This document shows, in pieces, positions 1 to 39,540 of a stretch of DNA of 39,540 nucleotides; position 1 is the first letter of the stretch; the number at the start of each line of letters is the position of its first letter. Under the pieces are notes generated by a model that was given only the letters and a program-made list of their open reading frames with translations, did no database searches and had not been told where the DNA came from. Made by a program: the position numbers and the translations under genes. Source of the DNA: Sulfobacillus benefaciens (GTDB lineage Bacteria; Bacillota; Sulfobacillia; Sulfobacillales; Sulfobacillaceae); NCBI GenBank assembly GCA_003023725.1, contig PXYT01000035.1, positions 1 to 39,540 on the forward strand, in the 5' to 3' direction.

Positions 1-611
1 TCTCCGCGATACGCATAAAATGTTTGCCCCGGCGAATATGTGTGTGTGTTAGGCATACCCAAGGGAATAAAGTTACTGTTATTCACGGCCGAGGTATCGG
101 CATAAAACACGGCAGTGGATTCAGGTCTCACACTGGCCGCCGAGATGCCGAGGGCCGCGCCAAAATTCATGGATGTGGTTCCGGATGCGCTGGCATGGAT
201 GTAGATGGGCGCTGTTATGGATGACTGAGACAATTGTGCTGCCGTTTCCGGAGGGTTCGACGGCTTTCCTACAGAGTAGGTTAATGTCACATTACCGAGT
301 CCGGTATGATGGATCGTATGGGCAATATCTTCTTGATACACCGCGTCAGCTTCGGACGATGCCGTACTCAGTTGCGTGGAGGAAAGCGTGATTCCTCCGC
401 TCACAGTGCCAGATGGAGCCAACTGTTCTTCCAAACTTTTGGCAGCCGCCAAGGCCGCTGCGCTGGTAGCCGTTTGAGATTCATTTCGTAAGGCCGATAC
501 TTTCGCGTAATCAATCGTCAGGGCGGCGGCTCCAATGATCAATCCCATAAACAAAACCACCAGGGGCAAGGACTGTCCCGATGAATTTTTAAGGATCGTT
601 CTTTTTTTCAT
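1..611 (-). CDS. TadG/TadE-like pilus-assembly protein, partial (C-terminus beyond window)
   Basis: The reverse strand is open from an ATG at 611 to the window edge, about 203 codons, with no stop. The start is supported by GGGAGAAG about seven bases upstream. The N-terminus begins MKKRTILKNSSGQSLPLVVL and continues as one hydrophobic segment (about residues 14-32) followed by DYAKV and an Ala-rich stretch with LRNESQTATSAAALAAAKSL. This is the classical N-terminal region of Flp/Tad pilus proteins of the TadG type: one membrane anchor, then a helix with an AAALAA motif and a Ser/Thr/Asn-rich extracellular domain. The visible end (HTYSPGQTFYAYRG) is low in charge, as expected for a surface protein. 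It probably acts in or near a Tad pilus or as a surface pseudopilin-like protein. The family call rests on the N-terminal pattern only; the rest is not recognisable to me. Confidence 0.72.
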   Translation of the reverse strand, partial: MKKRTILKNSSGQSLPLVVLFMGLIIGAAALTIDYAKVSALRNESQTATSAAALAAAKSLEEQLAPSGTVSGGITLSSTQLSTASSEADAVYQEDIAHTIHHTGLGNVTLTYSVGKPSNPPETAAQLSQSSITAPIYIHASASGTTSMNFGAALGISAASVRPESTAVFYADTSAVNNSNFIPLGMPNTHTYSPGQTFYAYRG

Positions 612-718
612 TGCCGTCTTCTCCCATAAGTCCTATTTACCTGGATAATAACGACGACGCCAACCCCTGTAAATGGTTTGCCCGGTTTTTTATGACATTT
701 TGTTACAAAATTATTTCT

Positions 719-747
719 TTGTCCTCTCATGCCGAACCTTGTACAAT
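719..747 (+). promoter_or_regulatory. Candidate sigma-A promoter for the 782-1243 gene
   Basis: TTGTCC at 719-724 and TACAAT at 742-747 are separated by exactly 17 bases. The expected transcription start near 754 lies just ahead of the downstream gene. This leaves only about ten bases before the ATG at 764 and favours the TTG start at 782. Confidence 0.45.
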
Positions 748-781
748 ACAAGTAACGGGATAAATGGAAGGAAATCAGGCA

Positions 782-1243
782 TTGCGCACCATAACACTAG
801 TCATCGCGGCCCTATTAATTGCCATGGCTTTGGGCTCAGCAAGCACGCCCGTCCTGGCTGCAAGCGGAATTCGTTTAATTGTGAGTCCCAAACCGCTTAA
901 GGCTCCAAGTGAAACCACATTCATTGTCGTCACGAGCCACTCCATTCCGACACGGCTGCAACTACAGCTGAATACCGAGAGTCCGGTTCGAATTCCCTTA
1001 AAAAAAGAGGCGGCCCATACGTATGCCGCCTCCCATTTTATCCGCTCCACCGGACGCCTTAAAGTGGTGGTGGCCGGCAAGGATCACCGGATTTTGCTGC
1101 AAAAGTCCTATGCCGTGTCGAAAGCCCCTTCAAATATTGTCGGCAAAGTGATTATTGCCGTCATTTTTTTCGGAGTCTCCATTTGGTACTGGCGTAAAGG
1201 CCAACGATACACCGCCTCCCCTAAAACACCCGAGAAAAAATGA
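782..1243 (+). CDS. Exported, membrane-anchored protein of unknown function
   Basis: I do not recognise this family. From the TTG at 782 the protein has 153 residues: a short basic N-terminus and a hydrophobic signal peptide ending near STPVLAASG, an external domain of about 85 residues, a second hydrophobic segment (VGKVIIAVIFFGVSIWYW) near residues 120-138, and a basic cytoplasmic tail. The layout is a small Ig-like or FixH/YtkA-sized domain held on the outer face of the membrane by a C-terminal helix. An in-frame ATG at 764 would add six residues, but it has no ribosome site, whereas GGAAGGAA sits about eight bases before the TTG. The stop lies two bases from the stop of the convergent gene at 1246. 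No neighbour suggests a pathway. Confidence 0.6.
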   Translation: MRTITLVIAALLIAMALGSASTPVLAASGIRLIVSPKPLKAPSETTFIVVTSHSIPTRLQLQLNTESPVRIPLKKEAAHTYAASHFIRSTGRLKVVVAGKDHRILLQKSYAVSKAPSNIVGKVIIAVIFFGVSIWYWRKGQRYTASPKTPEKK

Positions 1244-1245
1244 AC

Positions 1246-1656
1246 TCACAGCGTGGTGTCCGTGCTTACCGTCCCTTCCATAGCCGTGGGGGATTTAGCC
1301 ACATCCGTCAACCAAGCCCAGGCTAAATAAGCCGTCACGATAGCCTTTCCATTGCTTCGCCCCAACAGGCGTAAAAGCCACGTCAGCCGCGTTTTTAATC
1401 GCCTTGGCAACAATGGATAACGAACCAAAGAACGCGAAGCCAGTGCCGCTCCGAGCCAGACTGCCTGCGTCACGCCGGAAATTTCCCCGCTGCCCGCTTC
1501 CGGAAACATGTGCACCCATCGGCTTTCCAGCATTCTCCAGATATGCTTTCGTGCCCTCCTGCGCCCCTCTCTGTCTTTGGACCAGCTGAGCCTCAAACTC
1601 CACCACATTAAACGCCACAGACTCGCACGTGATTCTCGCCCTTGTCTCGTTGTCAT
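1246..1656 (-). CDS. Small basic protein, unknown function
   Basis: A 136-residue ORF with ATG at 1656 preceded by GGGGGAG five bases upstream, a good ribosome site. It is rich in Arg, Trp and Leu, with a helical N-terminal half (many RR/WR pairs) and a moderately hydrophobic stretch AIVTAYLAWAWLTDVAK near the C-terminus, which could be a membrane-associated helix. It is convergent with the exported protein at 782-1243, stops two bases apart. A 126-codon ORF in another minus-strand frame (start 1675) overlaps most of it, but it lacks a clear ribosome site and its composition looks less natural, so I treat it as a shadow. No family recognised. Confidence 0.45.
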   Translation of the reverse strand: MTTRQGRESRASLWRLMWWSLRLSWSKDREGRRRARKHIWRMLESRWVHMFPEAGSGEISGVTQAVWLGAALASRSLVRYPLLPRRLKTRLTWLLRLLGRSNGKAIVTAYLAWAWLTDVAKSPTAMEGTVSTDTTL

Positions 1657-1973
1657 GGTTGCTCCCCCACATCACTTTTCTTCGGTTGAAATAAGAGATA
1701 ATGAGACCGTCGACAAGATGGGTGCAACCAAATCTACTATACCTATTCGTAGTATTGCCATTTTATTGTGGTGCATACGTGAAAACCGATGAAAAAATTC
1801 TTCCCAACTTCATTATAAAGCATGTTAACCGCCTTCTTAAGGACTCGACAGAACCGGATTCAGAGAAAAATTTTTTAAAACGCGGTATAATACCTACTGA
1901 AACGCTCGGAATAAGTCGGTGTCGTCTCCCCCTGATTTCGGCGACGAAATTCTCTAATAAAGGAGGCACGGTA
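1657..1973. other. Intergenic region upstream of the sufT-like gene
   Basis: This 317-base AT-rich stretch between divergent genes holds the leader of the sufT-like gene. A perfect TATAAT is at 1886-1891, but no good -35 box stands 16-18 bases upstream. AAAGGAGG lies immediately before the start at 1974. The open reading frame that runs through here in frame with the next gene (from 1701) has atypical composition and its early start lacks a ribosome site, so I regard it as non-coding. Confidence 0.4.
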
Positions 1974-2282
1974 ATGGCTTCGCAACTCACAAAGGATCAA
2001 GTTCTTGAGGTGTTGAAGGAAGTTTCAGACCCTGAGATTGGTGTGAACGTCGTCGACCTGGGTCTGGTTTACAATGTGGAGCTGCAGGATGACGGTATCG
2101 TCCAAGTCGAAATGACCTTAACGGCCCCTGGCTGTCCGCTTCACGACACGATTACCCGTACCGCCGAAATGGCCATCGAAACATTGGACGGAGTCAAGGA
2201 GGCCCACGTCGACATCGTGTGGAGTCCCCCTTGGACACCGGATATGCTGACCGACGAGGGCCGCAGGTTACTAGGCTTCTAA
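1974..2282 (+). CDS. MIP18/DUF59 family Fe-S assembly protein (SufT-like)
   Basis: The protein has 102 residues and a start fixed by AAAGGAGG seven bases upstream of the ATG. It is a complete MIP18 (DUF59) domain: an N-terminal KEVSDPEIGVNVVDLGLVYNV block, then the conserved APGCPLHDTI segment with the single invariant Cys, and the C-terminal DIVWSPPWTPDMLTDEGR. This W-P-W-x-P-x-x-[IM]-[ST] tail is typical of SufT/PaaD-like proteins. Proteins of this family help mature or deliver iron-sulfur clusters in the cytoplasm. The next gene, 20 bases downstream, is Mrp, itself carrying an N-terminal DUF59 domain, and the pair is probably one transcription unit. A stand-alone assignment to SufT rather than PaaD rests on the absence of phenylacetate genes. 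Confidence 0.88.
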   Translation: MASQLTKDQVLEVLKEVSDPEIGVNVVDLGLVYNVELQDDGIVQVEMTLTAPGCPLHDTITRTAEMAIETLDGVKEAHVDIVWSPPWTPDMLTDEGRRLLGF

Positions 2283-2302
2283 AATCATTGCGAGGTGAAT
2301 TT

Positions 2303-3481
2303 ATGTTGGATCAAGCCCGAGTCTTGCAGGCCTTGGAAAACGTCCAAGATCCCGAACTGCATCAAAGTATTGTGGCCCTGAACATGGTCCGCAACGTTGC
2401 GATTGAACCCAATGGCGCAATATCCCTGGACATCGCCCTCACCGTTGAGGGCTGTCCCTTACATCAAAAGATTACGGAAGATGTTAATCATGTCTTGCGG
2501 CAAGACCCGGACGTGACCGATGTATCGGTCAATCTCAGCGTCATGAACGAGCAGGAACGCAAAGTGGCGTTTCAAAAGGCTTTTGAAGGCGCTCAGAGAA
2601 GCCGCAGCCAAGCGCAGTCCCAAAAGCCTAACGTCAGCCCGCCGTCCGCCGGACGCAAGGCTCCCTCCATTGGTCCTTTGCCAGGCCAAGGAGCCGCTCT
2701 GGGAATGATGTCCGATACCGATAAGACGGTGGTCATCGGCATCGCCAGTGGCAAAGGTGGAGTCGGAAAATCCACCGTCACCGCCAATTTGGCGGTCGCT
2801 CTAAAAAGACTGGGCGCCAGGGTCGGCGTTATTGACATGGACATCTATGGATTTTCTCAGGGCCGCATGTTTGGTGCCAAGGACAAAGCCCGGGTCAATG
2901 AAAAGGAGCAAATCATTCCCTGGCACGTTCATGGTGTCGAGTTGGTGTCAATGGGCATGTTTGTTGAGGAAGGACAGGCTATAGTATGGCGAGGCCCCAT
3001 GCTGGGCAAAATGATGCAGCAATTCTTCACGGATGTGGCCTGGCCCGAGCTCGACTTTTTGCTTATTGATCTGCCTCCGGGCACAGGAGATGTGGCCCTG
3101 GATGTGGCCCAAAAAGTCCGCAAGGCCAAACTCATTTTGGTGACGACGCCACAGGAAGTGGCTACCCATGTGGCCCACCGCGCCGGAGATGTTGCTGTCC
3201 GGGCACATCAGGAAATCATTGGCGTCATCGAAAACATGTCTTATGTCGTTTGTCCTCACGGCGAGCGCATGAATGTTTTTGGTGCTGGTGGAGGAAAAGC
3301 TTTAGCCGATCTGTTCCACGTTCCCCTCTTGGGGCAAATTCCCTTGGAAACCACAGTACGCGAGGGAGGGGACGGGGGATCCCCCGTGGTCGTATCCGAG
3401 CCCCATTCTCTGTCCACCCGGGTATTTATCGAAGTCGCAGATCGTATCAAGCAGCAAGTAGAAAAAGAAGCCGCAGGATAA
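2303..3481 (+). CDS. mrp: Mrp/NBP35 family P-loop ATPase, iron-sulfur carrier
   Basis: The 392-residue protein starts at the ATG at 2303 with GAGGTGA just upstream; an in-frame extension back to 2219 runs inside the preceding gene. Residues 1-90 form a DUF59 domain (ALENVQDPEL, EGCPLHQKI). A Pro/Ser/Gln-rich linker follows, then the P-loop domain with a deviant Walker A GKGGVGKST, the switch MDIYGFS, and LLIDLPPGTGDV. Mrp proteins bind a 4Fe-4S cluster and transfer it to apoproteins. The usual CPxC pair near the C-terminus reads CPHGERMNVFG here, so the second cysteine is missing. Members lacking this pair exist, but cluster binding may differ. It follows the SufT-like gene closely, and the intrinsic terminator overlaps its stop codon. 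Confidence 0.92.
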   Translation: MLDQARVLQALENVQDPELHQSIVALNMVRNVAIEPNGAISLDIALTVEGCPLHQKITEDVNHVLRQDPDVTDVSVNLSVMNEQERKVAFQKAFEGAQRSRSQAQSQKPNVSPPSAGRKAPSIGPLPGQGAALGMMSDTDKTVVIGIASGKGGVGKSTVTANLAVALKRLGARVGVIDMDIYGFSQGRMFGAKDKARVNEKEQIIPWHVHGVELVSMGMFVEEGQAIVWRGPMLGKMMQQFFTDVAWPELDFLLIDLPPGTGDVALDVAQKVRKAKLILVTTPQEVATHVAHRAGDVAVRAHQEIIGVIENMSYVVCPHGERMNVFGAGGGKALADLFHVPLLGQIPLETTVREGGDGGSPVVVSEPHSLSTRVFIEVADRIKQQVEKEAAG

Positions 3482-3500
3482 GCCCCGCGGCTTCTTTTTT
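3467..3500 (+). terminator. Intrinsic terminator of the sufT-mrp unit
   Basis: GAAGCCGC (3467-3474) pairs perfectly with GCGGCTTC (3487-3494) and is followed at once by six T. The left arm lies inside the last codons of mrp, with the stop codon in the loop. Confidence 0.85.
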
Positions 3501-3506
3501 CACGTT

Positions 3507-3848
3507 TTACGGTGCCGACGTTCCTTCCCGTCCGTAGCGATCCTCGAGCCGCACCACATCATCGAGTTCCGGCGTGGACACTTCCACCACTTCTACATCC
3601 GTCAAAGCTGTCAGCCGATGCTGAGTCAAGGGAGGAATTTCCGTAGCATTTCCGGGCTCCATTCGCTTGACTTCCCCATTAATCACCAGTTCCGCCTGAC
3701 CTGAGATCACGTACATGCTTTCGTGTTTCACTTTGTGATACTGCAGGCTTAAAGAATGTCCCTGATTGACATGAATCACCTTTCCTACGTATTGATCCGT
3801 GACCGCCCACCACAATTCATATCCCCAGGGTTTTTCTACGCGCTTCAT
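3507..3848 (-). CDS. Cupin-domain protein, mannose-6-phosphate isomerase type II-like
   Basis: The protein has 113 residues and forms a single cupin barrel. It opens with KPWGYELWW, a signature of the C-terminal cupin of type II phosphomannose isomerase / GDP-mannose pyrophosphorylase. It continues with motif 1-like GHSLSLQYHKVKHESMYVISG (partly degenerate metal ligands H-x-H replaced by Q-Y-H-K) and motif 2-like IPPLTQHRLTAL. The complete bifunctional enzyme is about 450 residues, so this is a stand-alone cupin unit that may isomerise or epimerise a sugar phosphate or bind a sugar nucleotide. AAGGTGA lies seven bases before the ATG. The neighbouring methyltransferase and sulfolipid genes suggest envelope sugar metabolism, but this is inference. 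Confidence 0.8.
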   Translation of the reverse strand: MKRVEKPWGYELWWAVTDQYVGKVIHVNQGHSLSLQYHKVKHESMYVISGQAELVINGEVKRMEPGNATEIPPLTQHRLTALTDVEVVEVSTPELDDVVRLEDRYGREGTSAP

Positions 3849-3902
3849 AGTGGTTCACCTTCATTTCATTGTCGGTATGATTGCTTGATGATCCCGGCCG
3901 GT

Positions 3903-4544
3903 CTATCCCTCTTTTTTCGCAGAGATGCTGTATAAGAATGGCTTTTGGTGAATGTCGACGATGCCAAACCCCGCCTGTCTCAATAGCTTCACCATTCTTG
4001 ACAGGGGAATAAAATGCGGGTCCGGCCAAAACTCGGTTACCACTAATTTTCCTTCATCGTTTAAGACCCGCCTAGCCTCCTTGAGTGCATCAACTCTGTG
4101 AGAAGCGGGAATTTCCCCTAGCATGGCCACCGTAATGACCCGATCCATGCTGCCATCGGTCCAAGGCATGTCCAAGGCATTGGCCGTCGCTAACCCCGTT
4201 CTCGACATGAGACCACCTTGACTCAAGCGTTGTTCGGCCTTAGCCACGGCATCACTCTGAACATCGACGCCAAACGCCTGTCCTCCTTCACCTACCCGCT
4301 TGGCGATTTCTTCCAGAATCACACCGACGCCCACACCGACTTCCAATACACGCAGGCCCTTTAAATCACCAGCCAGGCGCAAGGCATCCCGGTAACCGAA
4401 ATAGGAAACGCGTAATGGATTCGTCAGAAAAAATTGTTCAATTTGCACAGGCATGGGCTTGGGACGCAACTTCCCGTTTACCCGCACCGCTACAAACCCT
4501 AAACCTAATGCCCCTAGCACGCCCCATCCCCATTGACGTTTCAC
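3903..4544 (-). CDS. Class I SAM-dependent methyltransferase, membrane-anchored
   Basis: The Rossmann methyltransferase core is clear: motif I LRVLEVGVGVGVILEEIA, an acidic residue ending strand 2 (FGVDVQSDAV), motif II-like ANALDMPW, then ITVAMLGEIP and LVVTEFWPD. It matches the UbiE/COQ5-like group. A hydrophobic segment (WGVLGALGLGFVAVRV) at the N-terminus probably anchors it to the membrane, which fits a lipid or quinone substrate. I place the start at the GTG at 4544 because AAAGGAG stands nine bases upstream. An ATG at 4658 would add 38 residues with weak support, and a TATTAT-like -10 box lies between the two. It sits downstream of sqdB on the same strand, though sqdB has its own terminator between them. 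Confidence 0.8.
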   Translation of the reverse strand: MKRQWGWGVLGALGLGFVAVRVNGKLRPKPMPVQIEQFFLTNPLRVSYFGYRDALRLAGDLKGLRVLEVGVGVGVILEEIAKRVGEGGQAFGVDVQSDAVAKAEQRLSQGGLMSRTGLATANALDMPWTDGSMDRVITVAMLGEIPASHRVDALKEARRVLNDEGKLVVTEFWPDPHFIPLSRMVKLLRQAGFGIVDIHQKPFLYSISAKKEG

Positions 4545-4720
4545 CCAGCACCGCTCCTTTATCTCTGGTGATATCGAAGACCTGTTTATCCCCATAGCCG
4601 GGGTGTGTTCCCTGCTCAAGTCCAGTGTTACAGTATGTCTCCCTTTATAATATCGCATAATGCCTCATGGCTCATCCAAAGAATTCCTTGCCACGGACGT
4701 AAAAGACCGCGAATACACAA

Positions 4721-4754
4721 AATAGCGGGGAGGAGTTGTTCCGCCCCCGCTATT
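4721..4754 (-). terminator. Intrinsic terminator of sqdB
   Basis: AATAGCGGGG (4721-4730) pairs perfectly with CCCCGCTATT (4745-4754). On the minus strand the stem is followed by TTTTGTGT. It lies 33 bases past the sqdB stop. Confidence 0.65.
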
Positions 4755-4786
4755 CATCCTCTCACACTCACCCAATTCCCAAGCTC

Positions 4787-5956
4787 TCAATCGTTGTCGT
4801 AGATGGGATTCCTGGTCCGGCGCCAATCAACGAACGTGCGAATCACATCCCAGTTGACGCGGTCTTTGTGTTGTTCAATCACTCCAAACAAGGACTGAAT
4901 CAAAGTGTCCGACAACAAATGGGGAATTAGACCCAAATCCACCAGCTTGGTATTACGGGCTTTGTAGTAGTGGGCCAGGTCCTCGGTACGAGGATCCTCG
5001 ATCAATTCGACCTTGACGTGTCCGGGGTAGGTTTTGGCCACCAACTCCGCCAATTGCTTAATGGAAAACTCTTCGGTAAACTGATTGAACACGCGATATT
5101 CACCGGGCTCCGGCGGATTTTCCGAAGCAATTTCAATACACCGCACCGTGTCCCGGATATCCAATAATCCTCGTTTCTGTTCTCCCACCCCATAAACAGT
5201 GAGGGGGTGACCTAAGACAGCTTCAATACAAAACCGGTTCAACACCGTGCCAAACACGCCGTCATAATCCAAACGGGTAGCCAAATCAGGATGCAACACG
5301 GTTTGCTCGGTTTCCACGCCATAAACGATGCCCTGGTTCAAATCAGTGGACCGAAGTCCAAAATTCTTACAGGCGAACAGGATGTTGTGGCTATCGTGAA
5401 CTTTCGATAAATGATAAAAAGAGCCGGGCTGCTTAGGGTAAGGAAGAACGTCCCGGCGTCCATTGTGTTCCACTTCCAAAAAACCCTCTTCAATGTCGAT
5501 GTTCGGTGTCCCGTATTCTCCCATGGAACCCAGTTTGACCAAATGAATGTTTGGGTTGAGATCGGCCACCGCATAAATCACATTCAGTGTCCCAACCACA
5601 TTATTAACCTGCGTGTACACGGCATGTTCACGGTCAATCATGGAATATGGTGCGGACCGTTGTTCCGCATAATGGACGATCGTATCGGGTTTAAATTCCT
5701 CGATCATTCGGTAAACAAAACCGGCATCGGTCATATCGCCTACATACACGTTAATCTTGCGGCCGGTTACATCTTGCCAGGTTTTCACTCGTTGTTGTAA
5801 GGAAGCAATGGGAACGAGACTTTCCGCGCCCAACTCATAATCATACTGACGGCGAACAAAATTGTCGGCCACCGCCACGTCGTGTCCCTTATGTGACAGA
5901 TATATCGCCGTGGGCCACCCCAGGTAACCATCTCCGCCTAAAATCAAAATTCTCAC
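4787..5956 (-). CDS. sqdB: UDP-sulfoquinovose synthase (sulfolipid biosynthesis)
   Basis: The 389-residue protein aligns from memory along its whole length with plant SQD1 and bacterial SqdB. It has the Rossmann NAD site GGDGYLGWPTA (residues 8-18), the SDR catalytic YHLSK (Tyr181, Lys185), the family blocks MGEYGTPNIDIEEG, LPYPKQ, DLNQGIVYGV, RLDYDGVFGT, LNRFC and GHPLTVYG, and RVFNQFTEEFS near the C-terminus. The enzyme makes UDP-sulfoquinovose from UDP-glucose and sulfite, the head-group donor for sulfoquinovosyl diacylglycerol. The catalytic Thr of SQD1 (T145, in LGTMGEYG) is Ser144 here. The start is the GTG at 5956, with AGGAGG seven bases upstream and a strong promoter behind it. No glycosyltransferase SqdX/SQD2 is in this window. 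Confidence 0.95.
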   Translation of the reverse strand: MRILILGGDGYLGWPTAIYLSHKGHDVAVADNFVRRQYDYELGAESLVPIASLQQRVKTWQDVTGRKINVYVGDMTDAGFVYRMIEEFKPDTIVHYAEQRSAPYSMIDREHAVYTQVNNVVGTLNVIYAVADLNPNIHLVKLGSMGEYGTPNIDIEEGFLEVEHNGRRDVLPYPKQPGSFYHLSKVHDSHNILFACKNFGLRSTDLNQGIVYGVETEQTVLHPDLATRLDYDGVFGTVLNRFCIEAVLGHPLTVYGVGEQKRGLLDIRDTVRCIEIASENPPEPGEYRVFNQFTEEFSIKQLAELVAKTYPGHVKVELIEDPRTEDLAHYYKARNTKLVDLGLIPHLLSDTLIQSLFGVIEQHKDRVNWDVIRTFVDWRRTRNPIYDND

Positions 5957-6002
5957 GCGTTGTCCTCCTACGTTGATTAGGATGTACGATACAATCGAAG
6001 AT

Positions 6003-6031
6003 ATTATAATATGACATTCGTATCCTGCCAA
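6003..6031 (-). promoter_or_regulatory. Sigma-A promoter of sqdB
   Basis: On the minus strand TTGGCA (6031-6026) and TATAAT (6008-6003) are 17 bases apart, near-consensus for the housekeeping sigma factor. The predicted transcription start near 5996 gives a 40-base leader to the GTG start at 5956 and excludes the longer ORF from 6049. Confidence 0.8.
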
Positions 6032-6210
6032 ATGGTGTCCGCATAACATACCCTTTCCCGTGGAAATCCTCGGATGTCACCCGAACTATACCTGTTGCTC
6101 CTGTGTGGCAACCGCCCCTACGTGGCGGAAAGAGGCTGCAACTGGCCCGTCTCTTGAGAGCGTGAGGGCAAAACAATTCCCCGCCAGATAATTGCCGGAA
6201 ACCGGTGCAG

Positions 6211-6477
6211 TCAGGGTTTTGCGGCAATACCTAGTTCTGGCAATGCTCCGTCACGAGTGAGAGCCTGTTCTTCGGCCCATGGCCGCATTCTCGGTTCTTT
6301 AAAGAAAATCTGTACTCTGCCCAGACGGCCCAAAGGATTTTCCGGTGCTGTGATCAGGCTAGTTGACCGGAAAAGCTCCCAATATGCTTCACACTGCGCG
6401 CACTTGTACCGTCGTGAACGCGAATCCCAGAATAGTGCTCAGGCTTTTGGAAAAATCTTCGTGTGCCTGCCCTTCAT
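6211..6477 (-). pseudogene. Small CxxC-containing ORF interrupted by one in-frame TGA
   Basis: On the minus strand an ATG at 6477 opens a frame of twelve codons, then a TGA (6439-6441), then 75 more codons to a stop at 6211. The part after the TGA contains RRYKCAQCEAYWELFRS, which looks like half of a zinc ribbon, followed by a charged, natural-looking region (FFKEPRMRPWAEEQALTRDG). A GAGG and a GGTGA precede the ATG. No start codon exists between the TGA and the CAQC motif, so the frame cannot be rescued by a later start. I read it as a decayed small gene; a sequencing error or chance cannot be excluded. Family not recognised. Confidence 0.3.
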
Positions 6478-6595
6478 TTTTCACCGGTTCCTCAAATCCA
6501 GAAGACTATGTTCTGCCTTCAATCGCCAGAACCCGACACGCCCCTGAACTTAACGGGTAAAGTTCAGACTGTTCTATTCTCTGTTCTGCTATAAA

Positions 6596-6880
6596 TCATG
6601 TGATCTTTGGTGATCTCATGATCCTTCCTGCCTCGAAGCGGCCAGCGTATAACCAGCGGAACTCACTCCGAAAGAGGGCCATGCGGGCGGATGCCCACCG
6701 GTACAAGACCACGCCGCCGTCTGTCACGAGCTCGTAGTCGGGCAAGCGAATCACACCAGCCATCTCCCGGATCCCGTTGTGGGCCGCAGGCAAAATGCGA
6801 ACCTTGTTGGCGCAGTCAATGGAAATCGCGGCATCAATGTCTCGACTTGGTCCAATGGGGTTCTGAAGGGTATGGCTGCT
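6596..6880 (-). pseudogene. 94-codon open stretch continuing the HAD frame beyond its stop
   Basis: After the TAA that ends the HAD gene (6881-6883) the same frame stays open for 94 codons to a TGA at 6596. The translation looks protein-like, with segments such as DAAISIDCANKVRILPAAHN, LPDYELVTDGGVVLYR and MALFRSEFRWLYAGRFEAGR. A TTG at 6793 and a GTG preceded by GGGAG near 6757 are possible internal starts, both weak. It could be a lost C-terminal domain of the HAD protein, a separate small gene, or a remnant of an unrelated gene. I do not recognise the sequence. Confidence 0.3.
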
Positions 6881-7573
6881 TTACCCCTCCCTCTTGGTAC
6901 CGATACGAATCCACGCCTTAAGAGGTTCAAACAGCTCTTCCGCCTGAGCCACCAGGTAAGTCGCAGGCCCGGGAAAAATCCGGCGCGGACTGATATGCCC
7001 AGTCGTCCAGCCTTCCCGGACTCCCGGGGCAATGTCGTTATAATAGTGATCCCCGATGCTAAAAACCCGGTCCGGACGGTAATTTGCACCCGTTACCTCC
7101 CGCAGCAGTTCGACAATTCCTTCGGGCTTTTTGGCTTCGGTTCGAATGACGTCGAAGTAAGAAATCAACCCAAGCTGTTCCAAAAGCGGCCAAGCTGCTT
7201 CGTAGGGACTGTTCGTGGCTACGGCCACAAACACATCGTCTTTGATATCCTTGAGCAGTTCTGGGAGTCCCACGGGAACTTCCAGCGGGCACTCCCGGCT
7301 CAGCATGTATCGCCTGGTTTCCCGAAAAGCTTCCTGCCACTGGTCCACCGGCAATTTTTGCCCAAACGGTTCCATGAGCCGAACGACAGCTTCCCAGTTG
7401 TCCGCGGACTCCACAACCGTGCGTCCTGTCAGATGTTCATGAACCCGTCTCAGGTATGATTCAGCTTCCGCTTCTTCAAGGAACCGGCTCACTCTCTGGG
7501 CATAATACCAATAAGGAGCATCTCCCCGGTACAGCGTGCCGTCCAAATCGAACACGATTACAGGTTTTTCCAA
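6881..7573 (-). CDS. HAD-superfamily phosphatase
   Basis: The protein has 230 residues and all four HAD motifs: motif I FDLDGTLYRGD (nucleophile and general-acid Asp) near residues 9-18, motif II VATNSP, motif III Lys in EAKKPEG, and motif IV GDHYYNDIAPG. The cap inserted between motifs I and II is about 85 residues and helical, like the phosphoglycolate/pyrimidine-nucleotidase group (subfamily IA). It hydrolyses a small phosphorylated metabolite; the substrate cannot be read from sequence. The start is a TTG at 7573, nine bases after AAGGAGG, and no better start exists. It is divergent from the cation-efflux gene and sits alone. The frame stays open after its stop (see 6596-6880). Confidence 0.85.
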   Translation of the reverse strand: MEKPVIVFDLDGTLYRGDAPYWYYAQRVSRFLEEAEAESYLRRVHEHLTGRTVVESADNWEAVVRLMEPFGQKLPVDQWQEAFRETRRYMLSRECPLEVPVGLPELLKDIKDDVFVAVATNSPYEAAWPLLEQLGLISYFDVIRTEAKKPEGIVELLREVTGANYRPDRVFSIGDHYYNDIAPGVREGWTTGHISPRRIFPGPATYLVAQAEELFEPLKAWIRIGTKREG

Positions 7574-7663
7574 TCGTCCCGTCCTCCTTGGCCAAAGTGA
7601 ATGATCTATGATAGTGTCAGAGGCATAAGGATTCCAAGATGATTATCAATGAGGGTAGACAAC

Positions 7664-8587
7664 GTGCATACGCACTCACATCATCATAGCATGACCTTAT
7701 CCCGTTTGAAGTGGGCTTTAATTTTGACCATTGCCATCTTTGTCGTCGAATTTCTGGGGGCTTTGGTAAGCGGAAGTCTATCCGTATTGTCCAACGCCGT
7801 GCATCTTCTGAGCGATGTCGGAGCAATGGGACTCGCCTATTATGCAGCCCGGGTCGAAACGAATCCTCCCACTTTGCAACTCAGTTATGGTTATGCCCGC
7901 AGCAGCATCTTAGCTTCTCTCATTAACAGTCTGATTCTGGCGCTTTTGGCCCTCGGGCTTATTGTCGCCGGGTTGTACCGGCTCCTGCGTCCCGCGCCTC
8001 TCATGGCAACATCCCTGATCTGGCTGGGGTTGCTGGCGCTTCTCTTTAACATCTTGGTTACCGGCCTGTTGGCCGGAGGCCAATCCCGGGACCTTAACAT
8101 CCGCACCATGTTTTGGCATGCCGCCGGTGACGCCATTGGCTCCCTGAGCGTAGCATTGTCCGGTCTTCTGATCATCTGGACCCATTGGAGCGGATTCGAC
8201 GCATTGGCCGGAATTGCCATTGGCATCACCTTGCTGATCGCCGCACTGCGCATAATCCGCCGCAGCGTGAATATCCTGATGGAGGGAACGCCCCCCGAAA
8301 TCGAACCTGCGGCAATCGAAGACGCGCTTTTGGCCCTTTCAGGTGTTCATGAGGTACACCACCTCCATATTTGGGCCTTGGGCTCCAACTATAATCTGCT
8401 TTCGGCCCATATTCTCATTGACGACGTTTCACTTCATGAAGGCCAAGAGACTCTCGCGGCCATAGCCCGGCACCTGCAGCATCATTTTCCGATCCACCAC
8501 GTGACTATTCAATTGGAAACCGATCACCACGACGACGTCACGGAAGACTGTCATCCTTTTTCTCCCGGAACTCCGCCACAAACCTAG
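7664..8587 (+). CDS. Cation diffusion facilitator (CDF) metal exporter
   Basis: A 307-residue membrane protein with six predicted helices. The metal site residues of zinc-type CDFs are visible: HLLSD in TM2 (NAVHLLSDVGAMG) and HAAGD in TM5 (FWHAAGDAIGSLS). The cytoplasmic C-terminal domain has VHEVHHLHIWALGS, the usual ferredoxin-like dimer domain. The N-terminus (HTHSHHHS) and C-terminus (DHHDDVTEDCH) are His/Asp-rich, typical of zinc or cobalt handling. CDF proteins exchange protons for divalent metals and protect against excess. I prefer the GTG at 7664 because GAGGG lies eight bases upstream and the protein then starts with the His-rich tail; an ATG at 7649 would add five residues. An MntR-like regulator follows 58 bases downstream. 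Confidence 0.92.
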   Translation: MHTHSHHHSMTLSRLKWALILTIAIFVVEFLGALVSGSLSVLSNAVHLLSDVGAMGLAYYAARVETNPPTLQLSYGYARSSILASLINSLILALLALGLIVAGLYRLLRPAPLMATSLIWLGLLALLFNILVTGLLAGGQSRDLNIRTMFWHAAGDAIGSLSVALSGLLIIWTHWSGFDALAGIAIGITLLIAALRIIRRSVNILMEGTPPEIEPAAIEDALLALSGVHEVHHLHIWALGSNYNLLSAHILIDDVSLHEGQETLAAIARHLQHHFPIHHVTIQLETDHHDDVTEDCHPFSPGTPPQT

Positions 8588-8645
8588 CACACATTCCCAC
8601 AATGCGCATAACGTTAGAATAAAAAGGAGAAAGGGTGAGGGAGGC

Positions 8646-9071
8646 GTGTCCACTCCCAGCCAGGAGGACTATTTAGAAGCCATTTGGCGGATCACCCAGC
8701 AAAAGGGGTACGTCCGGGTTTCGGATATTGCGGAGTGCCTCCATATCAGCCAGGCGTCCGTCAGCAAAATGATTCGAAAATTGAAAGAAGAGGGCTGGCT
8801 AGAAGTTGAGCGGTACCGCGGACTGGCTTTGACATCCAAAGGGAACGCCAAAGGGAAACTGTTGTTAGCCCGGCACCAAATTCTCGAACGGTTTCTGAGC
8901 CATCTCTCCGTCACCGACCCTCAAGTCGTTCACCACGACGTGGAAGGTATTGAGCACCATTTTAGCGCCGAAACCTTGGAAAAACTGGCGGCTTTAGTAA
9001 CGTTCATTGACCGGGAGCCAAAATGGTGGAAAAAATTTATTGCCCAGTTGCCCTCAATACCTAAAGCGTAG
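8646..9071 (+). CDS. mntR: MntR/DtxR-family metal-responsive repressor
   Basis: The 141-residue protein follows Bacillus MntR closely: TPSQEDYLEAI at the N-terminus, a winged helix (ARVSDIAE-like VRVSDIAECLHISQASVSKMIRKL), KYRGL-like ERYRGLALTSKG, and the metal-binding dimer domain. The Mn ligands are all present: Asp8, Glu11, His77, Glu100, Glu103 and His104 (equivalent to D8, E11, H77, E99, E102, H103). It has the short MntR form without an SH3 domain. The start is a GTG after GAGGGAGG. It lies directly behind the CDF exporter on the same strand, so it may control that gene or a distant Mn importer. Whether it senses Mn rather than Fe is family knowledge, not shown here. Confidence 0.88.
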   Translation: MSTPSQEDYLEAIWRITQQKGYVRVSDIAECLHISQASVSKMIRKLKEEGWLEVERYRGLALTSKGNAKGKLLLARHQILERFLSHLSVTDPQVVHHDVEGIEHHFSAETLEKLAALVTFIDREPKWWKKFIAQLPSIPKA

Positions 9072-9380
9072 CAACACCCGCCTCTGATAAGATGTTTGAT
9101 GAAAGTAAATCCATATACTGTCCCATGTACTCTCTATACGCTGAGAGTCAGCCACCCCGGCTTAAACCCCCGGCAAGCCTCCCTTCTGCGAAGGTCAATG
9201 AGGGCAGATGCCCGAGCTTTTCGCTAAGCTTTGGCCTTTAGGCAACGGTTGAGGTGCCTGAGCCAAGCGGGAGTTCCGGGGTGATTTGGCTCGGTTTCGT
9301 TATGGCACACCGGGGAATGGATCTGCCGTTTCCCGCTCTGTGGCGTTCCGTAAAGGCCAGCTTGGGATAGTGTCAACCGT
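9072..9380. other. Intergenic region without a convincing gene
   Basis: No ORF with a ribosome site was found. GC-rich imperfect hairpins occur (for example CCCCGG/CCGG around 9155-9175), and ORFs crossing the region on both strands have unnatural compositions. Confidence 0.4.
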
Positions 9381-9690
9381 GCGCAATGAAAGTCCTCGCA
9401 CATTGTGCAAGGAGGAAGCGACATTACGGAACAGAGGCAAAAGAAGATTTCACACGGAACGTCACCAGCCCTCGGAAGGGGGAAAAGGCGAACCGAACAT
9501 TCTCGGCCGGTCGAAAGAGGCGTCAAGCGATTAAAGGATCGAAGTCTTTTGGCGAGCCTGCCACCTGCTCCAACGGGGCGACGAGTGGCAGCATACTCAA
9601 AAACCGGTGACCCGGTACACCACCAAAGCAGTCACGGCGGCTACGGCTCCGCTCTGAAGGCCGGAGTGCCCGCCAATTTATGATAGATAC
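9381..9690 (+). ncRNA. Possible group II intron 5' fragment (domain I-like)
   Basis: At 9381 the sequence reads GTGCGCAATGAAAGTCC, which resembles the GUGYG 5' end of bacterial group II introns. TGCGCAATG then pairs with CATTGTGCA (9 pairs, one G-U), and a purine-rich AAGGAGGAAGCG tract and several short GC hairpins follow (AGCCCTCGGAAGGGGG). I see no domain V and no reverse-transcriptase ORF nearby, so at best this is a truncated remnant ending before the gene at 9712. This is resemblance from memory; a covariance-model search would decide. Confidence 0.3.
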
Positions 9691-9711
9691 AATGCAGGAG
9701 GCGGCAAGGGA

Positions 9712-10686
9712 ATGATTTCTCGCTCCAAACGGCACCGGTCTGCTCCCAATCTTCCATGGGCAGCCGCCGTCATCGTGATATTGCTCATCTTATCAGCCTG
9801 GGTTAACCAGATTTTCACGCACGCATCACCCGCTCCCCAGACAACGACAACCAAATCCAGCGGCAATTCTGCTCCCTGGTATTTGGTCGAACCGGGGTCC
9901 TCTGCGACCCCGTCTTTGCCGTTTAAAATTGGCGAGTCCTCGGGGATTCTTTGGAATCTCAATACACACCAACTGTTGTGGCAGCTCCATCCTCATCAGC
10001 GAGGGCCTTTGGCCTCCACGACAAAATTAATGACGATTTATTTGATCTTGCACCACCTGCCATTGAACCGGGTCGTGACCGTCAGCCCCGAGGCCGCATC
10101 CACCACCGGATCGGACATCTACATGGCTGTCGGCGAACATTACACCGTCAGACAGCTTGTCTACGCTCTGATGCTTGCATCGGCCAACGACGCCGCAGTC
10201 GCCTTGGCCGAAAACATGTCCGGGACCCGTGCTCAATTCGTGGCGGCAATGAACCGCCAAGCCCGGAAATTCGACATGAACGGAACGCATTACGCTGACC
10301 CCGACGGCCTGTCGCCAAATTCCGTCGGAACGGCATGGGATCTCTCCATCATCGCCGAGCAAGACTTGCGTATTCCGTTGTTTCGCCGGATTGTCGACAC
10401 AAAAGTAACCAGCTTGCCTCACAACTCGGTGGTTCGCAATTTAAACAGCCTGCTCTTCTTAGACCCTTCGGTCATCGGCGTCAAAACCGGATGGACCACC
10501 CAGGCCGGTTTTAACCTGGTGTTCGCCGCCACCAGAAATGTCGATGGAAAACCGGTGACGTTATTGGGAGTTATTCTCCATGGACAGCACGGATTTCCCC
10601 CGGAAAACCAAGATGCCGAAAAAATTCTCAACTGGGGGTTTCACCAAGTAGCTCTTAAAATGAACCGGCTCAGCCAGATGCACTAG
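9712..10686 (+). CDS. D-alanyl-D-alanine carboxypeptidase (peptidase S11)
   Basis: The 324-residue protein has one N-terminal membrane segment (AAVIVILLILSAWVNQIF, about 17-34), a Ser/Thr-rich spacer, then a low-molecular-mass penicillin-binding domain. The three active-site motifs are present in order: SxxK as STTK (PLASTTKLMTIYL), SxN as SAN (LMLASANDAAVALAE), and KTG (VIGVKTGWTTQAGFN). The enzyme removes the terminal D-Ala of peptidoglycan stem peptides outside the membrane. The length is shorter than PBP5-type proteins, and the C-terminal beta domain and amphipathic anchor are missing, so anchoring is N-terminal, as in DacF/PBP-related proteins. AGGAGG with further AAGGGA precedes the ATG. 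It stands alone between the intron-like region and a convergent esterase. Confidence 0.92.
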   Translation: MISRSKRHRSAPNLPWAAAVIVILLILSAWVNQIFTHASPAPQTTTTKSSGNSAPWYLVEPGSSATPSLPFKIGESSGILWNLNTHQLLWQLHPHQRGPLASTTKLMTIYLILHHLPLNRVVTVSPEAASTTGSDIYMAVGEHYTVRQLVYALMLASANDAAVALAENMSGTRAQFVAAMNRQARKFDMNGTHYADPDGLSPNSVGTAWDLSIIAEQDLRIPLFRRIVDTKVTSLPHNSVVRNLNSLLFLDPSVIGVKTGWTTQAGFNLVFAATRNVDGKPVTLLGVILHGQHGFPPENQDAEKILNWGFHQVALKMNRLSQMH

Positions 10687-10827
10687 GATTGCCTCACTAA
10701 GCCCGACAGCCCCGCAAGCTTGAGGCGGTGTTCTAATCAGCCTTTCCCGGTCTGTGCGTCCTTCCGTCCCGAAAGCACTCCAAGACCGGGCCTTGGGGCT
10801 TATGTCCCAAATCCGGCCCAGGGGAGA

Positions 10828-11460
10828 TCATACTCCAAATTGCTTCAGCCACGACACAGCATCGGACAATTCGTCCTCCACAACCTCATGACCCATCTCA
10901 TAGGAATGGAAATCGACGGCAAGGCCTTCTTCCAGCAGCCTTTGCCGTCCCTTTTCCGCCTCCACGTACGGCAAGACAGTGTCCTGACTACCGTGTCCCC
11001 AGAAAACCGGCACTTTTTGCCAGGTGGAGGCACTCTGTGGCAAATTGGGCAAATATCCGCTAAGCACCAGAATTCCCGCTGCCTGCACCTGGGGTTCGAA
11101 TAGTCCCAGCGCGAGAGCCATCGCGGCTCCCTGACTAAACCCGCCGATGACAGTGGCGCGAGGAGAAACCCGCGGGAAACGGCTGGTCAGTTGCTCAAAC
11201 CATCCTCTCAAGGCAAGAAAGCTCCGGTCCATTTCGTCCCGGTCAGGCGAATGCACCGATTCCAAAGCATACCACCGGAACCCCGCCCCTTGGGGGAATG
11301 GTGCCCGAATTGACACCATAGCCCACTTCGGATCGATATAGGGCCTTAAAGCCATTAAATCTTTCTCGTCGGATCCAAATCCGTGCAACAAAACCAGCAA
11401 CGGATGTTCCTGACCCTCAAGCACAGAGGGTGAGGACAAAAAAACCAGTTCGTCGTTCAT
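10828..11460 (-). CDS. Alpha/beta-hydrolase, carboxylesterase/phospholipase family (YpfH-like)
   Basis: The 210-residue protein has the whole small serine-esterase fold: oxyanion segment LLVLLHGFGSDEKD near residues 22-35, the nucleophile elbow GGFSQGAAMALALG, acid residue in WGHGSQDTVLPY, and catalytic His in YEMGHEVVEDEL. It belongs to the phospholipase/carboxylesterase group (acyl-protein thioesterase-like, PF02230) that cleaves short acyl or thioester substrates in the cytoplasm; no signal peptide is present. GAGGGGGA stands just before the ATG at 11460. It is upstream of nothing on its strand and follows the DUF420 gene by about 70 bases, so the two may be cotranscribed. Confidence 0.9.
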   Translation of the reverse strand: MNDELVFLSSPSVLEGQEHPLLVLLHGFGSDEKDLMALRPYIDPKWAMVSIRAPFPQGAGFRWYALESVHSPDRDEMDRSFLALRGWFEQLTSRFPRVSPRATVIGGFSQGAAMALALGLFEPQVQAAGILVLSGYLPNLPQSASTWQKVPVFWGHGSQDTVLPYVEAEKGRQRLLEEGLAVDFHSYEMGHEVVEDELSDAVSWLKQFGV

Positions 11461-11534
11461 TCAATCCCCCTCGTTCTTGATTCCCGCTGGTATTCCAGAA
11501 CAGTGCATGGTTTTCCGGTTATTTTCCTGCCGCA

Positions 11535-12005
11535 TTAACGCTGTCCCGTCAAAATTTGTATCAGGTTGCCCGTGGTTGGGCCCGGAGGAAATATCACAAA
11601 TAAGAGGAGAAATACCCCTAATCCTGTGGCCGCCGCGACAAACCAAAAGGTTGCGGTCCAGGGGGCAATTTTCCGGTGCTGGTTGAACCGCCCTTTTAAG
11701 GCCCTGCGCAACGTGATAACGCCCATAATTGCGGCCGCGGTGGCCAGCAACACATGAATCTGTAAAAAGGCCTGATAAGGCGCTTTATATTTTTTGGGTC
11801 CTCCAAAATACGTATCGCCGATGACAAGAGTGGATAAAAGATAACTGACAAAAAAAGCCGCTCCCAGAGAAACACCCGTCAACATGAATTTACGGTGGAT
11901 ATCGATGCGTTTGTGCCGGATAAAATACCATCCGCAAGCGACAACCACCGCACTCGCAATCATTAAAACCTCATTAACTAGACCCCAATATCCAGCAATC
12001 CCCAT
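11535..12005 (-). CDS. DUF420 membrane protein (CtaM/YozB-like)
   Basis: The 156-residue integral membrane protein has about five helices. DUF420 features are present: GWYFIRHKRIDIHRKFMLTGVSLGAAFFVSYL, FLQIHVLLATAAAIMGVITLRRALKGRFNQHRKIAPWT, and a final hydrophobic helix. Conserved histidines occur in RHKRIDIHR, QIHV and QHRK. Members of this family in Bacillus and Staphylococcus (YozB/CtaM) are needed to make heme A-containing terminal oxidases. I set the start at the ATG at 12005, ten bases after AAAGGCGG; a GTG at 12047 adds fourteen polar residues without a ribosome site. No oxidase gene is in the window, so the role is by family only. Confidence 0.8.
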   Translation of the reverse strand: MGIAGYWGLVNEVLMIASAVVVACGWYFIRHKRIDIHRKFMLTGVSLGAAFFVSYLLSTLVIGDTYFGGPKKYKAPYQAFLQIHVLLATAAAIMGVITLRRALKGRFNQHRKIAPWTATFWFVAAATGLGVFLLLFVIFPPGPTTGNLIQILTGQR

Positions 12006-12130
12006 TGTTCGGTTTCCGCCTTTCCGTTGAAAATTTGTCATGTTCACGAATCCCGGACTTCTTCCCTCATTCTTTTGAGAGATCCCCTTCGCTTTTGTGA
12101 AGTTTTAAAAAACGATAGACCCCTTATCCT

Positions 12131-12150
12131 TCATAATAGTCCTATTATGA
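12131..12150. promoter_or_regulatory. Perfect palindrome, candidate operator
   Basis: TCATAATAG (12131-12139) and CTATTATGA (12142-12150) are exact reverse complements with two bases between. It lies 125 bases upstream of the DUF420 start. The AT-rich TCATAAT half-sites recall Fur/PerR/Zur boxes but do not match any of them exactly. Confidence 0.45.
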
Positions 12151-12265
12151 CACGATTTTGAACTAGCGTATCGTTCGACTTTCACGAAAATCAATCCTAT
12201 TCAGTGCCAGATGTGATGTCTTGAACTACGAAACAAAAAGTTCAAAAACAACCGCAAAATACTGT

Positions 12266-12287
12266 GGCACCGGGGGATCCCGGTGCC
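12266..12287 (-). terminator. GC-rich hairpin downstream of the chemotaxis operon, possible terminator
   Basis: GGCACCGGG (12266-12274) and CCCGGTGCC (12279-12287) form a perfect 9-bp stem with a four-base loop. On the minus strand it is followed by ACAGTATTTTG, a weak T-tract. It is 173 bases past the cheR stop. Confidence 0.45.
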
Positions 12288-12459
12288 GACAATCCTTTCC
12301 CGCAATAGAGACAGGCGCATCTCTTGTCCTGGTTCCGCCACGGTGTCACGCTATGTCACGCTCTTCTTTTAAGACGTTGTGACCATTTAGCGCATCATTC
12401 GAGACTTGTCCCCTTTCCCCTTTTAATCCGCCGAATCTGAAGGACAAAAAATCCATCCG

Positions 12460-13203
12460 TCAGGCGTGGCGTTGAAACAGTGCCGGAGCCACCGCCTTGA
12501 GGCCAAATTGCGGGGCGTCAAGTAAGGTTTCCGTAGCCCCAATAAACAAAAACCCCCCGATTTTGATGGCATTCACCAAATTTTCCAGAACCCGGTGGCG
12601 TGCTTCATGAGAAAAATAGATCAAAACATAGCGGCTCATGACCACATCAAAACTCCGCACCGGGGGTTTTTCCGCCAGCAAATCGTGGAGTTCCCAATGA
12701 ATCGCATTGTGCGCCGCCGCACTGAGCGACCAGGTGCCATCTTCTTCCCACCGCCACATGTCGCGGTAGGGATCCAATAACGGGCTGAAGCTCTCTTTGG
12801 GAAAGCGTAACCGCCTGGCTTGCTGAAGTGTCACGACATCCGTATCCGTCGCCCAAATATCCCAAAAGTGCCCATGCAAGCGCTCCATCAGCCATAGGGA
12901 AGCCGGCTCGGCTCCCCACGAACATCCGGCAGACCAGGCTCTACCACTTGCCAGACCGCTAGCATGCAACTTCTGGGCCAACCGTTGCCAGTAGGGGGGA
13001 TCGCGGAAAAATTCGGTGACATGCACTGTCAGGAAATTTTTCAAGCGCGCCCCAAGTTCTGGGTCGCGGCGTAATCCGTCCACAAGTCCTGAGAGGTCGG
13101 TATATCCTTCCCGAAGCAAAAAACCCCACAATCTGCGTTCCACTTGATCGCGGCGATAATCTTCCAAAAACAAAAGACCTTCCTGGCTCAAATACTGCAC
13201 CAA
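12460..13203 (-). CDS. cheR: Chemotaxis protein methyltransferase CheR
   Basis: The 247-residue protein has the CheR layout: N-terminal helical domain (QVERRLWGFLLREGYTDLSGLVDGLRRDP), the signature LTVHVTEFFRDPPYWQRL, the SAM site WSAGCSWGAEPASLWLM (usually CSTGEEPYS), VVMSRYVLIYFS, and KIGGFLFIGATETL. It methylates glutamates of the chemoreceptor using S-adenosylmethionine. It is the last gene of the chemosensory operon, 28 bases after cheB. The start is uncertain: the GTG at 13203 has no ribosome site, and no ATG exists in frame between it and the cheB stop. Translation coupled to cheB, perhaps from a rare start, is possible. The family call itself is secure. Confidence 0.92.
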   Translation of the reverse strand: MVQYLSQEGLLFLEDYRRDQVERRLWGFLLREGYTDLSGLVDGLRRDPELGARLKNFLTVHVTEFFRDPPYWQRLAQKLHASGLASGRAWSAGCSWGAEPASLWLMERLHGHFWDIWATDTDVVTLQQARRLRFPKESFSPLLDPYRDMWRWEEDGTWSLSAAAHNAIHWELHDLLAEKPPVRSFDVVMSRYVLIYFSHEARHRVLENLVNAIKIGGFLFIGATETLLDAPQFGLKAVAPALFQRHA

Positions 13204-13231
13204 AGCGTGCCAATGAATATCGGAAAATCGA

Positions 13232-14239
13232 TTAGCCGTGATGAATCACCTCATTGAGCCAGCCTCCGATTTCATCGAGTCCCGCTACGAGATCGCCCGC
13301 TGTTTTGTTTAACGCGGCCTGTGGCATGCCCCAGACAACCGCTGTCGCCGGATCCTGAACCACGACTTGACCTCCTGCGTGATGACACTGATAAGCCGCT
13401 TCCGCGCCATCCTCGCCCATCCCCGTCAAAATCGTTAAGCACACCGCGTTGCCGAATGTCCGCACCGCGTCCAGTGCTGTGACGTCGATAGCGGGAATCA
13501 CACCATGAACCCGGGGTCCGGGCTCACTCCAGACCCCGCCTTCATTCAGGCGAAGATGATACCCGCCCCGCGCTAAGATAATCTGCTGCGGATCCCACCC
13601 CCAAGTCTCGGGAGCCAAGGGAGATTCTCTAACCGGCTGCCCGACGATTTGACTCAGCCGGGAGGCCAAAGATGCGGTAAAATTCGGGGGCATATGCTGG
13701 ACCAGCACCACCGGAACGGACCATGGCGCCTTGAAATGTCTCAAAACCTGGCCGATGGCCTTGGGCCCTCCGGTGGACGCTCCAATGACCACAGCTTTGG
13801 GCCGGGTTGCTCGAGTGGCCGATTTCCGGGGCACGGCATGGAGATTCTTCCCGTTAAAGGGACGGCGCAGCGCTTCATATTTTTCGATAATCTGAGTAAT
13901 AACATGATCAAGCGGTTCTTGCGGAGACGGTTTGCCGACAAAATCCGACGCGCCCGCTTCCAAAGCTCGCCAGGTCAGATCCTGGCCCCCCTGGGTCTGG
14001 GTGGAGACCATAATGACCGGACCGTTCCATAGAGCTCGCATCGCCCTAACAGTCTCGATTCCGTCCATATTCGGCATCAGCACGTCCATGGTGACGAGAT
14101 CGGGCAGCAACCGGGACAATTCCGCCACCGCCGCCTCACCGTTGGCGATACCCACAGCCTCCCAGCCCCGCCGCCGAAAACGGTCCTTGAGCACAAACCG
14201 CACGTAGGCCGAGTCATCGACGATCATAACAACCGGCAT
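13232..14239 (-). CDS. cheB: Chemotaxis response regulator, protein-glutamate methylesterase CheB
   Basis: The 335-residue protein is a receiver joined to a methylesterase. The receiver (1-120) has Asp8/Asp9, the phosphoacceptor Asp52 (TMDVLMPNMDG), Ser/Thr in MVSTQ and Lys in VGKPS. The catalytic triad of the esterase is visible as Ser155 (IGASTGGP), His182 (LVQHMPPNFTASL) and Asp277 (GMGEDGAE). Phosphorylated CheB removes methyl groups from receptor glutamates and so adapts the MCP. The start chosen is the ATG at 14239, ten bases after AAAGGAG; the ATG at 14248 would be almost touching that site. It sits between cheY and cheR in the operon. Confidence 0.95.
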   Translation of the reverse strand: MPVVMIVDDSAYVRFVLKDRFRRRGWEAVGIANGEAAVAELSRLLPDLVTMDVLMPNMDGIETVRAMRALWNGPVIMVSTQTQGGQDLTWRALEAGASDFVGKPSPQEPLDHVITQIIEKYEALRRPFNGKNLHAVPRKSATRATRPKAVVIGASTGGPKAIGQVLRHFKAPWSVPVVLVQHMPPNFTASLASRLSQIVGQPVRESPLAPETWGWDPQQIILARGGYHLRLNEGGVWSEPGPRVHGVIPAIDVTALDAVRTFGNAVCLTILTGMGEDGAEAAYQCHHAGGQVVVQDPATAVVWGMPQAALNKTAGDLVAGLDEIGGWLNEVIHHG

Positions 14240-14282
14240 AGAGCCCATGCTCCTTTATTTTCATGATGGAAAGAGCTTTTCT

Positions 14283-14636
14283 TTATGACAAAACTTTATT
14301 TAAGGATGCCAGGACGCGCTCAGGCTCATAAGGCTTGACAATGAAATCCCGGGCACCGTGTTGGATAGCCTGGATGACCATGGCTTGCTGGCCCAAAGCA
14401 GACACCATGATGACATTAGCCCCGGGATCCTCCGCCTTGATGGCCTTCAATGCATCAATGCCGCTCATTTCCGGCATAGTAATATCCATTAACACGCAAT
14501 CAGGGTGAAGGGCCCCATATTTTTCTACGGCTTCTTGACCGTTACCCGCTTCTTCCACCTCATAACCGTCTTGTGTCAGCAATTTCTTTAACCGCAAGCG
14601 CATGAATGCCGCGTCATCGACAATAAGTACCCTCAT
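14283..14636 (-). CDS. cheY: Single-domain response regulator CheY
   Basis: The 117-residue receiver domain has all key residues: Asp7 and Asp8, phosphoacceptor Asp51 (LMDITMPEMSG), Ser79 (MVSALGQ) and Lys101 (IVKPYEP). No output domain follows. CheY receives phosphate from CheA and acts on the motility apparatus, probably the flagellar switch (FliM) in Gram-positive relatives, although no flagellar gene is near. Its ATG overlaps the stop of the upstream cheC-like gene by four bases (ATGA), so translation is coupled. Confidence 0.95.
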   Translation of the reverse strand: MRVLIVDDAAFMRLRLKKLLTQDGYEVEEAGNGQEAVEKYGALHPDCVLMDITMPEMSGIDALKAIKAEDPGANVIMVSALGQQAMVIQAIQHGARDFIVKPYEPERVLASLNKVLS

Positions 14637-15217
14637 TGCCTTGGTCCTCCCCTCTGCCCGAAATCTTGATCAGACCGGAGGGGAACAATCAGAATTTCCC
14701 CGCTCAGAGCCTGGCCTGTCACCCGAAATATCGCTTCCGTAATTAACACCCGCTCGTTACGCGAAAACGACGGAAAGACCTCTTCCCTCCGTCCGTGCAA
14801 AACGTGGGGAATCGTCGGTTCAAAGGGGGTTTGAAAAAGATTGGCAAACACGTTCAGAAACGCTGTCCCCACCACGTTGCCAACCTCCGCGAAAGCCGAC
14901 AAACCCACATCATCCAAGGGCAATTCCATTTCCTCTCCCATCATCGCGGAAACCAGCCTCCGACAATGATCGGGCGAAAAAATCAGCATGATCTGCGCCG
15001 TTAACAACCCTTTGGCTCCTAAGTGCACGACACAATATTGAGGGTCATTACCTGCGTTAAACCGCTCCAGAACATCGCCCCAATTCTCCTCATTCACTGC
15101 CCTGTCTTCCATCATAAAATCCAGTCCGGTCATCTGGCTTAAGGCACGGCCGGCCTCATCCAGACCGGGTCCGCAAATTTTCCCCCAAATCGTCAGCACC
15201 TCATCAACTTGAGCCAT
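14633..15217 (-). CDS. CheC/CheX-family CheY-P phosphatase-like protein with one active site
   Basis: The 194-residue protein matches the CheC/FliY/CheX fold. The phosphatase consensus [DS]xxxExxN appears once, as Ser107-Glu111-Asn114 in LSAFAEVGNVVGTAFLNVFANLF. The position of the first site of two-site CheC proteins (normally EIGNIG-x-GNAATALS) reads KICGPGLDEAGRALSQM, so Glu and Asn are gone while the following ALSQ is kept. It therefore looks like a CheC in which only the second site survives. Such enzymes dephosphorylate CheY-P, and CheC also partners with CheD, which is not seen here. The stop overlaps the cheY start by four bases. Start ATG at 15217 follows GGGGAGGAA. Confidence 0.88.
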   Translation of the reverse strand: MAQVDEVLTIWGKICGPGLDEAGRALSQMTGLDFMMEDRAVNEENWGDVLERFNAGNDPQYCVVHLGAKGLLTAQIMLIFSPDHCRRLVSAMMGEEMELPLDDVGLSAFAEVGNVVGTAFLNVFANLFQTPFEPTIPHVLHGRREEVFPSFSRNERVLITEAIFRVTGQALSGEILIVPLRSDQDFGQRGGPRQ

Positions 15218-15232
15218 AAGTTCCTCCCCTAT

Positions 15233-16261
15233 CTATGCCGAGCCCCGCGATCCGGGCCACAGCCGCTCCCGGTAAATGCCCGTGATTACGCGGTTTTGCT
15301 GGTTGACTTCTCTCAGATCAACAATGTTTCCCCGTTCCCTGCCGCTCAATAACCCGATGGTTGGTCGAGCTGGCCAGTCCCACGGGACCTCTCTGACAAC
15401 CGCCACATCGTGGTTGTCCACGACAACCACCTGTCCGGTAGCATAAGGGGCCACCGTTCTTTGCAATCTTGTGACTGTCTCCAAAGAAAAATCCACGCCC
15501 GCTCCCCCGATTATCCATTCCAAGGCCTCATGAGCCGGCAGCGAATGGTTATCGGTACGAAACACCAAAGTCAAGAACTCTTCAGCCAGTCCCAGGATCA
15601 TGGCCCCCCGGTATATGTCCACTCCTTTTAGCGTCGGCATTCCGTTGCCATCATACCGGGCGTGATGCTGGAGCAGCGCCGTCATGGCAGGAGCCGGTAT
15701 CTGGAACTGTCTCAATTGAGCGGCCATTTGAAGACCGTGGCCCGGATCGGGATCGAGAACTTCTCCTGTTTTCAGTCCCCCGTGATGAAATCCCATCAGC
15801 ATCGCAGCCAAGGTATACGCCTGGGTCCATTCCGGAACCAGTTCATGGCCGAGGCGCATGACCAACGCCACCAAATTCACATAAAACGTCAAAAATGGCG
15901 TCCCCACCTGATAGACACCGATCAATTCGAAAGCCTGCCGATGACGATCCAGTTGCTCATCCCATATCTTCCGCACAATCCTTTGAGCCTCGCGGATAAT
16001 ATCCCAGTTCAAATCCCCGCTTTTGGCCGCCCACTGGGTCATTTCATCAATGATCGCCGCCGGCAGGGCCGGAGCCGTGTCGATATCCTCGAATCCCGGC
16101 CACTTAACCGGCAGAGCCGGGATATCCCACCGGGAAAGAGCGTCGATCACAGATTCTGTCAAAATGACGCCCTCACGCAGCAAAATTCTGCCGTCTGTGC
16201 TTCTGAGCGCGTCCGCACTCACATCTCCCGGCTGTAACTGGCTAATCGGCAATAAGCGCAT
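15233..16261 (-). CDS. Degenerate HD-GYP-like protein in chemotaxis operon
   Basis: The 342-residue protein begins like HD-GYP regulators (LLPISQLQPGDVSADALRSTDGRILLREGVILTESVIDAL). It then has a helical domain with HHARYDGNGMP at 199-209, equivalent to the HHExxDGxGYP motif. The central His-Asp of active enzymes (HDIGK) reads FHHGGLK at 158-164, and the first metal His appears lost. HD-GYP enzymes hydrolyse cyclic-di-GMP; the loss of HD and the change GYP to GMP make catalysis doubtful, so it may bind the nucleotide or act as a scaffold. A C-terminal extension of about 70 residues is not recognised. The start overlaps the cheA end by 20 bases, implying tight coupling to the kinase. Confidence 0.75.
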   Translation of the reverse strand: MRLLPISQLQPGDVSADALRSTDGRILLREGVILTESVIDALSRWDIPALPVKWPGFEDIDTAPALPAAIIDEMTQWAAKSGDLNWDIIREAQRIVRKIWDEQLDRHRQAFELIGVYQVGTPFLTFYVNLVALVMRLGHELVPEWTQAYTLAAMLMGFHHGGLKTGEVLDPDPGHGLQMAAQLRQFQIPAPAMTALLQHHARYDGNGMPTLKGVDIYRGAMILGLAEEFLTLVFRTDNHSLPAHEALEWIIGGAGVDFSLETVTRLQRTVAPYATGQVVVVDNHDVAVVREVPWDWPARPTIGLLSGRERGNIVDLREVNQQNRVITGIYRERLWPGSRGSA

Positions 16262-18959
16262 GTGTTCTGCCCCCCTTGTTGTCCATCCCCTGGTGTGAGG
16301 CTAAACCCACACGCCGGACCAATTCCCCGACATCCCATTTCGTGAGCACAAAATCGGCTCCGAGCTCTATACAATGTTCCTTTGATAAACGCCCGTCGAG
16401 TGAGGTATGGACAATGACGGAAATCCCGGGAAACTCTGCTTTCACCTGTTCCAGTAGGTGATACCCGTCCATTTTCGGCATTTCCACGTCGGTGACAACA
16501 ACATGTGGCAGATTTTGTGCCTGAGCCAGTCCCGTCATCAGAGCCTGGCCTTCTTCGTACGCTGTCACCTCCGCCCCTTGATTAATCAAGGCGGTGGTAA
16601 GTTTCTGACGGGCAAGACGCGAATCATCAGCCAAAAATACTTGCACTCCCCGAAGAGACGGGAGATGATCTTTTTGCTCACCTGCCACAGACTCGTTAGG
16701 CAGGATCTCGGACAGAACGGCGTCAAAATCAACCAATTGAATAACCATCCCTCCGACTTCGGCCAGTCCCATGATCACTTCCAGACCGTCATGATGAGGA
16801 ACCGGCTGAATCTGGCTCCAGGCTATGGGAACAATTTCCTTGACGATGTCAACCGACAACACGAAACGGTGTTGACTCATATGAACCACAATAAAATATC
16901 CCCCATCGTCTAAGTCGCCCGCATCCATCAACTTCTTTCCGGACAGAACCGGATAGGACTCCTCTCGAATCATGGTGACTCCTTCGACCAGAGGGTGCTG
17001 CCCGACAATCCGGTTCACGGGCCCTTGAAGCAAGACTTCTTGCACCTTATCGACGGAAATCCCATAGTACAAGGGCCCCACGCCAAATACGAGCCAGGAT
17101 GACCCGGGAACCTGACGCGTATTCTCGGCCGCGACAGGCTCCGGCAGTGCCGTACTGTCATTGTGTCCAACCTTTTCAGCCAGTCGTTTAACATCCATCA
17201 TCAAAGCCACCCGCCCGTCTCCCAATAAAGCCGCTCCGGTCATCCAGGGTATGAGGGGCATGACTCGGCCCAAGGGTTTAATCACCACATCCTGCTGACC
17301 CAATACGGTGTCAACAACAAATGCCATTTTCACGGCCCCGTCCTGAACCCGAATGACCATCTGAGGATCACTTCCCTCGATTTTCAGGAGCTGGCTCAGA
17401 ACCGTTACCTTGAGCGGATGCCCGTGATCATCTATCATATCGACCCCAAGGGTGTGCTTGACGTCGTCTTGGTGCCATGGTTCAATCCGTTCGACATTCA
17501 GCACCGGAATGCCCAACACTACCGGGCCGATGGCAATGAGCAGGGCGGATAAAATAGCCATGGTCATGGGCAGTTCCATGATAAAGCGGGTTCCCCGTCC
17601 CGGCTCCGACTCCACTCGAATGTCTCCATGCAACTGGTCCACCGTGTCTTTCACCACATCGAGTCCCACGCCTCGTCCGGATAAATCGCTCACCTGGTCT
17701 TTGGTCGAAAATCCGGGAAGAAACAGCATGGCCACCAAGGATTCGGAAGTGGCATTGCGGGCCTGATCGGCAGTCATGACGTCCCTTGCCACTGCCTTAT
17801 TCCGCAATCCATTCCAGTCAATTCCCCGTCCGTCGTCGGCGACCACAATCCGAACCCGCCCCTTTCGCGACGACGCCTGCAAGAAAATGTGACCGGCGAG
17901 GGGTTTCCCTTTTCGGAGGCGTTCTGAAGCTGTTTCAATGCCGTGATCGGCCGCATTGCGAATGAGATGAAGCAAGGGTTCGTGCAATCGATCCATCACC
18001 AGCCGATCCAGTTGAGTCTCGCCCCCTTCAACACTAAGGGTGATGTCTTTGGATAATTTACGGGCAATATCATGCACGGCCCGCGGATATTGATGAAAGA
18101 GGGTCGACAAGGGCAGCATCCGCGCTCTTAAGGTCATATCCTGTAAATTCATCGCGATCTGTTTCACGCCGTCCAGGGCCTCTTTTACCGCCGGGGATGT
18201 CTCATTCAGCCGGTGGGAAAGTTCGGCGTGACGCATTAGCAGTTCTCCCAGTCCGTCCAAGAGTCCCTCCAAAACCTGAGGATGAATACGAATCATGTTC
18301 TCCCGTTGCTGAGCCTGCGCAGCTGTTGTTCCCCGGGATTTCGGATCCTCCTCCATACTCTCGATTTGCTCCCACTCTTCAACTTCGGGAATGGAACGAA
18401 AAATCTCGGGCCAGTCTACCGGCGGCTGGTCCCCAATCGGTTCAAAGCTCACGTCGACAGTATTGCCGTCAAAGCGTTCGAACTCCTGAATATCCTCCCC
18501 AGACGGACGGGATGAGACAATGCGGGCCAATTCACCCACACGCTGAAGGATCTGAAACGCCCGGGCTCCCTTTAACGCACAAGCCGGCGACAGTGTGATA
18601 CGCCAGTGCTGCGGACTTGATTCCGCATTCGCTTCCGAATTCACCCGACCATTCAGCTCTTGGCGAATGAAGTCTACAAAATTAAGAACGTCTAGGCGTA
18701 AGCTCTCTTCCAGTTGATCGTCAGGATTTTTGCGGATCTGATCGAGCCGATCCTCAAGGTTGTGGGCCCTAGACGACCAATCATCGAGTCCGACCATGGC
18801 CGCCGAGCCTTTTATGGTGTGCGCGGCCCGAAATGCGGCGGCGACATCCGGCTCCCCGGACAGCCAGGAATCCTCGAGTGTCTGCAGTAAGTCGCCGAGT
18901 TCGGCCACGAAAAGCTCTTTTTCTTCGGGCGAATCCCACGTGAGTTCATAAAACGTCAT
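16242..18959 (-). CDS. cheA: Hybrid chemotaxis histidine kinase: CheA fused to a CheV-like CheW-receiver module
   Basis: The 905-residue protein contains, in order: HPt domain with phospho-His47 (AAHTIKGSA); a region resembling P2 (about 118-175); dimerisation P3 (about 222-300); kinase domain with N box HEPLLHLIRNAADHGIE (326-342), G1 DDGRGID (375-381) and G2 GRGVGLDVV (428-436); P5 CheW-like domain (about 468-595); a second CheW-like domain (about 620-753); and a C-terminal receiver (771-885) with Asp778/779, phosphoacceptor Asp824 and Lys874. The last two together equal CheV. A normal CheA is about 650-700 residues. The start is the ATG at 18959 after GGGGAG, overlapping the cheW stop by four bases; upstream in-frame sequence lies in cheW. 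Confidence 0.93.
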   Translation of the reverse strand: MTFYELTWDSPEEKELFVAELGDLLQTLEDSWLSGEPDVAAAFRAAHTIKGSAAMVGLDDWSSRAHNLEDRLDQIRKNPDDQLEESLRLDVLNFVDFIRQELNGRVNSEANAESSPQHWRITLSPACALKGARAFQILQRVGELARIVSSRPSGEDIQEFERFDGNTVDVSFEPIGDQPPVDWPEIFRSIPEVEEWEQIESMEEDPKSRGTTAAQAQQRENMIRIHPQVLEGLLDGLGELLMRHAELSHRLNETSPAVKEALDGVKQIAMNLQDMTLRARMLPLSTLFHQYPRAVHDIARKLSKDITLSVEGGETQLDRLVMDRLHEPLLHLIRNAADHGIETASERLRKGKPLAGHIFLQASSRKGRVRIVVADDGRGIDWNGLRNKAVARDVMTADQARNATSESLVAMLFLPGFSTKDQVSDLSGRGVGLDVVKDTVDQLHGDIRVESEPGRGTRFIMELPMTMAILSALLIAIGPVVLGIPVLNVERIEPWHQDDVKHTLGVDMIDDHGHPLKVTVLSQLLKIEGSDPQMVIRVQDGAVKMAFVVDTVLGQQDVVIKPLGRVMPLIPWMTGAALLGDGRVALMMDVKRLAEKVGHNDSTALPEPVAAENTRQVPGSSWLVFGVGPLYYGISVDKVQEVLLQGPVNRIVGQHPLVEGVTMIREESYPVLSGKKLMDAGDLDDGGYFIVVHMSQHRFVLSVDIVKEIVPIAWSQIQPVPHHDGLEVIMGLAEVGGMVIQLVDFDAVLSEILPNESVAGEQKDHLPSLRGVQVFLADDSRLARQKLTTALINQGAEVTAYEEGQALMTGLAQAQNLPHVVVTDVEMPKMDGYHLLEQVKAEFPGISVIVHTSLDGRLSKEHCIELGADFVLTKWDVGELVRRVGLASHQGMDNKGGRTHALIAD

Positions 18960-19393
18960 GACAGCATCTCCCCGCTCGAGTCCATAAAATCCCACAAGAG
19001 AAAGGGACCGTAAGCATGCCAAGTAAAAACAAACTTCCCCCCCCACTGAAAATAGCCATAAATGAGCGGCGAGAGCCGGCCCTCCACAATGTCCGGCACG
19101 CCCTTCGGCACCGGTGTTTCAACAATACCCTCCACTTCTTCAACACCCAGACCCATTAATTCTCCCTCGCCCATGACCACTATCACGTGCCGCAGGGGGC
19201 GGGAGGCATCATGGCCCAGATAAAACCGGGGATCCACGACGGGAATCATCCTTCCGCGCAAATTAATCAATCCGGCTAGTCCCGGAGGAGCTCCGGGGAG
19301 AAGCGTCAAAGACGGGGTGCGAATAACTTCGGCCACTCCTTCGATCGGCAAAGCAAAGGTCGATTCCTGGAACGCAAAGGTTAATACCTGCAT
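18956..19393 (-). CDS. cheW: Chemotaxis coupling protein CheW
   Basis: The 145-residue protein is one CheW domain: VLTFAFQESTFALPIEGVAEVIRTP at the N-terminus and the conserved GLAGLINLRGRMIPVVDPRFYLG block, where the receptor- and kinase-binding loops lie. The following VIVVMGEGELMGLGVEEVEGIV fits the second half of the fold. It links the MCP signalling tip to CheA. The end is less typical, with a Trp/Phe-rich tail. The gene lies twelve bases after the mcp stop and overlaps cheA by four, so the three are one translation-coupled unit. A GGGGGGTCAGGCG tract precedes the ATG. Confidence 0.92.
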   Translation of the reverse strand: MQVLTFAFQESTFALPIEGVAEVIRTPSLTLLPGAPPGLAGLINLRGRMIPVVDPRFYLGHDASRPLRHVIVVMGEGELMGLGVEEVEGIVETPVPKGVPDIVEGRLSPLIYGYFQWGGKFVFTWHAYGPFLLWDFMDSSGEMLS

Positions 19394-19405
19394 CGCCTGA
19401 CCCCC

Positions 19406-21406
19406 CTATAACCGATACTGCGATACGAGTTGATCGAGTCTGGCCGCCACCTGTGAAAGTTCCTTGGCCTTTTGGGCCAAGGTTCCAACTGATTCCGCCA
19501 CGTGCTGACTGGTACTGGCCACTTCTTCCGTGGAAGCTGCCGTTTCTTCCGATATGGCCGCAAGGCCCTGAATGGTGTCGGTGACCTCTCGGGAGGCCGC
19601 AGCCATTTGATGAGCCGAAGCAGAATTGTCCTGCGCAATTTTGGAGATTTGGCGCATTCCTTGATCCACACCTTCACTTTCAGTATCCAGACTGGAAATG
19701 GCCTGGCTCATTTGACCGATTTCCCCGGCTACCTCTGTCACCGAATGCTCCATTTCTTCTAGAGCGTTCCGGGTTTCTTCACCTACCGCTTGTCCCGTGA
19801 TTACTTCCTGGCGGCCTCGTTCCATGGAAGATACGGATTGCTGTACCGTCGTTTGGATCGTACGGATCAAGTCGCTGACATTTTTCGCCTCCCTCGCCGA
19901 CTGTTCTGCCAGTTTTCTCACCTCATCCGCAACTACGGCAAATCCACGTCCGTGTTCTCCCGCTCTGGCCGCTTCAATATTGGCGTTCAATGCTAATAGA
20001 TTGGTTTGTGCGGCAATTTCCTGAATGGTGCCCACTATGGTTCCAATTTTCTCCGAATGTTTCCCAAGTTCGCCGATGGCTTCGGCCGTCATGCGTGTAA
20101 CATCGGCGATTCGGCTCATTCGGGATAAAGTTTCTTCCACCTGGTTACGCCCCACTTGGGCAGCCTGGCGCGATTTATTGGATAGCTGCTCCATACGGGT
20201 TGCCGTGTTCTGAACGCTCAGACGGGCGGACTTCATTTCATTGAGCGCCGCTTCTCCATTTTGCGCCTGATCCGCCTGCATCAAGGCTCCTGTAGCCACT
20301 TGCTCCACCGCCGCCTTCAGTTGCTGCATTGACGCAGCAATTTGCTGCAATCCCTGCGATGATTCGCCGGTGGCCTGTGCACTCTGGGAAATCGCAGCTG
20401 AAATCTGATGGGTGGCGTCTGTGGTTTGGGATACGAGCCCGCTCAGTTCGTTCACATGTTCATGGATCAAATGGCCCATGTCCTGCATGGCGGAAATGAT
20501 TTCCCTAAGACGCGCATGCATGGCGACAATGGCGTGGCCGAGCTTGTCCTTGGAAGATTTCGCTTCGGGCGCAACCGTCAGGTTCCCATCCCCGATTGAT
20601 TCGGCAATCCGTCCCGCCTCCGACAAATAGGCCATCATGGCTCGAAACGAGTTGGCGAGATCGCCCAGTTCATCACGACTTCGATAACTGACTTCGTCCT
20701 CGATATTGCCTTCGGCCAAATGCTCGGCGACTTTTCTCAAGGATCTCAAGGGACGAATGGCTAAATATTGCATTCCGACGATCAAGAGAGCCATAAACGC
20801 CAACTCTACACCGACTACAATCCAAACCAACAACACCGTAGAGCTTTGATTCTGACGGACGCCGCCGAGAGCGTTATTCATGCTGGTTTCGCCGATTTTC
20901 GTCAACTGATTCAAAATCGTCATAATGTCGGCGGATACTGCCGTGTTCCCAGCCGTCTGGAGCACAATCGCCTGATTCAGGTGGTGAGAAACAATATCCT
21001 GCTTGACCTTCTTGGCGTCCGCCTGATAGCCGTCAAATGCGTGATCGAGACGGCTCAGTGACACAAGTGCCTCAGGATTGCTGCCCCGGGTCGTCTGCGC
21101 CGTTTTGAGATCGGTCGTAAACTGTTTTTCAAACCCGGTCGCCTGATGATAGGTTTGTGCCGCCAAAGCCGAGTGATTACCTGCTTTTTCCAGCAACACG
21201 TACATATTCATTTGGTCGTCATAACCGTAAAATGCTGTTTGCATACCGTGCAGTGCCCTGTTGAAGACCAGGTTACGGTGGCTAATGTTAACAATATTGC
21301 TCAGTGTATTTTGGGAGTGGGAAATAATTAAAGCGTTTTGAGCAAGGGTCACGGCCATGACCGTGCCGGCAAAAATGGAGATTTTTGCAGTCCATTTCAT
21401 CGTCAT
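19406..21406 (-). CDS. Methyl-accepting chemotaxis protein
   Basis: The 666-residue receptor has TM1 (about 8-28), an outer helical sensing domain of about 155 residues of the four-helix-bundle type, TM2 (about 186-210), a HAMP domain ([37 protein letters not shown]), and a long coiled-coil cytoplasmic domain. The signalling hairpin tip includes [20 protein letters not shown] and [18 protein letters not shown], the most conserved MCP sequence. Ligand unknown: the outer domain has no named motif that I can see. It is the first gene of the chemosensory operon, with AAAGGACT before the ATG and a leader of about 45-50 bases that includes a perfect hairpin. Confidence 0.95.
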
Positions 21407-21426
21407 TCGAGTCCTTTCGTCCCTGC

Positions 21427-21446
21427 TTGTCGATTCCCTTCGACAA
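21427..21446 (-). promoter_or_regulatory. Leader hairpin before the MCP gene
   Basis: TTGTCGA (21427-21433) and TCGACAA (21440-21446) form a perfect seven-pair stem with a six-base loop, ending about ten bases ahead of the ribosome site. A TACAAT box (21459-21454) lies just upstream on the minus strand, with TATATA next to it, but no clear -35 box at 17 bases was found. Confidence 0.35.
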
Positions 21447-21504
21447 TTGGTAAATTGTATATAGGAGTTTCGACGCCCAAATTCTCAACTCCTTTTTTCG
21501 CAGG

Positions 21505-21532
21505 CAAAAAAGTAACCCGGCTTAAAGCCGGG
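21505..21532 (-). terminator. Intrinsic terminator of the DUF1540 gene
   Basis: CCCGGC (21516-21521) pairs with GCCGGG (21527-21532), extendable into the TTAAA loop. On the minus strand the stem is followed by TTAC and six T. It lies between the DUF1540 gene and the chemosensory operon. Confidence 0.65.
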
Positions 21533-21576
21533 AAGAACACAAGCGAGAGACTGGGGCAGAATGGCCTGTCTTTGTC

Positions 21577-21801
21577 TCAGCGGGCTTTAAAGGTATGACA
21601 GGCCGTTTCCGCGATAAACCGCGCAGGAGTTTCGCCAATCTCCTGGACTAAGCTGTTCCGGGACTCTTGGCCGACAGCCATATCCGAATGTTCTAAAGCC
21701 GCCTTATCCGAAGTGATAAGAATGCTGTCGGCAGCACAGCTATTGTCCTTCGCCCAAAAGAAGCAGTTGTTCACGGTGCAGCTTACGTTTGTGACCACCA
21801 C
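21577..21801 (-). CDS. DUF1540 cysteine-rich protein
   Basis: The 74-residue protein has the DUF1540 pattern near its N-terminus: VSCTVNNCFFWAKDNSCAADSILI, with Cys spaced C-x4-C-x8-C, then an acidic helical tail ending in AETACHTFKAR with a fourth Cys. DUF1540 proteins are small putative metal-binding proteins common in spore-forming Firmicutes; the function is unknown. AAAGGAGG lies five and eight bases before two adjacent GTG codons (21801 and 21798), so translation probably starts there rather than at the upstream ATG, which would overlap the ribosome site itself. It has its own terminator and stands between the chemosensory operon and an aminopeptidase. Confidence 0.75.
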   Translation of the reverse strand: MVVTNVSCTVNNCFFWAKDNSCAADSILITSDKAALEHSDMAVGQESRNSLVQEIGETPARFIAETACHTFKAR

Positions 21802-21964
21802 AATCTCCTCCTTTCCCATACCAACGAGGGGCATGGTTCAGTAAGGTATCATGTCCCAAATATCCAGCCGTTATCCTTCTCCCGGCCATGTGGCCGGGAG
21901 AAGCGAATTTTCGGCCCTCTCACATGTTCCCTAGCGTCGGAATCGCCGTGGCTTTTGTATGCTC

Positions 21965-23284
21965 TTAGGCGTAATCCCCGATCCAGCAGCGTATTACCTC
22001 AGCCATAAGCATGACGCCAAACCCACTCGCCCCGGTTTCGTTGATAGCCATGCCGGCGATATCAATATGGACCCAGGGAACCAAACGGGCAAAATGCCCC
22101 ACGAACAACCCGGCGGATATGGTGCCCCCCGCCCGTCCTCCCGTGTTCTTCAAATCCGCAACCAGGCTCTTATTCATCTCTTGGTAGCCTTTGTCATGAG
22201 GGAGTTTCCAAACCTTTTCCAAACTGTCTTCGCCCGCATGGAAGACGAATTCCGCCCAGCGATCATTATTGGATACGAGTCCCGCCCGGAGGCCGCCCAG
22301 CGCAATGGCATTGGTTCCCGTCAATGTCGCGATGTCGATGAGGTGCGACACTGGCGATTGAAGAGCATAAGTTATGGCATCGCCCAGCACCAATCGCCCT
22401 TCGGCATCTGTCGAGACAATTTCAACCGTAGTCTTATCCATCATGGTAATAACATCACCCGGTCGATATGCCTCGCCGTCAGGCAAATTTTCGGCCAAAG
22501 GCGCAACCGCCAAAATGTTCACGGGCCAACGCATTTCAGCCGCGAGTTGCAAGGCGGCCATCGTGACCGCAGCGCCGGCCATGTCCGCTTTTAAGCGCCC
22601 CATATTTTCGGCAGGTTTTAAGGAAATGCCTCCGGAATCAAATGTAATACCTTTGCCAACCAGTCCAAGCCAAGGCCCTCCGGGCTTCCCCTCATATCGC
22701 CCTGCCAACAGCACGGGAGAATTCGCCGAGCCTTGCCCCACGGCTAAAATGCCGCCAGCCTGAATCCGCTTCAAATCCTCCGTCTCCAACCTGTCCCAGA
22801 TGATGGGGAGATTGTTCTCTTTTGCTCTGTTCTGGAACAAATCTGCCAATGTCCGGGGAGGCTTGGCATTAGGCGGCAGATTCACCAGATCTTTTACCCA
22901 CATCACCAGATCCGCCAGGGTGCTGGCGAAGTGCCATGATGTCTCGCCGGGACTTACGTACACAGTGTAGTCTTTACCACGGTGAGGAACGGTGTAAAGC
23001 GACTGGGCCACCCTCACTAAGATTTGGGGCCACCAGGTATCAGGTGTTTCGTCCATATTGCAGTGCAAATACGTGAATTCGCGTCCGGCGATAAAATTCA
23101 GCGCCGACGTCAGGTTTCGCAACAATTCTTCCAACTCTGTGCCAGTGCATATGACCTTCACGGGCCTGGCCCGGGTATCGAGCTCGATCCCCTGTTCAGA
23201 GTGCTCCCCCACCTTTACGTGGCGGCAAACCAGGTCAACATCATATGGCATATGAGCCGATTTCTTTTGCCAGGAAATGGCCAT
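21965..23284 (-). CDS. pepA: Leucyl aminopeptidase, peptidase family M17
   Basis: The 439-residue protein has a divergent N-terminal domain and a complete M17 catalytic domain. The two-zinc site residues are visible: Lys and Asp in GKGITFDSGGISLK, Asp in KADMAGAAVTM, and Asp and Glu in STDAEGRLVLGDA (signature usually NTDAEGRL). The bicarbonate-site Arg is in the same motif. The next block, DIATLTGTNAIALGG, is also typical. The enzyme trims N-terminal residues, preferring Leu, in the cytoplasm and usually works as a hexamer. The ATG at 23284 follows AGGAGG by six bases; a TTG three bases earlier is less likely. It is shorter than the usual ~480-500 residues because the N-terminal domain is reduced. 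Confidence 0.93.
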   Translation of the reverse strand: MAISWQKKSAHMPYDVDLVCRHVKVGEHSEQGIELDTRARPVKVICTGTELEELLRNLTSALNFIAGREFTYLHCNMDETPDTWWPQILVRVAQSLYTVPHRGKDYTVYVSPGETSWHFASTLADLVMWVKDLVNLPPNAKPPRTLADLFQNRAKENNLPIIWDRLETEDLKRIQAGGILAVGQGSANSPVLLAGRYEGKPGGPWLGLVGKGITFDSGGISLKPAENMGRLKADMAGAAVTMAALQLAAEMRWPVNILAVAPLAENLPDGEAYRPGDVITMMDKTTVEIVSTDAEGRLVLGDAITYALQSPVSHLIDIATLTGTNAIALGGLRAGLVSNNDRWAEFVFHAGEDSLEKVWKLPHDKGYQEMNKSLVADLKNTGGRAGGTISAGLFVGHFARLVPWVHIDIAGMAINETGASGFGVMLMAEVIRCWIGDYA

Positions 23285-23437
23285 CAAGATCCTCCTACAT
23301 CACAGATTACCTTATGTTAACGCAAAGACATGTCTTTGTGCTCATAAAGATCTATTCGATTTGGATCTCGCGCCTTCCTGCATCAAGCCGGATCAATTCC
23401 CCCCTTCGTCCGAGTCTTCGGGAGTCCTTGGTATCTG

Positions 23438-23905
23438 TTACAGACGATGTGAAGATGGTGTAGGATCCGAATCTTTGTTTCGCCGTTCCATCCCATCACC
23501 CAAATAACGAAAACGCTTTTGCACAGCCGGATACCCTTCCAAATGCTGCGCACTCTTGTCCGCCAGCTCCCGGGCAATTTCGGGATCCGCATCCAAAGCC
23601 ACTTCCAACGCTTCTTCCAACAAATCAATCAGTGCGCGCACGTGATTGTGCGCTTCATTACGGCACAAAGACCAGGCATGTGAGCGGAGGAGCAGGAGAC
23701 GTTGGTTGTCATGTGCACTGACAATATACTCGCCGCCCACGTCTTGAAGTCGTTCAACGGCACTCTCCGCTATCTCTTGATTGGAGACGAAAACCAGCAC
23801 CACGTCATTTTCCTGTCCCGCCTCAATTTTCTGCCTGAGCATATCGATTTCATCATCGCTAGCCGACGACATTGTCAACCAGGTCGCGTATTCCGTTCGC
23901 ACCAT
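23438..23905 (-). CDS. Uncharacterised protein
   Basis: The 155-residue protein starts at an ATG with AAAGGGGA seven bases upstream. It is acidic and predicted mostly helical: SSASDDEIDMLRQKIEAGQ, a short beta-like VVLVFVSN, then long helices with LIDLLEEALEVALDADPEIARELADKSAQ. No membrane segment, no metal motif. The C-terminal tail (GDGMERRNKDSDPTPSS) is polar and likely disordered. It is 150 bases upstream of the aminopeptidase gene on the same strand. I do not recognise a family. Confidence 0.65.
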   Translation of the reverse strand: MVRTEYATWLTMSSASDDEIDMLRQKIEAGQENDVVLVFVSNQEIAESAVERLQDVGGEYIVSAHDNQRLLLLRSHAWSLCRNEAHNHVRALIDLLEEALEVALDADPEIARELADKSAQHLEGYPAVQKRFRYLGDGMERRNKDSDPTPSSHRL

Positions 23906-24185
23906 GCCTCTATCCCCTTTAGGTTTTTTCGCATCTAAATAGCATTAAGTGCCAAAAATGAACATAATTGGCTCTCTTGCCGCACACCATAACTTCAGAG
24001 GCATTGCATAAGTTGATGGGCTTCGCTATTACTGCCCACGGGAGAGGGTGTAGGTCTACGCGATTGCCATTATGACAGAAAGGCCCTTGAAAATTCTGTC
24101 CTTGGCAGTAACTATAGCAAAAATTCTTAATTCATGTGCACAAAATGAAAATCGTCCTCAAAAAATGGCTCCAATGGCCCCGGTG

Positions 24186-24377
24186 CTAAACACCCCCCTC
24201 ACGCAAATCACAGTTAATCCCAACTGCCGCCGTGTCCGCATTGTTGTCAGCGAATACTGCTCCCGCGCCCACGTGTGCACCGCTGACTGGGAATTTCGGA
24301 TCTCAGGCAGGCTGGCTACCCTCAGAGTTATTCCAGATCATCCCGTAAACCGGCGAGGCCACGAAGAAGAGCGGATC
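24186..24377 (-). pseudogene. Broken ORF, possible gene remnant
   Basis: On the minus strand one frame reads DPLFFVASPVYGMIWNNSEG, meets a TGA at 24303-24305, and continues with GAHVGAGAVFADNNADTAAV and GINCDLREGGV to a TAG at 24186. The Gly/Ala/Asp-rich second part looks like a surface or repeat-type protein. No start codon with a ribosome site is present. It may be decayed coding sequence or chance. Confidence 0.2.
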
Positions 24378-24986
24378 CTATCCACTTCATGCGGAGACTA
24401 AGATGTGTTCAGCGGGCATGAGCCTAGTCTATCGTGCCCCCTTCTCTTCACCTGCCGATGGGGGGCGTGGCCAAGCTGATAATGGCCTCGAATAATCGGC
24501 ATCTTGATCTCCAACCGGTACGGAAGATCCGGATTGCCAAGACCCGCCACCAGCCAAAAAACGGCAACGGCGAAACGCCCGGCGAAAGAGGGGTTGCCCG
24601 GTCCAAAAGACAACCCATTGGAAGGCGGTCCGACATCAGCAAAAAGTCCAGGCACGTTCTGCCCATGAGACGATTCATTCTCTGTTGGGGAATACCGATT
24701 ACGAGCTGTATGTCTTTGAGAATCCAGAAAGTCGGCCCCGGACCAAACGCCCGAAATCGAAAGAGCATGGTCAAGGGTGTTTTCTATCCATCCGTGAAAA
24801 GGACAAAACGGGGTTTTACCAGGCCATATTGGCGCCAACATGGGTACTGCGAAGCACAATGCCCTCTGCGTTATCCAGAGACGTGTTATCCGGAAATCCG
24901 CTCACGACGATGCAACTAACCGGCGACAATGCCAATGGCCCCTTTTAAGCCCCCTACTTTGCGGATCATAAATTATCCGGTTCTTC

Positions 24987-24995
24987 TGCTATAAT
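24987..24995 (+). promoter_or_regulatory. Extended -10 promoter for the 25057 gene
   Basis: TGCTATAAT (24987-24995) is a perfect extended -10 element. No good -35 box stands 17 bases upstream, which is tolerated for this promoter type. The start would lie near 25002, 55 bases ahead of the GTG at 25057. Confidence 0.5.
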
Positions 24996-25056
24996 CAGGG
25001 TGAATAATGGTACCGTGTTGGATGATGAGCCGAGGTCACCCAAAGGGGGAAGTCCT

Positions 25057-25176
25057 GTGGACGTTGCCTATTGGATTGTTTTAGCGCTGCTTATTGTGCC
25101 GGCTTTTTGGATTCTGGCGGGAATCATTTTATGGATTATTCCCGGAGGCCGTTCTGACCCCCCCAACTTATTTTAA
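25057..25176 (+). CDS. 39-residue single-helix membrane protein
   Basis: A GTG at 25057 preceded by GGGGGA at six bases opens a 39-codon frame: VDVAYWIVLALLIVPAFWIL, a further hydrophobic stretch AGIILWIIPGG, and a short polar tail RSDPPNLF. The whole protein is one or two closely packed membrane helices. Ribosome site, promoter at 24990 and hydrophobic periodicity argue that it is real, though it is shorter than usual gene callers report. It is followed 50 bases later by another small membrane protein, so the two may be cotranscribed. No family recognised. Confidence 0.5.
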   Translation: MDVAYWIVLALLIVPAFWILAGIILWIIPGGRSDPPNLF

Positions 25177-25226
25177 ACGCCTCTCTTTCCCAGGGAGGGA
25201 AATACGATAGAGAAAAGAAACGTAAG

Positions 25227-25616
25227 ATGAAAAAGAGTGCATGGCAGATGAAAAATGTTCGCTCTAAGGCCATCATCGCTGCAGCCATTACAGCTTTTCT
25301 TGGTATTTTAGCAATGATTGTGTTGCCTTGGTCCAGCACGTGCTCCACAGCACCCCAGGGCCAGACCATGTGTACGACCTCAAATCTTGCCCTCTTCGCC
25401 CCCATCGAGGCGGTAGCTGTTTTACTTTTGGGTGTGATTCTCATCACGTTATTTGTTAAGTGGGGACGCAACACTGCGTTTTTACTAATTTACGGCATTG
25501 TCACGTTGCTGTTCATCGTTGTCAGTTTTGGAATCGGCTGGCCGCTGGGAGTATCGGCGTTACTATCCCTAATTGCCGCCATCTCTCCCCCAGCAGAAAA
25601 TCCATTGCGGAACTAA
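25227..25616 (+). CDS. Four-helix membrane protein, unknown function
   Basis: The 129-residue protein has a basic N-terminus (MKKSAWQMKNVRSK) and about four hydrophobic segments: AIIAAAITAFLGILAMIVLPW, LFAPIEAVAVLLLGVILITLFV, NTAFLLIYGIVTLLFIVVSFGIG and LGVSALLSLIAAISPP. A loop between helices 1 and 2 has two Cys nine residues apart (TCSTAPQGQTMC), probably outside the cell and possibly disulfide-bonded. The ribosome site is weak for the ATG at 25227; the in-frame ATG at 25248 is an alternative. It overlaps the end of the convergent gene at 25613 by four bases. Family not recognised. Confidence 0.65.
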   Translation: MKKSAWQMKNVRSKAIIAAAITAFLGILAMIVLPWSSTCSTAPQGQTMCTTSNLALFAPIEAVAVLLLGVILITLFVKWGRNTAFLLIYGIVTLLFIVVSFGIGWPLGVSALLSLIAAISPPAENPLRN

Positions 25617-26308
25617 GAACCATGCAATGCACCTATCAGGAAATCCCGGTGCGTTTTCAAACGCTGTTTCAGCCACGTCACAGCACAACCGCCACCTAAT
25701 CCGTTTTCGGGAGGGAGTTTTTGCCCACACACCTGCCTTCTCATCCGTTCCGTTTCCGCCTGCGACAGTTCTGAGACCCAGGATGTGATAATCTGCTTCC
25801 AGCGAACATCTGTTCTGGCATTCCAGTTCTTGCGCCAGGTATTCAGGTGGCGGGTGAATCGGAACAGCTCTTTAAGCCCGATATCTTCTGGCGCAATCAT
25901 AAGACTTTCCTCCATCCAGTCACCCATCACGGCTTCGTCCGGTATCTCCTTTTCCATGAAGCGATTGACGAAGTCTTTATAGGCAGAGGGAAAATATTTG
26001 CGCGCCAGCTCCCCATATTCACCGCCGGGCGGAACACGCACATCAATATACCACCGGCCCCGGAATAGAACGGGCCAGGGACATATGGACCGGTTATGAA
26101 AGATCGACTCCGGAAGGATTTGTTCCACGATATCCGCCACGACTTGCAATCCCGGCACCAGATCTTCGGCAGGAGTCATGTACACCATTTCGCCACACGG
26201 CGGACACTGGTGCCGGTGTCCGCCGTGTGCTGTATCCGAAATGAGGCGCAGACAGATTTCACAAATCCCCACACAATAACTACGGCTAACCGTCCCTTGT
26301 TTATCCAT
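25613..26308 (-). CDS. Zinc-ribbon protein of unknown function
   Basis: The 231-residue protein starts MDKQGTVSRSYCVGICEICL and carries a clear zinc ribbon in its first 40 residues: CEIC and, after about eighteen residues, CPPCG. The rest is mostly helical with conserved-looking aromatic patches (FRGRWYIDVRVPPGGEYGEL, FFNR-like FVNRFMEKEIPDEAVMGDWMEE, HLNTWRKNWNARTD). Two more Cys occur near the C-terminus. No DNA-binding or catalytic motif is recognisable. The zinc ribbon suggests a nucleic-acid or protein adaptor. It is convergent with the membrane protein at 25227 (four-base overlap of ends). Confidence 0.65.
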   Translation of the reverse strand: MDKQGTVSRSYCVGICEICLRLISDTAHGGHRHQCPPCGEMVYMTPAEDLVPGLQVVADIVEQILPESIFHNRSICPWPVLFRGRWYIDVRVPPGGEYGELARKYFPSAYKDFVNRFMEKEIPDEAVMGDWMEESLMIAPEDIGLKELFRFTRHLNTWRKNWNARTDVRWKQIITSWVSELSQAETERMRRQVCGQKLPPENGLGGGCAVTWLKQRLKTHRDFLIGALHGS

Positions 26309-26725
26309 TTCTTTATCCGTTGCCCATCAGTCCCCTGGAAGTATCGAGTTTTTAACTGCTATATTCCTTATCTTATTCTCCATTCTTCCCGTTGGTGCTT
26401 GACTGTCCGGCAATGGCCTGACCGTAAGGCCATTGCCCGCTCCCCTCGATAAAGCACGGCTAAAAGACCGCCTTCGGCCTCTCCAAAATGGAGAGGCCTG
26501 ATCACCGGACTTTTTGTGGCTCTTGTCGAATAACTTTGCCAGATCCGGCAGTGAATTGCACGATGAATTGTCCTAAACCACCGCCGCAACGTCTAAAACT
26601 AGCCCCGTTGTCGCCACTTGCAGTCGGCCTGCCAGCCCAGGCTGCCATATTCCGTTGCCTCTTAGGTCACACGGCTGCTCCCCAATACCCCCATCGGAGC
26701 TGGCCCGAATGACGGGGTACCGGAT
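26309..26725. other. Intergenic region with two tandem perfect hairpins
   Basis: GGCAATGGCCT (26409-26419) pairs with AGGCCATTGCC (26427-26437), 11 pairs with a seven-base loop. GGCCTCTCCA (26476-26485) pairs with TGGAGAGGCC (26489-26498), 10 pairs with a three-base loop. No gene is convincing: a 74-codon plus-strand ORF from 26488 contains FCGSCR and NCTMNC but begins inside the second hairpin without a ribosome site. Confidence 0.6.
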
Positions 26726-27124
26726 CTATTGTCCGACGATCTGTACATAAAACTTCCTCGCCCTAGGACCGTCAAACTCACAGAAAAAGATTCCCTGCCA
26801 CTGCCCCAACACCAAATCTCCGTGCTCAACAAGAATGGTTGTGGAGGCACCGATCAAATTGACCATGAGATGACTGTCGGAATTTCCTTCTCTATGACGG
26901 AAACCCGGATATTTTGTGGGAATTCTTTGTTGCAGGAACAACAGCACATCGTGAACCACATCGGGATCCCAACTTTCATTGACCGTGATGGCAGCCGTGG
27001 TATGAGGAGAATAGACGACCGCCAGGCCCGACTCGACGCCCTGGTTTTTGACAACTTGGCGCACAGGGTCCGTCACATTTACCATCGCAAACCTCTCGTG
27101 AGTCTCAAGATGCAGTTCTTGCAT
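26726..27124 (-). CDS. YjbQ family protein (UPF0047, secondary thiamine-phosphate synthase enzyme)
   Basis: The 132-residue protein shows the full UPF0047 pattern: SGLAVVYSPHTTAAITVNES with conserved His and Glu, DPDVVHDVL, a HREGNSDSHLMVNLIGAS block with two His, and the C-terminal LGQWQGIFFCEFDGPRARKF. Members are compact trimeric metal-binding proteins; Escherichia coli YjbQ has a weak thiamine-phosphate synthase activity, and the true function is uncertain. The ATG at 27124 has GGAAGGACT directly upstream, so spacing is short but acceptable. It stands alone between the hairpin region and the MFS gene, which points the other way. Confidence 0.92.
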   Translation of the reverse strand: MQELHLETHERFAMVNVTDPVRQVVKNQGVESGLAVVYSPHTTAAITVNESWDPDVVHDVLLFLQQRIPTKYPGFRHREGNSDSHLMVNLIGASTTILVEHGDLVLGQWQGIFFCEFDGPRARKFYVQIVGQ

Positions 27125-27446
27125 AGTCCTTCCTTCCCTTCCGGCCCGGTCATTTCCCGTTCAGTGCGGATAATGCCCGTCGGCCGACACATGGTTCTGC
27201 TACTGCGCACATTTATCATAGATCTTTATGCCGTCTGGGTCTTGCTATACCGCATTATTGCCCTTCGATCTGTGCGGGCCAAGGCTCCATCATCCCCAGG
27301 ATCCCAGACAGCTGTGGACTTCAGCAAGACAGCCTTGACCCTGTCCCCGCCACGCTTGGGATCTTCGTCCTCGCACCAACCGTTATAATAGAACCAAATG
27401 TTAGATCTGGAGATCCCGAGTCCGGATGGCAATGGGAGGAATGCAA

Positions 27447-28670
27447 GTGGATTCGCCTTTTAGACTCTCTCGCGGCGCACTATGGCTTTTATTTACATTT
27501 TCCGGTGCTCAGACAGCCAATGCTATTGCCGCGGTCTTTGTGAACCTGTTCATGTTGGTACTCGCTCACAATTTGTCGGGGTTGGTCCTATTCAACATTG
27601 GATACTTTGTTCCCTTGACCGTCACTTTTTATGTAGCAGCCAAAATCTTTCACGATAAGCCGCCTTTGCTTCCTTATCGCATCGGACTGCTTTTGACGAT
27701 GATTTTTTATGCTACCTTGCTTATTTTGTCTCATCATGCCAATCAGCTGATCTTTTTTCTGGGATTTTTCTACGGGGTTGCCCAGGGCTTTTACTGGTTT
27801 GGGTTTAATCTCATGACGTTTGACACCATTGACCCCGCGCTGCGCATGCGTTTTTTCGGAATGAGCCAAGCACTTAACAGCATAACCGGTATTCTGGCCC
27901 CGTTGTTTGCCGGCTTTATCATCAGTACGATTCCGGGTCTGGGCGGATATTTAATCGTGTTTGCAGCGGCCTTAACTCTATATTCCGTGGCGTTTTTTTT
28001 AAGCCAGGGGGTACCAAAAGGCCCGCCCATGCACTTGCAGCCGGTCATCGACAGTTGGCGAATCATTACCGAATACCGGAATTGGGCTGCTATTATCAAA
28101 ACCATTGCCGTACGTGGCACGCGTGAAGGTATTGCCAATCTGGCCGGGTTATTTCTGATCTTCATGGCCACTCATAACGCTGCCTATGTAGGAATCTATA
28201 CAGCCCTGAATGCGCTGGCCCGCATGGCGTCATCTCTCTTAATCACGCGCCATGTGCGTTACGGCAGGCAAATTGCTTTTATGACTCTGGGAGTCGCCGG
28301 CATTTCCGGTGCGGGCATTTTGCTGGTGGTCGGGCAGAGCTGGCCATGGGTCTTAGCTTACGGTGTGCTGTTTGGACTGTCGTTGCCGTTTTACATGATT
28401 CCCTCCGAAAACATCCCTCTCAGCGTTATGGACCAGGATCCGCAAATAACCGTGCGACGCGTGAGCTATACCTTGAGCCGCGAAGTGGCCCTCAATACCG
28501 GTCGGTTGCTTACACTCGCAGTTCTGGCCTTAGGAACCCTGTGGTTGCCACAAGAGACCATGATCATTGGATTAATTATATTGACCTCAATTTCACAGTT
28601 TTGGAATATCTCAATCATGGCGGGTATGGTTCCCAAGTCCCGCGACGCCATCGCTGCTTCGAAAAAATAA
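27447..28670 (+). CDS. MFS-type transporter
   Basis: A 407-residue membrane protein with eleven to twelve predicted helices and few charged residues, consistent with a major facilitator superfamily permease. Visible MFS traits include a first helix LWLLFTFSGAQTANAIAAVFVNLF, a loop RIGLLLTMIFYATLLIL after TM2-3, GFFYGVAQGFYWFGFNLMTFD in TM4, and a central loop SQGVPKGPP. Substrate cannot be predicted. I prefer the GTG at 27447 because GGGAGGA stands six bases before it; the ATG at 27426 has no ribosome site. A shared bidirectional terminator closes it against the convergent gene at 28693. Confidence 0.8.
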   Translation: MDSPFRLSRGALWLLFTFSGAQTANAIAAVFVNLFMLVLAHNLSGLVLFNIGYFVPLTVTFYVAAKIFHDKPPLLPYRIGLLLTMIFYATLLILSHHANQLIFFLGFFYGVAQGFYWFGFNLMTFDTIDPALRMRFFGMSQALNSITGILAPLFAGFIISTIPGLGGYLIVFAAALTLYSVAFFLSQGVPKGPPMHLQPVIDSWRIITEYRNWAAIIKTIAVRGTREGIANLAGLFLIFMATHNAAYVGIYTALNALARMASSLLITRHVRYGRQIAFMTLGVAGISGAGILLVVGQSWPWVLAYGVLFGLSLPFYMIPSENIPLSVMDQDPQITVRRVSYTLSREVALNTGRLLTLAVLALGTLWLPQETMIIGLIILTSISQFWNISIMAGMVPKSRDAIAASKK

Positions 28671-28698
28671 AAATGAGCCGAATCAAATCGGCTCATTT
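28671..28698. terminator. Bidirectional terminator between convergent genes
   Basis: AAATGAGCCGA (28671-28681) pairs perfectly with TCGGCTCATTT (28688-28698), 11 pairs around a six-base loop, with A/T runs on both sides. It begins right at the MFS stop and contains the stop of the minus-strand gene. Confidence 0.8.
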
Positions 28699-29259
28699 CT
28701 TGAATCGTTGGGCCATCTCCTTGTTGACATGATTACGATCAAACGCCCAAGGATCGAAGGCTCCCCCCGCCCAGTCCAGCAAATGATTGGCCTCAGGATC
28801 CTCACTGTCGTAAATCGTTTGTAAAAACTGCTCATAACCATAGGGTCCACCAACGTCCTCAGGTGGACAGGCCCCCTCGCCGCCGGTGCAACGCACCCCA
28901 AGTTCGCGGTGTTCCAGAGGTCTTACTCCCTTGATATGAATCAAATGCACCCAGTTGTCCCCAAAATCATACAGATAGGAAAAAATGTCGGAAGTTGACA
29001 AGTTGAGAGATGATAGCTTTTTCCACCGGGCATCATAATGAAAATCGTCGACCAAAAAATCCTCATCGGGTATCGAAATGGCAATGGGTCCATACCGAAA
29101 CTCAAAAAGATGATAGTTTTGCCATCCCATCGCGATTTGGATGGCCTCATGAAATTTTTTAAAAGTGATAGTGCTTGGCACCAAAAGACGCCGCCAAACC
29201 GGCCAGGGCATATCAAGCAATGTGACCTGAATATCATACAGAAATGAACGCGTCGCCAT
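28693..29259 (-). CDS. Plasmid pRiA4b ORF-3 family protein
   Basis: The 188-residue protein has the diagnostic blocks of the pRiA4b ORF-3 family: PWPVWRRLLVPSTITFKKFHEAIQIAMGW, then YHLFEFRYG, SYLYDFGDNWVHLIHIK, and CTGGEGACPPEDVGGPYGYEQFL. The PPEDxGG motif and the YDFGDxWxH motif are the best conserved. The family is widespread on chromosomes and plasmids; its function is unknown. GAGGGG occurs before the ATG at 29259. It is convergent with an MFS gene, sharing a terminator. Confidence 0.92.
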   Translation of the reverse strand: MATRSFLYDIQVTLLDMPWPVWRRLLVPSTITFKKFHEAIQIAMGWQNYHLFEFRYGPIAISIPDEDFLVDDFHYDARWKKLSSLNLSTSDIFSYLYDFGDNWVHLIHIKGVRPLEHRELGVRCTGGEGACPPEDVGGPYGYEQFLQTIYDSEDPEANHLLDWAGGAFDPWAFDRNHVNKEMAQRFKK

Positions 29260-29858
29260 GAGACCCCTTCAGCTCCTCTTCTACCCGTAAAACATGGCAC
29301 TTATTATAATGTTTATCATAACTGCAGTCGATCCTGCGGACAAGTTTTCTCAACAACTTACTTTTCCCTACAATTTTTTCTTCTTTTTCCTGCGTGATAT
29401 TTCGCATTGCGTGTCATGGGCGAACAGTGATTGAGCTGGCAGTCTCACCGGTCCTCGACACGATTCTTTACTGACTCTGTGCAGATCTCCTCTTTCCTTT
29501 CAGCATATGATGACCCCCGCAATCGAAACCCGCCAGGCCTTGCGGGCATTCGGCGCAGGGTCCCATTCATCCGAAAACCCTGACTTTTTTGGTTATCGGC
29601 ACCGTCTCACTTAGCAGTCCTGAAGGTGGGATAGTCCCCTGGGGGCTAAGTCTTTGATTTGCCGGTTCCCGGTGAGGTACAATGCGGTTATCGTCCTCTA
29701 AGGGAGAACCCGGGCCCCGATTGCCAGGAGGCCGATAAAAGTTTTCCCCGGCCGCCATCATTTGTGATGTTCCCTTGGGAGGGAAGATTTGAAGGAGCCT
29801 ATCATTATCTGCGGCCCAACATCGTGAACGTAGGCAAAACATTTAAGGAGGACAGACA
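29260..29858. other. Intergenic region with promoter and hairpin elements
   Basis: No convincing gene. CAGGGT (29556-29561) pairs with ACCCTG (29577-29582) and is followed by a run of six T (29585-29590), a short terminator-like element in the plus direction. Downstream, a likely promoter (29654-29683) leads to a leader of about 170 bases before the phosphatase gene. Confidence 0.5.
29654..29683 (+). promoter_or_regulatory. Candidate promoter for the histidine phosphatase gene
   Basis: TTGATT (29654-29659) and TACAAT (29678-29683) are 18 bases apart. The resulting leader of about 170 bases is long and has several GC-rich inverted segments. Confidence 0.45.
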
Positions 29859-30464
29859 TTGCCTTTATCGATCTTACTGGTCAGGCATGGAGAAAGTGAA
29901 GCCAATATTCGTAATATGATCGTGTCCGACCGCTTCGATCCCCGCTTAACCGACCGCGGACGTCGGGACACTGAAGCACTGGCAGAGAAATGGCAGGAGA
30001 AACCCATCCGCGCCATTTACGCCAGTCCTTTGGCAAGAACCATGGAAACGGCCCGCATTTGGGCGGATCAATTCCATATCGGTATGGTTCATTCCGACGA
30101 CCGCCTGCATGAGATTCATCTGGGAAGCTTTGACGGACACATTATCGACGACTTGCTGCAAAATCAGTCCCAGAATTATGAACGCTGGAAGGCAGACCCC
30201 GAGTCGCCTCCTGAAGGCGGCGAAAAACTTAGTGCCGTGTGGGCACGCTTGCATGAGTTTCTATTGACGGTCTGTGAGCACGACGACAGTGGATTAATTG
30301 TCGGCATAACGCATGCCGACTGTTTGAAGGCTGTGACTCTAGGCATTCTTCACTCTCCGTGGAATTCTGCGCAATACTTGCATTTTGCCAATGTCGCGGG
30401 CATATTGGTCGAGCGTGTCAACACCCGCTTTCAACTGCACGCCCTCCCCATTATCCCGTTATGA
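29859..30464 (+). CDS. Histidine phosphatase family protein (phosphoglycerate mutase-like)
   Basis: The 201-residue protein has the RHG signature at the N-terminus (ILLVRHGESEANI), YASPLARTMETARIW with the second conserved Arg, the acid Glu in LHEIHLGSFDGH, and the second catalytic His in VGITHADCLKAVTLG. These residues form the phosphohistidine pocket of the branch-1 family, which includes cofactor-dependent phosphoglycerate mutase and several phosphatases. Without the longer mutase insertions this is more likely a phosphatase of a small metabolite. Start is a TTG with AAGGAGG seven bases upstream, a very good site. Single gene. Confidence 0.88.
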   Translation: MPLSILLVRHGESEANIRNMIVSDRFDPRLTDRGRRDTEALAEKWQEKPIRAIYASPLARTMETARIWADQFHIGMVHSDDRLHEIHLGSFDGHIIDDLLQNQSQNYERWKADPESPPEGGEKLSAVWARLHEFLLTVCEHDDSGLIVGITHADCLKAVTLGILHSPWNSAQYLHFANVAGILVERVNTRFQLHALPIIPL

Positions 30465-30584
30465 CTCTTTTGCCCCTGGGGCGAGAAATTCTTCTTCAGA
30501 CCGTTAACTTTCTCCGTCAGAGATGAAGCGCCAGAGCCTCATGGTGCTTCCCTGACTTGACTTCATCCTGTCCCTTATCACCGT

Positions 30585-31277
30585 TTACCCAAGCCCTTTG
30601 TACTCGACACTAACATCTACCCCATCGCTTTCAATGACGGCGTATACCATATCAATGAACAGTCCAGTTTCCACCACGCCCGGCAATGCCTTTAAGTCGC
30701 GGTGCAATGACCGCGGATCCGCAATTTCTTTGAAGTCGCAGTCCAGGATATAGTTCCCATTGTCACTGACATAAGGCTCTTCGTGATCACCCAAAATCCG
30801 TAACTTCGCTGTGCATCCTTGGGTTTTGATTCGGAATTGGGTGAGTTCCCAGCCAAAGGGCACAACTTCTACCGGCAGGAGAAAGCGGCCTAAATGGTGA
30901 ACTCGTTTGGTCTGATCGATAATGACAAGGAAACGGCGAGCAGCGGACGCCACCAACTTCTCCCGCAAAAGAGCTCCGCCCCCTCCCTTGGTCAAAGACA
31001 GATCGTGAGCTACTTCGTCGGCACCGTCAATGGCAAGATCCAGTTCCTTGATTTCAGCAAACGTCACCAGAGGGATATGAAGGCTACGGGCCAGTTCCTC
31101 CGTTTGCGACGATGTGCCAATAGCGTGGACATTCAAGCCTTCTTTTACCCGTTCCCCTAATCGGCGAATAGCCCACATGGCCGTGGATCCTGTTCCCAGC
31201 CCCACCACCATGCCATCCTCAACAAAGTCTACCGCCCGTTCCGCGGCCATTTTTTTGGCTTGATCCAGCCTATCCAT
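30585..31277 (-). CDS. rpiA: Ribose-5-phosphate isomerase A
   Basis: The 230-residue protein matches RpiA throughout: VGLGTGSTAMWAIRRL near the N-terminus, IGTSSQTEELA, the catalytic DLAIDGADEV, the Lys/Glu motif LTKGGGGALLREK, VIIDQTKRVHHLG, and the C-terminal GVVETGLFIDM. It interconverts ribose-5-phosphate and ribulose-5-phosphate in the pentose phosphate pathway. GGAGGG stands nine bases before the ATG at 31277. It lies downstream of the GH76 gene on the same strand with a 25-codon ORF between them, so cotranscription is possible. Confidence 0.96.
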   Translation of the reverse strand: MDRLDQAKKMAAERAVDFVEDGMVVGLGTGSTAMWAIRRLGERVKEGLNVHAIGTSSQTEELARSLHIPLVTFAEIKELDLAIDGADEVAHDLSLTKGGGGALLREKLVASAARRFLVIIDQTKRVHHLGRFLLPVEVVPFGWELTQFRIKTQGCTAKLRILGDHEEPYVSDNGNYILDCDFKEIADPRSLHRDLKALPGVVETGLFIDMVYAVIESDGVDVSVEYKGLG

Positions 31278-31310
31278 GCTCTCTATCCCTCCAGATATCC
31301 AAGACGCCGG

Positions 31311-31388
31311 TCATATGCGAAAGATTTTCCGTAGTGTATCTAACTGATAAGTCGCAGCTGAGATCTTTTTGCGGCGATTTTCTTGCAT
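31311..31388 (-). CDS. 25-residue basic peptide ORF upstream of rpiA
   Basis: Between the GH76 gene and rpiA an ATG at 31388 with GGGAG five bases upstream opens 25 codons: MQENRRKKISAATYQLDTLR then KIFRI and TGA. The peptide is strongly basic and likely helical. It could be a small protein, a leader peptide affecting rpiA, or chance. Confidence 0.3.
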   Translation of the reverse strand: MQENRRKKISAATYQLDTLRKIFRI

Positions 31389-31408
31389 GAAACTCCCGAT
31401 CACAGATA

Positions 31409-32449
31409 TCAAGCCTCTAAGCGGTGCAGCCAGGCCAGGGTTTCCACGGAAGCCGCGGCATCACGCAGCAGAACGCCTGCTTTTCCATCCGACGAAGGCA
31501 GGACCAAAGGCATATCGGTGGATTCAAAGCTTTTCCACGATTCGGCCATGTTCCGCCGATAGGAATCCAAAATTGGCGACAGATCTCCCTTTCTCCTGCT
31601 CCGTGCTTCGGCTAACGCACGAAGAAGCACCACATTAAACCATGGCGTCGTTGGGAGGGAACCGCTCTGAAGCAGCGCCGGCACACAAGCCACGACCTCT
31701 TCCGCCATTTTTCCGTAGGATTCCCCGGGCATTATTTCATCCATGACCAATACTGTGTGAAGCGGAGTGCCTGTGTTATATGTGTAAACAGAGGGGTCAA
31801 TCCGCCGCGTGACCAAATTGTAGTGATCGCGAAATACACCTCGATCATTGCGCATCTGCCAGCACCAGGCAATCATTCGATCTATGGGTTCGCGTTTCAC
31901 GGGCCGCCCCAGCTGCGAAAGCCGGGCTCCCAAAAGCGCCGTGGGTCCTGCCGAACACACATGCAATGAACTTTTCGGGCGCATACGCCAGTAGACTCCA
32001 CCGCTACCCGGGTCATATCCCTGGTCCAAGATAAAGCGGTAGATGTTCCAAGCATGGTTCATCCACAAATCCGGACCATCCGCTGTAAAGATGTCCAGGG
32101 CTGCCAAACCAATCCAGGCATTGTCGTCAAAATAAATATCCCCTTTCCATCGTACCGGTGTACTCTTAAACACTGGGTACCGTAAGGCAGCGTAAGTACT
32201 CAGAACTGTCTGCAATAAGGGTAGATCCTCCATCATTTCGTCTCTGAGAGCGGGAATCTTCACGCAAGCGGCGAAAGCGCTCAAAAGTGCACCGAAACTC
32301 CAGTTAAACGCCAACAAAGGCCGTGTTAACGGTCCGGACACAGACCGTTCCACAAATCCTGGAGGCCGTTCGTGAGCAAACGACCGGACACAGCGCTTCC
32401 ATGCCTTTACCACATTATGCTCATCTTGCCAAGGTGCACTCACCCGCAT
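31409..32449 (-). CDS. Glycoside hydrolase family 76 protein (alpha-1,6-mannanase-like)
   Basis: The 346-residue protein fits the alpha/alpha-barrel of GH76: the catalytic Asp pair in IYFDDNAWIGLAALD (residues about 105-119), then a GGVYWRM strand, NRGVFRDHYN-like DRGVFRDHYNL, and YTYNTGTPLHTVL equivalent to the conserved YNQGT. GH76 enzymes cut alpha-1,6-mannan backbones. No signal peptide is seen, so it would act in the cytoplasm or on small oligosaccharides, which is unusual for the family. The start is uncertain: AAAGGTGG precedes both the ATG at 32449 and a GTG six bases further. It is upstream of rpiA on the same strand. Confidence 0.85.
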   Translation of the reverse strand: MRVSAPWQDEHNVVKAWKRCVRSFAHERPPGFVERSVSGPLTRPLLAFNWSFGALLSAFAACVKIPALRDEMMEDLPLLQTVLSTYAALRYPVFKSTPVRWKGDIYFDDNAWIGLAALDIFTADGPDLWMNHAWNIYRFILDQGYDPGSGGVYWRMRPKSSLHVCSAGPTALLGARLSQLGRPVKREPIDRMIAWCWQMRNDRGVFRDHYNLVTRRIDPSVYTYNTGTPLHTVLVMDEIMPGESYGKMAEEVVACVPALLQSGSLPTTPWFNVVLLRALAEARSRRKGDLSPILDSYRRNMAESWKSFESTDMPLVLPSSDGKAGVLLRDAAASVETLAWLHRLEA

Positions 32450-32993
32450 CCACCACCTTTTGCCATGTGCCGCAGTTCTCTCTCCCGGTCCTAAGAGAGA
32501 AAGACTCCTTCGCCGCTAAAGATCCGAAAAAAGGCCCCTGATGACCGGATTTGTTACAGTCTCCCCACCTATTTACCACCGAGCTTGCCATAATTGAGAG
32601 CCTCCGGCAAGAGGGGTAAGCCTAATCGGCTATCGGAATATTCCCGGACACCACCGGCGTTCGTGGCTGTCAATGCCCGTCCGGATAAACGGCTAGGTAA
32701 TGAACAGCACCTGCCTGGGTCCCTGGCAGTCGGGAGTCAAAGTGTGCATGGGCTTGCATGAAATCACGGGGCTGTGTCCCCAATGTTCTAATCTGTTCGT
32801 TTCTTTAGTTTCTCTCCGCACCCCATCTGTTTTCTGCCGCTTTGCAGGAAGCCCTAAGGCCTGGCTTGGTCACGGCATGTTGACAAAGTCTATTCTGAAC
32901 GAGTTATTTTTATTTTGGGTTCTCTTCCACGAAAATTAGGATATAATACTATCACAAGGTCATAATCATCGTCCCTTATCGAGGAGGTTTGTT
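32450..32993. other. Intergenic region without a convincing gene
   Basis: ORFs here lack ribosome sites. At the right end TATAAT (32942-32947) provides a likely -10 box for the gene at 32994; TTGGGT upstream is badly spaced (21 bases). Confidence 0.5.
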
Positions 32994-33248
32994 ATGTCTC
33001 CTAAACAAATTGAAGAGCGCAAACAGCGCCTGATATCCCAGTATGGCGAAATACGTCCCATTCAGCTCGATGACAATCCGGCTGAAGAGACCTACCAACG
33101 TCAACTGATTGCCTTCCATACCGGTTTGTTTCACGGGCTGGTATCTATAGCCAAAACGGAAGACGATTTCAAGCAGGTTCAGCAGCAATTGGAGACGATC
33201 AAGAGCTTGTTGCCGTATTATGATCACAGGCGTGCGGTCAATGTCTAA
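32994..33248 (+). CDS. Small helical protein, unknown function
   Basis: The 84-residue protein has a very strong ribosome site (GAGGAGG six bases before the ATG) and a TATAAT box upstream at 32942. It is charged and helical: PKQIEERKQRLISQYGEIR, a middle segment YQRQLIAFHTGLFHGLV, and DDFKQVQQQLETIKSLLPYY, suggesting a coiled-coil pair. No Cys, no membrane segment. It stands alone. Family not recognised. Confidence 0.7.
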   Translation: MSPKQIEERKQRLISQYGEIRPIQLDDNPAEETYQRQLIAFHTGLFHGLVSIAKTEDDFKQVQQQLETIKSLLPYYDHRRAVNV

Positions 33249-33495
33249 GAGATCGGTCCGGGAGCGGGGGACAAGTGCTGGTTTCTTATGGCACGAGCGG
33301 TCCCAAGAGGGCCGGGTTCGGCCTCATAGGCTTGACGCCAGCCGTACATCGACGTTTGCCGCGGCGTCTCGAAAACCGCGGGCTTGCCTCTTCTTCAGTA
33401 TCATCCCCGCACCCCCGACCTCCCTCAGCCTCTAAAACCCGTTGGCGTGGATCTTCCTTTCTTCTGTATTACGGGAGAAGACATTCCCCCGTGAA

Positions 33496-34356
33496 TCAAT
33501 GTGAAGGCATCTTCATCCCGGTGCCTATCAATTTTTGAATATACGGAGGCAAGGAAAAGGCCAGACGGTGGATTTCTGGGGTATACCACCGGCTTTCACC
33601 GGGCAATTGCCTCAAGGGTTTGGTCAAATCGGGTGCCAGTGACCCCGCAGTAAACGTAAAAATCCCTCCGGGATAAGTTGGAACGGTCGCCCAATACGTT
33701 TGGCAAAGAGGAAACTTCTTGCCCACATCTTCGGTGACCATACCTAACACTTCCGGATTATAGAAGGGGGCACCGGTATGCTGCACGTAGATTCCGCCCT
33801 CATTCAATGCAAGCTTCACATCCGCATGGAATTCCGGTGTATAGAGAAACTGGCCCGGCCCGTCTCCTTCCGGATCCGTTGAGTCGACGAGGATCACATC
33901 AAATTTTTCCTGTAAGGTCGCCTGCGACTTAAGAAAGTGAGCACCATCTTCAAAAACGATGTGAAGACGGGGATCATTGAATGCTTCGGTATGGTGAGGA
34001 AAGAAACGCCGAGCTACTTCCACCACAACCGGATCAATTTCCACCATCACCACGCGCTGAACTTCCGGGATCTTCAAAACTTCCCGCGACAGCCCGCCGT
34101 CTCCGCCTCCAATAATGAGGACGCGGCGGGGAGCAGGATGAGACAAGAGCGGAACGAGCGCCAGCATTTCGTGATAGATAAATTCGTCCCCCATTGTCGT
34201 CTGCATAATCCCGTCAAGAACCAAAGCCATCCCGAACTGTTCGGTTTCAAGCACCTGAATGTGCTGAAAGGATGATTGCGCCGAATACACTTCGCGCGTA
34301 ACTTTCCAATGGAGTTTATGCGACGCGGAAGCTGATTCGACAAACCACAAAGACAT
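33496..34356 (-). CDS. speE: Spermidine synthase (polyamine aminopropyltransferase)
   Basis: The 286-residue protein carries the full SpeE signature: WFVESASASHKLHWKVTREV at the N-terminus, QVLETEQFGMALVLDGIMQT, DEFIYHEMLALVPLLSHP, the dcSAM-binding VLIIGGGDGGLSREVLK, VEIDPVVVEVAR, and the catalytic ILVDSTDPEGDGPGQFLYT. It transfers an aminopropyl group from decarboxylated SAM to putrescine. AGGAGGG lies about eight bases before the ATG at 34356. No other polyamine genes adjoin it, so precursors are made elsewhere. Length matches the bacterial family. Confidence 0.96.
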   Translation of the reverse strand: MSLWFVESASASHKLHWKVTREVYSAQSSFQHIQVLETEQFGMALVLDGIMQTTMGDEFIYHEMLALVPLLSHPAPRRVLIIGGGDGGLSREVLKIPEVQRVVMVEIDPVVVEVARRFFPHHTEAFNDPRLHIVFEDGAHFLKSQATLQEKFDVILVDSTDPEGDGPGQFLYTPEFHADVKLALNEGGIYVQHTGAPFYNPEVLGMVTEDVGKKFPLCQTYWATVPTYPGGIFTFTAGSLAPDLTKPLRQLPGESRWYTPEIHRLAFSLPPYIQKLIGTGMKMPSH

Positions 34357-34638
34357 AATTCGAACCCTCCTACCTGATTGAATTAAAGATCTAAGAGTCA
34401 GAATATGATTGTATACGCCAGGAAAACCTGTTTACAACCGCCGCAACGAGCGTAAAGGGTTCAACGGATCGTTCCTGTTTCCAAGTCGCGGGACAGCACT
34501 CGAGCTTTCTTCATGTTTTTCCGTCACAGGCGCTGCTTTCGCCTGCGGTCCCGTGGCCCCATCGTCCTACGGCATATTCTCCAGCGAGTGAAGAAAAATC
34601 TGCTGTCTGGAATTCCGCTGGCATGTTATTTCTACACC

Positions 34639-35139
34639 TTATTGGTCCGGATACAGGAGCCGCTCCGTGCGAACATAGGGAATCCCCTGTTTGTCTAGCC
34701 CCGACGCCGTTACCACAAATCCGGCTTTATTGAACAACCCGAGGCTGGCGGAATTGTATGTATAGATTTGGTGGGCAATTAACCGGGGCCAGCGCAATTC
34801 ATTTTTAGCATAATGGATCAGAAGAGACAGGGTACGAAACCCCAAGCCTTTCCCGCGGTAACACTCCTCGCCCAGTACTATCGGCAGCATGTCTCTCGCC
34901 AAAGTCACGTCCCCAACAGCTTGCCACCTTCCGTGTGCATAAAGGTGAATAATATATAGACGGCCGTGGCAATTAAGATATTGGTACATTCTCCATAGGC
35001 GTCTTCTGTCGAATGGTTCGCACTCTGGCCCCTCGGAAAAATAAAGCACGTCACCCCTTTGGTACCACTCTAAGGCGAAGTCCACTCCCATTTGTTGATC
35101 CCAGCGCAGCAAACCCAGATCGTCATCCCTCAAATCCAC
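34639..35139 (-). CDS. GNAT-family N-acetyltransferase
   Basis: The GNAT core is visible: strand LRDDDLGLLRWDQQMGVDF near the N-terminus, RLYIIHLYAHGRWQAVGDVTLARDMLPIVLGEECYRGKGLGFRTLSLLIHYAKNEL with the acetyl-CoA loop YRGKGLG, and the C-terminal NSASLGLFNKAGFV typical of this fold. It acetylates an amine; aminoglycoside- or protein-type acetyltransferases are both possible. From the GTG at 35139, eight bases after GGGGGGTGA, it has 166 residues. A GTG at 35241 would add 34 residues with no ribosome site and ends close to insertion-sequence remnants, so the N-terminus may have been altered by that insertion. Confidence 0.75.
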   Translation of the reverse strand: MDLRDDDLGLLRWDQQMGVDFALEWYQRGDVLYFSEGPECEPFDRRRLWRMYQYLNCHGRLYIIHLYAHGRWQAVGDVTLARDMLPIVLGEECYRGKGLGFRTLSLLIHYAKNELRWPRLIAHQIYTYNSASLGLFNKAGFVVTASGLDKQGIPYVRTERLLYPDQ

Positions 35140-35299
35140 TGTGTTCGTCACCCCCCTCTCGTATAAAGATATTGAGAGCTTTTTCCCCCAATATTCCACG
35201 ACGGGATGCGGTTTTGTGGGCAGGGATTGGCCGGGACCCACAAAATTGACCCCAGACCGTCAACGATCGCAAAAAATGGCTCCAGGACAACAAAAAAGA

Positions 35300-35354
35300 G
35301 CCACTCTTGGGTAAAATTATTGTATTAGAGATACCATTTTACCGAAGGAGTGGC
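35300..35354. repeat. Long imperfect inverted repeat before a transposase remnant
   Basis: GCCACTC (35300-35306) pairs with GAGTGGC (35348-35354), and GGTAAAAT (35310-35317) pairs with ATTTTACC (35336-35343), with small offsets between the arms. The structure ends six bases before the ATG at 35360 and may be an IS end or a stem shielding the transposase start. Confidence 0.55.
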
Positions 35355-35359
35355 CCACT

Positions 35360-35789
35360 ATGGCGATTATACCACAACCGACCTTATTTTCGTGGGCGGA
35401 TCTTGAACCGTTAGGTGATTGACAATGACTGCAATGCGTCCTCGACGCTCTGCCCGATGAGGATCTGATGCGCACCCTCGAAGCCGCCCGCGGTCGCGGG
35501 CGGGATGATTATCCGGTGCGAGCCCTGTGGAATTCCGTACTGGCCGGCATTGTCTTTCAGCATCCCCCCATCGAAAGTTTGCGCCGGGAATTGAGCCGAC
35601 ACCCTCCATGATTGAAGCCCTCTTTGATCGTTTGGTCGATGCGATGTCGGATGTGTTGCCCGACTTTGGGGCGCGTCTGGCCGTGGATAGCAAAGCCCTT
35701 CCCTCCTGGGCCTCTCATCCGGTCCACGATTCGACGCCCGACGGGCGTCGGGACTGGGATGCCGATTATGACAAAAAGGACTATCGGGG
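35360..35789 (+). pseudogene. Decayed DDE transposase, N-terminal part (DUF772-type)
   Basis: An ATG at 35360 opens MAIIPQPTLFSWADLEPLGD and is followed by TGA-CAA-TGA, after which the same frame continues with LQCVLDALPDEDLMRTLEAA, YPVRALWNSVLAGIVFQHPP and IESLRRELSR. The frame then shifts: from 35608 another frame carries MIEALFDRLVDAMSDVLPDF, LAVDSKALPSWA (with a probable first catalytic Asp) and DGRRDWDADYDKKDYRG. This order matches IS-type transposases with an N-terminal DUF772 domain. Two nonsense codons, a deletion/frameshift and loss of everything after KKDYRG show that it is dead. The break near 35785-35795 is where IS1380-type sequence begins. Confidence 0.7.
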
Positions 35790-36880
35790 ACAACGACTGG
35801 TTGGTGACCAGTCAAGGCGGATTAGGGGTGATTGGCCAGTTACTGGCGGCAACTCCCTTAGGTGCTCAGCTGACTGCATCGCAGGTCCCAGAGGCGGACC
35901 ACCCGGATACTTCCCATCGTGACGTGGTCTTTAGCGTGATCGGGTTGCTGGCCCAAGGCCAACCGGACTACGACCACATCGAGGCGTTTCGGCATGATCC
36001 CTTCTTTGCCTTGGCCCTAAGCCTGGACCAGGTGCCCTCGAGTCCCACCTTACGCCAACGGCTGGACCAAGCGGCCACCCACGAAGACACGGTCCACTGG
36101 AACCCCCTCTGGCAAGAGGCCACGGACACGGTGTTGGCCCCGTACATCAACTGCCATCCAATCCGGATCGGAGGAACCCCTGACGTGCCGTTGGATGTGG
36201 ATGTGTCGCCCTTTGATAACGGGAAGACGAAAAAAGAAGGGGTGTCCCGAGAAGGCCACGCAGATTTTCTCATCAAGCGCAACTTACGGCGCGAAGCGCC
36301 AGAGGATTGGTTAGCGTTGGCTCGGGCTGAGGGACACGCCGTGACACCGCGAGAAGGGAAAATCACCTACCGCGGGGCCACGATGCGATCGCCGCGAGTC
36401 GGTGACGACCCGGAACGGGTCGTGTATGAAGTGGTAGAGCGGACTATCACCGCCGAGGGGCAAACGTTGTTATTCCCGGACATCGCGGTGGCCACCTACT
36501 GGACCTCCCTGTCCCAGAATCCTGCGGACATTCTCCCCTGGTATCCGGACCACGGCACGATGGAACCGTATCACAGCGAATATAAAACCGACATGAACCT
36601 CGAACGCTTGCCGTCCGGTAAATTCGCGACCAATCAGTTGATTCTCCAAATTGCCCTTCTCACCTTCAATCTCCTGCGCATCATGGGCCAAGCGACCCTC
36701 GGCAATCCCCACGTGCCCTTACGCCAACCCGTCGTACGCCGCCGTCTCCGCACCGTCATCCAAAATCTGGTGTTCTGTGCGGCTCGGCTCATCCGCCATG
36801 CTCGCCGGGAATGGGCGTGCTATGCGCGCCACAACCCCTGGCGCCATGTCCTGGGGTCTCTCTACGCTCAATTGACCTAA
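35790..36880 (+). pseudogene. IS1380-family transposase remnant with internal deletion
   Basis: From about 35790 the frame ending at 36880 reads as IS1380 transposase: DVVFSVIGLLAQGQPDYDHI, FRHDPFFALALSLDQVPSS, DVDVSPFDNGKTKKEGVSR with the first catalytic Asp, then EGHADFLIKRNLRREAPEDW, TYRGAT, VATYWTSLSQNPADILPWYPDHGTMEPYHSEYKTD with the catalytic Glu, and LERLPSGKFATNQL, ending with RRRLRTVIQNLVF. Between GVSR and HADFLIKRN intact relatives have roughly 75 residues including the second catalytic Asp (DAGND-like). That segment is missing without loss of frame. The enzyme must be inactive. The upstream 178 bases of this frame belong to the other transposase and are not its coding sequence. 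Confidence 0.8.
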
Positions 36881-37448
36881 CGCAATGGCAGACAGAACCC
36901 CACAAGAAGAGTCTGCACGCCCCACCCTCAGACGAATGGTGCCGCTGCGATCCGCAGCGGGTTTTGCCCTGCTTGTCGCACCTCGTCCACCCGGACTTTA
37001 GCCTGCACGCATCGCGCATTCCAGTTAAGAAGCAAGATTATTACCGTATAGTGGTACTTTATGCCTTATATTGGCATCGATGGCAGGTGACTAAATTCTC
37101 TGTCACGGATTCAGGTTATTGATAATTTTCGGCGCGGTTCCCGTGATTGTATGCTGGGCTCGATACGTAAAGGTCGCCGTGGTACCACACGATGCCTCTG
37201 GGCTGACCGTCTGTCCCTGCCACTATAGCCACGCCATCACACCGGAACGGGTCAATGGCGTGGTTCGCCGAGTGGTTAATCGATGAGGGCGGTAGAAGTT
37301 CCCTGTTCTCGGGGACAGCCTGGGAGGTATGCCCTGGGTAGAATGCCACAGCGGCACACCCGCTGCTCGCGCTCCCGGAGAGACATTTTGGGAGACGCGC
37401 GTTGGACATGCGGCTGTGGGAATGCTGCTGAAATAATCCCGGACGTAA
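36881..37448. other. Region between IS remnant and MFS terminator, no convincing gene
   Basis: The left part may include the right end of the IS1380-like element. A minus-strand frame ending at 37116 contains DPFRCDGVAIVAGTDGQPRG and IVWYHGDLYVSSPAYNHG, which looks like a protein fragment. A plus-strand frame near 37400 has WTCGCGNAAEIIPDVKT, faintly like a TnpB zinc ribbon. Neither has a start with a ribosome site. Confidence 0.4.
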
Positions 37449-37490
37449 AAACCCGTGGGGGCAACGGATGGACGTTGCCCCCACGGGTTT
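37449..37490 (-). terminator. Strong intrinsic terminator of the MFS gene
   Basis: An 18-base arm beginning AAACCCGTGG (37449-37466) pairs perfectly with 37473-37490 around a six-base loop. On the minus strand it is followed by TTTTT including the arm end. It starts thirteen bases past the MFS stop. Confidence 0.85.
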
Positions 37491-37502
37491 ATATTGGTTT
37501 GT

Positions 37503-38759
37503 TCAAGTAAGAGTGGCCTCGGTGGGCGTATGCTGTAAAGCCTTCCGAAAGTGATCGGGAGATTCCGGGATGGTGAAGGCAGTAACCACCGATGCGGCGA
37601 GAGCGACCACTAATAATGCAAAGCCCGCAGTATAGGAGATTTGATTGATGATGATGCCCATGAGTATAGGGGCCAAAAATCCCCCAGCTTGTCCTCCGAA
37701 GTTAATTATCGAGCCACCAGATGCCATCACTTTAGCAGACAGAAGCCGTATCGGAAGTCCGAAGATTGGTAAAAATGCCATTTGTAAAAAGAACAAGGCA
37801 ATCGTCATAAACGTGACGTAGGCAGTGACCGATGAAGCAGTGGCCATCAAGATTAAGAAAATAATTCCCAAAACTTCTACCGAGACCACCAGTCGTCGAA
37901 AATGTGCATGAAACACTCGATCGAAGAGCCACCCGCCTAATATCGTTCCGATTGCACCCGCAAACCACGGAATGGCCACTAAGACTCCGGTAGCGATTAG
38001 GTGCACATGTCGGGCGTCGACAAGGTAGGTGGGAACCCACGCGAGGAGACCCCAAATCACAATGTCAAATGTGCCAAACATAATCGCAAATCGCCAGATT
38101 AGCCCGGATTGCAGAACGTCTCGGGTGGACTCACCTACGGTGTCGGAATCCAACGACGCATCGACCGCTGTCGGTGCTGTTGTCTCATGAGCGACCGCCG
38201 TGCGGGGCAACCAGATCCATAACACGATAGCTATAATGATACCGAGACCCATAATCATAAAAAAAGCGTGCCGCCAACCCAGAAGGACAATAGCCGGTGC
38301 CGCGATGAGGGGTGCCAAGGCGGCACCAAACGAGTTTGATGAGAGCATCCAGCTGTTTGCTGTTACTCGTTGACTGGGGCGCACCCGTTCGCTAATCGCT
38401 TTCATTGAGGCGGCGGGGAATGTCCCCTCGGTAATGCCAAACAGGCCACGGACAAAAAGGAGTCCCACATAGGAGCTCACGATGCCCGTGAGGCCCGTGA
38501 AGATTGACCAGAGGGTTAGGGATAGAGTCATGGCTTTGCGAGCACCCAGTCGGTCGCTGATGAAACCCCCTGGGATTTGGAAAATCGCATAAGTCAACGC
38601 AAAAGCACTCATAATGCCACCCAGTTCGATGGTGTTAAGTTGAAAGGTCTTGCCAATATCCGGAAGTGCAATGGAGATGACAAGTCGATCAATGTAGTCA
38701 ATTAGCCACGCGACAAATAACAAAATGACGGTCACGCGGGCGACACGTCTCGCATCCAT
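37503..38759 (-). CDS. MFS transporter, anion/sugar-acid symporter-like
   Basis: A 418-residue protein with twelve predicted helices and clear MFS signatures. The N-terminus has AWLIDYIDRLVISIALPDIGKTF, the cytoplasmic loop 2-3 has GGFISDRLGARKAMT (canonical DRxGxR/K), and loop 8-9 has GGWLFDRVFHAHFRR. TM4-5 contains LFGITEGTFPAASMKAISE, typical of the anion:cation symporter group (glucarate, galactonate, phthalate or hexuronate transporters). The ATG follows GGGGGAG. It is divergent from an RpiR-type regulator 77 bases away, which suggests sugar-acid or aminosugar uptake under that regulator. Substrate remains a guess. Confidence 0.87.
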   Translation of the reverse strand: MDARRVARVTVILLFVAWLIDYIDRLVISIALPDIGKTFQLNTIELGGIMSAFALTYAIFQIPGGFISDRLGARKAMTLSLTLWSIFTGLTGIVSSYVGLLFVRGLFGITEGTFPAASMKAISERVRPSQRVTANSWMLSSNSFGAALAPLIAAPAIVLLGWRHAFFMIMGLGIIIAIVLWIWLPRTAVAHETTAPTAVDASLDSDTVGESTRDVLQSGLIWRFAIMFGTFDIVIWGLLAWVPTYLVDARHVHLIATGVLVAIPWFAGAIGTILGGWLFDRVFHAHFRRLVVSVEVLGIIFLILMATASSVTAYVTFMTIALFFLQMAFLPIFGLPIRLLSAKVMASGGSIINFGGQAGGFLAPILMGIIINQISYTAGFALLVVALAASVVTAFTIPESPDHFRKALQHTPTEATLT

Positions 38760-38777
38760 AATTTCTCCCCCTCAGTG

Positions 38778-38806
38778 TTGAAAGTAATTCTTTACAAGTT
38801 TATAAT
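38778..38806 (+). promoter_or_regulatory. Promoter of the RpiR-type regulator gene
   Basis: TTGAAA (38778-38783) and TATAAT (38801-38806) are 17 bases apart. The start near 38813 lies inside the candidate operator at 38809-38824. Confidence 0.7.
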
Positions 38807-38808
38807 GA

Positions 38809-38824
38809 TGAAAGAAATTTTTCA
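38809..38824. promoter_or_regulatory. Candidate RpiR-type operator
   Basis: TGAAA (38809-38813) and TTTCA (38820-38824) form an inverted repeat with six bases between. It covers the predicted transcription start of the regulator and the -35 region (TTGAAA, 38825-38820) of the opposing MFS gene. Similar TGAAA/TTTCA half-sites are found for several RpiR-family regulators. Confidence 0.45.
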
Positions 38825-38836
38825 AGAGACGAGGTT

Positions 38837-39540
38837 ATGAAAATTATCGAAATTCACAACAAGCTACAGGGTGCGCTGCCAAAAGCCTCGCCCCGTATTC
38901 AGAAAGCTTTGGTGTGGCTGGCGCAACATACCCCCGAGGTGGCTTGGAACGGCCTTGAGAGGGTGTCCCAAGAAGCGGGAGTAAGTCCCGCGACGATGGT
39001 TCGTGCGGTCCAGTCCGCAGGATTTGCGGGATATGTGGAGTTGCAACGACAGGTGCGGGACCTTGGGCCTTCACCCTCGTTGGCTTGGCGCCTTTTCCGC
39101 GAGCACGAGTCCAGTGGGCCGGAGGATGTCATTACCTCGGTCGTCCGACAAGAAACCTCCAATCTCGAGCAATTAGGCCAGATTTTGCGCCCACAACTTC
39201 CGGCATTGGTGACATGGCTTTTGCAACGGCGACGTATTGTTGTCGTCGCCAGCTTAATGACAGCCGCACTTGCTGATCATCTGGCTCTCCATCTTCGCCT
39301 CTTGCTCGGAGCGGTAGACTATGTGGACGCATCCTCGAGTGAGGCATGGTTGCGCATCCGAGACCTCAAACCCGAAGACGGGGTCATCGGGGTCAGTTAT
39401 CCGCGGTATTCCGAAGCCACAGCTGCTTTTTTGGCCAGAGCCTATCGTCGGACGCCCCATATCATGTTTTTAACCGACCTTTCTGGAGTCTCTCCTAAAA
39501 ATGTGACGATGACGGTGCGTCTACCGAGTGCATCAGAATC
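38837..39540 (+). CDS. RpiR/MurR-family transcriptional regulator, partial (C-terminus beyond window)
   Basis: The frame is open from the ATG at 38837 to the window edge, 234 codons. The first 75 residues form an RpiR-type helix-turn-helix: SPRIQKALVWLAQHTPEVAW, LERVSQEAGVSPATMVRAVQ with recognition helix, and AGFAGYVELQRQVRDL. A sugar-isomerase (SIS) domain follows from about residue 115: RRRIVVVASLMTAALADHLA, DYVDASSSEAW, and DGVIGVSYPRYSEATAAFL, where the GxSyxryseaT-like stretch forms the phosphosugar site. Such regulators sense phosphosugars or sugar acids and control adjacent transport genes. It is divergent from the MFS transporter, whose promoter it shares. Confidence 0.9.
   Translation, partial: MKIIEIHNKLQGALPKASPRIQKALVWLAQHTPEVAWNGLERVSQEAGVSPATMVRAVQSAGFAGYVELQRQVRDLGPSPSLAWRLFREHESSGPEDVITSVVRQETSNLEQLGQILRPQLPALVTWLLQRRRIVVVASLMTAALADHLALHLRLLLGAVDYVDASSSEAWLRIRDLKPEDGVIGVSYPRYSEATAAFLARAYRRTPHIMFLTDLSGVSPKNVTMTVRLPSASE

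Follow-up and report, generated by a model that had tools for sequence, protein, structure and literature searches.

A CheA kinase with a probable CheV-derived tail in Sulfobacillus benefaciens and its relatives

The role of CheV is still debated, and it has been regarded as an adaptor, a phosphate sink or an adaptation device. The locus described here raises the question whether a CheV has been joined to a CheA kinase, and if so, from where its CheV part came and what it does there. The first-pass annotation of a 39,540-nucleotide stretch of Sulfobacillus benefaciens DNA (the window) had placed a 905-residue CheA at 16242-18959, with a second CheW-like domain and a receiver behind its own P5; it had called the protein a CheA-CheV fusion and considered its layout less common. 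The coordinates hold, the gene being an uninterrupted open reading frame on the minus strand, and the label is upheld, as the tail scores highest against CheV models and groups with CheVs. The matter of rarity is taken up below.

The fusion gene, its domains and its neighbours

The features of the locus, in order of their coordinates, are the following:

12460..13203, minus strand: cheR (Pfam)
13232..14248, minus strand: cheB (Pfam)
14283..14636, minus strand: cheY (Pfam)
14633..15217, minus strand: CheC/CheX-type phosphatase with ExxN motif (Pfam CheX, 29.7 bits at a cut-off of 27; alignment)
15233..16261, minus strand: degenerate HD-type protein (HD_5 slightly below cut-off), overlapping the 3' end of cheA
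16242..18959, minus strand: cheA-cheV fusion gene, 905 aa, P1-P2-P3-P4-P5-CheW2-REC
16314..16640, minus strand: CheV-type receiver, residues 774-882, acceptor Asp824 (Pfam Response_reg; profile scores; fold)
16707..17096, minus strand: CheW2, a CheV-type CheW domain, residues 622-751 (PF01584, 71.8 bits; CheV profile scores; trees)
17175..17546, minus strand: P5, the first CheW-like domain (CheW1; PF01584, 61.1 bits)
17562..17993, minus strand: HATPase_c/P4, residues 323-466 (Pfam; alignment with solved CheA P4, Z about 19)
18369..18602, minus strand: P2 domain, residues 120-197 (Pfam P2, E 7.2e-12)
18717..18917, minus strand: P1/Hpt domain, residues 15-81, phospho-acceptor His47 (Pfam; invariant in 18 sequences)
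18956..19393, minus strand: separate cheW (Pfam), with a 4-base overlap with the cheA start
19406..21406, minus strand: methyl-accepting chemotaxis protein (MCP; Pfam MCPsignal and HAMP)

The core of P1, P3, P4 and P5, with its phospho-accepting His and ATP-binding boxes, is that of a CheA histidine kinase. P3 (H-kinase_dim, residues 221-277) reaches 20.7 bits, below the Pfam cut-off of 23, and was recovered with a local profile. In a profile search of the own genome (PF01584, cut-off 23.5 bits), P5/CheW1 and CheW2 appear as separate matches within one frame, and the separate CheW is the third and last match of the whole genome. The fusion protein is the only CheA of the single CheW-containing chemotaxis cluster of this genome. 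Both the second CheW-like domain, anticipated at about residues 620-753, and the receiver with its phosphoacceptor Asp824 are thereby borne out, and a separate CheW and CheY are encoded alongside, as had been stated. The P2 domain and the CheC/CheX-like operon gene, missing from the first-pass annotation, are present as well.

Read from right to left, the operon-like cluster consists of MCP, cheW, cheA, the HD-type gene, the CheC/CheX-type phosphatase, cheY, cheB and cheR. The phosphatase gene is conserved in relatives. The HD-type protein is also kept in relatives; it looks degenerate because its HD dyad region is changed, and the HHxxxDGxGxP part is retained. The genome contains two MCP signalling domains and one FliG. 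The description of S. acidophilus as lacking flagella (PMC3558970) counts against an account of the protein as a chemotaxis-kinase fusion. A transposase-like ORF, of IS type as judged by eye, lies on the same contig at 35612-36880 (plus strand).

In the full-length AlphaFold model (mean pLDDT 70.9, with linkers of low confidence), residues 618-754 match CheW 2ch4_W with Z 19.2 and rmsd 1.9 (137 aligned), and residues 771-895 match receivers with Z of about 20. When CheW2-REC was modelled alone and aligned with CheVs of non-plasmid origin, its pLDDT was 86; the PDB matches of this smaller model were receivers only, and the CheW fold is therefore taken from the full-length model. The PDB sequence match ranked first, 8h2i P22, was rejected as a repeat artefact.

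In all 18 sequences (the window and 17 relatives), His47 of P1 and the receiver residues D778, D779, D824, T852 and K874 are invariant, and so is the Glu641/Arg665 pair of CheW2. That none of these five active-site positions varies in the receiver implies that this domain is in use. The linker between P5 and CheW2 is near-constant in the 18 sequences (24-29 residues), and that between CheW2 and the receiver, 21-23 residues long, falls within the CheV range of 21-29.

Ancestry of the CheW-receiver tail

When CheW2-REC was used as a query against 299 genomes of the phylum, almost all matches were free CheV-type proteins (E down to 1e-28), whose open frames of 290-346 codons were aligned nearly over their full length. 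Single-domain trees (CheW 144 columns, REC 131) are too short for deep forks, so profile scores were used. With a CheV set collected partly through similarity to the tail itself, CheW2 scores on average 104.9 bits against CheV, 71.7 against CheW and 11.1 against F5 CheW2, and the P5 of the clade itself gives 7.5 bits. CheV is still best (84-91 bits) when each model is made from four sequences. For the receiver, the mean scores are 91.0 against CheV-REC, 66.9 against P5-fused REC, 59.5 against CheY and 44.7 against F5-REC; here the margin is weaker with four-sequence models, CheV not being best in one of three draws. Further, CheV-like signatures run along CheW2 and are missing from F5 CheW2.

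The tree of the CheW-REC block (77 rows) places the clade with CheV, apart from F5 and from P5-REC CheAs (99/96), the clade's branches being long and compositionally skewed and the Thermomicrobium and Halomonas rows being long branches too. With the longest branches removed, forcing the clade together with F5 is rejected (AU p = 0.00038, CheW2-REC tree). Forcing all receiver-bearing CheAs together is weakly rejected (p 0.030), and so is forcing CheV to exclude the clade (AU p 0.032). To judge from the sequences, there is modest support that the clade may be nested inside CheV rather than be sister to all CheV.

The first-pass annotation had recognized in the CheW-receiver pair the architecture of CheV; profile scores and trees extend this to ancestry. 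By both profile and ancestry, the tail is a CheW domain followed by a receiver of the CheV kind, and it is not an independent polypeptide. Since CheA and tail share one frame, the protein is to be counted as a CheA whose tail derives from CheV, and not among the CheVs. According to Ortega and Zhulin, a Gly/Ala marker at His+7 is reportedly tied to CheV in enterobacteria. This marker is mixed in the clade, with A in the subgroup of the window and G in most others, and was left out of the argument.

Could the protein be a mere new sequence of the described F5 class? The domain order is identical, most double-CheW CheAs are F5, the layout is present in the CheAs of L011, Azospirillum and Microvirga, and the duplicated CheW and the receiver by which the class is characterized (PMC10782961) are both there. 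Core and tail, however, do not fall with F5, of which the sample was small (4-5 sequences, partly plasmid-borne). In the kinase-core tree F5 joins F3-like and Nitrospirota CheAs on a 98/97 branch from which the clade is excluded, the joint placement of CheW2-REC fails the AU test given above, F5 CheW2 gives just 11 bits against the clade, and the fusion protein possesses P2. Trees and AU test lead us to exclude F5 membership, which we regard as highly improbable. As to its own affinities, the kinase core lies near Bacillota CheAs in a quick tree, and its position is left unresolved in a careful one. A different origin would follow from the published view of double-CheW CheAs outside one class, which Berry et al. 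read as "independent duplication events" with CheV unmentioned (PMC10782961): the tail would then be a duplicate of P5 from within its own CheA, to which a captured CheY-like receiver was added. This is hardly credible, since CheW2 finds so little in the clade's own P5 (7.5 bits against 104.9 for CheV) and bears CheV-like signatures throughout; on the profile scores we rule it out.

Distribution within the order and beyond

From the order, 18 full-length members were recovered, the window included; every one has the same layout, and it is in these 18 that the receiver was confirmed directly. A census of CheW domains in 42 genomes of the order found them in 24, of which 23 have two CheW in one long frame. 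In the exception, G008, the CheA is of a different kind, its receiver following P5 directly. In these probably acid-loving bacteria the layout is the rule within the order (probably Sulfobacillales), not rare. The same architecture being standard in the clade, the rarity suggested by the first-pass annotation is not upheld. Its wording "less common" stands in so far as about 8% of all CheAs carry a pair of CheW domains (Berry 2023, PMC10782961), and fails where these are found in 99% of F5 CheAs, in some F1 and in one F10 CheA (PMC10782961). The layout as such was already known, because Berry et al. report double-CheW CheAs outside the clade (PMC10782961).

Class members outside the order have a CheA, where present, without the CheW2-REC tail. 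No similar fusion outside the order was found in 299 genomes of the phylum, 121 genomes of the class or the best 80 relatives, an absence limited by sampling; L011, among these best 80, shows the layout but groups with F5. The long frame of L140 is a three-CheW protein. A search for free CheV found none in the genomes of the order and none in the class sample, and a literature search on Sulfobacillus and CheA yielded nothing specific to the fusion protein.

Several side observations concern the chemosensory equipment of the order. One genome (G015) carries two copies of the fusion, at 3102-5741 of contig C8 and at 20764-23415 of contig C1 (frames of 906 and 1014 codons). Three-CheW proteins of 519-589 codons are encoded at G014:C37 18957-20396 and G022:C16 47117-48568, in clusters with a second kind of CheA, which suggests an additional chemosensory pathway in these two genomes. 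In the order-wide search, many genomes have FliG yet no detectable CheW, and species with flagellar genes and without a chemosensory system seem to be common in the order.

Taken together, CheV scores, trees, signatures, linker and the missing free CheV make a single independent CheA+CheV fusion the simplest reading. We think it likely that an ordinary CheA of the form P1-P2-P3-P4-P5 acquired a CheV at its C-terminus, and that this arrangement had become fixed by the time the order (probably Sulfobacillales) began to diversify. Probably this was one event in the ancestor of the order, independent of F5, in a lineage that dispensed with free CheV and kept P2 and the CheC/CheX-type phosphatase. 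On the best reading, the new part is not the layout but a fusion that is independent, lineage-wide and convergent with F5. If this is true, the CheA-CheW-REC layout has been reached in evolution by a second route. The evidence points to more than one origin of the double-CheW hybrid kinases, and domain layout alone should therefore not decide the chemosensory class.

Possible function and comparison with known systems

In the model that we propose, P5 and the tethered CheW2 would both occupy CheW-type positions in the receptor array, each kinase carrying its own CheV at a fixed ratio. From P1, phosphate would go both to CheY and to Asp824 in the tethered receiver. Once phosphorylated, this receiver would damp or adapt the output of the kinase in the way described for free CheV, and CheY-P would be removed by the CheC/CheX-type phosphatase of the operon. 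CheV itself docks at receptors in a CheW-like manner, its activity requires phosphorylation, and it has been suggested to act as a phosphate sink (PMC12691637, PMC4742279).

By analogy with H. pylori CheAY and R. centenum CheA3, it is plausible that the tethered receiver might act as a phosphate sink. In CheA3, >90% of the phosphate goes to its own tethered receiver, and with the D663A substitution the phosphate has a half-life of 80 min instead of 31 min (PMC3868531). Where a genome has a single CheA with a receiver, chemosensory phosphatases are lacking in 93% of cases, and most receiver-bearing CheAs are without P2 (PMC10782961). The presence of both a CheC/CheX-type phosphatase and P2 thus argues against a pure sink and makes an adaptation or cis-regulatory role a live rival. 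The receiver could, for example, regulate in cis the kinase or the dephosphorylation of P1, as in the Azorhizobium F5 CheA, whose receiver apparently has no sink action (PMC10782961). This precedent and the phosphatase speak for such a regulator; the precedents of CheV and CheAY, and the preference of CheA3 phosphate for its own receiver, favour the sink, so that we hold cis regulation to be possible, though rather unlikely. Similar doubt applies to the idea that CheW2 is mainly a structural tether, by which CheA would fill both P5 and CheW sites of the array rings, with the receiver being secondary. The invariant Glu641/Arg665 pair and the narrow length range of the P5-CheW2 linker would suit a tether; a receiver active site unchanged in all five residues, and the retention of a separate CheW, would not.

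Whichever role the receiver has, a natural 1:1 fusion of CheV and kinase suggests that the job of CheV can be done in cis. The fusion offers a clean test system for the role of CheV, with one Asp in one protein.

Four known systems are close enough for comparison. With the F5-class CheAs (Azospirillum, Azorhizobium, R. centenum, Caulobacter), the fusion shares the order P1-P3-P4-P5-CheW-REC and the presence of a separate CheW and CheY in the operon. The CheW2 of F5 is without CheV signatures and scores low against CheV, whereas the CheW2-REC of the fusion is CheV-like and is attached to a non-F5 kinase core that includes P2. Multi-CheW CheAs other than F5 (some F1; an example is that of Thermomicrobium roseum, PMC10782961) have in common with it an extra CheW domain and a receiver; the T. 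roseum protein, with three CheW domains around a receiver, was read as a duplication (PMC10782961), whereas the evidence for the fusion points to the joining of a CheV. CheAY of Helicobacter and Campylobacter (F3) likewise carries a C-terminal receiver on CheA, but has no second CheW, and these genomes also encode free CheV beside cheA. Finally, the CheVs of B. subtilis, Salmonella and P. aeruginosa share with the tail the CheW domain and receiver, the linker length, the signature motifs and an intact acceptor Asp. They are free, separately made proteins, whereas the tail of the fusion is covalently bound 1:1 with its kinase.
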